From NCBI GenBank assembly GCA_009780245.1, contig WRAJ01000003.1, forward strand, positions 1 to 64,000: a stretch of DNA of 64,000 nucleotides, given 5' to 3'. A program made the translations under genes and the position numbers. Positions 1 to 64,000 of this stretch are shown piece after piece. Position 1 is the first letter of the stretch. Every line of letters starts with the position of its first letter. This stretch comes from Turicibacter sp. (GTDB lineage: Bacteria; Bacillota_I; Bacilli_A; MOL361; Turicibacteraceae). The notes under the pieces were generated by a model that did not search any database, had not been told where the DNA came from, and was given only the letters and a program-made list of their open reading frames with translations.

Positions 1-1273
1 CAGTGACCGGTGGCTCAGTGACTGGTGGCTCGGTGATCGGTGGCTCAGTGACTGGCGGCTCAGTGATTGGTGGCTCGGTGATCGGTGGCTCAGTGACTGG
101 TGGGTCAGTGACCGGTGGCTCGGTGACCGGTGGCTCAGTGACTGGTGGCTCGGTGATCGGTGGCTCAGTGACTGGCGGCTCAGTGACTGGTGGCTCGGTG
201 ACTGGCGGCTCAGTGACTGGTGGTTCAGTGACCGGCTCATCAAGCGGGACCGTCTTTTCCCAGAAATAAGTGTAAACCGGGAATTCTTCTACGATCTCAA
301 CTAAAGACCACGAATAAGTCACTGCGTTAAAGACCGGCTCTGCTGCTACGACGAATTTTTGCCAGTTGAAGCGCGGGTTGTTCTGCTGTCCCGCTCCTGG
401 TGCTGATGGGACTCGGATCAAACGCATCCATACCAACCCGTCTTCCGTTTCTTGTGTGATCCGGTGCGCAGGGTTAAATACCCACTGGTTGTAACGCGCA
501 ATCGTGGTAAAGACGACAATCTCTTCACCTACAGGCACGCCTTGCAGCAGCTGCAAATTCACATATTGCCCTGCTGCTAATCTAAAGTGAGCGCCGCCGT
601 TTCCGCCTGCTCCGGTTCGTCCGACCCAACCGCTCAAGGTGTAAACCCCGTCGCCAGGGGCTGAGTTCCAACTAGCCGTTCCGTTGTTTGACGGATCGAC
701 TAGATTATCCAAATAGCTATGATTCCCAGCGTTGACTAAACTAAATCTAATCTCACGTCCGTCAACCGTGCGCGTGATATACCCCCCTGCTTCATAGATC
801 GCTTGATATTCTGCTCCGATCAGTGAAGCTGGTAGCGGATCGTTCCCGGCAAACGCGTACGAGTAAATCGTCCGCGTGTAAGCAACACCGGCTGGTGCCC
901 CAAACGGATCGTGGAAGTCATCTTCTAGCAGACTGCCACGTGTCATCAACTCCGTTGACGTCTCCGTTCTTATTCCGGTTTGAACGCGTCTGAAGTTAAA
1001 AGCAGCGGGATCGTCTTGGACGATTTGTGGGACTAACTGGGATTCCGGGGTTGCAAAAAATAACGTGACGCTGTCATCGTCGTTGATCTCGTACTCGCCT
1101 GTCCAAAATTCTTCCCACATTTCTAATTCTGGGACAAACGTTTCTGCTTCTTCAAAAGGCAGTGCTAGCACATCGCCTTCAATCGGCAAAGCAAAGGCAA
1201 AAGACATAGGCAATAGGTGCACGACTAGTGCGACCACTGCTGAAAAACTTAACATTCTCTTTACGTGTTTCAT
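1..1273 (-). CDS. secreted protein with Thr-Glu-Pro-Pro repeat tail (C-terminus outside window)
   Basis: The minus strand is open from an ATG at 1273 to the window edge, so the 3' end is missing. An AGAGAGG ribosome site lies about 7 bases upstream. The first 30 residues form a signal peptide: MKHVKRM, then a hydrophobic run ending near MSFAFA. About 300 residues of acidic ectodomain follow, with a Gly/Asn-rich stretch (GAGGNGGAHFRLAAGQ). After roughly residue 345 comes a pentapeptide array, TEPP(V/I), typical of cell-wall-spanning stalks. An LPxTG anchor could lie beyond the edge. I do not recognise the ectodomain family. The plus-strand reading of the repeat (GGSVT) is an artefact of the reverse strand. 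Confidence 0.8.
   Translation of the reverse strand, partial: MKHVKRMLSFSAVVALVVHLLPMSFAFALPIEGDVLALPFEEAETFVPELEMWEEFWTGEYEINDDDSVTLFFATPESQLVPQIVQDDPAAFNFRRVQTGIRTETSTELMTRGSLLEDDFHDPFGAPAGVAYTRTIYSYAFAGNDPLPASLIGAEYQAIYEAGGYITRTVDGREIRFSLVNAGNHSYLDNLVDPSNNGTASWNSAPGDGVYTLSGWVGRTGAGGNGGAHFRLAAGQYVNLQLLQGVPVGEEIVVFTTIARYNQWVFNPAHRITQETEDGLVWMRLIRVPSAPGAGQQNNPRFNWQKFVVAAEPVFNAVTYSWSLVEIVEEFPVYTYFWEKTVPLDEPVTEPPVTEPPVTEPPVTEPPVTEPPITEPPVTEPPVTEPPVTDPPVTEPPITEPPITEPPVTEPPITEPPVTEPPVT
2..235. repeat. 15-bp coding tandem repeat (about 15 units)
   Basis: About fifteen head-to-tail 15-bp units encode TEPPV or TEPPI on the minus strand. Third-position substitutions suggest a partly 30-bp higher-order periodicity. 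Such in-frame repeats can expand or contract without breaking the frame, changing stalk length. The array continues to the window edge, so its full size is unknown. Confidence 0.9.
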
Positions 1274-1436
1274 AAATCGACCTCTCTCTTAAATGTGAAT
1301 AATTGTCTAATTCCTTTATAGTTTATGACACATTTTGTGCGATGTCCCTACTTTCACCTAAATAGTACGAAATTTTAATGGATTATTTGAAACTAAAATG
1401 TTATGATAATGTGGTAAATAAAACGAGGTGTGAACG

Positions 1437-1982
1437 ATGTCTAAATTAGAAGAAAAAAAATTAAGCTCCAAAGAATACTACCGAAACCCATTCTTATACA
1501 TTCACGAAGACGATGTGTCGCTGCCAGACGGTGAAAAGTCAAAACGTATCGTCGTGACACACGTTGGTGCCGTGAGTATCATCGCGTTAACGGAAGACAA
1601 AGAATTACTGCTGGTGCGTCAATACCGTTACCCGCTCGGGCTAGAGACGATCGAAATCCCGGCAGGGAAATTAGAAGAAAACGAAGCGCCGATCGCCACC
1701 GCAAAACGTGAACTCGAAGAAGAAACGGGCTATACCTGTGAATCGCTTGAACTCCTTGGTGCTCATGCCACCGAGCCAGGCTTTACAAACGTGGTCTTAC
1801 AGCAATTTTTAGCGACCGGGGTCACGTTGATGGCACATCCCGTTGGCGCAGACGAAGGCGAATTTGTAGAGGTGATGACACTAAAAAAAGACCAGGCACT
1901 CATGATGGTCGCGACGGGTGAGATCATCGATTTAAAAACGGTGTACGCCATTCAATACTTGACGGTTGCGGGGCTTTGGTAA
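1437..1982 (+). CDS. nudF: Nudix hydrolase, ADP-ribose pyrophosphatase type
   Basis: This 181-residue protein has the length and layout of NudF/ADP-ribose pyrophosphatases, cytoplasmic enzymes that cleave ADP-ribose to AMP and ribose 5-phosphate. The Nudix box lies at residues 77-99: G-KLEEN-E, then RELEEETGY. The preceding QYRYPLGLETIEIPAG segment is characteristic of the ADP-ribose group. GAGGTG sits 8 bases before the ATG. The stop codon directly abuts the next start, so the metallopeptidase gene downstream is probably co-translated. Substrate is inferred from family features only. Confidence 0.88.
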   Translation: MSKLEEKKLSSKEYYRNPFLYIHEDDVSLPDGEKSKRIVVTHVGAVSIIALTEDKELLLVRQYRYPLGLETIEIPAGKLEENEAPIATAKRELEEETGYTCESLELLGAHATEPGFTNVVLQQFLATGVTLMAHPVGADEGEFVEVMTLKKDQALMMVATGEIIDLKTVYAIQYLTVAGLW

Positions 1983-2591
1983 ATGGCAAAGGTTAAAAAA
2001 CTTGTGATACAACCCTTCTCCATTACCGTTCATTATAAAAAAATGAAGAACGTCTACTTGCGCATCAAACCCGACGGTAACATCACGATTTCAGCACCGA
2101 TTGGAACAAGCAAATCCTATTTAACCCGCTTCGTCAACGAACGCGCCGCGTGGATCACCGAAAAACAACAAAAGCTAACCGAACGCGCGGAAGAAGCGCT
2201 CCGAATCGGGGCTTCACAGTCACTCTTATTTGGCAAAGTCATCGACGAACCGCTCAGTGAGGCACAACTGGGGCAGTTGCTCCATGAAAAGATCGTCGGC
2301 TACGTTCACAAGTACTGGGGCTTTTTTGCCGAGCGTGGTTGCCCAGTTGTCGAAATAAAATACCGCCTGATGAAAGCAACGTGGGGCGTTTGCCGACCAA
2401 CCAAGCGGACGATCACGTTTAATAAGCGGCTCGTTCATCAGCCAGAAGCGTTTATCGAGTACGTCGTTTTGCATGAATTGTGCCACTTATTAGTGCCCAA
2501 TCATAGCAAAGATTTTTATACACTCGTCGCGTATCATATGCCTCGTTATAGGGAATATATAGAAAGGCGAGTGTTTTATGAAAGCGGATAG
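1983..2591 (+). CDS. YgjP-like (DUF45) metal-dependent hydrolase
   Basis: A 202-residue cytoplasmic protein of the YgjP/DUF45 (WLM-like) metallopeptidase group. The zinc motif HELCH is at residues 164-168, followed by VPNHSKDFY, where the later histidine completes the typical HExxH...NH site. The upstream stretch KATWGVCRPTKRTITFN matches the family's SRWGSC-like motif. Start and preceding stop are adjacent (TAAATG), so it forms a transcription unit with the Nudix gene. The physiological substrate of this family is not established. Confidence 0.82.
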   Translation: MAKVKKLVIQPFSITVHYKKMKNVYLRIKPDGNITISAPIGTSKSYLTRFVNERAAWITEKQQKLTERAEEALRIGASQSLLFGKVIDEPLSEAQLGQLLHEKIVGYVHKYWGFFAERGCPVVEIKYRLMKATWGVCRPTKRTITFNKRLVHQPEAFIEYVVLHELCHLLVPNHSKDFYTLVAYHMPRYREYIERRVFYESG

Positions 2592-2602
2592 CTGTTTTTG
2601 CC

Positions 2603-2631
2603 TTGCTATTTAGAATGCTAGCCTGTATAAT
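2603..2631 (+). promoter_or_regulatory. sigma-A-type promoter of the YczE-like gene
   Basis: TTGCTA (2603-2608), a 17-base spacer and TATAAT (2626-2631) precede the gene starting at 2659. An AAGGAG ribosome site at 2645-2650 follows. Confidence 0.7.
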
Positions 2632-2658
2632 AGGAAGGTTGAAGAAGGAGTTATTTTG

Positions 2659-3354
2659 ATGTTTAAAAAAATTATTTTATCGATTGTGTTGATTTGTGTG
2701 GCGGCCACGGGTTCGGCATTGACACTTCGCGGTGCGATTGGGCTAGGGGCGATTAATGCGTTTAATGCTACCGTTTCTAATGCGTTAAACATCCAAGTCG
2801 GAACGGTTGTCATGTTTTTCAATTTCTTTTTTGTTGCGCTTCAAATCGTGTTATTGGGCAAAGCATTTAGAAAGATTCAGTTATTACAAATTGTGTTAAG
2901 CTTCGTTTTTGGCTATATCATCAACTTTATTTATTACGGCGTTTTAAGCGACATCGAGCTGACGAGTTATGTGATGCAGTTTGCGGTGTTCCTAACGGGT
3001 GTCTTTATCCTCACCTTCGGTGTAGCAGCGGTATTGGTGATTGACTTGGTTGCGTTTCCGATTGAAGCGGCCGTTCAAGTTGTGGCGGATAAAATGAACA
3101 AAGACTTTGTTAAGCTTCGACAGCTGTTTGATGTGTTGTGTATTGGTGGTGCTTTGATTCTTGCGTTTGTCTTTGGGGTGCCGATTTTAGTTCGCGAAGG
3201 CACCGTTGTGCAGGCGCTTATCTTTGGCCCGGCGCTTGGGTTTTTCATGGCAAGGCTGAAAAAGATTTTTGCAAAACACGGGCTCGTTTATTGCCCAAGA
3301 TCAGAAAATGGCAAATCAGTCCAAGATTTGAAGGTTACAGCAAATGAATTTTAA
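2659..3354 (+). CDS. YczE/YitT-type integral membrane protein
   Basis: A 231-residue hydrophobic protein with about five to six predicted membrane segments, resembling the YczE/YyaS/YitT (DUF6198) family. Hydrophobic blocks occur at about residues 5-30, 50-70, 80-100, 110-140 and 165-200, and the basic C-terminus should be cytoplasmic. I chose ATG 2659 over TTG 2656 because AAGGAG lies 8 bases before it. It has its own promoter and stands alone between the metallopeptidase and the serine dehydratase pair. The transported substrate, if any, is unknown. Confidence 0.7.
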   Translation: MFKKIILSIVLICVAATGSALTLRGAIGLGAINAFNATVSNALNIQVGTVVMFFNFFFVALQIVLLGKAFRKIQLLQIVLSFVFGYIINFIYYGVLSDIELTSYVMQFAVFLTGVFILTFGVAAVLVIDLVAFPIEAAVQVVADKMNKDFVKLRQLFDVLCIGGALILAFVFGVPILVREGTVVQALIFGPALGFFMARLKKIFAKHGLVYCPRSENGKSVQDLKVTANEF

Positions 3355-3377
3355 ACTATAGAAAAGAGGGAGTTTTG

Positions 3378-3824
3378 ATGGAATACACCTCCGTTTTTGA
3401 TATCATTGGTCCGATCATGGTCGGGCCGTCAAGTTCGCACACAGCAGGTGCGCTCGGCATTGCGAAGTACACGCGTCAGAAATTCGGGAAGCAACCCATC
3501 TATGCTGAAATCACGCTTTATGAATCGTTCGCCAAAACGTACAAAGGGCATGGAACAGACGTGGCATTAGTGGGCGGTATTTTAAACTTTGAGTCGGACG
3601 ATGTGAGGATTCCTTTTGCGCTCGACATTGCAGAAAAAGAGCATTTAGAGATTAAATTTGTCATCAGCGAGGAACAAACGGATCATCCGAACACCGTTAA
3701 ATTAATTTTAACCGATGGCTATGAAGTCCTTGAAGTGACCGGCATCTCCATCGGCGGGGGAAGCTTCAGAATTTTGTCCAGCGATTGGAGCTTCGGCGCG
3801 AAGTGGGGTGAGAACGATGTTTAA
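3378..3824 (+). CDS. sdaAB: L-serine dehydratase beta subunit, lacking the ACT domain
   Basis: Beta subunit of the iron-sulfur L-serine dehydratase, which with SdaAA converts L-serine to pyruvate and ammonia. The N-terminal signature IGPIMVGPSSSHTAGALGI is present, followed by the TYKGHGTDVALVGGIL region. The protein stops at 148 residues, just after SIGGGSFRI. Bacillus SdaAB proteins are about 220 residues because an ACT regulatory domain follows this motif. Here only about 15 unrelated residues follow before the stop, which overlaps the sdaAA start by 8 bases. No room remains for an ACT domain in any frame, so it was deleted or never present. Confidence 0.85.
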   Translation: MEYTSVFDIIGPIMVGPSSSHTAGALGIAKYTRQKFGKQPIYAEITLYESFAKTYKGHGTDVALVGGILNFESDDVRIPFALDIAEKEHLEIKFVISEEQTDHPNTVKLILTDGYEVLEVTGISIGGGSFRILSSDWSFGAKWGENDV

Positions 3825-4719
3825 AAGTGTAGAAGAATTGCTTGCGATATGCGAGAAAGAAAACAAATTCATCTCGGAAGTGATGCTCGATTTTGAAACA
3901 GAGCGTGGGCAGCAAAGCCGTGCGGCGGTCATGGAACAGATGAGACAAAACCTCATTGTGATGCGTGCATCGGTTGAAAGCGGGTTTAAAGGCGTTTTTT
4001 CGACAACCGGTTTAACAGGTGGCGATGCCGTCAAATTAGATGAATATTTAAAAAAAGGCCGTACCCTTAGCGGCGAAACCATGGTAAAAGCTTGTGCGTC
4101 AGCGATTGCCACGAACGAAGTCAACGCCGCCATGGGCATTATCTGCGCATCGCCAACGGCAGGCTCAGCAGGCACTTTGCCGGGCGTGCTGTTTACATTA
4201 GAAGAGAAGCTGGAACTCACCGAAGACCAGCTGGTAAACTTTTTATTTACAAGCGGGGCATTCGGGTTGATCACAGCCAATAACGCGTTCATTGCCGGGG
4301 CAGCCGGTGGTTGTCAAGCGGAAATCGGGACGTCAAGTGCCATGGCCGCTGCCGGAGCCGTCGAAGTGGCCGGTGGTTCGCCGAAGCAGTCGGCGGATGC
4401 TTTCGCGATTGCCTTAGCCAACATGCTCGGGCTTGTCTGCGATCCGGTCGCGGGCTTAGTGGAAGTGCCGTGCATTAAACGAAATGCAGCCGGAGCTAGC
4501 AATGCCTTAATCTCAGCAGACATGGCATTAGCAGGCTTAGTGAGTGAGATTCCGGCTGATGAAGTGATTAGCGCCATGTACGAAGTCGGCATTGAGATGG
4601 ACACTGCGTTTAAAGAAACGGCAGAAGGTGGTCTCGCGAATACGCCAACCGGACGTGCGATTGAAGCGCGCATCTTTGGCAAGCGACCTGGGTGTGACGG
4701 TTGCGCGATGAAGAAATAA
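3817..4719 (+). CDS. sdaAA: L-serine dehydratase alpha subunit (4Fe-4S)
   Basis: This 300-residue protein has the length of Bacillus SdaAA and carries the catalytic iron-sulfur cluster. Likely cluster cysteines are C208 and C219 (CDPVAGLVEVPC) and the C-terminal pair C293/C296 (RPGCDGC). The conserved SPTAGSAG and QAEIGTSSAMAA segments are intact. GGGGTGA at 3804-3810 is a ribosome site for ATG 3817, preferred over GTG 3808. The start lies inside the end of sdaAB, giving translational coupling. The catalytic subunit looks complete, so the enzyme may be active but lack the usual beta-subunit regulatory domain. Confidence 0.92.
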   Translation: MFKSVEELLAICEKENKFISEVMLDFETERGQQSRAAVMEQMRQNLIVMRASVESGFKGVFSTTGLTGGDAVKLDEYLKKGRTLSGETMVKACASAIATNEVNAAMGIICASPTAGSAGTLPGVLFTLEEKLELTEDQLVNFLFTSGAFGLITANNAFIAGAAGGCQAEIGTSSAMAAAGAVEVAGGSPKQSADAFAIALANMLGLVCDPVAGLVEVPCIKRNAAGASNALISADMALAGLVSEIPADEVISAMYEVGIEMDTAFKETAEGGLANTPTGRAIEARIFGKRPGCDGCAMKK

Positions 4720-4723
4720 ATGA

Positions 4724-4772
4724 AAAACAGTGAAGTTACGAGTTTGGATTTACTCATGATTTCACTGTTTTC
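4724..4772 (+). terminator. terminator after sdaAA
   Basis: An inverted repeat, AAAACAGTGAA at 4724-4734 against TTCACTGTTTT to 4772, directly follows the sdaAA stop. It could serve both strands, because the CotD-like gene ends at 4791 from the other side. Confidence 0.7.
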
Positions 4773-4790
4773 TTACTTTGTAGGGCATGG

Positions 4791-5294
4791 TTAGACGGAA
4801 TTGCACAAGGCGAGGTCTGGCGGTCTTACCCCGTGATTGTGGTTGACGACTTCATTGACTTCCCGTTGCTCAAACGGCAGCCATTCGTGGTGGGTATGAA
4901 CGTGGTGAATGTTCGTTTTGATGCACGGTACCATGTGTTGAACACGGTTATGATGGTGAATCACCGTCGGCGGACATTGTAGCGGCTGCTCCATGACACG
5001 CTCCACCGTTTCAAAATTAGCGTTACACGTCATACCAGATAAATTACCGGCTGGCATGGTACCGCTTGGAATGATGTTATTCAGTGGCATGGCTGCTGGC
5101 ACCATGTTATTCATCGGCATCGGTGTGACGATTTGTGGCGCACAATTGTTCATCGGCATCACATTTTGTGCCATCACGGGTGCCACCTCAGCAACAGCAG
5201 GTACACCGCAAGCACCCGCACCGATTGGCACGGCAGGTACAACAACCACGCAACAATTATTTGCCATTCTTGGCATAGGTCTATTAAAACACAT
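4791..5294 (-). CDS. CotD-like spore coat protein (putative)
   Basis: A 167-residue low-complexity protein. The first 100 residues are rich in Met, Asn, Pro and Val with repeated PMNN/PLNN elements. The C-terminal part is rich in histidine and cysteine: CPPTVIHHHNRVQH, then NIHHVHTHHEW, resembling the His-rich core of CotD-type coat proteins. Cys residues (NCCVVV, GACG, CNANF, PCIK) could support cross-linking. Ribosome site AAGGGGAG lies 8 bases upstream. The family call rests on composition and the HVHxxH pattern, not an alignment. Confidence 0.5.
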   Translation of the reverse strand: MCFNRPMPRMANNCCVVVVPAVPIGAGACGVPAVAEVAPVMAQNVMPMNNCAPQIVTPMPMNNMVPAAMPLNNIIPSGTMPAGNLSGMTCNANFETVERVMEQPLQCPPTVIHHHNRVQHMVPCIKTNIHHVHTHHEWLPFEQREVNEVVNHNHGVRPPDLALCNSV

Positions 5295-5607
5295 ATTCTA
5301 AACTCCCCTTCTACGTTTTCGATACTTTTCCTAGTCATTATATTCACCCAGAACACATTTGGGTAGGACTAGCGCCTAGACGAAGATTAATTCCTAGACT
5401 TTTACATAGCAGACAGGTAAAATAGAAGTTGCAACACAGCCATCATGCAATAGCACAATAGCTGTTGCAAAGCGTGTTTTACCCAGACACCCCTGATATT
5501 TCACTAAAATGGGTGGAAATTACCCCAGACACCCCCGGAATTTCACCAAAATGGGTAAAACCGCCCTAGCTTCACTGACACTTGATAAAACGAAAGGATG
5601 ATTCAAC
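5295..5607. repeat. palindromic and duplicated intergenic DNA
   Basis: No gene is visible. At 5416-5483 an imperfect hairpin pairs GGTAAAA...TTGCAACA with TGTTGCAA...TTTTACC. It runs into two 42-bp tandem copies beginning CCCAGACACCCC at 5482 and 5524. A third GGGTAAAAC at 5553-5561 can pair with GTTTTACCC at 5476-5484. A shorter dyad ACCCA/TGGGT sits at 5346-5364. The clustering suggests a decayed small repetitive element. Promoters for the flanking genes must also lie here, but I could not pick them out. Confidence 0.6.
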
Positions 5608-6578
5608 ATGACATTTGCAACAATTGGTAGTAACTTTATTGTACATCGCTTTGCATTAGCAGCAAAGCTTCACGACAACTTGGCATACGGTGCAGTCTAT
5701 TCACGGTCGCAAGACACAGGGCAAGAATTAGCAGACCAGTACGGCGTAGCCAAAGTCTATACCTCGCTCGAAGCATTGGCACTGGATCCAGACATTGACT
5801 TGTCTACGTAGCTAGTCCCAACGCCGTCCATGCCGAACAGTCGATTTTAATGATGAAGCACGGGAAGCATGTGCTTTGCGAAAAGCCGATTACTAGTCAC
5901 GCGCGCGAGCTGGAAGAGATGGAACGCGTGGCACGGGAGAATAACGTGATGCTAATGGAAGCGATGAAAAGTGTGTATTGCCCGGGCTATGAGGCGGTGC
6001 GCACGAATCTACACAAGCTAGGCCCAGTCCGCAATGTGACGCTGAATTTCTTGCAGTACACGCCATGCTACGAAGCTTATCAAAAAGGGATGGCCACGAA
6101 TCAATTCAACCCAGCGCTTTCGAATTGCGCCCTAGTGGATACCGGCGTTTATACGATTCATATGCTTCTCGCGCTTTTTGGAAAGCCAAAAAAATTCCAA
6201 GCAAATGCGATCATGCTAAGCAACGGGATGGACGCAGCGGGAACCATCTCCTGCGTTTACGATGATTTTTTAGCGACCCTTATCTACTCGAAGCTCGCTA
6301 CCTATGAGGGAAATCAAATCCAAGGTGAACAGGCCGCCATGATCATTGATAAAATCTCAGACATCAAGCACATCACCATTAAATATCGCGATGATCGCGA
6401 GGATGAAATCATCCCGATAAAAAAGCACCCTGTTATGTACTATGAGATTGGCGTGTTTCTCGAGGCGATCAAAAAGGGCGAACAAGGCGATCTGCTAAAG
6501 ATAAGCAAGCTGCAAATGGCCTTCCTCGATGAAGCACGCACACAGCTAGGCATCGTCTTCCCAGCCGATAACAAGTAG
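5608..6578 (+). pseudogene. Gfo/Idh/MocA-family oxidoreductase, frameshifted
   Basis: Two adjacent reading frames together make one NAD(P)-dependent oxidoreductase. 5608-5811 encodes the nucleotide-binding start (TFATIGSNFIVHRF...), ending DPDIDL-ST at a TAG. The frame of 5850-6578 is already open upstream of that stop and reads YVASPNAVHAEQSILMMKHGKHVLCEKP, the exact family continuation. Inserting one base near 5801 restores DID-x-VYVASPNAVHAEQ. The C-terminal domain looks complete, about 320 residues in total. The ribosome site GAAAGGATG is intact. This is either a recent single-base deletion or a sequence error. Neighbours give no hint of substrate. Confidence 0.85.
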
Positions 6579-6640
6579 CAACTCATTTCCAAAGCTTTAC
6601 TTTAGTAAAATTTTAGAAAATCTTAATATTTGTAGCGAGT

Positions 6641-6666
6641 TTTAATTAAGGTTTAATCGCTATAAT
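6641..6666 (+). promoter_or_regulatory. promoter with 11-bp-spaced direct repeats (putative PhoB/OmpR-type site)
   Basis: TTTAAT occurs at 6641-6646 and 6652-6657, exactly 11 bases apart, immediately before TATAAT at 6661-6666. No good -35 box is present. Direct repeats one helical turn apart in place of a -35 are the usual arrangement for activators of the OmpR/PhoB class. A regulator of that class is encoded 750 bases downstream, so autoregulation is plausible. Confidence 0.5.
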
Positions 6667-6708
6667 AAAACCACGATCAAGCGAATCGTATGCACAAGGA
6701 GAATTCAA

Positions 6709-7395
6709 ATGAAAAAAAGAATCTATTTATTAATGGTAGTAGCTGTGTTTGCCTTAACTATTGCAGGTTGTGGCGGTAATCTAAGAAACAATAGTAACGA
6801 TATCGTCACGCCAGATGGTGACAGCGAAGTGCGAGAACTTACCTTTGAACCGTTCAACGCCATCGATATCAACGGTGTCTTCAACGTCGTATACCGCCAA
6901 TCAAATGACTACCGCATCGAACTCGAAATAGAAGATAACCTTTGGGACATCACCGAAGTCAGAGTGGTCAACAGCACCTTGCAAATCAACTTCACCCGTG
7001 CCGTAGACTTTTCCGACCGCGACACACCAAACCTCTACATCTACGCGCCGACCCTAACCGCAGCAACGTTCGGCGGTATCATCACCGCAAGCAACTGGGA
7101 CGACATCCAAGCCGACACTTTCATCCTAACAAGTGACGGTGTCACAACCCTAGAAATTAGCGGTCAGGCAAACGCCACGGAATTTAATATCAACGGCATC
7201 AGTAACGTCAATGCCCTTGACTTCCAAACAAGAACAGCGGTGGTTAACATTCATGATATTAGCGAATTATCCGTTTCAGCATCAGATGAGCTAGAAGTAT
7301 CAATCTCCGATTTATCAACGGTCGCATATCGCGGAAATCCAACTGTAACAGAAATCTACGTTGCGATCATGGCGACGTTGCGCCAAATGAACTAA
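6709..7395 (+). CDS. DUF2807-type lipoprotein (GIN domain)
   Basis: A 228-residue predicted lipoprotein: a lysine-rich start, a hydrophobic run and a lipobox ending TIAGC at about residue 20. From residue 45 the sequence follows the DUF2807 beta-helix pattern, with FEPFNAIDINGVFNVVYRQ at the start and repeated strands such as LEISGQANATEFNINGISN and VNIHDISELSVSASDELEVSI. These domains form extracellular parallel beta-structures, often beside envelope-stress systems. The gene shares a promoter region with a response regulator and histidine kinase 25 bases downstream, suggesting it takes part in sensing or is a target. Confidence 0.75.
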   Translation: MKKRIYLLMVVAVFALTIAGCGGNLRNNSNDIVTPDGDSEVRELTFEPFNAIDINGVFNVVYRQSNDYRIELEIEDNLWDITEVRVVNSTLQINFTRAVDFSDRDTPNLYIYAPTLTAATFGGIITASNWDDIQADTFILTSDGVTTLEISGQANATEFNINGISNVNALDFQTRTAVVNIHDISELSVSASDELEVSISDLSTVAYRGNPTVTEIYVAIMATLRQMN

Positions 7396-7420
7396 AGAAC
7401 CAACGATGAGGTGAAAAAGA

Positions 7421-8143
7421 ATGGCAGAAACGAAAGAACACATTTTAGTCGTGGAGGACGATCAGGACATTGCGTTTGCGGTCCGTGAGTATTTGCTGTC
7501 TCAAGGTTATACGGTCAGCTTGGCGGAGAACGGGAAGGTCGCGCTAGAAATGGTCGCGGATGCGCCGGTGGACTTGGCGATCGTGGATGTGATGATGCCG
7601 GTGATGGACGGGATTACGTTTGTCATGAACGTCCGAAAAGAGCACGATTTTCCTGTGATTATGTTATCGGCCAAATCTGAAGAAACCGATAAAATTCTCG
7701 GACTTAACATGGGAGCAGATGATTATGTCACCAAGCCGTTTCGGCCACTGGAGTTATTAGCTCGGGTCAATTCACAACTGCGGAGGCAGCGTCGGCAGTC
7801 CGAACGCTCTGGCAACCAGGTTACAGAAGAAAAAAACCTGATCATTGTCGGAGGCTTGGAAATGGACACGGCCACGAGAGTTTTTAAGGTAGATGGCGAG
7901 GCGGTTCGTTTAACGCCGCTGGAGTATAAGATTTTGAATTTGTTGATGGCAAATGCGGGGCGGGTGTTTAGTGCGGATGAGATTTATGAGCGGGTTTGGA
8001 ACGAGGTGGCGGTGAACACGGATACGATCATGGTGCATGTGCGCAAGATTCGCGAGAAAATTGAGATTGATCCGAAAAATCCGCAGTATTTGAAGGTCGT
8101 TTGGGGCGTGGGATATCGGATTGATGCTCCTGGGAAGAGGTGA
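7421..8143 (+). CDS. OmpR/PhoB-family response regulator
   Basis: A 240-residue two-domain regulator. Residues 1-120 form a receiver domain with acidic pocket EDD, phospho-acceptor Asp in VDVMMPVMDG, the switch Ser in MLSAKSEE and Lys in VTKPF. Residues 145-235 form a winged-helix DNA-binding domain with the hallmarks RLTPLEYKILNLL, VWNE, TIMVHVRKIREKIE and VWGVGYRI. GATGAGGTG precedes the start. The stop overlaps the kinase start, so the two are cognate partners. Confidence 0.93.
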   Translation: MAETKEHILVVEDDQDIAFAVREYLLSQGYTVSLAENGKVALEMVADAPVDLAIVDVMMPVMDGITFVMNVRKEHDFPVIMLSAKSEETDKILGLNMGADDYVTKPFRPLELLARVNSQLRRQRRQSERSGNQVTEEKNLIIVGGLEMDTATRVFKVDGEAVRLTPLEYKILNLLMANAGRVFSADEIYERVWNEVAVNTDTIMVHVRKIREKIEIDPKNPQYLKVVWGVGYRIDAPGKR

Positions 8144-10491
8144 TGAGCGTGAAAAAAGAGAAGCAACCAATGGGTGGGCAAATGACATTAGAGGAAATAT
8201 TTGAGGAAAAAAAGAAACCTTTAAGATGGTGGTTACCGTGGGTGGCACTGGCTTTGGTGGGTGTGATGGTTGTTCAATTGCTTCGCGCTCCGGATGAGCG
8301 GACGATGGAGCGTGTCGAATGGCGCGAATTTGTTGCGTACGAGGACGGCGAGGTGGTGTTTCAATCGTTGAACCGTGATTTGCAAGAAGCAGTGGTGGCG
8401 TTGCATGCTCAGATGCTGTCTGAGATGCGAGGAGAAGAGTTCGATCCGCTTTGGGATGTGGCGCGTGCTTCGAGCTTCCTTACTGCGATAGAGCGACCAT
8501 ATGAAGAGGAGCAAGAGGAAGACGAAACGTTTGATGATTTTATTGATCACGTTGTGCAAGAGTTGTTTGATCAGCGTGTGTTAAGTGCTCGAGATCGGTT
8601 GGATGAATTAAACGTCAACAATGGGATTGCGTATTTTGCCCTGTACGAGAATATGAGGATTTCATCTGGGAACGAGATGATTGAGCAATTGATGAACGAT
8701 GAGGGTTTACAAAGATGGCAAATCTGGGATCTGGAGCACGTGTTTGCTCATGTGATCGTGGTACAATACAATAGCCGTGGGCAGTGGGATGTTCCATTTT
8801 TGCTCACACCAGAAACAATTTATCGCGTAATAGATTATTTTGATGCATACGATTGGTACGATGATTGGTATGACAATCGCCTTCATGTGAATGAAGCAAA
8901 CATCCCAGGCATGTCCTCTCTTTATTATCAGTTTGATGTGGACGGCTTAAACGACGATCTTTTTGACTGGCAAAACCCACAGAATATGACGTTTGTCTTT
9001 GGGATTCCGCACGAGGTGATTAATAACCTTGCCCTGTATCAGGAAAGAACGTTTGTGGAAGAATTTTACGAATGGCACATTCATCCGCATGTTTTCGGGG
9101 CGCAGAGTGCAGTACTAGGATTGATGATTGTGATGGCAATCTTCATTCCATTGTCAAAGATCAAAGGATCGGATAAAGGCTATGAACGTATCCGTCAATT
9201 TCCGATTGAACTGGTTGCATTAGCTACGTTTATGACGTTTGTCTTTGTAGACAGAAACACGTGGCAAGTAGTTAATAATATTACGACCTTCGGAAATCCG
9301 GCCTCAGACTGGGTGTTCAGTTCGCAAAATATGCACCTTATTTATTACCTCGGTTGGCTATTTTTAACGTTATCGTTGCTAGGTTATTTGATCCATTATA
9401 TGAAGGATATTATTTCGCACGACGGGAAAACATTGAAAAAGGACTCCCTTGTTTTTAAAGGGATTGATTATGCGTCGACGGTTGATCTGAAAAATGACCA
9501 GAGTTTGAAGGTTTTTATGCTAATATCTGGCCAGATATTTGTCGCTTTGTTCCTGCTTGTTTTTGGGTACGCGTTGGCTGAACTTGGATTAGGTGTTTTT
9601 TTTGTTATCGTCTATGCGATTATAGCGTCTACGTACGTGCAGCATAAAATGAAAAAAATTAGGCAGGATTATTTGGATCTGCGCGAAATGACGAAAAAGC
9701 TAGCGGCAGGAAATTTAGAGGTGCCTGCACCAGTGGGGCTCGAGAATTTTGAAACATTAGCGGCTGATTTATCGACGATCCAAGAAGGGTTGACCCACGC
9801 CACGCAAAAAGCCGTTGCGAATGAGCGCATGAAAGGTGAGCTGATTACCAACGTCTCGCACGATTTGAAGACTCCGCTCACGTCGATCATTACGTATGTC
9901 GATCTGTTGCGCGTGGACGATCTGGAGGAGGCAAAACGCCAGCAGTATTTAGATACCTTGGTCGTAAAGACGGATCGCTTAAAAACGCTGGTCGAAGATT
10001 TATTTGAAATTTCGAAAGCTTCAACCGGAAATATGACGTTGGACATGATGGAAGTCGACGTCGTCACATTGATGAAACAAACGTTGCTCGGATTAGAAGA
10101 CCGCATTGTCGCATCGGGGTTGACGTTGAAGGAAGGCTATCCGGAAGAGCCGGTGCGGTTGGAACTTGACGGTGCTCGCATGCACCGGGTGTTTGAGAAT
10201 TTGATTATCAATATCGTGAAATACGCGATGCCAGGGACACGGGCTTATATTGATATTATCGACGGAATCTTGCAGGTTGATATTATTTTGCGTAACATCT
10301 CAGCACATGAGTTATCTTTAGATATGATGGACCTAGCTGAACGCTTCGTCCGTGGTGACGAGGCCCGTAATACGGAAGGCTCAGGACTCGGACTAGCGAT
10401 CGCGAAAAGCTTTGTTGAATTGCAAGGCGGCTCGTTTGAGATTGTGATAGACGGGGATTTGTTTAAAGTGATGATGACGTTTGAGAAATAG
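8143..10491 (+). CDS. membrane sensor histidine kinase with large extracytoplasmic domain
   Basis: About 780 residues. An N-terminal membrane anchor (WLPWVALALVGVMVVQLL, residues ~30-48) is followed by some 270 acidic extracytoplasmic residues, then about five hydrophobic segments between ~320 and ~505. The cytoplasmic kinase has the phospho-accepting His in NVSHDLKTPLTSII, an N box FENLIINIVKYAM, and a G box GSGLGLAIAKSF. The N box has Ile and Val where Asn and Ala are common, yet the first Asn is kept. The start may be ATG 8143 or GTG 8149; the AAGAGG site favours 8149. It partners the preceding regulator. The signal is unknown. Confidence 0.9.
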   Translation: MSVKKEKQPMGGQMTLEEIFEEKKKPLRWWLPWVALALVGVMVVQLLRAPDERTMERVEWREFVAYEDGEVVFQSLNRDLQEAVVALHAQMLSEMRGEEFDPLWDVARASSFLTAIERPYEEEQEEDETFDDFIDHVVQELFDQRVLSARDRLDELNVNNGIAYFALYENMRISSGNEMIEQLMNDEGLQRWQIWDLEHVFAHVIVVQYNSRGQWDVPFLLTPETIYRVIDYFDAYDWYDDWYDNRLHVNEANIPGMSSLYYQFDVDGLNDDLFDWQNPQNMTFVFGIPHEVINNLALYQERTFVEEFYEWHIHPHVFGAQSAVLGLMIVMAIFIPLSKIKGSDKGYERIRQFPIELVALATFMTFVFVDRNTWQVVNNITTFGNPASDWVFSSQNMHLIYYLGWLFLTLSLLGYLIHYMKDIISHDGKTLKKDSLVFKGIDYASTVDLKNDQSLKVFMLISGQIFVALFLLVFGYALAELGLGVFFVIVYAIIASTYVQHKMKKIRQDYLDLREMTKKLAAGNLEVPAPVGLENFETLAADLSTIQEGLTHATQKAVANERMKGELITNVSHDLKTPLTSIITYVDLLRVDDLEEAKRQQYLDTLVVKTDRLKTLVEDLFEISKASTGNMTLDMMEVDVVTLMKQTLLGLEDRIVASGLTLKEGYPEEPVRLELDGARMHRVFENLIINIVKYAMPGTRAYIDIIDGILQVDIILRNISAHELSLDMMDLAERFVRGDEARNTEGSGLGLAIAKSFVELQGGSFEIVIDGDLFKVMMTFEK

Positions 10492-10822
10492 CATAGCAAA
10501 AAGAATAAACCTTCGGTAAAGCAGCAAAATCAAGAAGTAAATACCGGAGGTTTAGCTTGTTTCTCGCAATTGTCTATCAGAATGCGCACGCCTTTTTAGT
10601 TTTTTTCGAGGAAAAGGGCGCTGAAGTTTCGAGCTGCCACTAATTTATGTACTTTTTACCTACAATCAAGCAATTTTTCTAGTAAGAAGGTTGATAAATT
10701 GCTTCTTAACATTAAACAGATGTCTTTTCGAGCGCCTTTTTGATGAAAATTACAAAAAAGCATGCTAAGCATGATATAAGCTGTGATACTTTAGACGCCC
10801 AGGGGTAGGCGGATCTGTCATG
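10492..10822. other. structured intergenic region with nested inverted repeats
   Basis: No protein gene is seen. A 12-bp imperfect dyad lies at about 10506-10553, after the kinase. A larger structure spans 10603-10749: TTTTC and AAAAGGGCGCT (10612-10622) pair with AGCGCCTTTTT (10731-10741) and GAAAA, and inside them AAGCAATTT (10668-10676) pairs with AAATTGCTT (10696-10704). A third element pairs GCATGA (10769-10774) with TCATGC (10818-10823), encloses a CGCC/GGCG hairpin, and is followed by seven T residues. This could be a small RNA or a decayed miniature element. Confidence 0.45.
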
Positions 10823-10829
10823 CGTTTTT

Positions 10830-10858
10830 TTGCAAATAAATGTCAACTGTGCTAGAAT
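10830..10858 (+). promoter_or_regulatory. promoter of a short transcript
   Basis: TTGCAA (10830-10835), a 17-base spacer and TAGAAT (10853-10858). Transcription would start near 10865 and meet a strong terminator at 10923-10958, giving an RNA of roughly 95 bases. Confidence 0.55.
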
Positions 10859-10898
10859 TAGATTAGCTTATATTCCAAAAACTGAGCAGGTGATCACG

Positions 10899-10955
10899 AT
10901 GAACTTTTTAAAATCAAACAAAAAATCATCGCACGGCGAATCTACTGTGCGATGA
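10899..10955 (+). CDS. possible 18-residue peptide
   Basis: An ATG with an upstream GCAGGTGAT ribosome-site-like sequence opens an 18-codon frame, MNFLKSNKKSSHGESTVR, ending inside the right arm of the terminator stem. It sits downstream of a good promoter. The peptide is basic and hydrophilic and resembles nothing I know. It may be a real micro-ORF, or chance in a small RNA. Confidence 0.3.
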   Translation: MNFLKSNKKSSHGESTVR

Positions 10956-10958
10956 TTT
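10923..10958. terminator. bidirectional terminator
   Basis: A 12-bp perfect stem, AAATCATCGCAC against GTGCGATGATTT, with a 12-base loop, has T runs in both directions. On the minus strand it can end the ABC exporter operon, whose stop is at 11036. Confidence 0.85.
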
Positions 10959-11035
10959 TTATGTAGGTGTTGTTCAATTTTCTTTATGATAAATCCAAAA
11001 CACCCTCAACATCCAAAACTGAACGAGGCCACCCC

Positions 11036-12877
11036 CTAAGCCACCCCCTCAAACTGACTATTATACAACTCCGCATAAAACCCACCCTTAGCCAACAACG
11101 ACGCGTGGTCCCCACTCTCCACAATATCCCCCTCCTTCATCACCAAAATCACATCCGAATTCTTAATCGTCGATAACCGGTGCGCAATGACAAACGACGT
11201 CCGCCCAACGGTTAAGCCATCCATCGCTTCCTGCACTAAATGTTCCGTTCTTGTGTCAACCGAACTAGTAGCCTCATCCAGAATAAGCATCGGTGCGTTT
11301 TGAATCATCGCACGGGCGATCGTCAAGAGTTGCTTTTGACCCTGAGACAGACTAGCTTTATCGTTTAAAATCGTCTCATAACCGTTCGGCAAGGCCCGGA
11401 TAAAATGATGCATTCCCACCGCTTTACACGCACGCTCAACCTGCTCGTCAGTAACATCTTTCATTGCGTACACAATGTTCTCCTTAATCGTCCCTTCGAA
11501 TAACCAAGTATCCTGCAGGACCATGCAGAATTGGTCGTGCACATTTTCGCGTGTTACATGACTAATCGGTGTCCCATCGATGAAGATTTCCCCGCTATTT
11601 AGTTCATAAAAACGCATCAGTAGGTTTACGATCGTCGTTTTGCCCGCGCCAGTTGGACCTACGATCGCTACTTTTTGCCCCGCTTTTACGGTTGCAGAAA
11701 AATTGTTTATGACTAATTTATCTGGGTTGTAGCCGAACTTTACGTCGCGGAATTCGATGTTTCCTTCAATGTTTGCCAGTACTTGCGTCTTCTCGCTCTC
11801 GCCTGCCATCTCTTTTTCGTCTAGCAATTCAAAGACACGCTCACTCGCTGCTGCGGTACGTTGCATGTTCTGCAAAGCCTGGGCAATTTGTGACAGCGGG
11901 TGTGTCAGTAAGCGAATGTAAACCATGAAAGCCACAATTGCGCCGAATGGAATCACACCGTTCACAGCTAGAATCGCCCCGACCACGCAGACTGCTACGT
12001 AACCAAAGTTACCGACGAACATCATAAACGGCATCATCAGACCTGATAGAAACTGCCCTTTCCACCCGCTATCGTATAAATCTTCGTTGATTTTTTCGAA
12101 AACTTCTTTGGCGACCTTGCTACCGTTATAAGCTTTCACCACGTGATGCCCGGAGAATATTTCCTCAATATGCCCGTTCACCACCCCTAAATCCTTTTGC
12201 TGACGAACAAACTGCGGCTGTGATTTTGCCATTAAAAATCTCATTCCGACAAGACCTAATGACGTTGAAGCAAGCGCAATAATAGCTAGCATCCAACTAT
12301 TATAAAACATCATCACCGCTGCACCGACAAACATCGTCACTGAAGTTACTAAACTACCAACGCTTTGATTCATCGTATTTCCAATGGTATCCACGTCGTT
12401 CGTGACGCGACTCAACACGTCCCCATGGCTCGTGCCATCAAAATATTTAAGGGGTAATTGATTAATTTTGTGCGAAATATCCGAGCGCATTTTCTGGCTG
12501 ATACGTTGCGTGATCGTTGCCATCATATAACCTTGGAGAAAGTTAAGTGCTAACGAACCGATATAAAACGTAACAAGCATCAAAACAATGCGGGTGACGG
12601 CATCAAAATCAATGGCACCAACGACGGGTACATCATGGATGATCTCAGGCAAACCGGCACTAATCACATCGGCCAAATTTCCTAATTGATTTGGTCCGAG
12701 AATATTTAAAATCGAGCCAACGTTTGCGATCACAAGCGCGAAGATCATCGCAGGCACATATTTTCTCGAATAACTAATTAATTTCCCCCACGTTTCTTTA
12801 AAGTTTTTCGGTTTTTCTACGACACCGCCTAGACCGCGGTGCGAATGACTTCTAGTTCTTCGTTGTTGTTCACTCAT
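11036..12877 (-). CDS. ABC multidrug exporter half-transporter, second subunit
   Basis: A 613-residue half-transporter: a six-TM exporter domain (residues ~40-330) fused to an ATPase with Walker A GPTGAGKTT, signature LSQGQKQ, Walker B MLILDEATSS and the switch His in IAHRLST. The start overlaps the upstream subunit's stop by 4 bases, the usual arrangement of LmrCD/BmrCD-type heterodimers. In this subunit the catalytic Glu after Walker B is present, marking it as the canonical ATPase partner. A MarR regulator heads the operon, so drug-inducible efflux is likely. Confidence 0.92.
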   Translation of the reverse strand: MSEQQRRTRSHSHRGLGGVVEKPKNFKETWGKLISYSRKYVPAMIFALVIANVGSILNILGPNQLGNLADVISAGLPEIIHDVPVVGAIDFDAVTRIVLMLVTFYIGSLALNFLQGYMMATITQRISQKMRSDISHKINQLPLKYFDGTSHGDVLSRVTNDVDTIGNTMNQSVGSLVTSVTMFVGAAVMMFYNSWMLAIIALASTSLGLVGMRFLMAKSQPQFVRQQKDLGVVNGHIEEIFSGHHVVKAYNGSKVAKEVFEKINEDLYDSGWKGQFLSGLMMPFMMFVGNFGYVAVCVVGAILAVNGVIPFGAIVAFMVYIRLLTHPLSQIAQALQNMQRTAAASERVFELLDEKEMAGESEKTQVLANIEGNIEFRDVKFGYNPDKLVINNFSATVKAGQKVAIVGPTGAGKTTIVNLLMRFYELNSGEIFIDGTPISHVTRENVHDQFCMVLQDTWLFEGTIKENIVYAMKDVTDEQVERACKAVGMHHFIRALPNGYETILNDKASLSQGQKQLLTIARAMIQNAPMLILDEATSSVDTRTEHLVQEAMDGLTVGRTSFVIAHRLSTIKNSDVILVMKEGDIVESGDHASLLAKGGFYAELYNSQFEGVA

Positions 12878-14634
12878 ATCGCAAGTTCCTCCTCACTTAA
12901 CTGACTCATTGCTATTTGTTTATAGACGTCACACGTCTGTAGTAATTCTCTATGCGTTCCCGTTCCAACAATTTTCCCTTCGTCAAGAACAATGATTTGA
13001 TTGGCGTCCATAATCGTTCCAATGCGTTGCGCCACAATCATGTTAGTAACACCCGCTGTTTCTTTCTTCAGTTCGCTACGTAACACACGATCCGTTTTGT
13101 AATCGAGGGCTGAGAAGCTATCGTCGAAAATGTAGATTTCAGGTTCACGGCAGATGGCACGGGCAATGGCGAGGCGTTGCTTTTGTCCGCCTGAGACGTT
13201 CGTCCCACCTTGGGTAATTTCAGCTTTGTAGCCGCCCTCTTTCGCTTCGACAAAAGCTGTTCCTTGCGCAATGGCGATGGCGCGTTTGACGTCGGCTTCT
13301 GAGTATTCCTTTTTCCCATTGTCGCCGAGAGCCACGTTAGAAGTGACGTCTCCTCTAAAGAGGACCGCTTTTTGCGACACGTACCCGATTTTATTGTTGA
13401 GGCTTTCGATTGTATAATCGCGTACATTGACACCGTTGACTAAGATTTCACCATCTGTGGCTTCAAAGAAGCGTGGAATCAAGTTGATTAGTGTCGATTT
13501 TCCGCTACCTGTTGAACCAATAAATGCAATGGTTTCACCTTGCTTAACCGTAAAATTAATACCTTCTAACACATACTCATTTGCATCTGGGTATTTAAAG
13601 CTCACGTTTTTAAAGGTAACTTCGCCTTTTACACCCTCAAGACCTTCCGTTCTGGCTCCATCCACAATGGTCGGTTCTGTTTCTAATACTTCATTAATCC
13701 GGTTTGCCGATACCGCTGAGCGTGGTAACATAAAGAAAATCATCGTTAACATCATAAAGGACATGATGACTTGCACACCGTAATTCGAGAACACCACCAT
13801 GCTTGCAAAAAGTGGTAAGCGATCGGTCACTTCTGCTGTCTCGATGAGGTGCGCACCAATCCAGTAAATGACTAATGTTAATCCTCCCATAAATAGCGAA
13901 AGCATTGGCCAAATAATCGCCATGACACGACCGGTGAAAAGTTGCGTATAGGTCAACTCATCGTTAGCTTTTTCAAATTTTTCTTCTTGGTAATCTTCCG
14001 CATTATACGCTCTGACGACACGTAAGCCGGTTAAATTTTCACGCGTGACACGGTTCATATTATCGATAAGCGCTTGCATTTTTCGGAATTTTGGAATCAC
14101 AAGCACCATAATACCCGCAATAAATGTGAGTAAAATCACGATAGTAATTCCCGTTGCCACGGTCCATTCAAAGCCTTTCCCAGCGATGCGCGTAAAGGCC
14201 CAGAACGCCATGATCGGGGCTCTAACAATGACCGTTAGCCCCATGGTAATAAATGATTGTACTTGTGTAATATCATTAGTCGCACGCGTGATCAGGCTAT
14301 CTGTGGAAAAGTTATTCACCTCTTCCATCGAGAACGAATCGACCTTATTAAACAGCTCGCTGCGCATTTTTCGTGAAAAACGCGCCCCAATCATCGCTGC
14401 AAAATACCCGACACACACCGCTGCCACTAAGCTGCCAAAGGCACTCAGCAACATGAAGCCACCCGCACGCCAAATTTCAATGACCGGTGCATCCGGCGTT
14501 TGTACTAGCGTTGTGATCTGCGCCATCAATTGCGGAATCGTCAGCTCCATCCACACTTGAAACACGATGAAAACCAAACTGGCCAGTGCCATCCTTAACT
14601 CCTTACCAGTTAGGTATTTGAAAATTTTTATCAT
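12874..14634 (-). CDS. ABC multidrug exporter half-transporter, first subunit (degenerate ATPase site)
   Basis: A 586-residue partner of the next subunit: exporter transmembrane domain (residues ~15-310), then an ATPase with Walker A GSTGSGKST and signature VSGGQKQR. Walker B reads IYIFDDSFSALD, with Asp where the catalytic Glu normally sits, and the switch His is Gln (VAQRIGT). Such substitutions mark the degenerate site of heterodimeric exporters. AGGTGA lies 6 bases before ATG 14634, preferred over GTG 14643. Export of hydrophobic drugs is inferred from the family. Confidence 0.9.
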   Translation of the reverse strand: MIKIFKYLTGKELRMALASLVFIVFQVWMELTIPQLMAQITTLVQTPDAPVIEIWRAGGFMLLSAFGSLVAAVCVGYFAAMIGARFSRKMRSELFNKVDSFSMEEVNNFSTDSLITRATNDITQVQSFITMGLTVIVRAPIMAFWAFTRIAGKGFEWTVATGITIVILLTFIAGIMVLVIPKFRKMQALIDNMNRVTRENLTGLRVVRAYNAEDYQEEKFEKANDELTYTQLFTGRVMAIIWPMLSLFMGGLTLVIYWIGAHLIETAEVTDRLPLFASMVVFSNYGVQVIMSFMMLTMIFFMLPRSAVSANRINEVLETEPTIVDGARTEGLEGVKGEVTFKNVSFKYPDANEYVLEGINFTVKQGETIAFIGSTGSGKSTLINLIPRFFEATDGEILVNGVNVRDYTIESLNNKIGYVSQKAVLFRGDVTSNVALGDNGKKEYSEADVKRAIAIAQGTAFVEAKEGGYKAEITQGGTNVSGGQKQRLAIARAICREPEIYIFDDSFSALDYKTDRVLRSELKKETAGVTNMIVAQRIGTIMDANQIIVLDEGKIVGTGTHRELLQTCDVYKQIAMSQLSEEELAI

Positions 14635-14650
14635 AATAGTCACCTACATT

Positions 14651-14709
14651 TTCGTTAGTTAATTTTTGTTAACCCTAGTTCATAGTGAATACTGTTAATT
14701 AAGGGTTAA
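14651..14709. promoter_or_regulatory. inverted repeats between marR and the exporter genes
   Basis: TTAACCCT and AGGGTTAA form a perfect 8-bp dyad with a 25-base spacer. GTTAA/TTAAC elements recur here and match the palindrome in front of marR, so a second MarR site is plausible. Confidence 0.4.
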
Positions 14710-14717
14710 AAAAATAA

Positions 14718-15200
14718 TTACTTCTCGTTGTTTGCAAAATCTTGAAAGTGTTTATGGGATAACTCAAAGAACAGTTCCAGCAAGCGTAGGTATTCAGTGG
14801 CATCTTTTTCGCCCATTTCAATGAAAATCTTAGCTAAAGCGCCGCCTAACTTTTGCATTTCTTCACCCGAATGCGCACGGCCAGCCTCCGTGATCCTCAC
14901 ACGCACGTTACGGCGATTATCAACGTCGACGTGACGCTCAATTTGACCTTTTTTCTCAAGCGACTTCAGCAACGCTGATACACGTGCCGGGCTACTTTTA
15001 AGTGCTGTACTCAAGTCCGATGGGAAAACATCGGCATCCTTCTCAGCCAAATAATGAAGCACAAACAGCTCACCCTTATGCTCACGGCTCATATTCTCAA
15101 AACCATTTTGCTTCTTATCCGCCATGATGCGCCTGAATGCTTTCATTGAGTCTTTCACATATGGTGGGTAATTCTCGTTATTTACCTGCTTCAATGTCAT
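14718..15200 (-). CDS. MarR-family transcriptional regulator
   Basis: A 160-residue winged-helix regulator. The recognition region FPSDLSTALKSSPARVSALLKSLEKKGQIER is followed by the wing VDVDNRRNVRVRITEAG, typical of MarR. It lies directly upstream of an ABC exporter pair on the same strand, the classic layout for a ligand-released repressor of efflux. AAAGGAAG precedes the start; ATG 15200 is used rather than GTG 15203. A consensus promoter with an overlapping downstream palindrome suggests autorepression. Confidence 0.9.
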   Translation of the reverse strand: MTLKQVNNENYPPYVKDSMKAFRRIMADKKQNGFENMSREHKGELFVLHYLAEKDADVFPSDLSTALKSSPARVSALLKSLEKKGQIERHVDVDNRRNVRVRITEAGRAHSGEEMQKLGGALAKIFIEMGEKDATEYLRLLELFFELSHKHFQDFANNEK

Positions 15201-15218
15201 CACTTCCTTTTCAATCCT

Positions 15219-15267
15219 GTTAATAGTTAACTGTGTTTATTATATCGCATATTAATTTTTTTGTCAA
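15219..15267 (-). promoter_or_regulatory. marR promoter with palindromic operator
   Basis: On the minus strand TTGACA (15262-15267), a 17-base spacer and TATAAT (15239-15244) make a perfect consensus promoter. A 13-bp palindrome, GTTAA-TAG-TTAAC (15219-15231), covers the expected transcription start and is a strong candidate for MarR binding. Confidence 0.8.
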
Positions 15268-15298
15268 GTAACTGTTTGGCGTTTTGTTTGAGACGTGA

Positions 15299-15330
15299 AA
15301 AAAGCCTTCTCGAAAATAGAGAAGACTCCT
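15299..15330 (-). terminator. terminator after hflX
   Basis: On the minus strand a 9-bp stem (AGTCTTCTC with GAGAAGGCT, 7-base loop) is followed by a T run, 20 bases after the hflX stop. Confidence 0.8.
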
Positions 15331-15349
15331 AACAAAAGTTTAAAACTAG

Positions 15350-16630
15350 TTACCTCTCTGCCTCAATGACATACGCGCCATACCGCTCAAAATCCGCTTC
15401 CGACAGCTCCACGTCGATGACCGTTCCCGTATCATCGTACGAAATCCCCAGTACCGTCGCGTTGTCCTTCAAATAAGCAATCACCTGTCCCTGATCGTAT
15501 GGGATAAGCAACTTGCATTTTTTATAATCCGCAAATAATTGCTGCGTTAAAACTTGAATCAGCTGTGGGATGCCCTGTCCTTTTTTTGCCGACACACATG
15601 CCGAAGATTCGCCGTTCAGCTGTGGTACACCTTCAGCTAAATCAACCTTATTATACACACGAATTTGTGGCACGTGATCCGCTTCAATGTATGCTAAAGT
15701 ATCGTTAGTCACTTCCAAATGCTTCTCATGGTTAGGATTCGAAACATCCACAACGTGCAATAAGAGATCAGCCTCTCTCACTTCTTCCAACGTTGAATGA
15801 AACGCTTTGACTAAATGATGAGGTAGCTTATTAATAAAGCCAACCGTATCCGAAAGAAGAATCGTCCGTCCATCTTCGAATTTAATGTTACGCACCGATG
15901 TTTCTAGCGTAGCGAACAGCATGTCTTTTTCAAAGACTAGTTTATTCTCGTCCTGCTGATATTTCGTCACCATTGCATTCATCAACGTTGACTTACCGGC
16001 ATTGGTATAGCCCACTAAAGCAATGATCGGCACACCTGAGTCAGCACGTCTTTTACGCTGTACTTGCCTATTGCGACCAATATTTTCCAGCTCTTTTTCG
16101 AGTTCAGAAATTTGGATTTCAATTTTACGGCGATTCAATTCAAGCTTTGTTTCACCAGAACCACGATTGCGCGTACCGGTTCCGCCACGCTGACGGTCAA
16201 AATCTTGATTCGTATTACGCAGGCGTGGTAAAGCATAGCGCAACTTTGCGATTTCCACCTGTGCTTTCGCCTCACGAGTTTGCGCACGGCTTGCAAAGAT
16301 TTCTAAAATCAGACGCGTCCGATCGAGAATTTCCGTGCTTAAATGCTTTGATATGTTGCGTAACTGAGACGGTGAGAGCTCATCTTCAAAAATAAGGACA
16401 TCGATCTCTTCGCGGTCAACGAAATCTTTAATCTCATCTAGCTTACCTGTTCCGATATACAAGGCGGCATGGGGACGGCTGAGATTTTGGGTTATTTGCG
16501 CAACTGGTTCAATCTCACATGCGATGGCTAGGTTTTTCAGCTCTTCAATTGACTCCTGAAAATAGGGGTCTTGGTTAACGTTGACACCCACGATGAGTGC
16601 CCGTTCTTTTGGTTGGGTCGTTTCTGTCAT
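15350..16630 (-). CDS. hflX: GTPase HflX (ribosome splitting/rescue)
   Basis: A 426-residue GTPase. The N-terminal HflX domain and long helical linker (residues ~10-185, with RGGTGTRNRGSGETKLE at the end) precede a G domain with G1 GYTNAGKST, G3 DTVGFI and G4 NKVDL, then a short C-terminal domain. HflX splits stalled or antibiotic-bound ribosomes. A longer in-frame start at 16699 exists, but ATG 16630 has GGAG 7 bases upstream and gives the normal N-terminus. It is monocistronic with its own terminator. Confidence 0.93.
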   Translation of the reverse strand: MTETTQPKERALIVGVNVNQDPYFQESIEELKNLAIACEIEPVAQITQNLSRPHAALYIGTGKLDEIKDFVDREEIDVLIFEDELSPSQLRNISKHLSTEILDRTRLILEIFASRAQTREAKAQVEIAKLRYALPRLRNTNQDFDRQRGGTGTRNRGSGETKLELNRRKIEIQISELEKELENIGRNRQVQRKRRADSGVPIIALVGYTNAGKSTLMNAMVTKYQQDENKLVFEKDMLFATLETSVRNIKFEDGRTILLSDTVGFINKLPHHLVKAFHSTLEEVREADLLLHVVDVSNPNHEKHLEVTNDTLAYIEADHVPQIRVYNKVDLAEGVPQLNGESSACVSAKKGQGIPQLIQVLTQQLFADYKKCKLLIPYDQGQVIAYLKDNATVLGISYDDTGTVIDVELSEADFERYGAYVIEAER

Positions 16631-17036
16631 AATAGCTCCAACTCCTTCTTCATTAATTTTGTCATAAAAAAATGACGGCGAACAATGTCCACTCGTCAAC
16701 GCAGATATCTTTAAAGATGCGTGAAAATAGGTACTGGCCTATTCATGCAAAATGTTATCTAAAAGATGATCTAATAAGTGCACATTATTCTTAAAAGTTT
16801 TGAAATAAAAGAACACCAAAATGCCTCATTCGGTAAACAAGGGTCTTCTATTTCGCCAATTAGCCTCACGACTAATGATGATGCTTATAAGAAAATAATA
16901 TACACGCTTTGACCACCTTTCGTATCAGTTGATGTTATTTTAGCAGACTTTCGGGGAATAATCAAGTGGGAAATTCTAATCACCACTTTCGCCCAACCGG
17001 CATATACTGGTATGATTGACAGATAGGGGGAATAAT
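16631..17036. other. 406-base intergenic region with cupin promoter
   Basis: No gene of support is visible. On the plus strand, TTCGCC (16988-16993), 17 bases and TATGAT (17011-17016), preceded by TG at the extended -10 position, make a plausible promoter for the cupin gene. The rest is AT-rich and contains no clear hairpin or repeat. Confidence 0.5.
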
Positions 17037-17519
17037 ATGTCAGAGCATCATGTGTTTAACGGGCAAAGTTTTCGCGCACCTCAGCCACGGCCATCCGTGG
17101 ATCATGGACCAATGCCATTCACACTTAACATCGAGCAAGCAACGAAAAAGAATCCAAATTATCGTGTTGTATTATGGACAGGAAAACACCTTCAAACAAC
17201 CCTCATGACCATTCCTGTCGGTGGCGACATTGGGTTGGAAGTGCACCACGATCACGATCAATTTTTGCGTATCGAGGATGGTAAAGGGCTGGTGCAGATG
17301 GGCGATGGTGAGAAAAACCTTACTTTCCAGCAAGCCGTTGAGGATGGCTATGCCATCTGCGTACCCGCAGGAACGTGGCACAATGTAACCAATACCGGCC
17401 AGGAACCACTCAAACTATATTCCATCTACGCACCACCAGAACATCCACCAGGTGCAATTCACGAAACAAAGGCAATCGCGGAAGCCGCAGAAGCACGGTA
17501 TCGTGGAACTGTGTATTGA
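17037..17519 (+). CDS. cupin-domain protein
   Basis: A 160-residue single-domain cupin. The first metal motif is in IGLEVHHDHDQFLRIEDGKG and the second in ICVPAGTWHNVTNTGQEPLKL, giving the histidines expected for metal binding. ATG 17037 is preferred over an upstream in-frame start because AGGGGGA lies 7 bases before it. Proteins of this compact type are common in Bacilli and have been linked to sugar or mannose-6-phosphate-like chemistry. The reaction cannot be deduced here. Confidence 0.8.
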   Translation: MSEHHVFNGQSFRAPQPRPSVDHGPMPFTLNIEQATKKNPNYRVVLWTGKHLQTTLMTIPVGGDIGLEVHHDHDQFLRIEDGKGLVQMGDGEKNLTFQQAVEDGYAICVPAGTWHNVTNTGQEPLKLYSIYAPPEHPPGAIHETKAIAEAAEARYRGTVY

Positions 17520-17625
17520 TCATGAGTAATAACCCGCTTTCTGATGATTGCTGGTTATTTTTATGTGATCGACACTTTCTACTTTCGCATTTTTGCGGTA
17601 TAATGTAAAAAAGAGGTGAAGAGCA

Positions 17626-17940
17626 ATGACAGCAATGGAAGCTATCAATCGTTTTAGAGAAGAGCGTGATTGGAGACAATTTCACAATGAAAAAGATCTC
17701 GCAATTTCAATATCCTTAGAGGCCAACGAGCTCCTCGAGTTGTTTCAATGGAAAACTGTCGAAGAAGCAACGAACAATCTAGAACGTCTAAAAGAAGAAC
17801 TTGCAGATGTGTTAATCTACTGTTATACAATGGCAGACAATCTAAACTTAGACGTGGACACGATCATTCATGAAAAGCTACAGAAAAATGCCAAGAAATA
17901 CCCAATTGCTAAAAGCAAAGGGCGCAAAGAAAAAGTCTAA
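17626..17940 (+). CDS. MazG-like nucleotide pyrophosphohydrolase
   Basis: A 104-residue all-alpha NTP pyrophosphohydrolase of the MazG-like/dCTPase group. The metal-binding helices show LEANELLELFQW (ExxE) and LKEELADVLIYCY (EExxD). The basic tail AKSKGRKEKV is typical. These enzymes hydrolyse noncanonical or surplus (d)NTPs. Ribosome site AGAGGTGAAG precedes the start; TATAAT occurs 25 bases upstream. The gene has its own terminator. Confidence 0.88.
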   Translation: MTAMEAINRFREERDWRQFHNEKDLAISISLEANELLELFQWKTVEEATNNLERLKEELADVLIYCYTMADNLNLDVDTIIHEKLQKNAKKYPIAKSKGRKEKV

Positions 17941-17980
17941 TTGATACACAAGCTCGTTGTATCAACTAGACTTATTTTAT
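17941..17980 (+). terminator. terminator after the MazG-like gene
   Basis: An 8-bp stem, TTGATACA (17941-17948) with TGTATCAA (17958-17965), begins directly at the stop codon. A T-rich stretch follows. Confidence 0.7.
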
Positions 17981-18018
17981 TTATGAACCCTATTTTCTTT
18001 ATAAAAATCACAAACCCC

Positions 18019-18049
18019 TTGACATTAACGCAGCGTCATAGTTTATAAT
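18019..18049 (+). promoter_or_regulatory. MerR-type promoter with 19-base spacer
   Basis: TTGACA (18019-18024) and TATAAT (18044-18049) are perfect but separated by 19 bases instead of 17. The spacer holds the dyad TGAC/GTCA and ACGCAGCGT. Overlong spacers of this kind are distinctive for promoters activated by MerR-family regulators, which untwist the DNA. The gene behind it encodes such a regulator. Confidence 0.85.
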
Positions 18050-18074
18050 AACATTGTGAGGAGGTCGAAATAAC

Positions 18075-18830
18075 ATGACATACACCATCAATAAATTAGC
18101 ACAACTAGCCGGCGTGAGCACGCGAACGCTCCGTTACTACGACGAACTCGGATTACTGTCACCAACACGCAAAAGCACCAATGGGTACCGCATCTACGGG
18201 CAAAAAGAAATCGATCAATTACAGCACATTCTTTTCTACCGCGAACTAGGCCTGCCGCTGGAAGAAATTAAGCAGATCATAAAAAGCGAGGACTTCAACA
18301 TCAACGAAGCCCTCCATGCCCACCTATCCGCCCTCCTCGCCAAGCGCAACCAGCTTGATGCACTGATCACCAACGTGCAAAAAACCATCTCAGCAACGAA
18401 AGGAGACATTAAAATGACTAACAAAGAAAAATTTGTAGGTTTTGGACAACAACTCGTAGACGAAAACGAGAAAAAATACGGGGACGAAATAAGAGAAACA
18501 TACGGCAACGACGCGGTGGAAGCCTCTAATGCCAAAGTAAAAGGGATGAGCAAAGAGCAGTACGCCGAAGTCGAAGCCCTCTCTGCCGAGGTAAATGAAG
18601 CCTTAAAACTAGCCTTCGAACAAGGCGACCCAGCTAGCGAGTTAGCTCAAAAAGCGTGCGAGCTACATAAGCAATGGCTCTGCTATTTCTGGGACAGCTA
18701 TACCAAAGAAGCCCATATTGGTCTGGCAGAAATGTACGTCGCCGACGAACGCTTCACCGCTTACTACGATAACATCGCCGAAGGCTGCACAAAATTCCTA
18801 CGCGATGCGATCTTGATTTACTGCAAATAA
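18075..18830 (+). CDS. TipA-type MerR regulator with TipAS drug-binding domain
   Basis: A 251-residue protein. The N-terminal MerR winged helix (YTINKLAQLAGVSTRTLRYYDELGLL) is followed by a coiled-coil dimer helix (residues ~75-108) and a C-terminal TipAS domain (from ~113), recognisable from MSKEQYAEVEALSAEVNEAL and the KQWLCYFW...HIGLAEMYVADERF segments. TipA proteins bind thiopeptide-like or other antibiotics and activate their own gene. The 19-base-spacer promoter in front fits autoregulation. An internal ribosome site could produce the drug-binding domain alone. Confidence 0.9.
   Translation: MTYTINKLAQLAGVSTRTLRYYDELGLLSPTRKSTNGYRIYGQKEIDQLQHILFYRELGLPLEEIKQIIKSEDFNINEALHAHLSALLAKRNQLDALITNVQKTISATKGDIKMTNKEKFVGFGQQLVDENEKKYGDEIRETYGNDAVEASNAKVKGMSKEQYAEVEALSAEVNEALKLAFEQGDPASELAQKACELHKQWLCYFWDSYTKEAHIGLAEMYVADERFTAYYDNIAEGCTKFLRDAILIYCK
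18398..18416 (+). promoter_or_regulatory. internal ribosome binding site and start for a short TipAS form
   Basis: GAAAGGAGA at 18398-18406 stands 8-9 bases before an in-frame ATG at 18414, exactly at the junction between the DNA-binding part and the TipAS domain. Translation from here would give a 138-residue drug-binding protein, parallel to TipAS made from the tipA gene of Streptomyces. Confidence 0.65.
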
Positions 18831-18833
18831 CCG

Positions 18834-18874
18834 AAAAGAGTGAACGATGCAACTTTGCACCGTTCACTCTTTTT
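18834..18874. terminator. bidirectional terminator between tipA-like and membrane-protein genes
   Basis: A 17-bp imperfect stem (AAAAGAGTGAACGATGC with GCACCGTTCACTCTTTTT) lies between the convergent genes. It overlaps the last codons of the minus-strand gene. Confidence 0.85.
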
Positions 18875-20747
18875 CTTTCCGCTTCACAAACCGCTCAATC
18901 CGCTCTTTCCCTGGAATACGCTCAAAAATTTTCCCTGCATCCGACATCGCTTGATCAACCATCATTTCTGTGTTTCGTTTCTGATGATCTGCTTGCCACT
19001 CACGGACATAATCCACAACGTCTTGCATCCCATCTGAAGCCGCCGCGTTGATAATGCTCTCTTCCAACTCGCTCGTCGTAGCAAGCAATCGCTCTTTATC
19101 CGAGAAAATCGTATAGTCGCTTAATATCACCGACATCTTCTGATAAATCAATAAGAACAATTCTTTCCGACGATCAACGCGAATGTGTCGCACCAGTAAA
19201 ACCAACTCAATCGCAAGCCCAACTAAAATAAAGCCGATTTCCATGTACAGCTCCATAAAAAGCCCACCCATCATAACCGTGCGATAGAAAGAAAGCACAA
19301 TAACCGGGATGACTAACAACGCGACGAACGCTTCCAATGCGCCATACTTCACACACTGACCGCGGTAATAATTAAATCGCTCGTAATATTTCTGTGCTTG
19401 CTGATCTTTTTGATGACGGATCTGCAAAACATCGTCAGATAATTTCTCAAAGACCTTATCCGTCACGTTTTCCTTCGCATACTTAACCGCCTCAACCTCG
19501 GTAACGGTTAACATAAAATGCTTTTCTACCTCTTTAAAGTACCTGGCATACTTGTTAGCAACCTCCGGATCCGCGCCGACACTGGAACACATCGAATGTC
19601 TTATCCCCATTAAAGACGCGATCAAGCTCGGGACTAACTTTTTACTTTTCAAATCTCGCAACTGGCGGGTGACTAATATCATTTCCCCTGCTACGACAAT
19701 GCCTGCCCCGATATAAAAGGTTACAAGAGCAAGGTTCATGCCGGCGTTTGCAAAGACAAACCCGGATAAAATCAGAACTGGAACAAGCAAGGCCAGCCAA
19801 ATCATTTCAAATAAATAAAACTTTAAGCTACGCCTATGAATGCGCCAGAAATCTGCCGTGTACTGTCTAATCTGCGCGTTCTTCTCGTCAATCAGCGCCA
19901 CCATCTCGTCGCATTGCTCGACGTACGGCCGATCTTGGAGGACGGAATCTACAAAGTAGATGAGCTTCATCTTCGCAGCGGCACTCAGGTAAAAAACACG
20001 CGCCACTTTTTTAAACTGCTTCAATTTTTTACTGATCTTCTTATTACGCAAGAAGCGCTCGTAAACAATCGCATGCTCCCGTGAGTTCGCACCGAGCTCC
20101 TCTAGAATATCCCGTTGCGTGCGATAATTCTTAAAAAACAACTCGCGCAGGCGCATCTTTAATTCCCAGTTTAGCTGAACAAAATCCGTGTCTTCGTTAT
20201 CGACGTTCAAAGGATCCGCATTCATCCAAACCGCCGGGATATAAATATCATCACGTAGACGGCGCATTCTTCTTTCCTTTTCATCCTTGTCCCATTCCAT
20301 TTTGATGTCCATGTATTCGAGAAAGTGATGCCAAATGAATTTTTTTGTGTATAGTTCATCGTCGTTAGATAGGAAGTTAGTTTCAATCGTTAAAATCTGC
20401 TCTTTCATTATTTCCAGATTTTGACTCCTCTGCAAAATAGCTTTTAACTCAGCGATAAATTGTTGAAGCAATAGGGACGATTTCACAGCATGCCGCCTCA
20501 ATTGAAAAACAATGATCTCACCTACAACCGCTAATGCCAATATGACCAACAAAGCAACAAGTAATTCCCATTCCCCGTAGATAAGCGAATAGAATCCAAA
20601 AAGATATGCCGCTGCTCCTGAGGCGAAAATAGTAATCCATAAGAGTACCTCAAAAAAGAGATACATTCCCCCTGTCGCTCGATACTGGCGCGCTCTTTTC
20701 TGGTATTGTCTAATTTGACTTTTCTTGACTTTTATATAATCATCCAT
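18864..20747 (-). CDS. membrane protein with three repeated helix-plus-2TM modules (SLATT-like architecture)
   Basis: A 627-residue protein with six membrane segments in three pairs: residues ~29-50/62-82, ~311-331/338-360 and ~468-488/498-520. Each pair follows an amphipathic basic helix, twice beginning QIRQY, then YxxR and YLFFE/YLFEM. Each second segment ends with GEIIVFQLRR, GEMILVTRQLRD or AIELVLLVRHIRV. Long charged helical cytoplasmic regions separate the pairs. The two-TM arrangement recalls SLATT/DUF4231 effector domains of cyclic-nucleotide defence systems, but I see no nucleotidyltransferase or nuclease partner. ATG 20747 is chosen over TTG 20789. Function unknown. Confidence 0.7.
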   Translation of the reverse strand: MDDYIKVKKSQIRQYQKRARQYRATGGMYLFFEVLLWITIFASGAAAYLFGFYSLIYGEWELLVALLVILALAVVGEIIVFQLRRHAVKSSLLLQQFIAELKAILQRSQNLEIMKEQILTIETNFLSNDDELYTKKFIWHHFLEYMDIKMEWDKDEKERRMRRLRDDIYIPAVWMNADPLNVDNEDTDFVQLNWELKMRLRELFFKNYRTQRDILEELGANSREHAIVYERFLRNKKISKKLKQFKKVARVFYLSAAAKMKLIYFVDSVLQDRPYVEQCDEMVALIDEKNAQIRQYTADFWRIHRRSLKFYLFEMIWLALLVPVLILSGFVFANAGMNLALVTFYIGAGIVVAGEMILVTRQLRDLKSKKLVPSLIASLMGIRHSMCSSVGADPEVANKYARYFKEVEKHFMLTVTEVEAVKYAKENVTDKVFEKLSDDVLQIRHQKDQQAQKYYERFNYYRGQCVKYGALEAFVALLVIPVIVLSFYRTVMMGGLFMELYMEIGFILVGLAIELVLLVRHIRVDRRKELFLLIYQKMSVILSDYTIFSDKERLLATTSELEESIINAAASDGMQDVVDYVREWQADHQKRNTEMMVDQAMSDAGKIFERIPGKERIERFVKRKEKE

Positions 20748-20812
20748 GCTGTTCTCAACTCCCGTTCCTTTTGCAATTTTCAATGTCAACTAAATCTATC
20801 TTTAATAAAGTA

Positions 20813-20923
20813 TTAAAAACTTTGAACCGATCCAATATAATGCTGCGACTCAACGACTTCTAAAGCTGTTAAATTCATCAAGTCCGTTCTTTGTGATTGT
20901 TGATTATAAGTTAACCTGTTCAT
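20813..20923 (-). CDS. possible 36-residue protein
   Basis: A short minus-strand frame, MNRLTYNQQSQRTDLMNL and on to VQSF, begins with ATG 20923 and ends at TAA 20813. AAAAGGAAAG about 10 bases upstream could serve as ribosome site. It lies just upstream of the triple-module membrane gene in the same orientation. No homologue comes to mind. Confidence 0.3.
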   Translation of the reverse strand: MNRLTYNQQSQRTDLMNLTALEVVESQHYIGSVQSF

Positions 20924-21017
20924 TACTATCACTTTCCTTTTAGCCCGATCGTACAGTTAATTCTACCATACCTCAATATTAAATTCTATATGATTTTTAT
21001 AAAAGCCTAAAACCAGT

Positions 21018-21034
21018 GACACTACCGGTGTCAA
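21018..21034. promoter_or_regulatory. short perfect dyad
   Basis: TGACAC-TACCG-GTGTCA is a perfect 6-bp dyad with a 5-base centre in an otherwise AT-rich intergenic region. It could be an operator for either flanking small gene. Confidence 0.3.
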
Positions 21035-21173
21035 TATAGAACAAGCACTTTTTAGCAAACTTTTTAATCGCAGTTTGATAAACGCATACGCGTCTTTACT
21101 TCTCTTTGAATAATCTATCAATGAACCATTAATTCAAAAGGTTCACTATCCACCAAATTAAAGGAGAGATACT

Positions 21174-21392
21174 ATGTGTCACAATTTTCAAAACAATTTT
21201 AGCGAAAATGAATGCCATAACTTTTCAGAACTAAAACAGGAAAATAATTTTAGCAAACATTCAATCGACCATCAAAGCCAATGCCAAGAACGAAACCACT
21301 GCTGCTCAAGGCGACATAGGCATAGATGCTGTCATCCATGCTGCCGTTGCTTTAGACGACGTAGATGCTGTAACTTCTGGTGCTGGTGGTAG
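21174..21392 (+). CDS. small Cys/His/Arg-rich ORF, or frameshifted gene
   Basis: AAAGGAGAG is well placed before ATG 21174. The frame encodes 72 residues, beginning MCHNFQNNFSENECHNF and ending in a Cys/Arg/His-rich tail with FWCWW. From about 21258 a second frame, shifted by +1, has much more protein-like codons (many GNN or RNY triplets). It runs to TAA at 21438 with a sequence including GIDAVIHAAVALDDVDAVTSG. A one-base deletion in the A-rich stretch would fuse the two into about 88 residues. Either the Cys-rich tail is real (coat-like), or this is a frameshifted gene. Confidence 0.4.
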   Translation: MCHNFQNNFSENECHNFSELKQENNFSKHSIDHQSQCQERNHCCSRRHRHRCCHPCCRCFRRRRCCNFWCWW

Positions 21393-21504
21393 GGAGCTTC
21401 TCGTAAAAGCTAGCACTCTTCATTATAAAGTAAGTTAATTCCCTTTTTGACAAACACCTATTCCTTTCAAATTCATACATTATATGAGTAGGGAGGAATG
21501 TTAA

Positions 21505-22110
21505 ATGGATAGAACAAACCAAAGCCAGCTAGGCACATTAAATCATCACTGTGGATGCGGCACGCTCAATTGCCCCAATCGGGCTAGATTATTTAATATC
21601 TGGCGCAAATTATGGGAACAGCATGTGATGTGGACCCGTTCACTCATTATTAACAAGGTCGATAAATTAAACGATACAGATCTTGTCGCCACAAGACTTT
21701 TACGTAACCCACATGACATGGGTTATGAACTAAGCCCTTATTTTAAATCATCGAGTATTGATCTATTTGTTAAGCTATTTGAAGAACATTTATTAATTGC
21801 TGCTAAGTTGGTTGATGCAGCAATTGCTGGCAATAGCCAGCTGGTGTAACAACTTGACCATGAATGGTTCAGAAATGCAGATGAAATTGCTCAGCTAATG
21901 TACGAATTTTTCCCATTCGAAGCGAAAGAAAACTGGCAAGGAATGATGCACGAGCATTTAAAGCTAACAAAAGAAGAAGCCGTACTCAGAATTCAAAAAA
22001 AATACGCAGAACATATTGCCATTTACGATACCATTGAAACTCAAGCACTCGAGATGGCTGATATGATTGCCAGTGGCATCGTTAAAAGTTTTTTTAAATC
22101 CTATGCATAG
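21505..22110 (+). pseudogene. conserved Bacilli/Clostridia protein (often misnamed acetylglutamate kinase), in-frame stop
   Basis: Residues 1-114 contain LFNIWRKLWEQHVMWTRSLII, VATRLLRNPHDMG and FEEHLLIAAKLVDAA, hallmarks of a roughly 200-residue family that I recall from spore-formers. A TAA at 21847-21849 stops the frame, but the same frame continues directly with the expected family sequence: HEWFRNADEIAQLM, then EHLKLTKEEAVLRIQKKYAEHIAIYD and TQALEMADMIASGI, to 22110. No other lesion is visible. It could be a very recent pseudogene, a sequence error or readthrough. Function is unknown. Confidence 0.8.
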
Positions 22111-22147
22111 AAAAAGCACGCATCCATTGCGGATACGTGCTTTTTTT
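22111..22147. terminator. bidirectional terminator
   Basis: AAAAAGCACG-c-ATCC pairs with GGAT-a-CGTGCTTTTT around a short loop. It separates the broken plus-strand gene from convergent guaA. Confidence 0.9.
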
Positions 22148-22149
22148 GA

Positions 22150-23685
22150 TTACTCCCACTCAATCGTCCCTGGAGGCTTACTCGTAATATCATAAACCAC
22201 ACGATTAACCCCTTCGACCTCGTTAATCATCCTAGTCGAGATCTGCGCCAACACCTCGTGTGGAATCCGAGCCCAGTCAGCTGTCATCCCGTCAATTGAG
22301 GTTACACCTCGAATCGCAACGACGTGCGAATAAGTACGTTCATCGCCCATGACCCCAACGGTTTTCACGTTTGGCAACGCTGTGAAATATTGCCACACGT
22401 CACGCTCAAGTCCTGCTTTTTTAATCTCTTCACGTAAAATCGCATCCGTCTCGCGGACGATTTCCAATTTTTCCTCAGTCACTTCACCCAGCACACGAAT
22501 CCCTAAGCCCGGGCCTGGGAATGGCTGGCGATATACAATCTCTTCTGGTAATCCCAATTCCAATCCCAATAGACGCACTTCGTCTTTAAACAACGTCGAC
22601 AATGGCTCAATCAATTCAAATGCCATGTCTTCCGGCAAGCCACCAACGTTGTGATGCGACTTAATCGTTTGTGCCGTGTCCGTGCCGCTCTCAATGATAT
22701 CCGTATACAACGTCCCTTGAGCCAAAAACTTCATGTCCGTAAGCTTTGCCGATTCCTCATCAAAACAATAAATAAATTCATTCCCGATAATCTTACGCTT
22801 TTCTTCCGGATCCGAAACGCCCGCCAGCTTCCCTAAGAAGCGATCCTTCGCGTCAATCTTAATAAAATTCATCCCGAACTGTCCATCAAACGTGTTTACC
22901 ACACTCTCCGCTTCCCCCTTGCGCAACAGCCCATGATCAACGAACATGCACGTCAATTGGTCCCCGATTGCTTTATGGATTAATGCTGCGACAACCGATG
23001 AATCAACGCCACCCGAAAGTGCGCATAGCACGTGACCGGTACCGACTTGCGCTTTGATTTTTTCGATTTCGACCTCGACAAAATTGGCCATTGTCCAGTT
23101 CGCATCCGCACTAGCGATGTTAGATACGAAGTTACGCAAAACTTGTGTGCCGTATTCAGAATGTTGTACCTCTGGGTGATATTGCAATAGATAGATGTCT
23201 TTGTCTGGATTTGACGCTGCTGCCACCGGACAAGAATCACTGCTTGCGTCGACAACAAAACCTGCTGGCAAATCCGTCACGTGATACCCGTGGCTCATCC
23301 AAACGACTTGCTCAGTCGGCAAATCTGCAAACAAACCTGCTTCGTTCTTAACCCTAATCTCAGCTTTTCCGTACTCACGCTTATCCGCTTTTTCAATTTT
23401 CCCACCGTGCAAATGAGAGGTGAGCTGCATCCCGTAGCAAATCCCTAAAATCGGGATGCCTAAGTCATAGATGGCCTCGTCGATCCCAAAAGCATCTTCA
23501 TCCGTCACACTTTTCGGACTTCCCGACAGGACAATCCCCTTCACGTTTCCACGCGTCTTGATTTCCTCGGCTGTGATTTTGTGCGATACCATCTCACTAT
23601 AAACGTTAAATTCTCTAATTCTACGGGCAATTAACTGATTATACTGACTCCCAAAATCTAATACAATAATTTCATCGTGCTTCAT
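22150..23685 (-). CDS. guaA: GMP synthase (glutamine-hydrolysing)
   Basis: This 511-residue enzyme makes GMP from XMP, ATP and glutamine in the cytoplasm. The class I amidotransferase domain (1-~190) has the nucleophile in GICYGMQL and the His/Glu of [11 protein letters not shown]. The ATP-pyrophosphatase domain has the P-loop [10 protein letters not shown], and the C-terminal dimer domain ends [14 protein letters not shown] precedes the start, and TATAAT lies about 45 bases upstream. I looked for a purine riboswitch in the short leader and saw none. Confidence 0.97.
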
Positions 23686-23788
23686 TTGCTTTTACCGCCT
23701 TTTATAAGTAATTTCGATGCTTTCATTATACACTAAAATAAGCATTCTCGCCATCTTAATTTTCGAATGATTTCATACGTTACCCTTC

Positions 23789-25507
23789 TCAACGCTGATC
23801 CCGCTGTTCTTGTACTTCTAAAAGCTTGTCTCTTAGTGCTTTATCCACAGCATACAGATACAAGCCATTGACACCGCGTGTTAGTAGAACGTTCAATTCA
23901 TTTTTTAGCAACTCCTCGCCACGTTTTCCACGCTGGCCATTGGCAAATTTCCGATTCCGAATGGCTTTTTGGTTCTTACTGGCTGAGGGATCGAAAACAA
24001 CGCTTCCTCTCTCGTACTTTACAGATGGGCCGATGATAACACCGACAAAATTCAAATCAAAACCTTGAATTGAAAACGTTGAGCCAATTTCATCAATGGT
24101 TTGAACTTGTTCTGCCCAAGGAAATTTTTTGGTGCCTCGCTTGCTTGGAAGTTGAAAATTCCAAGGCTTTTTCCACCCCTCAATGTCAACTTCCCAGTAA
24201 TAATCATTCGTCGTTTTTCTACCTTTTTTATAGTCCCAATCGTAAGTTGCTATCACACGTGACAAGCCAAGCTTTTGCTCTTCAGATCGGTATTTAATCT
24301 CATCAAATAAACGTTCAGGAGACTCAAATACCTTAATCTGATATTTCTTATCCTCATGAAGTCTCCCAATTTTCTTTCTATCAACGATGTTTCGAATCCA
24401 GTTAACGGTACGTTTCTGAGCATTGATCCGACACTGTTGCTTCAGCTCGATTAAACTATCACATGATTTAGCTCTTTCGATTAGCTCCTCAACTTTCTCT
24501 TCTTCCCAATAACATTCAGTTGAGAGGACTTGATTTTTATCAAAAATCGCAATGACAACTTTGGCTCGCTCTAAGAGATCGTCAAACTGATTTTTCCCTT
24601 GATAAGCTAATCTACCTTGTGTCCAAAGTAAGTGGGCTTCGTCAACGATGATCACATCCACTTTATTCGTCGAGGTTATTTGGTTAATAAAGGTTGTTGG
24701 ATTTGATACTGCTAATGGGTGACTTGCTGTTTTAATGCCGAGCTTAATCGCAATTTGCTCGTAAACTTTTAACTGTTCGCCATGATTGACTAACAAACAC
24801 ATCTGATTTTCTTTAAATAAATTACCAGCTTCAGAGTCCTTTGAACGCTTATACAAATCATAAAACAAATGACTCATTAACACTGTTTTTCCAGTGCCAG
24901 CTTCCCCTTGCACGAGAATTAGTCTCCCTTTTTCATTCGCACACAAGCCTTCTTCTACTTTAGAAATGATATTATCTTTTGCCTCATTCTGCTCTTTTGT
25001 CAATTTATGGAACGGAGATGCCTTGAAGATAGCAGAATTTTTCACCAGAATTTCTTGAGGGAATAACTTTTTATCCCTCTTTCCAAGTTCTTCCCATATT
25101 GCTGAAAGAACAACATTGAAGTTCTTATCACCGTGATAGAGATTTTGAGGATTTCCACGACCAGTATCTACCTCAATAACAGCATTAACACTAGTTAAAT
25201 AACTCATAAGACGATCTTCGATATCCAATGTTAATGATTTATTAAAATATTTGTTTCCAATAATAAAGATTTTTGAATACTTATTTAATTTGCCATCCTT
25301 TTCTAAATGCTCATTTATTCTTCGTTTTATATTATTGGTTTCTCCAACATAAACTGAATAGTTATTTCTTTTCTTTTCAACAAAAAGGTATATCACAGGC
25401 GACTGGTTAATATATCGTTCAAATTCTTGATTTTTACGTATTTCATGATTTAAATATTGAATATTATTTTTTAGTATCTCAATAATTAGTGGTTTAGCAT
25501 CTGTCAT
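23789..25507 (-). CDS. GIY-YIG nuclease-DUF2075 helicase fusion
   Basis: A 572-residue protein. Residues ~40-110 form a GIY-YIG-like endonuclease domain: VIYLFVEKK, then VYVGETNNIKRRINEHL with the catalytic Arg. From ~175 follows a DUF2075 (superfamily 1-like) ATPase with Walker A GEAGTGKTVL and Walker B VIIVDEAHLL, a motif III-like QQCR, and the C-terminal FSIQGFDLNFVGVIIGP...LNVLLTRG helicase signature. Such fusions are sporadically distributed and suspected in phage defence. I chose ATG 25507 because the promoter -10 overlaps the more upstream start (25546). Confidence 0.85.
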   Translation of the reverse strand: MTDAKPLIIEILKNNIQYLNHEIRKNQEFERYINQSPVIYLFVEKKRNNYSVYVGETNNIKRRINEHLEKDGKLNKYSKIFIIGNKYFNKSLTLDIEDRLMSYLTSVNAVIEVDTGRGNPQNLYHGDKNFNVVLSAIWEELGKRDKKLFPQEILVKNSAIFKASPFHKLTKEQNEAKDNIISKVEEGLCANEKGRLILVQGEAGTGKTVLMSHLFYDLYKRSKDSEAGNLFKENQMCLLVNHGEQLKVYEQIAIKLGIKTASHPLAVSNPTTFINQITSTNKVDVIIVDEAHLLWTQGRLAYQGKNQFDDLLERAKVVIAIFDKNQVLSTECYWEEEKVEELIERAKSCDSLIELKQQCRINAQKRTVNWIRNIVDRKKIGRLHEDKKYQIKVFESPERLFDEIKYRSEEQKLGLSRVIATYDWDYKKGRKTTNDYYWEVDIEGWKKPWNFQLPSKRGTKKFPWAEQVQTIDEIGSTFSIQGFDLNFVGVIIGPSVKYERGSVVFDPSASKNQKAIRNRKFANGQRGKRGEELLKNELNVLLTRGVNGLYLYAVDKALRDKLLEVQEQRDQR

Positions 25508-25548
25508 CGTTTTATTTCCCTCCGTCTTAAGGTTGTTCTGTGACATTA

Positions 25549-25577
25549 ATTATACAACATTCAGCAAGTTTTGACTA
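25549..25577 (-). promoter_or_regulatory. promoter of the GIY-YIG/DUF2075 gene
   Basis: On the minus strand TAGTCA (25572-25577), a 17-base spacer and TATAAT (25549-25554). Its transcript would begin inside the longer reading frame, which settles the start at 25507. Confidence 0.6.
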
Positions 25578-25645
25578 GCGTCTAGCGCAATCGTTATAAA
25601 TGCTGTATAATACACACACATACCTTTGAATGGAGCGCGATACAA

Positions 25646-26866
25646 ATGGCACAATTAACCAAAGAATCAAAATTTCTCTTAGCAGTGGGCATCTTAGCAA
25701 CGGCCGCCATGATTGTTGCTGGTACGTTCGTCAACGTGTTCCTCATCCGTGCCACCGAAGGAAATCTCGGCCTCTTGGTCGTTCAAAATATCATTAATTC
25801 CATTACCTTGCTGATCGCCTTTGTCGGCGGCTCAAAGCTACTTGCGAAAATCGCCATCACAACTTTACTCAAAATCGGGATTGCCTCGATGGCCTTTTAC
25901 TTCATCGCTATCCTCATACTCCAAGACAATGTCGCCACTTTCTTAATTCCCCTGGCACTCTTTAACGGCTTGGGCGGTGGTCTGTACTGGTTTGCCACGA
26001 ACCTCCTTATCGCGAAAGTCATCAAAGAGAGCGAACAAGGACGTTACTTTGGCTTTCAACAAACCGCAGGCTCGATCTTTGGGGTTATCACACCTGCCAT
26101 TTCCGGTTTTATCATCACTAGATTCACTGATTTAACCGGCTACTACATCCTGTTCGGCATCTCATTTGTCCTTTTTGCCTTAGCAGCTATTATGATCCGA
26201 AACATCCCCGGTTTTACCTCGCAAACAAAAATACACGTGTATGACGTGCTCAAACTGAAGGGTAATCGCTACTGGAACGCGTGCAAGCTGTTTACCTTTA
26301 CTAACGCGTTAAAGGATATCATCAACGGTCAGATCTTTATGCTTTTTGCTTTTCTGATTTTTGTCAACGAAGGCGTGATGGGCAATATCCTATCTGCAAC
26401 GGCGCTCATCACCGTCTTCAGCTCATTCTGGTTCGCGAAAATTAGCAAGCGTGAAAATCAGCAGCCGTTCTATCTTGTGACAGCAGTCATTATGACGGCG
26501 ATGTATATCTTGCTTGCCATCTTCCCAACGGTTCCAGTCCTCATCGCGGCACTCGTTATTTTCGCTGTGATTCAAAACTGGGCAGGCACAATTTTACAGT
26601 CGGTCATCTTCCAACTCACTAGCCGAGCCAAAGGCGATTACGAACAAAACGATTACCTTGTTGCCCTCGAATTCCCAACTGCACTAGGACGAGTCCTTGG
26701 TATGGCTGTCGCGCTGGTACTGATCCACCTCATCACCGCTGACATGTACGTCTATCGCATTCTCTTTGTCGTCATCGCTATTGCATGGGTATTGGAGTAT
26801 ATCATCATCGAAAAACAAGTCAAATGGTTTAGGGATGAGTTACAAGAAGAAAAAACGTTTGATTAA
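25646..26866 (+). CDS. MFS transporter
   Basis: A 406-residue protein with about 12 hydrophobic segments, in two halves of six around a hydrophilic loop (residues ~190-215). It resembles the YqgE-like single-gene MFS proteins of Bacilli. GLGGGLYWFATNLLIAK in segment 4 and GRYFGFQQTAGSIFGV in segment 5 are the most typical stretches. GGAG lies 9 bases upstream of the start, and TATAAT 35 bases upstream. It has its own terminator, so it is probably monocistronic. Substrate unknown; drug efflux is the usual guess. Confidence 0.85.
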   Translation: MAQLTKESKFLLAVGILATAAMIVAGTFVNVFLIRATEGNLGLLVVQNIINSITLLIAFVGGSKLLAKIAITTLLKIGIASMAFYFIAILILQDNVATFLIPLALFNGLGGGLYWFATNLLIAKVIKESEQGRYFGFQQTAGSIFGVITPAISGFIITRFTDLTGYYILFGISFVLFALAAIMIRNIPGFTSQTKIHVYDVLKLKGNRYWNACKLFTFTNALKDIINGQIFMLFAFLIFVNEGVMGNILSATALITVFSSFWFAKISKRENQQPFYLVTAVIMTAMYILLAIFPTVPVLIAALVIFAVIQNWAGTILQSVIFQLTSRAKGDYEQNDYLVALEFPTALGRVLGMAVALVLIHLITADMYVYRILFVVIAIAWVLEYIIIEKQVKWFRDELQEEKTFD

Positions 26867-26915
26867 CCCTAAGTACAGAACTGTCTTTGCTTTCCCAAGA
26901 AAGAATGATATTAGT

Positions 26916-26947
26916 AAAAACTGGCACTTGAAAAAGCGCCAGTTTTT
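26916..26947 (+). terminator. terminator after the MFS gene
   Basis: AAAAACTGGC-a-CTT pairs with AAG-c-GCCAGTTTTT around a 4-base loop, 50 bases after the stop codon. Confidence 0.88.
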
Positions 26948-27008
26948 GCGAAGGACTCAAATTAAAGGTTTTTCATTGAAAAACGCTTGAAACCTGTATT
27001 ATCTCATC

Positions 27009-27280
27009 GTTTAAGCTTGTGCAATGCCACTAAGGACACGATTTTCGTTAGAAAGTGGCAGAAACTCCACTAATACTCACTGTTTAAGCTTGTGCAATGC
27101 CACTAAGGGCGTGATTTTCGTTAGAAAGTGGCAGAAACTCCACTGATACTCACTGTTTAAGCCTGTGCAATGCCACTAAGGGCGTGATTTTCGTTAGAAA
27201 GTGGCAGAAACCCCACTGTTACTCACTGTTTAAGCTTGTGCAATGCCACTAAGGGCGTGATTTTCGTTAGAAAGTGGCAG
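27009..27280. repeat. tandem array of four 73-bp units, each with an internal hairpin
   Basis: Units begin GTTTAAGC at 27009, 27082, 27155 and 27228, a constant 73-bp period. The fourth is truncated after about 52 bases. Copies differ at only a few positions. Each contains TGCCACT...AGTGGCA, a dyad that forms a stem-loop. An AACCTGTATTA direct repeat occurs on both sides (near 26993 and 27350). Unlike CRISPR, there are no variable spacers. Function unknown. Confidence 0.92.
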
Positions 27281-27433
27281 AAGGGAACTCAGAAGTTACG
27301 ATCAAGCCAAGAATTACAGGTTTCCACCCAAAATATTAAAAACCTGTATTAGCCAACTCTTCTGTTAGTATCACAGGTCTTTCCGCAATAAAAAAGGTTC
27401 CCTCATCATTCATAGAGACAACCCCTTGTATAT

Positions 27434-27685
27434 TTAACATCCAGCTGCAAATTTCTTAACAACCTTGTCAATGTTCTTCTGTGTTTCACTTGGAATCTTG
27501 TACCAGCCTTTTTGCTCCATCGCATCAAAGACTTCTTTTTGCAACGTTAAGGTATCCGATAATGCTTGCTTGAAAGCTGTGTTAACTTTTGGACAAGCTG
27601 CTTCTGTCGCACCGTGCATATACAAATCACAAAGACCTTTTAGTAATGACAGTACGTCCATCATAATCAATTCATCTTTATTCAT
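27434..27685 (-). CDS. CotF-like spore coat protein
   Basis: An 83-residue helical protein. LLKGLCDLYMHGATEAACPKV, FKQALSDTLTLQKEVFDAMEQKGWY and the following KIPSETQ match the Coat_F pattern, ferritin-like helices found in spore coat proteins. The C-terminus ends AAGC. GGGAGGG precedes the start. It is separated by two bases from the stop of a similar gene upstream, so the pair forms an operon. A role in coat or spore assembly is inferred from the family. Confidence 0.75.
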   Translation of the reverse strand: MNKDELIMMDVLSLLKGLCDLYMHGATEAACPKVNTAFKQALSDTLTLQKEVFDAMEQKGWYKIPSETQKNIDKVVKKFAAGC

Positions 27686-27687
27686 GC

Positions 27688-27933
27688 TTACTTCCCTCCC
27701 CTTGGCTTCACAGCAGTTTTCTTCACCGCTGGTTTCACAGCAGGTTTAGCCGTAGACTGAGCAACTAAACCGTAAATGTTATCAAACATTTTTTGATTCT
27801 TTTTACCGACCTTATCAATCAGCTTTTTCAAACCTGCATCGGTTACTTCCGTTGTGGCTTGATCGCATTTTTGCTTCATAAATTTGATATGAGCTAACGC
27901 GTCTTCCACGTACATTAATTCTTTGGGACTCAT
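27688..27933 (-). CDS. CotF-like partner protein with basic Ala/Lys/Pro tail
   Basis: An 81-residue protein. Residues 1-60 (SPKELMYVEDALAHIKFMKQKC) resemble the first half of two-helix coat proteins of the CotF type. Residues ~60-81 are a low-complexity tail with repeated PAVKP/TAVKP units. The start follows AAAGGTGG. It lies immediately before a clear CotF-like gene on the same strand, an arrangement common in spore-formers. Family assignment is moderate. Confidence 0.6.
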   Translation of the reverse strand: MSPKELMYVEDALAHIKFMKQKCDQATTEVTDAGLKKLIDKVGKKNQKMFDNIYGLVAQSTAKPAVKPAVKKTAVKPRGGK

Positions 27934-28003
27934 GTTACTTCCACCTTTCCTTATATTTATTTTACAGTTGTTAGTATGGGCAATAATTTTTTTATCTATG
28001 CAA

Positions 28004-28033
28004 AAAAACTTCCGAAAATCATCGGAAGTTTTA
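28004..28033 (-). terminator. terminator after the FtsX-like permease operon
   Basis: AAACTTCCGA and TCGGAAGTTT form a 10-bp stem 15 bases after the stop on the minus strand, with A/T runs on both sides. Confidence 0.82.
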
Positions 28034-28046
28034 AATTTACAAGCTA

Positions 28047-29624
28047 TTAACCAATAGAGGCCTTCATTAAAGTATCTTTTGGATTTAGCTTTAACTTATA
28101 CAATGTTGGTATCAAGCTTGATAAAATAATAATACTTAAGGACGTACTATAAAAAATAACAATAGTCGCTATATCCAACGAAGTATCAAAGAGCTCTAGC
28201 ATTTCTTCATGATTCAAATAATGACTGAAACCGAGGTTGGCAGGGGAATTGGAATAAACAGTCCATGTATGAATTTGTTCAGCTTGAGTAAGTAATTCCT
28301 GCCTAATCATATCATTTGATAAAACATCAGAGAGCATGTTACCTAGTAACAAACCTAAAGTTATCCCTATAGGTGCAATGATTAAAGTTTCTAATAAAAA
28401 CTGCATCGCTATATTCTTTTTTCGTTCACCAAGCGCTAGATAAAGACCTATTTCATATTTTCTATCATGCAAAAACAAAATAACAATGAGGCTAAGTGTC
28501 GTCGCTGTTGCTAAGATAGCACCAAAAATTAATCCTGTTGACAAACTGCGCATGGCGTTCATGGAATTTGAAACCTCTTCGTAAGCATTTGAAGCAATAT
28601 CTACTCGCCAAAAATCAGGAAGCAACGGATTCACTCGGCTTTCGAAAGCAAGTAAATCAAGTGGGTCATAAAGTAAAAAGATCATTCCTTGATAAACATG
28701 TGTTGTTTCAGAGAGTTCAATGACCTCATCCTCTACCCCGCTCTCAACCAGAATTTCACTTGTTTCTAAAACAATCCTCTCATTAAACCCAACGGGTACA
28801 TAAATGCGATTTAGTAAGTTAAGGTGATCCGTAATTTCAAATAAATGACTTACTCCTGGGCGACTTACGTTCGTACGAAACTCCAACTCATGATCAAAAA
28901 CACCGATGACCTCAAACTCAATGTCCTGAGCTAAAAGTAAATTGTCATCAGCCAGAAACTCTGCAAGATCAAAAGTTAAAAATTCTGCTGGTGCTGGTGG
29001 TCGGTGAACGCGATGTTGGAGAGTAAAGTTATCACCTAAAACAAGATCATTATCTTCAAGCCAGCTTCGACTAGCAACAACAACTGGCGCTCCCGTCTCA
29101 ACCTCTTCCTCTGTAAACGTCCGACCTTCTACAAGATCAATTAAACCAGCTTCCATATCCAGGACGTCAGGATGAGCAACACCACGTAAGTCGAAGCTCT
29201 CTAAACCAATAACTCCCTGCGCAGACAAGCTTCTCCAATCCGTTGATTCAGTGTCTTCTTCCAGTAAATCAAATAGATTAACATCAAAAGTACGAACAAG
29301 TTCACGACTAAAAAATTGTTGAGAAATGTGATAATCGAACATACGAACATAAGATAATTGCCCAACCTCTGTTAAAAGCTCTGGTCTAATCGGTTCTATC
29401 TCAATTAATTCGTGATTTTCCGCAAAAATCGCTTCGTTATCAAAACGAAGCGTCGCTATTGCAGGCAGCCTTCTTCTCAGGGCAACGTCTGTGTTCACAA
29501 TAGCTCGACTCATCGAAATAGCACCTGACATGAGAATGGAAAGCAAAAAAATCGTACTAAACAAAATAAACGTTTTGAGCTTATGCTGCTTTATGCTAAT
29601 AAGGGCTCGGTGAAACACAGACAT
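28047..29624 (-). CDS. FtsX-like ABC permease
   Basis: A 525-residue membrane protein. One N-terminal TM segment (KTFILFSTIFLLSILMSGAI) is followed by about 325 extracytoplasmic, strongly acidic residues in the position of a MacB-like periplasmic core, then three C-terminal segments (ATATTLSLIVILFL, LIIAPIGITLGLLLG, IVIFYSTSLSIIILS). This 1+3 layout is that of FtsX/MacB permeases. GGAG stands 9 bases before ATG 29624. No ATPase gene is adjacent, so it would need one from elsewhere. Upstream in the same operon are a lipoprotein and a small exported protein. Confidence 0.8.
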   Translation of the reverse strand: MSVFHRALISIKQHKLKTFILFSTIFLLSILMSGAISMSRAIVNTDVALRRRLPAIATLRFDNEAIFAENHELIEIEPIRPELLTEVGQLSYVRMFDYHISQQFFSRELVRTFDVNLFDLLEEDTESTDWRSLSAQGVIGLESFDLRGVAHPDVLDMEAGLIDLVEGRTFTEEEVETGAPVVVASRSWLEDNDLVLGDNFTLQHRVHRPPAPAEFLTFDLAEFLADDNLLLAQDIEFEVIGVFDHELEFRTNVSRPGVSHLFEITDHLNLLNRIYVPVGFNERIVLETSEILVESGVEDEVIELSETTHVYQGMIFLLYDPLDLLAFESRVNPLLPDFWRVDIASNAYEEVSNSMNAMRSLSTGLIFGAILATATTLSLIVILFLHDRKYEIGLYLALGERKKNIAMQFLLETLIIAPIGITLGLLLGNMLSDVLSNDMIRQELLTQAEQIHTWTVYSNSPANLGFSHYLNHEEMLELFDTSLDIATIVIFYSTSLSIIILSSLIPTLYKLKLNPKDTLMKASIG

Positions 29625-29636
29625 CTTTGTCAACTC

Positions 29637-30746
29637 CTACTCTACTACTTCAATGGTTAGTCGCCTTACTTCTAAAGGAAAATGAGTACTCCGTGATAAA
29701 GGCGACGTTGGATTTGCCACAGCAAAAAGTACGAGTTCATACAAACCAGATTCTGCAGGTACATCAATAAAGAAATGCCCAAACGTCTGTCTATAGAATT
29801 CATCGGGATCTGCACTCATCCATAAATAAGATTGACCATGAAGATCAATTTGTTGCCAATCCAGCATCGCAATAATTAAAATTTCAGACACGGGTTCTGC
29901 AATGGCGCCTTGCAAGTTAACTAGAAATGCCAATTCAATCCTCTCTTCAGGCGATGCCTGTAGGTGATACAACACCAGTTCATCCTCAAACTCACCGAGA
30001 AAAATGAAATCATCCTCAAAAGTCCTTTCAGGTAGATCAAACATTTGCGTAACTAGAATAGTACCAAAAGGCATGTCATACGACAATGTGATTGCTTCTT
30101 CAAACTCTGGTAGTAGTAAAATCTTTTGTTCTTCTTCAAGGTCATAATTAATTTCAAGATTTAACACATTATGTGCACTCAAAGCCCATATAATCTCCCA
30201 AAAGAGCTCAAAATCAGCATCTCTATCCATCTCATCTAAAATACCTATATGCTGTTCAGGATCAACAAATAATCCTACCGTTAACTTGCTAACTGATCCA
30301 GTTGATTCATGTGGTAAATCTAGATAGATTGGAATATCAAGTCTATAACCTACATCTATGGTAAAAACAAACTCGGTGATGTATTCCTCTGAACCTCGAA
30401 TGCGAAAAGCCACCTCTTCAAAATTATAAAATAATTTCAAAACATAAGTTATATCCTCATACCCATCTGCACCATTCAACACTATTACACTTAAAGGTTC
30501 TCTAGGATTATTCAGATAAATAGCTTCAAGCTCTCCTCCCACATAAATATCACCACCATAAGCGACGACTACAAGACCACCACCGCTTTCAAGTTCTGAT
30601 ATGTTAATATCGAACTCAGCAAGCTCTTGTGGTAACGATCGTTCGTTTGAAAAGAAAGCAGCATCTCTTGGAACAGAGTTAGATGCTTGACAAGCAATTA
30701 AAATCAAAGAAAAGATTGCAGTTAAAACTAAATATTTCTTTCTCAT
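29637..30746 (-). CDS. acidic lipoprotein of unknown function
   Basis: A 369-residue predicted lipoprotein. MRKKYLVLTAIFSLILIAC ends in a lipobox cysteine. The mature part is acidic and looks beta-rich, with no cysteine and no family I recognise. GAGGA is 9 bases before ATG 30746; a longer start at 30767 is less likely. It is separated by a few bases from the FtsX-like permease, so the two are probably translated from one mRNA and may form a membrane complex. Confidence 0.75.
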   Translation of the reverse strand: MRKKYLVLTAIFSLILIACQASNSVPRDAAFFSNERSLPQELAEFDINISELESGGGLVVVAYGGDIYVGGELEAIYLNNPREPLSVIVLNGADGYEDITYVLKLFYNFEEVAFRIRGSEEYITEFVFTIDVGYRLDIPIYLDLPHESTGSVSKLTVGLFVDPEQHIGILDEMDRDADFELFWEIIWALSAHNVLNLEINYDLEEEQKILLLPEFEEAITLSYDMPFGTILVTQMFDLPERTFEDDFIFLGEFEDELVLYHLQASPEERIELAFLVNLQGAIAEPVSEILIIAMLDWQQIDLHGQSYLWMSADPDEFYRQTFGHFFIDVPAESGLYELVLFAVANPTSPLSRSTHFPLEVRRLTIEVVE

Positions 30747-30784
30747 TTCTGATTCCTCATCTTTCATTGGTTCTGATCATATAA

Positions 30785-30820
30785 AGAGCTTTTGATGAAT
30801 TTAACACTCACAAAAGCTCT
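30785..30820 (-). terminator. intercistronic hairpin
   Basis: AGAGCTTTTG pairs with CAAAAGCTCT, 10 bases after the exported-protein gene. A weak T run suggests partial termination, so the first gene may be more abundant than the next two. Confidence 0.6.
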
Positions 30821-30829
30821 CTATACTGT

Positions 30830-31231
30830 TTATCTCCACCTTAAAGTGGCGTTCGCAACATGTCCAGCACGGGTATCCCAATTGCTTTGCCCCATTGGTA
30901 TGCGTTGTCCAGTGCCACTGAAGCTTGCCCCATTTGTAAAGCTATTTTGGGTAGCACTTGAATTTGTTCTCATTGGTGCAGACCCACCACCAGCAGTAGA
31001 CCAAGTTGAATTATTTCCTATTCTTACTCGAATCGAATTTGACGTACCAGTCAATGTTGTCACTTGAGCTGTAATAGCTGCATCCGTGTTAGAAAGACGA
31101 CTAGCTGTTAGCGTTAACCTTAAGTCAGCAGTCGTAGTACTTGTGCTCGCAGCATAAGCAACAATGCCAACCGTCACAAGTAACACAGCTGCCAAACCCA
31201 GAACAACTAATTTTTTTACATTCTTAAACAT
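30830..31231 (-). CDS. small exported Ser/Thr/Asn-rich protein
   Basis: A 133-residue protein with a Sec-type signal peptide (MFKNVKKLVVLGLAAVLLVTVGIVAYA, cleavage near AYA-AS). The mature 106 residues are rich in Ser, Thr, Asn and Gly (TSTTTADLRLTLTASRL, STAGGGSAPMRTNSSATQ) and cysteine-free, ending NATLRWR. It heads an operon with a lipoprotein and FtsX-like permease. It could be the secreted substrate or ligand of that system. No family recognised. Confidence 0.75.
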   Translation of the reverse strand: MFKNVKKLVVLGLAAVLLVTVGIVAYAASTSTTTADLRLTLTASRLSNTDAAITAQVTTLTGTSNSIRVRIGNNSTWSTAGGGSAPMRTNSSATQNSFTNGASFSGTGQRIPMGQSNWDTRAGHVANATLRWR

Positions 31232-31341
31232 AGTATTCCTCCTAAATATTCACCTTCATAGGTGTTCTTCTTCCTGCCAAAACAGAAGTCACAGCCAACG
31301 AGTAACAGTTTATTTCCTCACCAATCTGCGCACAATCGAGT

Positions 31342-31405
31342 CAGTTTTAAACTGTCAAATTTTGCCTGTTAATGACATTAAAACAGTTTAAATAGCCAAT
31401 GTCAA
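31342..31405 (-). promoter_or_regulatory. operon promoter with downstream palindrome
   Basis: On the minus strand TTGACA (31400-31405), 17 bases, TTTAAT (31377-31382). In the leader lies the 13-bp palindrome CAGTTTTAAACTG (31342-31354), and a half-related AAACAGTTTAAA overlaps the -10 (31381-31392). Repeated AAACTG/CAGTTT elements suggest a regulator binding site. Confidence 0.6.
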
Positions 31406-31440
31406 TACCGACAAAAAAATAAAAACGTTTTCCGATTAAA

Positions 31441-31479
31441 ATAAATAGAACTTCTGGTGTCGTCAGAAGTTCTATTTAT
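31441..31479. terminator. perfect 16-bp hairpin
   Basis: ATAAATAGAACTTCTG pairs perfectly with its complement at 31464-31479 across a 7-base loop. On the minus strand it is followed by TTTTA and could end transcription from the decayed DUF1016 gene. Confidence 0.7.
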
Positions 31480-31711
31480 TTATACCGATTCATTAACCCT
31501 AACCAATTACCAGCCACATTATCTACATTTGTTTATACCACTATACAAAGGATTTTCTCGTTTTTCAGTAAAACGAATTTACAAGTATCGTTTTACTGGC
31601 ATGTGTGAATTCTGTGTTCCGATCTTGTAGCAAAAATGTATTTGTGATTATTGATGCTAGCCGAACCGTAAGAGTAACGTTAAAGATTGCTTGTCATGAG
31701 CAGTCTTTTTT

Positions 31712-32322
31712 CTATGCAATGAAAAAGTCGATCAAAGTTTGCACCGACTTTCGTTTATATCGTTTTAGGTACATATTCATTTGTCCGATATCTTGGTGCT
31801 TAACTTTTCCAAGCTTCAAATCAATCACAACATAGCATTTAAGTATCACATGGTAGAAGACTAAGTCTGCAAAATGATCATTATTATCGATGGTCATGCG
31901 ATACTGGCGACCAATAAAAGCAAATCCCCTTCCTAGTTCAAGTAAAAATTCTTCTAAATGCTTGACCAGTTCGTTTTCCAGTTGACTTTCTGAGTAGCTT
32001 TGTTCTGGAAGATTTAGAAATTCAAGAACATACGAACTTTTAAATAATGTGACTAACTCAATTGTCCAGACAGTGTCTGGACAATTGGAAATTTTAAATA
32101 CAGAAGCCTCATATTAGCCAGATTGCTTCGAGAAAATCCTTTCCCTAATAGACTTGTTAAATCTTTTTGAAGGAAATTTAGCAACTTCGAGCCATAAGCT
32201 AAATTGGCTTTTCCATCCTGTTCAAACTCAACGATGTATTGACCGATCAGCCAATAGGTCCCGATAAGTTCTGTATGAATCGACTTAGCAATTTGCCCAC
32301 GAACATAAGTGGTGACTTCATA
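31712..32322 (-). pseudogene. decayed DUF1016 (YhcG-type PD-(D/E)XK nuclease) gene
   Basis: Minus-strand translation from 32322 reads YEVTTYVRGQIAKSIHTELIG, then GTYWLIGQYIVEFEQDGKANLAYG and GKGFSRSNLANMRLLYLKFP...QTLSGQLS, the DUF1016 N-terminal domain. A TAG at 32053-32055 replaces the expected Trp of SWSHY. About 80 expected residues are then deleted with a frame change. The nuclease domain resumes at YVLEFLNLPEQSYSESQLE, GRGFAFIGRQYRM and DLVFYHVILKCYVVIDLKLGK, and the end is truncated after GQMNMY. No intact start is visible. The family is associated with restriction and phage defence islands. Confidence 0.88.
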
Positions 32323-32443
32323 AATTTACCTACTTAAAATTAACGCAGTTGCCTTTATATTTTATCACACTGTTATTATTTTATAAACATCACAGTTAAT
32401 AATTGAGCAATACAGTTGGGACAAATTTTGGGAACAAAATAAA

Positions 32444-32480
32444 AATACCAATTCTCTCAACATCTGAAAGGACTGGTATT
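32444..32480 (-). terminator. terminator after ftsZ
   Basis: AATACCA (minus strand, from 32480) pairs with TGGTATT around a long loop and is followed by TTTTATTTT, 25-60 bases after the ftsZ stop. Confidence 0.65.
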
Positions 32481-32504
32481 ACGGCGTTTTAGCCTTTTAT
32501 ATTG

Positions 32505-33602
32505 TTATTTATATCGATTCATCAACCAGCTTGGTACTTCGGCGTTTTCTTTCGTTTCTGTTTGTGACGATGGCTGAGGCGTTGAAGGTGAGTTCATCAC
32601 TTTATGCCCCACTAAAGCATCGTTTAATTTTGGTGCAGAAGAGTTTGTGTCATCAAAGCCCGTTGCAATGACCGTGACAATAATGTCGTCGCCGAGTTCC
32701 GGGTTGACAGCTGCACCGTAAATAATGTTAATTTCAGTTGTTGACGCTTCACGGATCGCACCTAATGCTTCGTTGACTTCGAACAGTGACATATTCATGC
32801 CACCCGTAATATTAATAATCGCATCGGTTGCACCGTCGATATCATTTTCAAGCAGCGGTGAGAAGATCGCTTTTTTCGCAGCTTCTACCGCGCTGTTTTC
32901 ACCGTTTGCATAACCAATTCCAATGATCGCAGCGCCTTTATTTGCCATGACAGTTTTAACGTCTGCAAAATCAAGATTGATCATTCCTGGGATCGCAATG
33001 ATTTCAGAAATACCTTGAACACCTTGACGAAGCACATTGTCTGCTTCTCTAAAGGCTTCCATCATCGGCGTTGCACGGTCAACGATTTGAAGTAATCGGT
33101 CGTTTGATACTGAAATCAATGTATCCACGTTTTCTTTTAATTCTGCGGTTCCAACGTTCGCATGATCGCTACGACGCTTCCCTTCAAAAGAGAATGGCCT
33201 TGTAATGATCCCGATGGTTAATGCGCCGGCTTCTTTTGCAACTTTTGCAATCACAGGTGCCGCACCCGTTCCCGTTCCGCCACCCATACCGCAAGTGACA
33301 AACACCATGTCAGCGCCTTTTAGCATTTCTTTAATTTCAGTTAAACTTTCTTCTGCTGCGCCTCGCCCAATTTCAGGTGCTCCACCAGCACCAAGACCTC
33401 TTGTTAATTCAGCGCCAATCTGTAATTTTTTTGTTGCATTCGATAAGTTCAACGCTTGTGCATCTGTGTTAGCGACAATGAATTCTACCCCTTGCACATC
33501 ACTTTCAATCATGCGATTAACGGCATTGCTTCCCCCGCCACCTACACCAACTACAACAATTCTTGGCTCATATCCAAATTCATTTCCGAATCCATCCATC
33601 AT
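32505..33602 (-). CDS. ftsZ: cell division protein FtsZ
   Basis: The tubulin-like GTPase that forms the cytokinetic ring, 365 residues. [13 protein letters not shown] begins the nucleotide site; the tubulin signature [10 protein letters not shown] and the NVD/NLDFADV T7 loop are intact. A short linker of about 35 residues leads to the C-terminal peptide [11 protein letters not shown], which binds FtsA and other anchors. GGAGG lies 5 bases before ATG 33602; the ATG at 33614 is too close to a ribosome site. The gene follows ftsA by about 20 bases. Confidence 0.97.
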
Positions 33603-33636
33603 AAGATCCTCCATCCTTTATCATTTACTACCGTTG

Positions 33637-35139
33637 TTAATTTTCGACTTCGTCATTCTCGTTAAAAATTCTATCAAAGAATCTTACTAATACACCGCTG
33701 TTTTCTAACTTCTTATCCATGTAGTCGTCAACCGGCTCATCTTCTAATAAACTAATATCATCTTCCCCAAATACTTTGCTCGGCCACGCGTCTTGTTCGG
33801 GTTCAATTTGTGTCAATAAATCTTTGAGCATCGGGCTGTTGTTTTCAACTAGAAAGCCATCTTCAACAGGTTGAGCATCGTCTTCAATTAGTGAAGGGAT
33901 TCGTTCACTCAAAGTTACTTCACCTTGATCTACCTTTGCTTTTTTGATCGCTTCCTGTGCTTGTCCTGGTGCATCGAATTTAATGTTATAACTTTTTGAT
34001 CCGACAAGCAATGCAAATTCATGTGCAAAAATAGCAGCTCCTACGATTTGCGCGTATTTAGCGCTTCTTACACCTAGCATTGATGGCTTATAAATCGACA
34101 CTTCAACCGTTGGGAAATTTTGTTGTAGCAATGGCAACATATTTGGAAATTCAGCCGTTGCACCGGACAACGAATAATGATACTCTTGCTCTCGTATTCG
34201 TAATGTGTCAACAACGTATTGCTTAATTTCTTTGAAGATACGATCACACGCTACCGTGATCACTTGATTAAGCATCCCGCGCGTAATAAACGTCTTTCTT
34301 TTAATATCTTCCATGTAGATAACCTTATCAGATAGCTTTGACTGCTCTTCATTAAGTACCACCTGTCCAAAATCCACCTTTAATTCATTTGCAACCGTTT
34401 CTGATATACCAAACTCATCTGCAATGGCACGCGTGATATCTCTTCCACCCATTGGCAATGAATGCGCATGAATCACTTTACCATCGTTGACAACCGTGAT
34501 CGTCGTCATGTCATGTCCAATGTTCATGTGACAAGTCCGCAAAAACATCTCTGGTGAGCTTAAGGCAGAAAGTGCCTCAGAAATACTTCCTGTTGTAATG
34601 TCCGCAATTTTAAGCTTTGCACTTTCAACGGCATGAATCAAATTAGAAACAATGGTGATAGGAGCAAAAACACGCGTCGCCTCTAGCATCAAAACTCTAC
34701 CAGATAACCCACGTGGGTTTTGAACCAAGTGATTTTCATCAATTCTAAATAAGCGCGGGATCACATTGACAGGTAAAAGTGTCTCTGCAAAAGGTTGTTC
34801 CGATATTTGCCTAAACAAAAGGCGCATATCTTCGGCATCAATGGGCTGATTAATATCTAAATTGATGGTCGTAAAAGCAGGTTCGACAAATGTGTCAATC
34901 GGTGGTATTGCCAACATGATGTGATCCAAATTTTGATTCAAATCCTTCTCAGTAAGCTCTTTAACTTTTCTTATTTGACCCACCAATTTATCAAAATTCG
35001 TGACTTGCCCGCGATCGATTCCAATGGAAGGAACGGATTGATTGGACAGCACGTACATGCGCTCTTCACGAAAATTACAAACAAGGCATTTAATTTCAAA
35101 ACTACCGATCTCTAAACAGGCATAAATATTATTGTTTTC
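33637..35139 (-). CDS. ftsA: cell division protein FtsA
   Basis: Actin-like membrane tether of FtsZ, about 500 residues. YACLEIGSFEIKCLV is the phosphate-1 loop, and later actin motifs (MNIGHDMTTITVVNDG, YHYSLSGATAEFP) are present. After residue ~390 comes an acidic spacer, then the C-terminal amphipathic helix SGVLVRFFDRIFNEN for membrane binding. The frame is open further upstream. TTG 35139 gives an N-terminus like that of other FtsA proteins (ENNNIYACLEIGS) and has GGAGTGA upstream. GTG 35151 is the alternative. Confidence 0.92.
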   Translation of the reverse strand, partial: ENNNIYACLEIGSFEIKCLVCNFREERMYVLSNQSVPSIGIDRGQVTNFDKLVGQIRKVKELTEKDLNQNLDHIMLAIPPIDTFVEPAFTTINLDINQPIDAEDMRLLFRQISEQPFAETLLPVNVIPRLFRIDENHLVQNPRGLSGRVLMLEATRVFAPITIVSNLIHAVESAKLKIADITTGSISEALSALSSPEMFLRTCHMNIGHDMTTITVVNDGKVIHAHSLPMGGRDITRAIADEFGISETVANELKVDFGQVVLNEEQSKLSDKVIYMEDIKRKTFITRGMLNQVITVACDRIFKEIKQYVVDTLRIREQEYHYSLSGATAEFPNMLPLLQQNFPTVEVSIYKPSMLGVRSAKYAQIVGAAIFAHEFALLVGSKSYNIKFDAPGQAQEAIKKAKVDQGEVTLSERIPSLIEDDAQPVEDGFLVENNSPMLKDLLTQIEPEQDAWPSKVFGEDDISLLEDEPVDDYMDKKLENSGVLVRFFDRIFNENDEVEN

Positions 35140-35292
35140 CAAATAAATCACTCCAGTATCCTCTGGATTTAATAGCACTCAAAATAATCATTAAGTTTAT
35201 CCTAACCATTGTACTATATTTCTAGGTTAAAAGAAAGAGCATTTCTAAAATTTATAAACACTTTTTAAGTTTTTTTCCACCAATTATAAACA

Positions 35293-35341
35293 AGTTATCC
35301 ACAACTTATTCCCTCTTTATTGGGATAAGCTGTGGATAACT
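35293..35341. promoter_or_regulatory. inverted pair of DnaA boxes in a long hairpin
   Basis: TTATCCACA (35295-35303) and its reverse complement TGTGGATAA (35331-35339) are perfect DnaA boxes. They lie in 17-bp arms that match at 16 positions, with a CCC/GGG extension in the loop. The site fills the gap between divIB and ftsA, upstream of ftsA-ftsZ. Confidence 0.8.
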
Positions 35342-35343
35342 AT

Positions 35344-36108
35344 TTAATGAGGGACAAAGGGTATGCTTATTCCCCCAATATCCATGTGAAAAGTCCCCAA
35401 CTCACCTGAATCCATCGTTCGAGCTGCCAATTCGAGGTATAGGTTCAATCGTTCGGCCATTGAATGGCTACTCACGATGGCAATGTTTCCGTCGTGCATG
35501 AACAAGGAAAAGCGATGAACGTCACCGTATAGCGGGGCGTATTCAATCATCTGAATCAAACTAATAATCGTCGGGTCGATCTTCATGAGTTGTTGCACAA
35601 ATAAGGTTGGAATGCCTTCTTCGTATTCCTCGTAAGTTAAGCCCTGAATCATTAGTTCATCACAATTTGCTCGCAACCCATGCCTTTCATGAATCAAAAC
35701 ACCGTCGTCTAAGATATGATACAACTCACCCTCGATCAAGGCACAAATCGCAACGGTATACTCAACCACCTCAACACGCAATCGGTTCATCCATAAGCGA
35801 GAGACGTTGGCTTCCCTGACGATGGGATGCTGCTCAATGTCTATTCTAATTTGATTGAGGTTGATACTAAGAAATAACTCATCCGCATCTATTTCAATCA
35901 AAGAAATTAATTCCGCTCGACTAATCATATTCTCTCCCTCAAAATGAATCACACCAAGCTGGCTTAACGGACTCGCAAAATAAGCAACACCTAAAAGGAC
36001 TAGTATAATAAAAAACGAGAAAAACGCCCGTCTTAGGCGCGTTCTCGGTCTTTCTTTTAGTACAAGTTCTTCCTCTGGATTAGTCGAAATATTTTTGTTC
36101 TTCTTCAT
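35344..36108 (-). CDS. divIB: cell division protein DivIB/FtsQ
   Basis: A 254-residue bitopic protein. Basic cytoplasmic residues 1-27 precede one TM segment (RAFFSFFIILVLLGVAYFA) and a POTRA domain beginning GVIHFEGENMISRAELISLIEI. The beta domain contains LYHILDDGVLIHERHG, equivalent to the YLDxDGVVL motif. GAGG stands 8 bases before ATG. With murG and murB upstream and ftsA-ftsZ downstream, it belongs to the divisome cluster. The ylxW/ylxX genes usual in Bacillus are absent. Confidence 0.92.
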   Translation of the reverse strand: MKKNKNISTNPEEELVLKERPRTRLRRAFFSFFIILVLLGVAYFASPLSQLGVIHFEGENMISRAELISLIEIDADELFLSINLNQIRIDIEQHPIVREANVSRLWMNRLRVEVVEYTVAICALIEGELYHILDDGVLIHERHGLRANCDELMIQGLTYEEYEEGIPTLFVQQLMKIDPTIISLIQMIEYAPLYGDVHRFSLFMHDGNIAIVSSHSMAERLNLYLELAARTMDSGELGTFHMDIGGISIPFVPH

Positions 36109-36135
36109 CGCTCCAACCTCAAATCTAGTACAAAG

Positions 36136-37053
36136 TTAGTTTTCGTTCCAATTAAAAAATTCAACTTCTTGATGCATATCAAGTCCACATTTCTTTTTTA
36201 CCTCGTGCCTCACATGGTGCATGACATCTGCAATGTCTTGCGCCGTTGCTTTATTAGCATTAATGATGAAATTCGTGTGCTTCTCTGATACCATGGCGCC
36301 ACCAACGGTAAAACCACGTAATCCCGAATCTGCGACAAGCTGCCAAGCCGCATGACCATCTGGGTTTCTAAAGCTACTTCCTGCTGATGGATACTCCAAG
36401 GGTTGCGCGTGCACCCTTTTTTCTTTTCGTGATCGGATCAAGCTTAGTATTTCGTCTTTGTCACCTGGCGTGAGTTGCAAAACCGCCTCAATGACTAACC
36501 AATCGGGATGTTTTTGGAAAATAGATGTGCGGTAAGAGAGTTCCAACTCATCAACGCACAATTTTTTCACCCGACCAGTGCTATCTAAAACAAGGACTTC
36601 GACTAAAACGTCTTTCATTTCTCTTAAATAAGCCCCGGCATTCATAAACACCGCACCACCGATGGTGCCAGGAATTCCTGACAAAAACTCCAGTCCCGAC
36701 AAGCCTAATTTTGCCACATTACGTGCCAGTTTTACATCCGATACCCCTGCACCGACGGTTACCCTAGTGCCTTCAACAATGGTATAATTCAATCCTTTGT
36801 CTGTTTTGATAACAACGCCTGCAAAGACTTCGTCAGAGCAAAGCAAGTTCGAGCCTTTTCCTAATATTTTAAACGTGATGCCCAGTTTTTTCGCCAGATC
36901 AATGGACTCAATAATGGCAAAACGATCATTTGGTTGCACTAAAATTCGCGCCGGACCTCCAACACGTAACGTTGTGTGCTTAGCAAGTGGCTCGTTTTCA
37001 ACCAAAATGCCAAGCTCTTTCTCACGAAATTCCGCGATATACTGTTCAAACAT
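36136..37053 (-). CDS. murB: UDP-N-acetylenolpyruvoylglucosamine reductase
   Basis: A 305-residue flavoenzyme that reduces UDP-GlcNAc-enolpyruvate to UDP-MurNAc for peptidoglycan. FAD-binding motifs include NTTLRVGGP-like HTTLRVGGPARILV and GIPGTIGGAVFMNAGAY; the active-site Ser is in PSAGSSFRNP and the proton-relay Glu near EVEFFNW. It is the type IIb short form typical of Bacillota. GGGTGA is 5 bases before ATG 37053, overlapping the murG stop region; GTG 37062 is less likely. Confidence 0.95.
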   Translation of the reverse strand: MFEQYIAEFREKELGILVENEPLAKHTTLRVGGPARILVQPNDRFAIIESIDLAKKLGITFKILGKGSNLLCSDEVFAGVVIKTDKGLNYTIVEGTRVTVGAGVSDVKLARNVAKLGLSGLEFLSGIPGTIGGAVFMNAGAYLREMKDVLVEVLVLDSTGRVKKLCVDELELSYRTSIFQKHPDWLVIEAVLQLTPGDKDEILSLIRSRKEKRVHAQPLEYPSAGSSFRNPDGHAAWQLVADSGLRGFTVGGAMVSEKHTNFIINANKATAQDIADVMHHVRHEVKKKCGLDMHQEVEFFNWNEN

Positions 37054-37058
37054 CTTAA

Positions 37059-38147
37059 TCACCCAATTAATTCTTCTATTACACTTAAAATGCGTGCATC
37101 TGCATCTGGAATGCCAAGCTTTTTTGTCTCATTTCGCATCGCTTCCAAAACTTCCTGATCATTTAACAAACGTGTGATCTCGTCGTATAAAACCTCACCC
37201 GTTAAATCCCTTTCTAAAAGTAGCGTTCCACCACCGTGATCCGTCACACTACGCGCATTGAATTCTTGATGATTCTCTGCGACATACGGTGAGGGAATCA
37301 AAATACTTGCCACACCTAAAGCCGTGATTTCTGACAAAAACGTCGCTCCCGATCGCCCGACAAACAGGTCAATGCTCACTAAGAACTTTGGCATGTCTGC
37401 GATGAACGGTAAAATTTTTACATTTTTAAGCGTCTTTGCCTGATCAATTTCACTAACGACCCTTTCGTGATGCACTTCCCCTGTAACAAAGACCACTTCA
37501 AAATTAGCCGCTTCGTATTGCTTCACCATTGAAATAAAGGCATCGTTAATCGGTTTGGCTCCGCGACTACCACCGCTAATGAGAACAGTTTGTTTATGCG
37601 GATTTAATCCTAAAGCCGGTTTCCCGATTTTAAGTGTCGTTGCCACCTCAGATGCACGTGGATTTCCGGTTAACACTACTTTGTCTGCTGCAAAATACTT
37701 GCGAGCCTCTTCAAAACAAATCAAAATGTTATCGACATAACGAGCCAAAAACTTGTTTGTCACACCCGGCAAGCTATTTTGTTCGTGAACGACCGTTTTG
37801 ATCTTAAGCTTTGCAGCAGCATACATCACCGGCGCACACACATAGCCGCCTGTTCCAATGACAATGTCGGGCTGGAATTCTTTCAAGTATTTTTTTGCAG
37901 CCCTAATCGACGTCACAAATCGGTACAACGTTTTGAAGTTTTCCACAGATAAACTTCTTCTCAAACCCGAAATTCTGATCGACTTAAAATCCACACCGGC
38001 ATCTGGGACAATTTTTGCTTCTAACCCGTCTGGCGTTCCCACGTATAAAAACACAGCCTGCGGATATTTCTCTTGAATGATTTTCTTTATCGACAATGCG
38101 GGGTAAATATGCCCACCTGTTCCGCCACCTGTTAATAGTACACGCAT
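37059..38147 (-). CDS. murG: UDP-GlcNAc:lipid-linked MurNAc-pentapeptide transferase
   Basis: A 362-residue GT-B glycosyltransferase that converts lipid I to lipid II on the inner face of the membrane. VLLTGGGTGGHIYPAL is the first glycine loop, GTGGYVCAPVM the second, and VLISGGSRGAKPIND the hinge. FVGRSGATFLSEITALGVASILIPSP forms the UDP-GlcNAc site. It is followed by overlapping murB and diverges from the spoVE/ftsW gene. ATG 38147 is chosen over GTG 38150. Confidence 0.96.
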   Translation of the reverse strand: MRVLLTGGGTGGHIYPALSIKKIIQEKYPQAVFLYVGTPDGLEAKIVPDAGVDFKSIRISGLRRSLSVENFKTLYRFVTSIRAAKKYLKEFQPDIVIGTGGYVCAPVMYAAAKLKIKTVVHEQNSLPGVTNKFLARYVDNILICFEEARKYFAADKVVLTGNPRASEVATTLKIGKPALGLNPHKQTVLISGGSRGAKPINDAFISMVKQYEAANFEVVFVTGEVHHERVVSEIDQAKTLKNVKILPFIADMPKFLVSIDLFVGRSGATFLSEITALGVASILIPSPYVAENHQEFNARSVTDHGGGTLLLERDLTGEVLYDEITRLLNDQEVLEAMRNETKKLGIPDADARILSVIEELIG

Positions 38148-38286
38148 CACGCATCACCCAACCTTTCAGAAACGCTCAAGCATAGCATGACGGCTTTTTT
38201 CAGCCAATCTACACCTAACCTTCCTATTATATCACATTACACACTCAATAAATAGACCTAATTTTTGATATTCTAAAACCGTCGTC

Positions 38287-38305
38287 TGTTTCATACAATG
38301 AAACA
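38287..38305 (+). promoter_or_regulatory. palindrome containing a sigma-E-like -10 (CATACAAT)
   Basis: TGTTTCAT-ACA-ATGAAACA is a perfect 8-bp dyad upstream of the spoVE-cwlD pair. It contains CATACAAT (38292-38299), identical to the Bacillus sigma-E -10 consensus. The only -35-like sequence (GATATT at 38267) is several bases too far away, so the assignment is tentative. Confidence 0.35.
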
Positions 38306-38349
38306 ATGCGATTGCTAATAAAATTGCTAACGAAAAGGAGTCCATGCTA

Positions 38350-39468
38350 ATGAAAAAACAACTGCCACCGATTGATTATTTAATCCTGTTTCTAACCTTA
38401 GCACTCACGATTATTGGACTAGTCTTCGTCCTTTCGTCATCCTTTGTCTGGGCAAATCACCGCTTCAACGATCCTTTTTACTTCTTTAAACGGCAATTAC
38501 TTTTTGCTAACATCGGCATCATTGGCATGATCGTCGTTTCCAAAATCGACTACCGGTACTATAAAAAATATGCGACACCTTTTTTAATCATTAGCTTTAT
38601 TTTGCTCGTGCTTGTCCTCGTCCCCGGCATCGGTCTTGTCCGAGGTGGCGCTCAAAGCTGGATTGGAATTGGCGCCTTTTCCTTGCAACCGTCCGAGTTT
38701 ATGAAGCTTTCCTTAATCATATTTTTAGCAAGATTTATGGCTAACAACCCCGAGAATGCGAAGACGTTTAAGCAAGGGGTGCTGCCGATGATGGCGATTG
38801 TCTTGGTCGTCTTTGGTGTCATCATGTTGCAACCTGATTTCGGTACAGGCATGGTCATTGTCGCCGCTGGCATTCTGATGTTATTCTTATGCGGCGTCCC
38901 CGTCAAATATTTCCTTTCTTTCGCAGCAGCAGGTGTTCTAGGAATTGCGGCTCTGATCGCCTCAGCACCGTATCGCCTGGCACGCATCACCGCTTACCTC
39001 GACCCACTAGCCGAGCCACTCGGTTCCGGTTTCCAAATTTTACAGTCGTTATATGCCATTACCCCAGCAGGCTTACTCGGTCACGGTATCGGCAATAGCA
39101 TCCAAAAGAACTTCTACTTGCCCGAGCCGCAAACGGATTTTATTTTTGCCATCATCACAGAAGAAATCGGCTTTATCGGTGCCGTGTTTGTTCTTCTATT
39201 ATTTATATGCTTTTTCCTACGACTTGCACACATCGCACTCAAAATTAACGACCTTTTCGCAAAATACGTGGTGCTCGGGATCATGTCGATGCTTTGTGTG
39301 CAAGTCATGATCAACGTCGGTGTCGTCATCGGATTGTTACCGGTTACAGGGATCACACTACCGTTTATGAGCTACGGAGGTTCTTCTTTAACGATTACCC
39401 TGTTATCAATCGGTGTTATTTTAAATATTAGTCGTTATAGCGAAGAAAGCAGTGAAAAAATACTTTAA
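38350..39468 (+). CDS. SEDS peptidoglycan polymerase, FtsW/SpoVE type
   Basis: A 372-residue protein with ten membrane segments. SEDS hallmarks are present: KRQLLFANIGIIGM, the GLVRGGAQSWIGIGAFSLQPSEFMKL loop (with the key Glu), LLQPDFGTGMV-like MLQPDFGTGMV with the catalytic Asp, and GVVIGLLPVTGITLPFMSYGGSS. The length equals SpoVE, and the next gene is cwlD, pointing to spore cortex synthesis. Vegetative FtsW remains possible, since SpoVE and FtsW are paralogues. AAAAGGAG lies 9 bases before ATG 38350. Confidence 0.85.
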   Translation: MKKQLPPIDYLILFLTLALTIIGLVFVLSSSFVWANHRFNDPFYFFKRQLLFANIGIIGMIVVSKIDYRYYKKYATPFLIISFILLVLVLVPGIGLVRGGAQSWIGIGAFSLQPSEFMKLSLIIFLARFMANNPENAKTFKQGVLPMMAIVLVVFGVIMLQPDFGTGMVIVAAGILMLFLCGVPVKYFLSFAAAGVLGIAALIASAPYRLARITAYLDPLAEPLGSGFQILQSLYAITPAGLLGHGIGNSIQKNFYLPEPQTDFIFAIITEEIGFIGAVFVLLLFICFFLRLAHIALKINDLFAKYVVLGIMSMLCVQVMINVGVVIGLLPVTGITLPFMSYGGSSLTITLLSIGVILNISRYSEESSEKIL

Positions 39469-39483
39469 AGGACGGGATGGAAC

Positions 39484-40197
39484 ATGAAAAAAGTCATCAT
39501 AAGTACCGTGTTGTTTCTTGGGATTGTTCTCGTTGCAATCCCGCTCATTCGAGCTAATATTTCTTGGCAACGACCGGTTGAGATTTATTACGACGTGACG
39601 ATTATTTTGGATGCTGGACACGGCGGGAAAGACCGCGGCGCTTCGAGTAAAGACGGCTTGTCGGAGCGTGATTTAGTCTTTAACGTCACGACCATGGTTG
39701 AGGAACAGCTCCGCTTACAAGGTTTTAATGTCATTCTGACGCGAGTGGGTGAGAGTGATTTGGCTAGTCCCAACGCCTCTAATCGAAAAAGAGAAGACTT
39801 GGCCGCACGGGTTAACATCATCAATACCACTGAAAATGCGATCGCCGTTTCGATTCACGCCAACTCAATTCCCGATACTCGGTGGCACGGTGCACAGGTG
39901 TTTTACGATGCGAGCTCGCTGGAAAACAAGGAATTAGCGACTTATATTATGGACGGTTTGCGCAATAACATCTACGGCTTGGATCGACAGCAACGACCGA
40001 TTTCCAATATTTATATTTTACGCAACTCGGAAATTCCGATGGCGTTGGTGGAAATTGGCTTTTTGTCCAACCCGGATGAAGCCAGGATGTTATCGGATGA
40101 GGAGTATCAGCGCTTGATCGCTTATGCGATTTTTGAAGGCATTTTGGCTTATGTTGAAAGCACAGAAATGCCAGAACCGGTTGAATTGCCGCAATAA
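39484..40197 (+). CDS. cwlD: N-acetylmuramoyl-L-alanine amidase CwlD
   Basis: A 237-residue amidase_3 protein, the same length as Bacillus CwlD. An N-terminal membrane anchor or signal (VIISTVLFLGIVLVAIPLI) precedes the zinc amidase domain: ILDAGHGGKDRGA, the Glu in LSERDLV, AVSIHANSIPD, and VEIGFLSNPDEA. CwlD cleaves side chains during spore cortex synthesis, a step towards muramic delta-lactam needed for germination. It follows the SEDS gene by 15 bases, presumably as an operon. Confidence 0.88.
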   Translation: MKKVIISTVLFLGIVLVAIPLIRANISWQRPVEIYYDVTIILDAGHGGKDRGASSKDGLSERDLVFNVTTMVEEQLRLQGFNVILTRVGESDLASPNASNRKREDLAARVNIINTTENAIAVSIHANSIPDTRWHGAQVFYDASSLENKELATYIMDGLRNNIYGLDRQQRPISNIYILRNSEIPMALVEIGFLSNPDEARMLSDEEYQRLIAYAIFEGILAYVESTEMPEPVELPQ

Positions 40198-40222
40198 AAA
40201 AGCCTAGCTTTAACTAGACTTT
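40195..40222. terminator. bidirectional terminator between cwlD and the sugar kinase gene
   Basis: AAAAAAGCCTAG and CTAGACTTT form a stem with a 6-base loop. On the minus strand the T run is strong, so it mainly serves the kinase gene. Confidence 0.8.
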
Positions 40223-40234
40223 CATCGTTTAAAC

Positions 40235-41176
40235 TTAGGTACGAGCTTCCAGATAATCTTGAAGCTCTTTTCGCGTTGGTAACGCCTCGTTATCACTGAC
40301 GTGCTGAATCTGCATCGAGCCAATCGCATTTCCGCGCACCACGGCATCTGTCAGCGACAACCCCTCAACGAGTCCACTCACAACGCCCGTTGCAAAACCG
40401 TCTCCCGCACCGACCGTATCAATGATTGTATCAACCTTAAATCCCGGAATGCTCTGTGACTGATCGCCGTCTCTCACGTATGCACCGTCTGAGCCCAGTT
40501 TGACTACCACCTGCTTCACCCCAAGGGCTTGGTAAAAATCGGCAATCTTTTCTGGCGTGTCAAATCCGGTTAAGATCAAACCTTCTTCTAAGCCTGGTAG
40601 CACAATATCAGCCAGTTGTGACAAATCATTAATCCATTTCATCATGAGTTCATCATCGCCCCACAACGTCGGGCGCAAATTCGGATCAAAGCTTAACGGT
40701 ATTCCCGCTTCACGTCCCCGCGCCATCAAGCGCTTCGTTGCCTGGCGAGCAGTTTCAGAAATCGCCGGTAGGACACCGGTCACGTGAATCCAGTCAAGTC
40801 CGGTCAGATCAACCTTCTCGATCATTTCAGGTGTAATATGGGTTGCCGCTGAGCCCTTTGTATAAAACGCAATCGGCGGATCGCCTTCTAGCACTTTCCC
40901 TTTTAGCATCGAGCCCGTTAAATACGCGTCATCAAAAACGATCAGCTTCGTGTCGATGCCTTCTTGTTCCAATGTGTTTTTCGTGTAATAACCAAACGGG
41001 TCATGACCAAGACGCGTGATAAAATCCACATCATGGCCCAGGCGCGCTAACCCGAAGCAAACGTTCACCTCAGCACCCGCTAATTTCCGCGTAAATCTTT
41101 CAACTTCTTCTAATGGTCCCACCGTTTCTGCGATCAGTAAAGCAATTGGCTCACCGATTAATAATACTTTCGCCAT
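40235..41176 (-). CDS. kdgK: PfkB-family sugar kinase, 2-keto-3-deoxygluconate kinase type
   Basis: A 313-residue ribokinase-fold kinase. AGAEVNVCFGLARLGHDVDFITRLG is the PfkB signature 1, and DTVGAGDGFATGVVSGLVEG is signature 2 with the catalytic Asp. The N-terminal layout MAKVLLIGEPIALLI and SFDPNLRPTLW resemble KDG kinases. TAGGAGG lies 9 bases before ATG 41176; the frame is open further upstream but lacks a better start. It ends the carbohydrate locus and would supply the kinase step of uronate breakdown. Confidence 0.8.
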   Translation of the reverse strand: MAKVLLIGEPIALLIAETVGPLEEVERFTRKLAGAEVNVCFGLARLGHDVDFITRLGHDPFGYYTKNTLEQEGIDTKLIVFDDAYLTGSMLKGKVLEGDPPIAFYTKGSAATHITPEMIEKVDLTGLDWIHVTGVLPAISETARQATKRLMARGREAGIPLSFDPNLRPTLWGDDELMMKWINDLSQLADIVLPGLEEGLILTGFDTPEKIADFYQALGVKQVVVKLGSDGAYVRDGDQSQSIPGFKVDTIIDTVGAGDGFATGVVSGLVEGLSLTDAVVRGNAIGSMQIQHVSDNEALPTRKELQDYLEART

Positions 41177-41192
41177 GAAAAAACCTCCTATA

Positions 41193-41403
41193 CTAATCCT
41201 TTGTAAATGGGCAATTGCGAAATAAGTGATTAAGCCAGTGAATTGCACCCTTAATGCATCACATGCAGGTGAAAGGGTGCAGGTGTGCACCTTAATGTGC
41301 CCTTACATTGCAAAAGGGTGCAACGCTGCACCTTAAGGGCTCCTATGCAAGCAAAAAGGTGCAGGCACAAATCTTTCGCAATTGCCTAATCCTTTGTAAA
41401 TGG
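41193..41403. mobile_element. MITE-like element with 13-bp terminal inverted repeats and 18-bp direct repeats
   Basis: GGCAATTGCGAAA (41210-41222) and TTTCGCAATTGCC (41374-41386) are perfect inverted termini. They are flanked by an 18-bp perfect direct repeat, CTAATCCTTTGTAAATGG, at 41193-41210 and 41386-41403. The right copy is the end of the aldo/keto reductase gene. The interior has no ORF but carries two hairpins, GGTGCA-N4-TGCACC at 41276-41291 and 41317-41332, and further TGCACC/TTAAGG repeats. This is the structure of a non-autonomous insertion with target duplication, though 18 bp is long for a duplication. Confidence 0.8.
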
Positions 41404-42363
41404 TAGTGTAATGATGTCTAACTTCGCTAAGGTTTCTTCATCTAAATCCCAAGAACAACTTTCAATGTTTTTCTCTAATTGCTCCACACTGCTCGCACCG
41501 CTAATGATCGACGTCACCGCTGGGTTTTGGCGTAACCAGTTGAGCGCTACCTGAGACATCGGGCGACCAATTTCGTCCGCCACTTTCTTGATCTCATCCG
41601 CTGCATCTAAATACTTATCAATCGCATCGCCAGCAAATTTTGGATTAGCGTTTCGAATGTCATCTTTACTAAAATATTTCCCACTTGAGAACCTTCCTGT
41701 TAACAACCCTTGGAACAATGGGCTATACGGTAAGAACACTTGCCCCCATTTCAACACATTCGGCACAACTTCATCCTCACAAGCATATTCAAGCGGAATC
41801 CCGTGGTAAGTAGACGTGTTACGCTCTAACATGTTATACAACGATTGTTGACATTCTACGTCTGTGTAGGTCATCATTTTAGCAACGTCTTCTTGAGAAA
41901 AGTTAGACAAACCAACGTATTTAATTTTACCAGCTTTACGCATCATATTCAATGCCTCAGCTGTTTCTTCAAGCGGCACATTTGGATCTGGCCAATGCAT
42001 TTGGTAGATGTCAATGTGATCCACTTGTAAGCGCAGTAAACTATCGTCAATTTCTTTTAGCAGGCTTTCTTTTGAAAGGTCGTTTCTAGTCACACGATTC
42101 TCATCCCAAAGCAAGCCACCTTTACTTGCAATGATGGCTTTATCACGCTTTCCTTTTAAGGCTTTTCCGAGAATTCTTTCACTTTGATTCCATCCGTAAA
42201 CCGGTGCCACATCAAACAAATTGATGCCGCCATCTAACGCCGCGTGGACAATATCAATGTATTTTTGCTCATCAAAGCCGTCCCAATCGCCACCAAAATT
42301 CCAACATCCAAGACCGACTGCCGATATTTCCTCTTTCACTTTACTTACTTTTTTATAAATCAT
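41386..42363 (-). CDS. aldo/keto reductase
   Basis: A 325-residue (beta/alpha)8 NADPH-dependent reductase of the AKR superfamily. The catalytic set is visible: Asp and Tyr in NLFDVAPVYGWNQSE, Lys in AIIASKGG and His in IDIYQMHWPDP. C-terminal cofactor binding is in TSIISGASSVEQLEKN. Its start overlaps the permease stop by one base (TAATG), so it belongs to the sugar-importer operon. Substrate is probably the imported sugar or a derivative. The last codons form part of the direct repeat flanking the MITE-like element. Confidence 0.85.
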   Translation of the reverse strand: MIYKKVSKVKEEISAVGLGCWNFGGDWDGFDEQKYIDIVHAALDGGINLFDVAPVYGWNQSERILGKALKGKRDKAIIASKGGLLWDENRVTRNDLSKESLLKEIDDSLLRLQVDHIDIYQMHWPDPNVPLEETAEALNMMRKAGKIKYVGLSNFSQEDVAKMMTYTDVECQQSLYNMLERNTSTYHGIPLEYACEDEVVPNVLKWGQVFLPYSPLFQGLLTGRFSSGKYFSKDDIRNANPKFAGDAIDKYLDAADEIKKVADEIGRPMSQVALNWLRQNPAVTSIISGASSVEQLEKNIESCSWDLDEETLAKLDIITLPFTKD

Positions 42364-43334
42364 TATTTAACGCCTCCTCTTCTTCTTTGCATTTGATCCA
42401 GTAATACCGCCGCAACAATTAACAGAGCAATCACAATTTCCATAATAAACGAATTGATCCCCAGTAGTGTGCCACCTTGTCTCAGTGTGCTCATAATAAT
42501 AGCACCCAAGAAAACACCCGTTATCGAACCTTTCCCACCGCTTAATGAGGCACCACCTACTACAGCGGCAGCAATGGCATCAAGTTCATAGCCTGTTCCC
42601 GTGGTTGGTGCTGCGTTAGATAAACGCGATGTAATTAAAATCCCAGCAATCGCACACATGACAGCAGAGAAAATATAAGTGCCGTATACCGTTAATCGCG
42701 TGTTAATGCCTGAAAGTCTCGCTGACTCTTCGTTGCTTCCGAAGGCATAAACGTTACGTCCAAATACGGTTTTCTTTGCAACAAACCATGCGATAATCGT
42801 CAGTGTGATCCACACCACTGCAAGCAAGGGAACACCAAATACTTCCGCACGCGCAATGCCAAGAAAACTCTCAGGGAAACCTGAAATCATTCGCGCATTT
42901 GTCATTAGCATCAGCATCGCACGAACGAGTGACATCATCCCCATTGTTGCAATAAACGGCGGCACTTTACCGTCGTAAATGAGGACACCGTTCACTAAGC
43001 CAATCGCTGCACAAGCAACAATGGCGATGAGAATCGCAACGACCACATTAACATTGTTTGTCAACAACAAGGCGGTTACCGTCCCAGAAAATCCCAACAC
43101 AGAACCAACAGAAAGGTCAATACCCGACGAGATAATAACAAAGACCATTCCCAATGCTACAATCCCATAAATGGAAGTTTGTCTAAGCAGATTCATAAGG
43201 TTGGAAAATCTAAAAAACACTGGCGATGTCAATCCAAACACAAGGAATAATAACGCAAGTACTCCCAATAGAAACAACTCAGTCTTTCCTCCAACCAGTT
43301 TAATTTTTTTGGTTTGTTTTTCATTCGTACTCAT
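42363..43334 (-). CDS. ribose-type sugar ABC permease (RbsC-like)
   Basis: A 323-residue permease with about ten membrane segments, of the BPD_transp_2 family. FVIISSGIDLSVGSVLGFSGTV and the C-terminal AIAAAVVGGASLSGGKGSITGVFLG are the standard signatures of CUT2 permeases. ATG 43334 has GGAG 8 bases upstream and lies inside the end of the ATPase gene. It works with the ATPase and binding protein encoded upstream. Probably imports a monosaccharide; identity unknown. Confidence 0.9.
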   Translation of the reverse strand: MSTNEKQTKKIKLVGGKTELFLLGVLALLFLVFGLTSPVFFRFSNLMNLLRQTSIYGIVALGMVFVIISSGIDLSVGSVLGFSGTVTALLLTNNVNVVVAILIAIVACAAIGLVNGVLIYDGKVPPFIATMGMMSLVRAMLMLMTNARMISGFPESFLGIARAEVFGVPLLAVVWITLTIIAWFVAKKTVFGRNVYAFGSNEESARLSGINTRLTVYGTYIFSAVMCAIAGILITSRLSNAAPTTGTGYELDAIAAAVVGGASLSGGKGSITGVFLGAIIMSTLRQGGTLLGINSFIMEIVIALLIVAAVLLDQMQRRRGGVK

Positions 43335-44844
43335 CTTTATGACTCCTTTCAAGTTGCATTCCCGACGCTAAGCGCAATACGTTTTCTTCGCTATATTCGC
43401 TTTTATCTAAAATCCCCATTTGCTTACCTTCATGCATGACAAGTAAACGATTAGAAAGACCCATCACTTCTGGTAAATAAGAAGAAATAATAATAATCGT
43501 CTTTCCTTGACTAATCAATTCTTCAAAGACTTTATAAATTTCAACTTTAGCTCCCACATCGACCCCAACCGTTGGTTCATCGAAAATGAAAAGATCACTG
43601 TCTGCCGCTAACCACTTACCAATCACGACTTTTTGTTGGTTTCCACCGGAAAGGTTCTTAGCTATTTGGCTAATACTCGGCGTTTTCGTTTGCAGAATAT
43701 CCACGAATTTTTGTGTGATTTGATCGCCTTTTTTAGTGTTTAACACACCCATTGAAGAAATGTTTTCCACCGAAGCCATGTTTGTGTTGTCAGAGATGCT
43801 TAATTCTAATGCTAACCCCTGCTCTTTTCTATTTTCGGGTAGCAGTGCAATGCCAGCTGAAATGGCTTCTGATGGTGATTTTGCATTGGTCACTTTTCCA
43901 TGGAGCGTGACAGTCCCAGAGTCTCGTGGCTTATCGCCAAAAATGGTATGCACGATTTCCGAACGCCCGCTACCAACTAAGCCGAACATCCCAAATATTT
44001 CGCCCTTCTTAACCTCAAAATTGATGTCTGCAAACTCACCTGCTCGTGATAAGTTTTCGACTTTTAATGCGGTGTCTCCCAGCTCGATGTGCTTGATGTT
44101 ATACATGTCTTCTAGTTTTCGTCCCACCATCATGGCAATTAAATCGTCTTCGTTGACACTTTCAGTCGGAACGGTGCCGACTAATTCGCCGTCTTTTAAT
44201 ACTGTAATCCGATCGCTGATTTGGAAAATTTCTTCCATGCGATGCGAGATGTATACAATCGCCACGTTTTTCTCTTTGAGCATTTGAATGATTCGAAACA
44301 ATTCTTCCGTCTCTTCAGTGGTTAACTGGGCAGTCGGTTCATCAAAAATCACAAACTTTGCTTTTTGATGCAGGACCTTTCCAATTGCCACCATTTCTTG
44401 TTTTGCAATCGTTAAATTAGAAATAATCTCAGTCGCTTCAACGTCTACACCAATCGAAGACATGATGTGATTGGTCTCCGTATTGATGGCTTTATGGTCC
44501 ACAATACCAAATTTATTTCTCGGTAATTTCCCCATAAACATGTTTTCGGCCACGGATAAATGTTGCGCAAAATTAATGTCCTGATACACTGCACTCAAAC
44601 CTAAACTTTGAGCATGAAGCGGATTTTTAACCTCAACACGCTCACCCTCCACAACAATTTCACCCTCGGTTTTTTGATGCACACCCATCAAAATCTTAAT
44701 CAACGTCGACTTCCCAGCCCCGTTCTCTCCTACCAAAGCGTGAACTTCTCCAGCACGAACATCAAAATCAACGTTATGAAGAGCCCTAACACCTGGAAAA
44801 AGCTTGGTTATTCCAGTCATTTTTACAATTTCTTGATGGTCCAT
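43321..44844 (-). CDS. ribose-type sugar ABC ATPase with two nucleotide-binding domains (RbsA-like)
   Basis: About 507 residues with two fused ABC domains. The first has Walker A GENGAGKSTLIKIL and Walker B VIFDEPTAQLT. The second has the usual degenerate Walker A GLVGSGRSEIVHTI, signature LSGGNQQKV and Walker B FIFDEPTVGVD. This is the CUT2 arrangement. AGGTGG is 8 bases before ATG 44844 (ATG 44850 is the alternative). A 315-base gap holding a large palindromic repeat separates it from the binding-protein gene. Confidence 0.92.
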   Translation of the reverse strand: MDHQEIVKMTGITKLFPGVRALHNVDFDVRAGEVHALVGENGAGKSTLIKILMGVHQKTEGEIVVEGERVEVKNPLHAQSLGLSAVYQDINFAQHLSVAENMFMGKLPRNKFGIVDHKAINTETNHIMSSIGVDVEATEIISNLTIAKQEMVAIGKVLHQKAKFVIFDEPTAQLTTEETEELFRIIQMLKEKNVAIVYISHRMEEIFQISDRITVLKDGELVGTVPTESVNEDDLIAMMVGRKLEDMYNIKHIELGDTALKVENLSRAGEFADINFEVKKGEIFGMFGLVGSGRSEIVHTIFGDKPRDSGTVTLHGKVTNAKSPSEAISAGIALLPENRKEQGLALELSISDNTNMASVENISSMGVLNTKKGDQITQKFVDILQTKTPSISQIAKNLSGGNQQKVVIGKWLAADSDLFIFDEPTVGVDVGAKVEIYKVFEELISQGKTIIIISSYLPEVMGLSNRLLVMHEGKQMGILDKSEYSEENVLRLASGMQLERSHKDEYE

Positions 44845-44911
44845 TTTCATCGCCACCTTTTAAATTTTTTAATAATATCATAAACATCCACCAAACCAAC
44901 CCCACATATCC

Positions 44912-45066
44912 ATTTATTTTTTGGTGTTAAGGTTCGCGAAGCAGGTTCTTAACACCAAAAAATAAATCCAGTAAGCCAAAAGGCGCGGTAGCTCCAAAGC
45001 ACCAAACACACGCAATGACTTAAAAAACATCAAGAGTCTCCTCAACCTGATCACCGAAAGGGCGCC
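44912..45066. repeat. dispersed palindromic repeat, copy A (155 bp)
   Basis: It begins with perfect 20-bp arms (44912-44931 and 44948-44967) around a 16-base loop containing TTCGCGAAGC. CCAGTAAGCCAAAAGGC and GCGGTAGCT follow, and the copy ends with TGATCACCGAAAGGGCGC. The same ordered blocks occur in copy B at 47240-47471. Copy A lacks an internal stretch of about 75 bases present in B. Confidence 0.85.
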
Positions 45067-45116
45067 CATCCTCTAAACAGTTTAACGAGCACACCAAACA
45101 AAAACAAAATTTTACA

Positions 45117-45150
45117 AAAATAGCTGACCAATATCAAGGCCAGCTATTTC
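45117..45150 (-). terminator. hairpin terminator after the binding-protein gene
   Basis: On the minus strand AAATAGCTGGCC pairs with GGTCAGCTATTT, followed by TTG, 20 bases beyond the stop. Partial termination here would keep the binding protein in excess over its membrane partners. Confidence 0.75.
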
Positions 45151-45171
45151 AGCTTTTAATTTACACCAATC

Positions 45172-46179
45172 CTACTGCACAATGTGCTGAGATAGTAGCT
45201 CTTGAATATCATCATCGTTGATATTTTCAATCGTAACGACATTTACAGGCACAGCAACCGAAGGAATTAATTCCTCTCCGTTAATCGCTCTGATCACATC
45301 AAGAACGCCATTGAATCCCATTCCCCATGGATCTTGAACAACCATACCAGTTAGATTTCCAGCATGAATCGCATCCACTTGTTGCTGATTAGCATCGAAT
45401 GCAAACGTGATAATATCCTGACGGCCTGTGTCCTCAATCGCTAACGCCATACCAACACCCATGTGGTTATTGTCTCCGAAGATACCAATCAAGTCGTCGT
45501 TAGCATTAATCAAGTTAATGGCAATGTCAGTCGCACGCGCAATGTCATTATCCGCGTACTGCGTTTCTAACACGTTAATGTCCGGTACTAAGTAAGTGAT
45601 TCTGTCGATGAATCCATTTGTACGAGCCACGTTCACTCCCGCTCCAGCTACTGCAGAAATAACGACTACTGACTGTCCTGATGGATCAATACCTGCTGCT
45701 TCCCACTCTGCTACCATTAAATCAGCCGTTTCACCAGCCGCTAATGCGTGGTCTGTTGCTAAGAACGTCGAAACATACTCAGATGGAATGTACTCATCTA
45801 GTGCGACGACAGGAATCCCACGCGCAACAGAATCTGCTACTGCATTCACTACCGTTTCACCGGAAGTTGCAGCGATGACGATGCCATCTGGTCCCGCTTC
45901 AATTGAGTTTTCGAAAATGGTTACCTGTTGCGCAATATCCATTTCGCTTGGTGGGCCATCAATGGTTACATTGATTCGACCATCACTTTGTTCTGCTGCT
46001 GCTAGAGCGCCAGATGCTAATATCTGCCAATAATCAGAATCCGTTGCTTTGATAATAACGGTGATGTTGTAAACTTCGTCACCATCTGCTCCATTGCCGT
46101 TGTCATCATCCGCGCAACCAGCCAAAAACCCTAGGACAAACACAAAGGGAATTAAAAGTAAAAACATTTTCTTTTTCAT
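45172..46179 (-). CDS. sugar-binding lipoprotein (RbsB-like)
   Basis: A 335-residue predicted lipoprotein: LLIPFVFVLGFLAGC with lipobox Cys at residue 22, then an acidic DDDNGNGADGDE linker. The mature part is a type-I periplasmic-binding fold: ITVIIKATDSDYWQILASGALAAAEQ, GIVIAATSGETVVNAV, GIPVVALDEYIPS and GIFGDNNHMGVGMALAIEDT. It should deliver a pentose or hexose to the downstream permease. GAGGAGG lies upstream, and the promoter carries an operator palindrome. Confidence 0.9.
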   Translation of the reverse strand: MKKKMFLLLIPFVFVLGFLAGCADDDNGNGADGDEVYNITVIIKATDSDYWQILASGALAAAEQSDGRINVTIDGPPSEMDIAQQVTIFENSIEAGPDGIVIAATSGETVVNAVADSVARGIPVVALDEYIPSEYVSTFLATDHALAAGETADLMVAEWEAAGIDPSGQSVVVISAVAGAGVNVARTNGFIDRITYLVPDINVLETQYADNDIARATDIAINLINANDDLIGIFGDNNHMGVGMALAIEDTGRQDIITFAFDANQQQVDAIHAGNLTGMVVQDPWGMGFNGVLDVIRAINGEELIPSVAVPVNVVTIENINDDDIQELLSQHIVQ

Positions 46180-46260
46180 TGAATCTTACCTCCTCAAATT
46201 TATTATGCTATTTTTCAATGATATTCAGAAACACATTTAAACATTCTTTGATTCATATTT

Positions 46261-46321
46261 TTGTATACGTATTCATCAAATATTGTAATTACAATAATAA
46301 CACATCGTGCGCAAATGTCAA
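46261..46321 (-). promoter_or_regulatory. regulated promoter of the ribose-type importer
   Basis: On the minus strand TTGACA (46316-46321), 16 bases and TATTAT (46294-46299). A 14-bp perfect palindrome, ATTGTAATTACAAT (46282-46295), overlaps the -10 region. A second partial dyad, TTGTATACGTAT, lies at 46261-46272. The half-site style (TGTAnnTACA, GTATAC) suits GntR or LacI-type regulators. Confidence 0.7.
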
Positions 46322-46458
46322 GATTTTTATTTACAATTGAAGCGTAAAAATCAAGGTTTTGACATTATTATCTTTACCTATCACCAATTACGACCTTAAC
46401 TCTCGGTACATCCTTAAAAAACCGCAATCAATACGATCACGGCTCTTTTCACATCACA

Positions 46459-47169
46459 CTAAATTTCTAAATATTCCTCGCCATTGCTAAAGAAGCGTTC
46501 CTTGATCTCTTCAATAATCGCAATCCCAGAAGACGACCCAACACGTGTCACGCCATTTCTTAACATACTCAAGAACATATCAGCTGTGCGCACACCACCA
46601 GAAGCCTTTACTTGGACCTCTTCTGAAACGTGCTTTCTCATCAATGCCACATCTTCCAACGTTGCACCACCAGTTGCCATTCCCGTCGATGTCTTGATAA
46701 AATCAGGTTTCACCACACTGGCAATTTCACATAGCTTAATCTTCTGCTCATCCGTCAAATAGCAATTCTCAAAAATCACCTTCGAAATCACATCGTGCTT
46801 GCGGCACACCTCAACCACAACTTCCATCTCGCGCTTAATGTAATCCCAATCTCCCTCGCGTGCCTTGCCAATGTGAATCACATAATCAATCTCACTCGCA
46901 CCTATCGAGAGAGCGTTATCCGTCTCAAACGCCTTCGCCTCAATCGAAGTCTGGCCTAATGGAAAGGCAATCGCTGCCCCCACTTTAATGTCTGTGCCAG
47001 CTAAAAACTTCGCACACGTTGGCGATTGTATCTGATTGATTGCCACCATCGCAAAATGATACTGCTTTGCTTCCTCACACAACTTCTCTAAATCGGCAGG
47101 AAGGGCATCTGCCTTCAAATTCGTATGATCAATCATCCGTGCCAATTGATCCAATGTATACTTTGCCAT
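46459..47169 (-). CDS. deoC: deoxyribose-phosphate aldolase (DeoC family)
   Basis: A 236-residue TIM-barrel aldolase. The Schiff-base Lys lies in DFIKTSTGMATGGAT, and the second conserved Lys in VQVKASGGVRT. IDHTNLKADAL near the N-terminus and KVIFENCYL are typical of DeoC. The usual reaction splits 2-deoxyribose 5-phosphate to glyceraldehyde 3-phosphate and acetaldehyde. Here it sits among uronate-type genes rather than nucleoside genes, so it might act on another deoxy-sugar phosphate (inference). AGAGGTG precedes the start. Confidence 0.85.
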   Translation of the reverse strand: MAKYTLDQLARMIDHTNLKADALPADLEKLCEEAKQYHFAMVAINQIQSPTCAKFLAGTDIKVGAAIAFPLGQTSIEAKAFETDNALSIGASEIDYVIHIGKAREGDWDYIKREMEVVVEVCRKHDVISKVIFENCYLTDEQKIKLCEIASVVKPDFIKTSTGMATGGATLEDVALMRKHVSEEVQVKASGGVRTADMFLSMLRNGVTRVGSSSGIAIIEEIKERFFSNGEEYLEI

Positions 47170-47239
47170 CCCAAAACACCTCTAATCCATAATTTAACAT
47201 TATACCCCAGTACACTCACAAAATTCAACATGTACAATC

Positions 47240-47471
47240 ATTTTTGGTGTTGAAGTTTCGCGAAGCGGATTCTTAACACCAAAAATAATTCCAGTAAGCC
47301 AAAAGGCACCACGAGCGGAAAGGTTTCAACTTTCCAAGCTTTGACACTGGCTCAACTAATGCGAATAAAATTCGCAAGTTTCACGGGCGCGCGGTAGCTT
47401 CAATGCATAAAATCAAGCAATCACCTAAATAAACTCAAGAATCGTTCACATCATGATCACCGAAAGGGCGC
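47240..47471. repeat. dispersed palindromic repeat, copy B (232 bp)
   Basis: It shares with copy A the terminal palindrome (TTTTTGGTGTT...AACACCAAAAA), CCAGTAAGCCAAAAGGC, GCGGTAGCT and ATGATCACCGAAAGGGCGC in the same order. It also contains extra hairpins: GGAAAG/CTTTCC (47317-47335) and GCGAAT/ATTCGC (47361-47375). An enclosing CCAGT/ACTGG pair (47291-47350) could form a junction. It lies between the dehydrogenase and deoC genes. The nested helices suggest an RNA or a folded mobile element. Confidence 0.85.
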
Positions 47472-47489
47472 AAAACCCAACACCCCAAC

Positions 47490-48527
47490 CTAAAACCTCA
47501 CAATGCACTTCAACGGTATCTCACGCCTCTCTAGCATCGCAAACGCCTCCAGCACCTCTTCAAACGGCATCACGTGCGAAATATAATCCGCTAACACCAC
47601 ATCCCCACTTCGCAACCACGCCAGCACCTGATCGTGCGCCTCGCCTTCCTCTTTTTTCGAAGGCATTTGCTGAAACACAACGTTCCAATTATAAGGCGCT
47701 TCCGCAAAATCAAGGCTCAATTTCGTTGTGGCAGGGACACCGTAAACACAAACGTCTCCCCGATCGCGAATAAGTTTCAACCCTTCGTTGACCACCGACT
47801 CATGACCGACGGCGTCGATAACAAAGTCGACCCCATTCGGATAAACCTTCCTCACTTCAGCCACAACGTCCACTTCCACACCGTTTAAGTATAACATCGC
47901 CCCATTCTTTAGCGCCACTTCGCGTTTTTCTGCCAAGCGATCGACGACTATCAAATTTTTAACGCCTAGTAGATGCATAAATTTCGTAAACGTCACACCT
48001 ACCGGGCCGCACCCGTATACGACGACCGTACTATCGGTTGTGATCCCGAATGTGCGGATAGAAGCCAGCACTTCGCGCAAGGTGATTAGCATCGCCGAAG
48101 AGGTTGCCTCAATATCAGTTGGTACAACGCTTTGACCCCATGAGAAATGCGTGTCATCGATAAGCCCTGCTGTAGCGCCTGCTTTTGCGTCATAGACCGT
48201 GGCGTACTCTGAGAACGCGCCCCAGCCTGAATCGTGAGCGCCGCTAGCATCGTTGGCAAAAGGCAGCAACACGATGTCGCCTACTTTGTAATTTTCAACC
48301 TTTGCACCGACGGCTTCTACGCGCCCGACGCCTTCGTGACCGAGCATCAACGGGTATTTTTCTAGCCCTTTGAATGTGCCTGCGATGATTTTTGCGTCCG
48401 TGCCGTTACAAATGCCACACGCTACCATTTTGACAAGCGCTTCGTACTCCGTGATGGTTGGCTTTGGAATTTCTGCGATAGCCAATGTTTTGTTTTCTGT
48501 TACGATTAATGATTTCATCCATTCCAT
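47490..48527 (-). CDS. zinc-type alcohol/polyol dehydrogenase
   Basis: A 345-residue medium-chain dehydrogenase. The catalytic zinc ligands fall in VACGICNGTDAKI and LGHEGVGRVE; the NAD site is VVYGCGPVGVTFTKF. The four-cysteine structural zinc lobe is replaced by a short loop (ANDASGAHDSGWG), as in some sorbitol- or threonine-dehydrogenase relatives. GGAGG is 9 bases before ATG. It forms a run with the lactonase and reductase genes upstream, so it may oxidise a hydroxyl of the released sugar. Confidence 0.85.
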   Translation of the reverse strand: MEWMKSLIVTENKTLAIAEIPKPTITEYEALVKMVACGICNGTDAKIIAGTFKGLEKYPLMLGHEGVGRVEAVGAKVENYKVGDIVLLPFANDASGAHDSGWGAFSEYATVYDAKAGATAGLIDDTHFSWGQSVVPTDIEATSSAMLITLREVLASIRTFGITTDSTVVVYGCGPVGVTFTKFMHLLGVKNLIVVDRLAEKREVALKNGAMLYLNGVEVDVVAEVRKVYPNGVDFVIDAVGHESVVNEGLKLIRDRGDVCVYGVPATTKLSLDFAEAPYNWNVVFQQMPSKKEEGEAHDQVLAWLRSGDVVLADYISHVMPFEEVLEAFAMLERREIPLKCIVRF

Positions 48528-48545
48528 GTTATAGGGCCTCCTGAA

Positions 48546-49553
48546 TTACCAATCAAAATCCATGTCTAAATAAGCCAACGTCGCCGGCATTTCATGACCA
48601 GTATTGATCTTATCTGGCCCTGTCACCAAGTCAAAGCACGTCGCCACGATTTTTCCGTCGTAAACGATTGGCTCACCCGGTTGTTCAAGTCCACCGTCAA
48701 AGCCAGATTTATCCGGTGATTGTGCCAGACGCTTCACCTTTTTCCCATCTGGTGACACGCGGACAATGGCATTCTGCGAGAAGTCAGCCATGTATAAATA
48801 GCCTTTGTCGTCAAACGCAATCCCGTCGATCGACTGGCATTCTTCCTGATTTTGTGCCCAGATGACATTGTCTGCCACTGATCCATCTTCGTTGAACGTG
48901 ATTTTGTGAATCGCTGCATCCCCGAAATTACTGATGTACAAATTGCCATCCGTATCGAAAGAAATACCATCCGCTCCGTACTGGACTTCCGGGTGCTCAG
49001 TTATAATGGTTGTTATCATATTAGGGTCATCCAACGTGTTTGTCACTTTAATGTTTTCATCGTTTTCATGAAATTTATACACGCAGCTCATGATTTTATC
49101 TGATGCTACTTTTGTGAGCAAGCTTTGCGTTAAATAAATATGACCGTCTTTGTATTTAACGCCGTTCGGGTGCTCCATGTCGGTCGCGATGACCGTGTGA
49201 CTGATCATCTCGTTGCCACTCATGCGTATTTTTAACATGCGCCCTTTGAACATCAGATCTTCATCACCTGACCACCCTTGATTGTCGCACAAGAAAATGT
49301 CATAAACGTCTTCTTCGATATGATTCATCGCAATTCCCATGTTACGCGCCACCCCCGTTTCCGGATGCACCGGCACGTCAAACCATTTCACTACTTCGCG
49401 CGTGTCTTTCATGATTTTAATGACCACGCCACTTGTTGAAGTATCGGCAAAATTCGGACAAGACACAATGAGGTTACCGTCTTTATCAATGTCCATGCCA
49501 TCCGGTGTGTTGATGTATTCTGGTAAATGTACAAATAACTTTGATTGTTGCAT
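48546..49553 (-). CDS. SMP-30/gluconolactonase-family lactonase
   Basis: A 335-residue beta-propeller protein. Repeated blade motifs contain NG-type loops: TPDGMDIDKDGNLIVSCPNF, HPNGVKYKDGHIYLTQSLL, ADGISFDTDGNLYISNFGD and IDGIAFDDKGYLYMADFSQNAIVRV. These are the metal-coordinating and blade patterns of SMP-30 lactonases. Position between two oxidoreductases suggests it opens a sugar lactone made by one of them. AGGAGG precedes the start. No signal peptide, so cytoplasmic. Confidence 0.82.
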   Translation of the reverse strand: MQQSKLFVHLPEYINTPDGMDIDKDGNLIVSCPNFADTSTSGVVIKIMKDTREVVKWFDVPVHPETGVARNMGIAMNHIEEDVYDIFLCDNQGWSGDEDLMFKGRMLKIRMSGNEMISHTVIATDMEHPNGVKYKDGHIYLTQSLLTKVASDKIMSCVYKFHENDENIKVTNTLDDPNMITTIITEHPEVQYGADGISFDTDGNLYISNFGDAAIHKITFNEDGSVADNVIWAQNQEECQSIDGIAFDDKGYLYMADFSQNAIVRVSPDGKKVKRLAQSPDKSGFDGGLEQPGEPIVYDGKIVATCFDLVTGPDKINTGHEMPATLAYLDMDFDW

Positions 49554-49581
49554 CGTGTGTTCCTCCTATCATTTTTTAAAA

Positions 49582-50550
49582 TTACCAACCATAATTCTCT
49601 GGTGATTCCCCCGGTCCTGGGAAGATACGATCGAGTTCTTCTAAAATATCTGGCGTTAACTCGATCTCTACCGCTTTTAACGTATCTTCAAATTGTGCAA
49701 CCGTCCCTGGTCCTACCATTGGCGATGTGACACGCTCATCTGCTAATAGCCACGCTAATGCCATATGTGCTTCTTTAATCCCAGCTTCTTTACAAAGCTT
49801 GCTGTAAGCTTCAATTTGTTTCATCGTTTGTTCATTTAAACCACCACGCTTTAACGGATCGTTACGGCCTTCATCACCAGCCAGTAAGCCACCGTTCATT
49901 GGACTCCACGGTGTGAAGCCTAATCCCAGCCCTTCAACTGCCGGTAAAAGTTCCATCTCTGGGCGTCGCTCCATTAAATTATACTTGTCTTGCTCAACCA
50001 CTGTCCCGATAAAGTGACGCATTTTCGCCTCACCTTGGTAACGTGCAAGCTGCCAAGCTGGAAAATTACTCGTTCCAACGTAATCAATTAATCCTTGATT
50101 GAATAAACGCTCAAACGCTGGCCACATTTCCTCTGGTGTCACACTGCGATCAATGTGATGCATATAGAAAAGCTCAACGTGATCCGTTTGTAACCTTTTC
50201 AAAGACGCCTCAAAATGACGACGAATTTTATAAATACTTAACCCTGGCTCACTGTTTGGTCCGTCGTTAGGGTCAAACATGTCTTCGTGTACTTTTGTTG
50301 CTAACACAACTTTCTCGCGACGTCCACCACCCTGAGCAAACCATTCGCCCATGATTTTTTCTGTAATTCCTTGATTGTTACTTAAAAAACCGTAGTTGTT
50401 GGCTGTATCAAAGAAATTAACCCCTGCGTCAAGCGCAGCATCCATAATTTTAAACGATTCTTCTTTTGATGTGCCGCTCCCAAAATTCATGGTGCCTAAG
50501 CAGATACGACTAACATTTAAACCTGATCGACCTAATTTTTTATACTTCAT
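49582..50550 (-). CDS. aldo/keto reductase
   Basis: A 322-residue AKR. Catalytic Asp and Tyr are in NFFDTANNYGF, Lys in VLATKVH, and His in VELFYMHHIDR. GRSGLNVSRICLGTMNFG is the conserved start. It differs clearly from the AKR encoded at 41386-42363, so the locus has two separate reductases. It lies between the lactonase and glycoside hydrolase genes in one run of closely spaced genes. NADP-dependent sugar reduction or oxidation is inferred. Confidence 0.85.
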   Translation of the reverse strand: MKYKKLGRSGLNVSRICLGTMNFGSGTSKEESFKIMDAALDAGVNFFDTANNYGFLSNNQGITEKIMGEWFAQGGGRREKVVLATKVHEDMFDPNDGPNSEPGLSIYKIRRHFEASLKRLQTDHVELFYMHHIDRSVTPEEMWPAFERLFNQGLIDYVGTSNFPAWQLARYQGEAKMRHFIGTVVEQDKYNLMERRPEMELLPAVEGLGLGFTPWSPMNGGLLAGDEGRNDPLKRGGLNEQTMKQIEAYSKLCKEAGIKEAHMALAWLLADERVTSPMVGPGTVAQFEDTLKAVEIELTPDILEELDRIFPGPGESPENYGW

Positions 50551-50570
50551 TTTTCGCTGCCTCCGTTATC

Positions 50571-51608
50571 TTAACTAATACCTTCTAAATCTTCGAGATC
50601 AAACGCTTCTTCATCAAGAAAATCATCATCAAACCAGTCCGAATCCAATGCTTCTTCCGGTAAGGCTTCCACTTTCGCTTTTGCTGCATGTGCTAGTAAA
50701 TAGAACGCTTGTGCCTCCGGTGAAATCCCTGATGATATAAAGTGCGGTGCACCGGCTACCTCACGCACAAACCCGTAAATATCGACGTTTTTACTCACCG
50801 CTTCTACACATAGATCTGCAAGTTCTTTCAGTGCTGGCGAGAGCCATCCCGTCATAATCCCACGATAAATACCGTAAGCAAATAGCAACGTTCCCGCACC
50901 ATCCACGTACGATGACGGATCATCTAGCACATCGTGAACCAGTTTATCTTCACGCAAATGCTTCATAAACCCACCTACTAATGTCAAAGCTTTTGCGGTT
51001 AACTCGACTCTCGCTGTGAGATGACTTTCTGGTAGCAAATCAATCACGCGTGCAATACCCGCTAGCGCCCAGCCATTCCCAGTCGCCCAAATCGCATCAC
51101 GTTGAAACATTTGCTTTTCCACATCGTAACGGTGTCCCAACATTTCTTTTTCTTCAATAAATAACCCCTCCCAATACCCATTTATTTGCTTAACCGCTTC
51201 GTCATAGTGACCGGCGGCGGCTAAGAATGGTGGCAACATGTAAATCGAATCCACCCAGAACGATTGATCGTAATTCATGTGATACAAAATCCCATCGTCA
51301 CTGCGAGGCGCTTTTGTCAGGTTGAAATCAAGTAACTGATCCGCTGCTTGTTTCAAGACTTCCATTTGCGTTTTCTTCGCTGCCCAGAGGAGCACTTCCC
51401 CACAAGCTGAAGGATCCGTTTGTGCCACCATATCGCCGATCGAAGCCACTCGGCCATCGTCATGCTGCCGGTAAGCCGCTTCGATTGCAAGCCTAATTGC
51501 CCCTTCCTCATCGCCAAGCTCCCAAAGCGCCTGCATCGCTACCCCTTGCTCCCACGAATGGCGCTGCATCGACAGCATTGCTAATTTAACTTTTTCTAGA
51601 TTTTCCAT
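50571..51608 (-). CDS. glycoside hydrolase family 105/88-type unsaturated glycuronyl hydrolase
   Basis: A 345-residue cytoplasmic (alpha/alpha)6-barrel enzyme. The putative catalytic Asp is in FWVDSIYMLPPFLA, and WATGNGWALAGIARV is the conserved GNGW segment of GH88/GH105 hydrolases such as YteR. These enzymes hydrate and release the unsaturated uronic acid left at the non-reducing end by pectin or rhamnogalacturonan lyases. No signal peptide is present, so substrates must be imported by the adjacent ABC system. AAAGGAG precedes the start. Confidence 0.8.
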   Translation of the reverse strand: MENLEKVKLAMLSMQRHSWEQGVAMQALWELGDEEGAIRLAIEAAYRQHDDGRVASIGDMVAQTDPSACGEVLLWAAKKTQMEVLKQAADQLLDFNLTKAPRSDDGILYHMNYDQSFWVDSIYMLPPFLAAAGHYDEAVKQINGYWEGLFIEEKEMLGHRYDVEKQMFQRDAIWATGNGWALAGIARVIDLLPESHLTARVELTAKALTLVGGFMKHLREDKLVHDVLDDPSSYVDGAGTLLFAYGIYRGIMTGWLSPALKELADLCVEAVSKNVDIYGFVREVAGAPHFISSGISPEAQAFYLLAHAAKAKVEALPEEALDSDWFDDDFLDEEAFDLEDLEGIS

Positions 51609-51703
51609 CGTAACACTCCTTTTATTAGCCTTTTTATCGTGTTAAAGACTTTCAACCTAGGAATGACATCTCCTTAGATCGAAAGTCAAAAATATTTAAA
51701 CGG

Positions 51704-52534
51704 TTATCCCTTCACCCCACCAAGAGAGACACCTGCGACAATGTATTTCGATAGAATTAAGTATACCACAACAACTGGCAAAATTGATAATCCAATTAAC
51801 ATATAAACTTGTCCTAAATCAAAGTTTAAGAAATCCGCACCGCGAAGACGCGAAATAAGAATTGGTAACGTGTGCATATCTGGATCATCTAATAGTAATG
51901 CTGGCATGAAGAATGAATTCCATGTTCCAACAAATGTAAAGATAGCCTGCACGGCTAGAGCTGGTTTCATAAGTGGCAATACGATACGATTGAATGTCAT
52001 AAACTCGTTAGAGCCATCAATCCTTGCCGCTTCAATAATTTCTACTGACAGTGTGCTTTTCATATACTGGATCATAAAGAAAAATGTGACAGGTGAAGCT
52101 GCAGCTGGTATGATAAATGGTATAAATGAATTTCTTAAATTCATTGTCTCAACTAAGCGAATAAAGCCAAGTGCTGAAAGTTGCACCGGCAACATCATAA
52201 TAAGCAAAATAAATACAAATGCAAACTTTTTAAGTTTAAAGTTATACGCATGAATTCCAAACGCTGTTAACGTTGAGAAATAGAGCACCATCAATACCGT
52301 TCCAATAGCTAGAATAAAACTATTAATAGTTGCTCTAATAACCGGCATGTTTGGATTTTCAATGACATTTCTAAAATTATTCACCATTGATGCACCTGGA
52401 AAAAACGAAAAGCCACGTAAAACTTCTGCATGTGCACGAGTTGCATTCATCAATAAAACAAAGAATGGAAACAAACACAACAGCACAAGGAAAATCAAAG
52501 TAGCATAAGATAGAAATCGACGCAATTTAATCAT
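51704..52534 (-). CDS. carbohydrate ABC permease, MalG/LacG type
   Basis: A 276-residue CUT1 permease with six membrane segments. The EAA loop that docks the ATPase is EIIEAARIDGSNEFMTFNRIVLPLMKPAL. It is followed by the C-terminal VAGVSLGGVKG tail common in this subfamily. AAGGAGG precedes the start. It pairs with the permease encoded just upstream and is the second membrane subunit of the importer. Confidence 0.92.
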   Translation of the reverse strand: MIKLRRFLSYATLIFLVLLCLFPFFVLLMNATRAHAEVLRGFSFFPGASMVNNFRNVIENPNMPVIRATINSFILAIGTVLMVLYFSTLTAFGIHAYNFKLKKFAFVFILLIMMLPVQLSALGFIRLVETMNLRNSFIPFIIPAAASPVTFFFMIQYMKSTLSVEIIEAARIDGSNEFMTFNRIVLPLMKPALAVQAIFTFVGTWNSFFMPALLLDDPDMHTLPILISRLRGADFLNFDLGQVYMLIGLSILPVVVVYLILSKYIVAGVSLGGVKG

Positions 52535-52546
52535 TTTATTTCCTCC

Positions 52547-53494
52547 TTAATGTCCTGGACCGCCACTAGCAGCATTGTTAGCGACTGTCTTAAATACAAG
52601 CAAACTCAGCGCTGACATACCAATAAATAGCAGGGCAGAGAATGCGCCAGCCATACCAAAGTTACGACTAAATAAATGCTGGTTTAAATGCATAATCAAT
52701 GTCATCGTTGTATTGTTAGGACCGCCTGAAGTATTTGTTAAAATTTGTGGAATATCAAACATCTGCAAACCACCAATCATTGATGTGATCATCACATAAA
52801 CTAAAATGGGATTGATCAGTGGCATCGTGATTTTCCAAAAAATATCTCTTGGTGATGCGCCATCAATTTCTGCTGCCTCAAACAGCGCTGGATCGATTCC
52901 CATCATTGCCGCCATTAGTAGAATAGTTGTGTTACCAAACCACATAATAAAATTCATTAAACCTATAATCCCTCTTGCTCCCATAGTTGAGCTCAGAAAA
53001 CGTACTGGTTCTTCCACAACATCCATCCGTAAAAGGGTTGCATTGACAGGCCCAATCGTATCAAACAATTGGAACATTAACATCGAAAACGCAGCAGCCA
53101 TGATAATATTTGGTAAGTATATGACCGTTTTGAAAAATCCTTGCATTTTCAAGTTTAAACGTAGATCAGTGAACCACGCTGCAAGTAGTAGCGAAGCTGC
53201 AATCTGTGGCACAAATCCTAATAACCACATAATTAAGGTGTTAAGGAAGTATTGCCACAGGTTACTTGAGAAAAAGGAGCCGTCAGCACCGGTCAAAACC
53301 GCTACATAGTTATCAAGCCCTACATAATACGGCCCATGTTGATTTAACCCAATCATAAAACGCTCAAAGAAGCTATAATAAAAAGTCATTAATACCGGAT
53401 AAAGAGTAAATATTGAAAATACAATAAAGAATGGAGCAATGAAAATATAGCCCCACTTTGCATAACTTACTCCTTTTGCTTTTATCTTTGCCAT
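52547..53494 (-). CDS. carbohydrate ABC permease, MalF/LacF type
   Basis: A 315-residue CUT1 permease with six membrane segments. The EAA loop is ALFEAAEIDGASPRDIFWKITMPLINPIL. The first segment WGYIFIAPFFIVFSIFTLYPVL is typical. It lies directly after the solute-binding protein gene, from which it is separated by a hairpin. No ATPase gene accompanies the trio, so a shared MsmX-like ATPase encoded elsewhere is probably used. Confidence 0.92.
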   Translation of the reverse strand: MAKIKAKGVSYAKWGYIFIAPFFIVFSIFTLYPVLMTFYYSFFERFMIGLNQHGPYYVGLDNYVAVLTGADGSFFSSNLWQYFLNTLIMWLLGFVPQIAASLLLAAWFTDLRLNLKMQGFFKTVIYLPNIIMAAAFSMLMFQLFDTIGPVNATLLRMDVVEEPVRFLSSTMGARGIIGLMNFIMWFGNTTILLMAAMMGIDPALFEAAEIDGASPRDIFWKITMPLINPILVYVMITSMIGGLQMFDIPQILTNTSGGPNNTTMTLIMHLNQHLFSRNFGMAGAFSALLFIGMSALSLLVFKTVANNAASGGPGH

Positions 53495-53539
53495 TGGAAT
53501 TTCAGTCCTTTCTTTTTAGAAAATTCATCCTTTATTAGC

Positions 53540-53575
53540 AAAACTGCTCCCTAGCCAATAGGAAGCAGTTTTTAC
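53540..53575 (-). terminator. intercistronic hairpin after the binding-protein gene
   Basis: AAAACTGCTTCC pairs with GGGAGCAGTTTT on the minus strand, about 20 bases after the stop. It may protect or attenuate mRNA so the binding protein is made in excess. Confidence 0.75.
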
Positions 53576-53592
53576 TATCCAAACTCCGATGA

Positions 53593-54981
53593 CTAAGGAC
53601 GTCTTAAATGTGGATGGAATGTTGTTACCGTCTCAAAGAAGTTATCTAAAGCTTCTTCGCGTGTTACGATACCTTCAAAGTAATCACCCCAAGCACCTTG
53701 GAATGCCGATGTAATCGCTTGATCAAATGCACCTACGTGCGACATATCAATTGTTTCAACTGCATCTGCAAGTAAAGCAATGTGATTTTGTCCACCTAAG
53801 AATGCTGAACCAAAATCTGGATCGTTTGCAACATCTTCTACCACGGCTGAGTTGTTAACAAAATCACCAAAGTTTTCCGATAACGTTCTTAAGTTGTCTT
53901 GATCAACTGTCATCTGACGCATGATGTCAGCAATTAATTCTTGGTGTGGTGAACCTGAATAAGCCATGATCCAAGTTCCGCCCCAGAAGAATCCTTCTGG
54001 TCCAGGAACAGCTGCCCAATCACCAAATGTACCATTCCCAACTTCTTCTTCTCCACCGTCCGCTAATTGAACGTCAAGTGACTGATCACGCATAACAAAG
54101 CTGATTCCCCATGGTGCATGGAAATACCCGAATACTGGCGTTGTATCTCCAGGATTAACCCCTTGAGACCATTCACCTGACCAAAGTCCTACACCAACAC
54201 CAGCAAATCCTTGATCAATAAATCGATAAGTTTGATCTACCCAAGACATCATGTGTGGATCAATAATGATTTCATTATCTTCATTTACCCACGGCTCAGT
54301 TACATTGTTAGAGAATGTACGATAAGTGTCTGCATAACCAGCAACCATACGAACACCCTGCTCATATAAAACGGCTGCCGATGCTTCAAATGTAGCCCAA
54401 TCTTGCACGTATCCTTGAATGACATCTGGATCATCTGTACCAAACACATCGTAAGCAATTGATCTTCTATAAATGAACAAACCTGGATTTGCTTCCCAAG
54501 ATACACCGCGCAACGCACCATCTGGTCCTGTTGCAACGTCTAGCGTATACTGGAACATGTAAGATAGATCTGCATCTGTCAACCCTAAATCACGTACATC
54601 AGCAACTAAGTCACTTTCAGTAAACTGAGCAATGTAATCAACTTCTGCAACAAATAAATCTAATTCACCTGCTGGTAACATGCGAATTAATTCTTGCTGA
54701 TAAACATTGTCATCGTTCGGTGCCCAAATCCAATTAATCGTTACGTTATCCGGAAGTACTACTACCTCTTCAAAACGCTGAACTACTTGATCGTTCCAAT
54801 GAGCAAAGTTTAATACAATCTCATCGTCTCCAGTTTCTGGAGCATCAATTACTTCATCACCATTGTCATCACCGTTATCGTCTGCTGGTGTGTCATCTGA
54901 ATCACCACAAGCAACTAAAATCAATGCAGCAAATAATATTGCCATAAACGCTAAACTTCTTTTCCAAAACTTTGAGTTCAT
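53593..54981 (-). CDS. extracellular solute-binding lipoprotein (CUT1)
   Basis: A 462-residue predicted lipoprotein: FMAILFAALILVAC, lipobox Cys about residue 25, then an acidic DSDDTPADDNGDDNGDE linker. The mature part is a family-1 binding fold with an aromatic-rich face (VSWEANPGLFIYRRS, FFWGGTWIMAYSGS), fitting oligosaccharides. AAGGAGG lies 7 bases before ATG 54981; an in-frame start at 55014 is less likely. It is the first gene of the importer operon and faces a divergent GntR regulator gene. Confidence 0.9.
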   Translation of the reverse strand: MNSKFWKRSLAFMAILFAALILVACGDSDDTPADDNGDDNGDEVIDAPETGDDEIVLNFAHWNDQVVQRFEEVVVLPDNVTINWIWAPNDDNVYQQELIRMLPAGELDLFVAEVDYIAQFTESDLVADVRDLGLTDADLSYMFQYTLDVATGPDGALRGVSWEANPGLFIYRRSIAYDVFGTDDPDVIQGYVQDWATFEASAAVLYEQGVRMVAGYADTYRTFSNNVTEPWVNEDNEIIIDPHMMSWVDQTYRFIDQGFAGVGVGLWSGEWSQGVNPGDTTPVFGYFHAPWGISFVMRDQSLDVQLADGGEEEVGNGTFGDWAAVPGPEGFFWGGTWIMAYSGSPHQELIADIMRQMTVDQDNLRTLSENFGDFVNNSAVVEDVANDPDFGSAFLGGQNHIALLADAVETIDMSHVGAFDQAITSAFQGAWGDYFEGIVTREEALDNFFETVTTFHPHLRRP

Positions 54982-55379
54982 AATGTATTCCTCCTTAAGA
55001 TTATCAAAGGTCATTGGTCATTACCTTTTGATGAGAGCAACGCACGATTTCTCGTTCGTTATGCTTTCATGATAGCGCAGCGCAGAATCATAAGTCAATA
55101 TTTTTTAAAAATGTAAGTAACTTTCATTAAATTGTTCGTGCACAATTTTGGCTTTTTTGACTCATATTGTTTGTTTTAATGCATTTATTCGAAAGTGGCT
55201 CGATTTTATGTTTGACTTAATATTCACAAAATGTATTTTGACCTTCAATTCCTCCATTATGTAATGACTAATGCACTTTCACGGTTGACAAATGAGTGAA
55301 AATCTATTATATTATTCTATATAACAGTAATAAATCATTTTCATTCAACAAAGAGACACTACTTGGGAAGTGAATAAAC
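54982..55379. promoter_or_regulatory. divergent promoter region between binding protein and GntR regulator
   Basis: On the plus strand TTGACA (55285-55290), 17 bases, TATATT (55308-55313) drive the regulator. On the minus strand TTGACT and TATCAT, 18 bases apart at about 55066-55096, could drive the importer. Between them AAATTGT-TCGTGC-ACAATTT (55129-55148) is a 7-bp-arm dyad, a good candidate operator. Confidence 0.7.
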
Positions 55380-56090
55380 ATGAGCGCACCTTTACACAGA
55401 AAGATCGAACAAGATATCCGTGAGAAAATCAAAACTGGCGTTTACCCTCAAAACGAAACCATCCCTACCGAGATGGAGCTGTCTGAAATCTATGACGTTA
55501 GTCGTCCGACGGTTAGACAAGCTGTTCAATCGCTTGTTAACGAAGGTTATTTAGAAAAGCGAAGAAAAAGAGGCACTATCGTCAAAAAGGCGAAGATCGA
55601 GCAAGAATTCACTCGCTACATCGAAAGCTTTGATTCAGAAATCTACCGAAAAGGGATGTTCCCGAAAACAAGGGTGCTGACGTTCACAAAAACAGAAGCT
55701 ACCGAAGAGGTTGCTGAAAACTTAGAACTTAACCTTGGCGACCCGGTTTTCAAATTAACACGATTACGCTTTGCCGAGGATAAGCCTGTGGTTTTCGTCA
55801 CTAGCTTTATTCCTTATTATTTGGTACCCGAGTTAGATCAGATCGATTTTTCAAGTAATTCGCTGTACGCTACCTTTCATGCCATGGGGCATCCGATTCA
55901 ATCTGCTTCAAGGAAACTAGAAATCACACTTTGCGATGAAACGACCAGTTACTTGCTAGACATTCAAGAAAACGATCCTTTGTTTTACTTCCATACCAGA
56001 GGCCTCACGGCTAATCAAGTCCCGATCGAATACTCCATTGCTAAATACCGCGGTGACATCAATTCCTTTGTCTTTGAGGTTTCCGTTTAA
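55380..56090 (+). CDS. GntR-family regulator, HutC/UTRA type
   Basis: A 236-residue regulator. The N-terminal winged helix KIEQDIREKIKTGVYPQNETIPTEMELSEIYDVSRPTVRQAVQSLVNEGYLEKRRKRGT is classic GntR. Residues ~85-235 form the UTRA ligand-binding domain (VFKLTRLRFAEDKPVVFVTSFIP, FYFHTRGLTANQVPIEYSIAKYRGD). It is divergent from the CUT1 importer operon and most likely represses it until a sugar or sugar phosphate binds. GGGAAGTGA precedes the start. Confidence 0.92.
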   Translation: MSAPLHRKIEQDIREKIKTGVYPQNETIPTEMELSEIYDVSRPTVRQAVQSLVNEGYLEKRRKRGTIVKKAKIEQEFTRYIESFDSEIYRKGMFPKTRVLTFTKTEATEEVAENLELNLGDPVFKLTRLRFAEDKPVVFVTSFIPYYLVPELDQIDFSSNSLYATFHAMGHPIQSASRKLEITLCDETTSYLLDIQENDPLFYFHTRGLTANQVPIEYSIAKYRGDINSFVFEVSV

Positions 56091-56100
56091 AACTTTCTTA

Positions 56101-56135
56101 AAAAGCCTGCTCATTCTAACATGAGACAGGCTTTT
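56101..56135 (+). terminator. terminator after the GntR gene
   Basis: AAAAGCCTG-c-TCA pairs with TGA-ga-CAGGCTTTT around a 7-base loop, 11 bases after the stop codon. Confidence 0.9.
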
Positions 56136-56253
56136 AGTTTAGCTCTATAATGAAAATATCCTCTTTTCGTGAAAATTGCAATTTAAGGATAGTTTTACTC
56201 GTTTATACATGATCATACCGCTCAGAGCTACTTTCTAAGCGATGGGTTGTTCC

Positions 56254-57630
56254 CTACTTCCTCACCAATCTAACCACCGACTCAACAGCCGATGTCTGCG
56301 GAAACATATCCACAGGCTGAACATAATCCACTTTATACTGCCCACGCAGCTTACTCAAATTTTTAGCCAACGTCGACGGATTACAAGACACATAAATCAA
56401 CACTCGCGGACGAACGTTCAAAATCAAATTCAGCATCTTCGTATCCAGCCCCGAGCGCGGTGGATCCACAATCATGACATTCGGCTTAAACCCGGCCTTC
56501 ACCCACTTCGGCACAACGACACCCGCATCACCGACATCGTAAAACACGTTATCCAAACCGTTCAATTTCGCATTCGCACGCGCATCTTCGATCGCATCGG
56601 CATTCGTATCAACGCCGCGCACCTCATAAGCGTCCTTCGCTAAAAATTGCCCAATCGTACCAACTCCGCAATAAGCATCAATGACACTCTCGTTCTTCGT
56701 TACCTTCGCCGCTTTTTTCACTTCGTTATAAAGCACCTGCGTCTGCTGCGAATTCAGCTGATAAAACGATTTTGCTGATAAGTTAAACTTCAAATGCCCC
56801 AACGTATCGCTAATCGTTTCCTTCCCGCGAATCAACTTCGCATCACGACCAAATATCTCATGCCCATCACCCGAGTTAATCGACATAAAGACACTGCGCA
56901 CATCCTTACATGCCTGCATCAACTCACGCGCCAAAGCTTCCATCTTCGGAAACGAATCGTTGGCCATGACAAACGTAATCTGCACTTCTTTCGAGACACG
57001 CGACTGACGCACCACTAAATGCCGAATTGTCCCCTTTTTCGACTTCGCATTATACGGGTACACACGGAAATCATCGAGTAACTCAACCGCATGGCGAATC
57101 ACATGATTCACACCGTCGTAATGAATCGGACAATTCTCGACTGGAATTAACCGGCGCGAATTGATCTCAAACAACCCAACCAACAATCCCTCATCATCCT
57201 GAGAAACCGGCATACTCGCTTTGTTCCGGTACTGAAGCGGATTTTTCATGCCAATGGTCGCGCGTGTTATCTTTTCAAGAACCGGAATCGGCATGTTGGC
57301 ATAACGTTCAATCGCATGCATCAACATACTGCGCTTCACCACGAGCTGCTCCTCATAAGACATGTGCTGCAACTGGCAGCCACCACATTTTCCGTACAAA
57401 CCACATGCTGGCTTAACACGGTGCGGCGATTTTTTCTTAATGCGCACGATCTCTGCCTCGGAGTACCCTTTAGCCACCTTGGTACATGTCGCAACAACTT
57501 CCTCATCCACCATCGCACCCGGAATAAAAACGGCTTGACGCTTGTAATAACCAATGCCCTCCCCATTAATCCCAATGCGCTTGATCGTTACCAAAAATTC
57601 ATCGTCTAACTTTAACGGACTAACTATCAT
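56254..57630 (-). CDS. 23S rRNA (uracil-5-)-methyltransferase, RlmD/RumA type
   Basis: About 458 residues. An N-terminal TRAM domain (residues ~10-65) precedes a 4Fe-4S cluster site CGLYGKCGGCQLQH with a further Cys at CPIHYDG, then a Rossmann methyltransferase: Q-motif FYQLNSQQTQVLYNEV, DAYCGVGTIGQFLA, DPPRSGLD and the nucleophile in VSCNPSTLAKNL. Members methylate U747 and/or U1939 of 23S rRNA; which one cannot be said. GAGGA stands 9 bases before ATG 57630 (the ATG at 57639 is too close). Confidence 0.93.
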   Translation of the reverse strand: MIVSPLKLDDEFLVTIKRIGINGEGIGYYKRQAVFIPGAMVDEEVVATCTKVAKGYSEAEIVRIKKKSPHRVKPACGLYGKCGGCQLQHMSYEEQLVVKRSMLMHAIERYANMPIPVLEKITRATIGMKNPLQYRNKASMPVSQDDEGLLVGLFEINSRRLIPVENCPIHYDGVNHVIRHAVELLDDFRVYPYNAKSKKGTIRHLVVRQSRVSKEVQITFVMANDSFPKMEALARELMQACKDVRSVFMSINSGDGHEIFGRDAKLIRGKETISDTLGHLKFNLSAKSFYQLNSQQTQVLYNEVKKAAKVTKNESVIDAYCGVGTIGQFLAKDAYEVRGVDTNADAIEDARANAKLNGLDNVFYDVGDAGVVVPKWVKAGFKPNVMIVDPPRSGLDTKMLNLILNVRPRVLIYVSCNPSTLAKNLSKLRGQYKVDYVQPVDMFPQTSAVESVVRLVRK

Positions 57631-57682
57631 CTTATCCATTCCTCTACTTTCTTATTTTCGTTCTACTAATTACTAATGAATA

Positions 57683-59338
57683 CTATTTAAATTCTGCCCA
57701 AGGATTGTGATCAAAAACGTAAACGACCCAGCCCCCATAGAAATCATGCCTTTGCCCTTGTTGCAAAGCTGAACCCATTCTGTAATGCCCATAAGCCTCC
57801 TCCATATGGCTTACCGTTCCCACAAGAAACACCCTTTCCTCATTGTGAAAGAAGTCGTGATAAGCCACACCTTGGCGCAAAGGTTGACCCACCACACCGT
57901 GATTAGAGTGAAACGGAATCACCACTACCTCCCAATTAGAAACGCCAGTAATCGCAAGTCCTTGCCAAAACGCACCGTAACCTACCGTCAGATTTTCCGC
58001 GGCTAAAAAGTTAACAACCCTCTGCCTATCTGCCACTAAATTAGGATTCCGAGTTGCACCTAAAGTTGATACACTTAAAAGCGAGCCCACTATCGCAATC
58101 ATTACCAAGCTTTCAGTAAAATGTTTTTGTAAATAAAAGTCGTCTTTATCGCCTTGGCGTGACGCTGATAAACGTTCCACCAAGTGATCCACAACAACGA
58201 CAAACATCGCACCAATCAAAGCCGTTGCCGTGAAATTAAAACGTTCTCCCATTCCCATCGAAATGAGTGCCTGAGCTAAAGCAGAAAAAGCGACCGTCGC
58301 TGCCAATGTAGCAACCATATTTTTCTCTTCCTCATCTTTTTTCAGGTGCACATAAAGAAACACCAAGACAAAAATAAAACCAGCCCGTGCTACAAATAGC
58401 AACCCGTGCATCGAAAGCAAACTTCCACCGCCGACTAAACCAAGCGTATAAAATAGCGTTGTGATCGACTCAAAAATCCGTTCGATAAACAGGCCCGTGC
58501 TCACCAAGTTCAACCCAAACGTAAGACCGGCCTCTTCTAACTCCACCAGACCATGATCAATAAACATATTGACTAAAAACATGCCCATCACATTCAGCAA
58601 AGCAGCAACGGTAGCAAATTGGATTCCCGACTTATTTGTTTGAACACCTTTACCACTGACGCGGCGCAAGACGAACAATAACTCAACAAAAATAAGTGGC
58701 GCATATAACGAAACAATCATCCTTGTTGATTGAATCCCCTGCAAAAATGCTAGCACAAACGTGATTCCCCACAAAACTTTCTCACCTTTAAACGTGTCTT
58801 CTTCCTTGTATTTTGTCCGCAAATAAACACCGATCGTCAAAAAGACAGTCGCCAAATGTGTCGACAACGTCCCATTGATAAACAAAATTGAAAAGACAGA
58901 GAAAATCGTATACCTTGAAAATAGCATCAAAAACACGATCGCACCTACGATGACCACAGAAAGGTTTCTTTTCTTAAAGCTTACCATGAAATAAAAGAGT
59001 GCAACATTGACGACCAACATCAACGAGACGGCGAGCGAATACGCGAGATGAACGTTCCTTGTTATCCAATAAAACAGGATAGCTGGCGTCGTGACATAAA
59101 TAAATCTCATCTCATTAATGTGCGCCCATCCTCGTGGAAACAGACTGAAAGTCCGAGCAGCTTCTCTAATAAAAGCAAGGTCTGCCACAATATCAGAATG
59201 TAAGAAATCCCAGTAATAAGAAAAATTGATATAGATAGCATACCCCATAAACCCAACTAATATCAGAGACACAGCCGCAGCGAAAATCAGATTTTTTTGG
59301 TTTTTCAGTAAAAATTCAGTTGATTTACTAGATAGCAT
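57683..59338 (-). CDS. polytopic membrane protein, GT-C glycosyltransferase-like
   Basis: A 551-residue protein with about 11-12 membrane segments and an extracytoplasmic C-terminal domain of ~110 residues (GAFWQGLAITGVSNWEVVVIPF...). The first loop contains DFLHSDIVADLAFIREAARTFSLFPRGW, an acidic, Arg-rich loop in the position where GT-C enzymes keep catalytic acids. ATG 59338 follows AGGAG. It lies between obgE and the rRNA methyltransferase. The substrate and acceptor are unknown, and the GT-C suggestion rests on topology. Confidence 0.55.
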   Translation of the reverse strand: MLSSKSTEFLLKNQKNLIFAAAVSLILVGFMGYAIYINFSYYWDFLHSDIVADLAFIREAARTFSLFPRGWAHINEMRFIYVTTPAILFYWITRNVHLAYSLAVSLMLVVNVALFYFMVSFKKRNLSVVIVGAIVFLMLFSRYTIFSVFSILFINGTLSTHLATVFLTIGVYLRTKYKEEDTFKGEKVLWGITFVLAFLQGIQSTRMIVSLYAPLIFVELLFVLRRVSGKGVQTNKSGIQFATVAALLNVMGMFLVNMFIDHGLVELEEAGLTFGLNLVSTGLFIERIFESITTLFYTLGLVGGGSLLSMHGLLFVARAGFIFVLVFLYVHLKKDEEEKNMVATLAATVAFSALAQALISMGMGERFNFTATALIGAMFVVVVDHLVERLSASRQGDKDDFYLQKHFTESLVMIAIVGSLLSVSTLGATRNPNLVADRQRVVNFLAAENLTVGYGAFWQGLAITGVSNWEVVVIPFHSNHGVVGQPLRQGVAYHDFFHNEERVFLVGTVSHMEEAYGHYRMGSALQQGQRHDFYGGWVVYVFDHNPWAEFK

Positions 59339-59361
59339 GAAACTCCGCTCCTTTAAACAGA

Positions 59362-61364
<2,003 letters not shown>

Positions 61365-61388
61365 AAATGGTGCCCTCCTTTCAAAAAT

Positions 61389-61413
61389 AAAGCCCCGAAA
61401 AAAACGGGGCTTT
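61389..61413 (-). terminator. terminator after the small lipoprotein gene
   Basis: AAAGCCCCG and CGGGGCTTT form a perfect 9-bp stem with a 7-base loop on the minus strand, followed by ATTTTTG. It separates rplU-prp-rpmA-lipoprotein from the Fic-obgE genes. Confidence 0.93.
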
Positions 61414-61430
61414 ACTATCATCGTCACTTA

Positions 61431-61883
61431 TTAGTCTTGTGAATCAAAGTACAGGTTTGCATACGCCTCAGCGAGTGAGTATTCAACATAGACACGGAAC
61501 GTTTCCACATCTAATTCATCACGCGCATCATTAGCCAGTAGGATGAAATGCACCATGAAGCCTTCTAACGTATCTTCAAGAAGTTCAGACATCTCTCCAG
61601 CCATCATCTCTTCCCTTATATCTTCTTCTAGACCATCAATTAACTCTAAAACGTGCTCATCCACAACTTCGATATTAATGGTAAAGTAGTAATCTGATCC
61701 AGCAACCACCGTCACTTCATTGTCCATCGCACCCATATAAGAGAACATATCAACAATCTCTGCACCGTGCTCTTCTACATAAGCCTCAACTGCTTCATTT
61801 GAATGGTTGTCATCTCCACCACATGCAACCAAAACAAAAGCGAAAACAAAAGCAGTCATTAATAATGATAATTTCTTAAACAT
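61431..61883 (-). CDS. small acidic lipoprotein (DUF4854-like)
   Basis: A 150-residue predicted lipoprotein: MFKKLSLLMTAFVFAFVLVAC, lipobox at the Cys. The mature protein starts EAVEAYVEEHGAEIVDMF and contains YYFTINIEVVDEHVLELIDGLEEDIREEM, resembling DUF4854. GGAGGG precedes the start. It sits 40 bases after rpmA, before a strong terminator, so it is transcribed with the ribosomal operon. This is an unexpected place for an exported protein. Confidence 0.7.
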   Translation of the reverse strand: MFKKLSLLMTAFVFAFVLVACGGDDNHSNEAVEAYVEEHGAEIVDMFSYMGAMDNEVTVVAGSDYYFTINIEVVDEHVLELIDGLEEDIREEMMAGEMSELLEDTLEGFMVHFILLANDARDELDVETFRVYVEYSLAEAYANLYFDSQD

Positions 61884-61923
61884 CATTTACCCTCCTTTTT
61901 TAAATAAGCCTCAATTCAAATGA

Positions 61924-62208
61924 TTATTCAGCAATTGCGTAAACTGAAACTTTTTTCTTGTCGCGTCCTAAACGCTCAAAACGAACAATTCCGTCTACCT
62001 TAGCAAATAAAGTATGGTCTTTGCCTATCCCTACGCCTTCACCTGGGTAGATTTTTGTTCCACGTTGACGGTAAATAATCATACCAGCTTTCGTTGGCTG
62101 TCCGTCTGCTCTTTTAGCACCAAGACGATTCGATTCTGAGTCGCGACCGTTTTTCGTCGAACCTACACCTTTTTTCGATGCGAAAAATTGTAAATTTAAT
62201 TGTAACAT
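61924..62208 (-). CDS. rpmA: 50S ribosomal protein L27 with cleavable N-terminus
   Basis: A 94-residue L27, the same size as in Bacillus. The N-terminal extension [18 protein letters not shown] holds the Firmicute-type cleavage site between Phe and Ala, recognised by Prp, encoded immediately upstream. Removal exposes the tail that reaches the peptidyl-transferase centre. GGAGG lies 8 bases before ATG 62208; earlier ATGs at 62229 and 62214 are too close to it or unsupported. Confidence 0.96.
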
Positions 62209-62234
62209 CTTCATAACCTCCAAATCCACTATTA

Positions 62235-62546
62235 TTAGACTTCCATAACAACCGATAAATATTCATCGTGTTCACGTTCAATTGTTTCAAGTGAAATCAT
62301 TAGCCCGTAAATCAACGCATTCATATCTTCATCAGCGTCAGTCGTATCCACACGTAAGTAACCGTCCGCTAGCTTAACGCGCTCTTCATCCAGACCAAGT
62401 CCGATCAAAGCGTTCGTCAACCCAAAGGCAACCGCACTTACTCCCGCACAAACTAAATCCCTACCTGGCTCATCAGACATCGCGTGCCCTGAAATTTCAT
62501 AAGCCACCACGTCTTCACCTGTATATTCAAATTTAGCCGTTATCAT
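62235..62546 (-). CDS. prp: ribosomal-processing cysteine protease Prp
   Basis: A 103-residue cysteine protease that trims the L27 N-terminus. The catalytic His is in [11 protein letters not shown] and the Cys in [19 protein letters not shown], about residues 21 and 33. It lies between rplU and rpmA, the conserved position of ysxB/prp. It starts two bases after the rplU stop with no clear ribosome site of its own, so translation is probably coupled to rplU. Confidence 0.95.
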
Positions 62547-62548
62547 AA

Positions 62549-62857
62549 CTAAGCGTTAATTTCTTTAATAACTACTTTCGTATAAGGTTGTCTGTGACCT
62601 TGTTTTCTTTTATAACCTTTTTTAGCTTTATACTTGAAAACAACGATCTTCGCTCCACGTCCGTGACGCTCAACCTCGCCTACAACTGTAGCACCTGCAA
62701 CCAATGGCGTTCCGACTTTCGTGTCCTCTCCACCGATCATCACTACTTCATCAAATGTCACAGACTCGCCTGCTTCAACATTTAATTTTTCGATGTAAAT
62801 CTCATCTCCTGCAGAAACTTGAATTTGTTTTCCGCCAGTTTTAATAATTGCGTACAT
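62549..62857 (-). CDS. rplU: 50S ribosomal protein L21
   Basis: A 102-residue L21. [25 protein letters not shown] begins the beta-barrel, and the C-terminal [26 protein letters not shown] is the rRNA-binding signature. CGGAGGTG is placed 5-8 bases before the start. It opens the rplU-prp-rpmA operon and is preceded by a structured leader. Confidence 0.98.
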
Positions 62858-62859
62858 AC

Positions 62860-62985
62860 CCGCACCTCCGTATAATTTGTGTTTCAGTCCTCAGACTCGC
62901 CGCATTAGGTAGCTTTTAAAGCATTTATAGACCCAATTTCGTGCGGTTGTAGGCCAAACTTAACGAAAGGCACTAGCAACCTGAC
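62860..62985 (-). ncRNA. L21 leader (autoregulatory mRNA structure)
   Basis: The 126-base untranslated leader folds into two hairpins on the minus strand. The first is GGTTG-CTAG-T-GCC with GGC-CTA-CAACC (62945-62981). The second is CCGCA, TTGGGT and GCTTT with AAGC, ACCTAA and TGCGG (62900-62946). They share two bases, so they may compete. Ribosomal leaders of this kind bind L21 or L27 and adjust expression. Confidence 0.75.
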
Positions 62986-62986
62986 T

Positions 62987-63015
62987 ATTTTATCACTTTT
63001 GCCCTTACACGTCAA
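62987..63015 (-). promoter_or_regulatory. promoter of the rplU operon
   Basis: On the minus strand TTGACG (63010-63015), a 17-base spacer and TAAAAT (62987-62992). The -35 box lies within the last codons of glmM. Confidence 0.8.
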
Positions 63016-64000
63016 CCTTTTTTGCAACTTCCACAATCTCAGTCACGTACTTTTGACATAGTTCATCCGTTTCAGCTTCAACCATGACACGCAACAGTTG
63101 CTCAGTACCAGATGCACGCACTAAGACGCGCCCGTTCCCAGCCATCTTTTCCTCAACTTCAGCAATCTTCGCTAATACTTCAGGATTCTTCTGAATCGCC
63201 ACTTTGTCAATCACACGCATGTTCTGAAGTAGCTGTGGGAATTTCGGCATATCGGCAGCTAAATCAGCCAACGCTTTATCCGACTTCTTTATGACACTCG
63301 CTAACTGAATCGCACTTAACAAGCCATCGCCCGTCGAGGCATGTTCAAGCATAATAATATGACCCGACTGCTCTCCGCCTAGCGTGTATCCGTGCGCTAA
63401 CATTTCTTCCAGTACGTAACGATCTCCCACCTTCGTCGCAACTGATTTCAAATTCGCAGCCTCTACCGATTTATAAAAGCCCAAATTACTCATGACGGTC
63501 GACACAATAACACCATCTTTTAGTTTGCCTACCGCATGCAAATGGCGCCCGAGAATAAACATGATATGATCCCCATCGACAATTTCACCTTTATTGTCAA
63601 CCGCAATTAAACGATCTGCGTCACCATCAAAGGCGAAACCAAAATCAGCACCTTCTGCCGTTACCACTGCTTGGAGTGCCTCAGGATGCGTTGAACCAAC
63701 GTTGTCGTTGATGTTTAGCCCATCTGGATTCGCACCGATTTCAACAATTTCTGCACCTAGATCGGAAAAGAGTTGACGCGCAAGCGCTGAAGCCGCACCG
63801 TGTCCTGGGTCCAAAGCGATTTTAAACCCTGATAAATCGTTATCGATCGTTGACTTAAGGAAATTCAAGTATTTCCCAGCACCCATTTTGAAACTTTCAA
63901 CCGTTCCAATGGCACCACCAACTGGGCGTGGCAATTCATCTTCGGCATCAATCAACGCTTCAATTTCAAGCTCAATCGCGTCTTTTAACTTGTAGCCGTC
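63005..64000 (-). CDS. glmM: phosphoglucosamine mutase (5' part outside window)
   Basis: The last 331 codons of GlmM, which interconverts glucosamine 6- and 1-phosphate for peptidoglycan precursors. The frame is open to the window edge, where translation begins DGYKLKDAIELEIEALI. The metal-binding loop DGDADR, the sugar loop GGEQSGHII and the phosphate loop RASGTEQLLRVMVEA are intact. The catalytic Ser lies outside. Its end overlaps the rplU promoter. Confidence 0.96.
   Translation of the reverse strand, partial: DGYKLKDAIELEIEALIDAEDELPRPVGGAIGTVESFKMGAGKYLNFLKSTIDNDLSGFKIALDPGHGAASALARQLFSDLGAEIVEIGANPDGLNINDNVGSTHPEALQAVVTAEGADFGFAFDGDADRLIAVDNKGEIVDGDHIMFILGRHLHAVGKLKDGVIVSTVMSNLGFYKSVEAANLKSVATKVGDRYVLEEMLAHGYTLGGEQSGHIIMLEHASTGDGLLSAIQLASVIKKSDKALADLAADMPKFPQLLQNMRVIDKVAIQKNPEVLAKIAEVEEKMAGNGRVLVRASGTEQLLRVMVEAETDELCQKYVTEIVEVAKKVDV

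Follow-up and report, generated by a model that had tools for sequence, protein, structure and literature searches.

The gap between divIB and ftsA in Turicibacter sp. (assembly GCA_009780245.1) carries two perfect DnaA boxes, and judging from its sequence and that of its relatives it probably serves as a DnaA-binding regulatory element preceding ftsA-ftsZ, a reading that we hold with somewhat better than even confidence. The arrangement suggests that replication control may feed into division-gene expression in Turicibacteraceae. The strongest evolutionary evidence comes from a second genus of the family, in which a different pair of boxes occupies the same gap.

DnaA boxes in the divIB-ftsA gap

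The window analysed here is the whole 64,000-nucleotide stretch at positions 1 to 64,000 of contig WRAJ01000003.1. In it, murG, murB, divIB, ftsA and ftsZ follow one another in this order, all on the minus strand, and all five are supported by Pfam. The start codon of ftsA (TTG 35142) was chosen by comparison with relatives. The features of the gap and its neighbours are listed below; P1 and P2 denote the putative upstream and nearer promoters of ftsA.

35344..36108, minus strand: divIB (FtsQ-type POTRA, Pfam), the upstream gene, in the same direction as ftsA
35331..35339, minus strand: DnaA box 1, perfect TTATCCACA, ftsA-distal, about -63 to -55 from the inferred P1 start
35293..35341, no strand: palindrome enclosing both boxes, 49 bp, with 20-bp arms and a 9-nt loop
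35295..35303, plus strand: DnaA box 2, perfect TTATCCACA, ftsA-proximal, about -27 to -19, in the spacer of the inferred P1
35283..35288, minus strand: TATAAT, inferred -10 of putative P1, 6 bp downstream of the ftsA-sense box
35273..35281, plus strand: TTTTCCACC, a weak DnaA-box-like word, placed after TATAAT like TTTTCCACA in the dnaA promoter of the genome
35208..35219, minus strand: ATATAGTACAAT, likely -10 region of P2, kept in 8/8 family members
33637..35142, minus strand: ftsA (Pfam); the likely start is TTG at 35142, preceded by the ribosome-binding site TGGAGTG
32505..33614, minus strand: ftsZ (Pfam)

The preliminary description of this DNA had reported two perfect inverted DnaA boxes in a near-perfect 17-bp hairpin between divIB and ftsA. 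Both boxes were located, in opposite orientations, and the Pfam assignments of the neighbours agreed with the reported position. The hairpin was also recovered, with arms slightly longer than described. Consensus DnaA boxes are present in the intergenic, presumed promoter, region upstream of ftsA, and the DnaA of this genome has the canonical box-binding domain IV (PF08299). Read in the ftsA sense, box 2 is TGTGGATAA. By eye, the translations of 38344-40197 resemble FtsW/RodA and N-acetylmuramoyl-alanine amidase; these genes adjoin murG-murB-divIB on the opposite strand.

The palindrome has no T tract on either side and is therefore not an intrinsic terminator. No convincing further copy of it was found in the genome apart from its own opposite strand, which led us to reject a mobile or repeated element. 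A replication origin was likewise rejected, as the operon crosses the site, the GC skew does not switch there, and dnaA-dnaN lies on another contig. The palindrome may instead act as RNA, its stem protecting the ftsA-ftsZ mRNA or helping to process it, with the DnaA words incidental. As ftsA-sense RNA it would indeed be very stable (folding energy -29 kcal/mol, z = -9), and the single mismatched pair of the arms becomes a G-U wobble in that RNA. However, Rfam covariance models gave no match for the palindrome, a T tract is missing, the relatives that keep boxes lack a hairpin (z = -0.8), and two perfect DnaA boxes would have to be coincidence. We consider this explanation unlikely.

Chance expectation in the window genome

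The window genome is a draft of 2.1 Mb in 60 contigs, 76% complete. It holds 33 perfect boxes, compared with 12 occurrences of the reversed word used as a control. Random placement would give about 0.018 pairs at most 36 bp apart in this draft, and the arrangement TTATCCACA-N5..35-TGTGGATAA has no second occurrence in its 2.1 Mb. Among the 30 box loci that were read, 27 lie inside ORFs; the three intergenic boxes are the ftsA pair and one preceding an ATPase-like gene. The inverted pair alone is nevertheless weaker evidence than it appears, because two boxes lying on opposite arms of one palindrome do not count as independent. Hairpins with arms of at least 17 bp number eight in the 64-kb window, including the box palindrome; most of the other seven, which have similar arm lengths, resemble intrinsic terminators. 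Counting the palindrome arms as one event, and given eight such hairpins in the window, we roughly estimate 0.05 box-bearing hairpins per genome by chance. Taken by itself, the window genome is thus suggestive of a DnaA site, not strong evidence for one.

Two of the window hairpins (44909-44970 and 47236-47290) are long and related, sharing GGTGTT..CGCGAAGC..TTCTTAACACC. They are probably repeated terminators or members of a small repeat family.

Conservation and turnover in the family

We compared the locus in eight family genomes, one per species. Boxes were found in the gap in five of the eight, in two arrangements. The preliminary description had named a lack of boxes in close relatives as one ground for refutation, and this lack is seen in the sister species of the same genus (G001) as well as in G002 and G004, whose divIB-ftsA gaps contain no DnaA box. 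In contrast, four species of another genus, g3 (G003, G005, G006 and G007), carry TGTGGATAA-ATAA-TGTGTATAA directly past the divIB stop codon, which amounts to a perfect TTATCCACA box and a TTATACACA box arranged in tandem at a distance of 13 bp and oriented like box 2 of the window. A 24-bp block, CTGTGGATAAATAATGTGTATAAT, is identical in all four g3 species, whereas the flanking bases vary. At fourfold sites of the neighbouring genes in the same species, 68/367 positions are invariant (18.5%); neutral sites among the four are near saturation. Since the block is invariant at such divergence, we read it as a footprint of selection on the two DnaA boxes. Evolutionary support for a DnaA site thus appears stronger in g3 than in the genus of the window itself.

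The arrangement depends on lineage, being inverted with boxes 36 bp apart in the window and tandem with 13 bp in g3. The hairpin is not conserved. A tree of five proteins placed G004 as the outgroup of the four g3 species, with the window species and G001 distant. Together, the two arrangements and the tree require either two gains or much turnover. Two separate gains at one spot would be the simplest history; ancestral presence followed by three losses is also possible. No boxes were seen in the divIB-ftsA region of roughly 30 other genomes from the class, a few of which have an incomplete locus.

These comparisons bear on a further explanation, that the words arose by chance in an AT-rich gap and that the g3 boxes are a fortuitous reading of an unrelated conserved promoter. 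The box-free sister species would fit it, as would the imperfect boxes of the window: words one mismatch away from TTATNCACA are no more frequent than expected by chance (71 observed, 72 expected). Yet the window pair is perfect, an independent and clear pair occurs in a second lineage, and the 24-bp footprint persists despite saturated divergence, so that we regard chance as very unlikely.

Distribution of boxes along the chromosome

The g3 genomes each contain 85-148 perfect boxes, several times the reversed-word control. In the complete ones (G003, G005 and G006), the 40% of the chromosome closest to dnaA accounts for about 95% of the perfect boxes (89/92 in G003 and 90/96 in G005), and the remainder is nearly empty. 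The reversed word showed no origin-proximal bias in G003. This gradient looks like an extreme origin-proximal load for DnaA titration. In E. coli and Salmonella, too, DnaA boxes are known to be enriched near the origin, a pattern tied to titration (PMC12371093); the g3 gradient appears much steeper.

With so clear an origin-centred load, most g3 boxes need not be regulatory, and DnaA might bind at the ftsA gap without any output on ftsA-ftsZ, as a stray titration site or a DARS-like reloading site. A precedent is offered by E. coli, whose ftsZ boxes are inert as summarised in PMC8203912. The g3 ftsA pair, however, sits deep in the otherwise nearly box-free terminus half, at 84-87% of the distance to the terminus. 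In G003, an arc of 1.58 Mb (0.39-1.97 Mb) contains three perfect boxes, two of which are in ORFs, leaving the ftsA box as the only intergenic one. A pair retained at such a position is hard to explain as background. It is moreover tied to the beginning of a single operon, and one pair would titrate little DnaA. Binding without output is accordingly a reading to which we give little credence.

For the earlier proposal that these sites act on ftsA-ftsZ, the balance is mixed: the tandem boxes in a second genus, their position in the g3 terminus half and a nearby likeness to the dnaA promoter (see below) speak for it, and the three box-free species, the unconserved hairpin and the inert E. coli boxes speak against it.

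In the window, the sign of the GC skew flips at about 12 kb, from positive to negative. Such a switch would be expected close to a replication terminus and is consistent with the terminus-proximal position of ftsA-ftsZ in g3. The window gave no match to the dif site of B. subtilis.

Putative promoter anatomy and likeness to the dnaA promoter

TATAAT lies downstream of TGTGGATAA at a promoter-like distance in both lineages, and in g3 it overlaps the second box. No -35 was recognisable for P1, and a sigma-70 scan called no promoter. Closer to ftsA, the motif ATATAGTA(A/C)AAT is common to all eight family genomes and is likely the main promoter, P2.

In the dnaA promoter of the window genome, as judged by sequence, a TTTTCCAC word comes after TATAAT, at the start site, and another box lies upstream; the ftsA gap is laid out alike. 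It differs in its boxes, which are TTTTCCACA in the dnaA promoter and two perfect TTATCCACA within a palindrome in the ftsA gap. In the window, the inferred -10 is followed by TATAATTG-G-TGGAAAA. The pattern TATAATTG-N(0-2)-TGGAAAA, which was picked after both sequences had been inspected, has two matches in the window genome (the dnaA promoter and the ftsA gap), one in G001 (its dnaA promoter) and a single further one in the rest of the family. In a plain local alignment of the ftsA gap with the dnaA gap, 23/2000 shuffles were equally good; by this unbiased test the likeness appears modest. The region upstream of dnaA in the window genome (L121:9173-9463, G000:C1) contains two TTTTCCACA and, unlike that of its relatives, no TTATNCACA box.

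We propose that DnaA, probably in its ATP form, would bind the two boxes cooperatively and cover the spacer and the start of P1. At high levels of active DnaA, P1 would be repressed, because its spacer and start would be covered, and bound DnaA may also block read-through from divIB. Inactivation or titration of DnaA after initiation would then release P1, and the nearer, conserved P2 would provide a DnaA-independent base level. We favour repression, with activation as the main alternative, because the boxes overlap the site expected for RNA polymerase and because of the likeness to the dnaA promoter, which DnaA represses in several species (PMC8203912). Activation would also be consistent with the poor -35 of the putative P1. 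DnaA is capable of both, for example at nrdAB (PMC8203912).

Comparison with known systems

If it acts as proposed, the ftsA-ftsZ site is a candidate to join the known DnaA-linked division genes, B. subtilis ftsL and Caulobacter ftsZ. In B. subtilis, likewise a Bacillota bacterium with DnaA boxes before a division gene, the ftsL promoter is bound by DnaA in vivo (Goranov et al. 2005, as cited in PMC8203912). There the gene is ftsL and binding has been shown, whereas in Turicibacter the genes are ftsA-ftsZ and the site is known from sequence alone. Proteomics of B. subtilis after initiation arrest found the products of the ftsL operon and other DnaA-regulon proteins unchanged (PMC11019786). The same theme of DnaA acting on ftsZ transcription is found in Caulobacter crescentus (Hottes et al. 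2005; Fernandez-Fernandez et al. 2011, both as cited in PMC8203912), although lineage and promoter are unrelated to those of Turicibacter and the effect is activation, linked to DnaA-ADP. E. coli also has boxes upstream of ftsZ, and in the account given by PMC8203912 these have no effect on ftsZ transcription (Smith et al. 1996); they lie within the ftsQA coding sequence, whereas the Turicibacter pair is intergenic. Our literature search found no paper that connects ftsA of Bacillota with DnaA boxes.

A genus that has complete genomes and conserves a DnaA site directly before ftsA-ftsZ would make the question of DnaA control over these genes testable in a lineage outside Caulobacter and E. coli. 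A bolder possibility, which we find doubtful and offer as speculation, is that the initiator directly times the division-ring genes, that the origin-proximal box load, by draining DnaA, sets the release of ftsA-ftsZ, and that the arrangement arose at least twice at one spot. In this reading, nearly the only DnaA boxes of the terminus half are those of the terminus-proximal ftsA-ftsZ operon, and the drain of DnaA after each initiation would set the timing of the operon.
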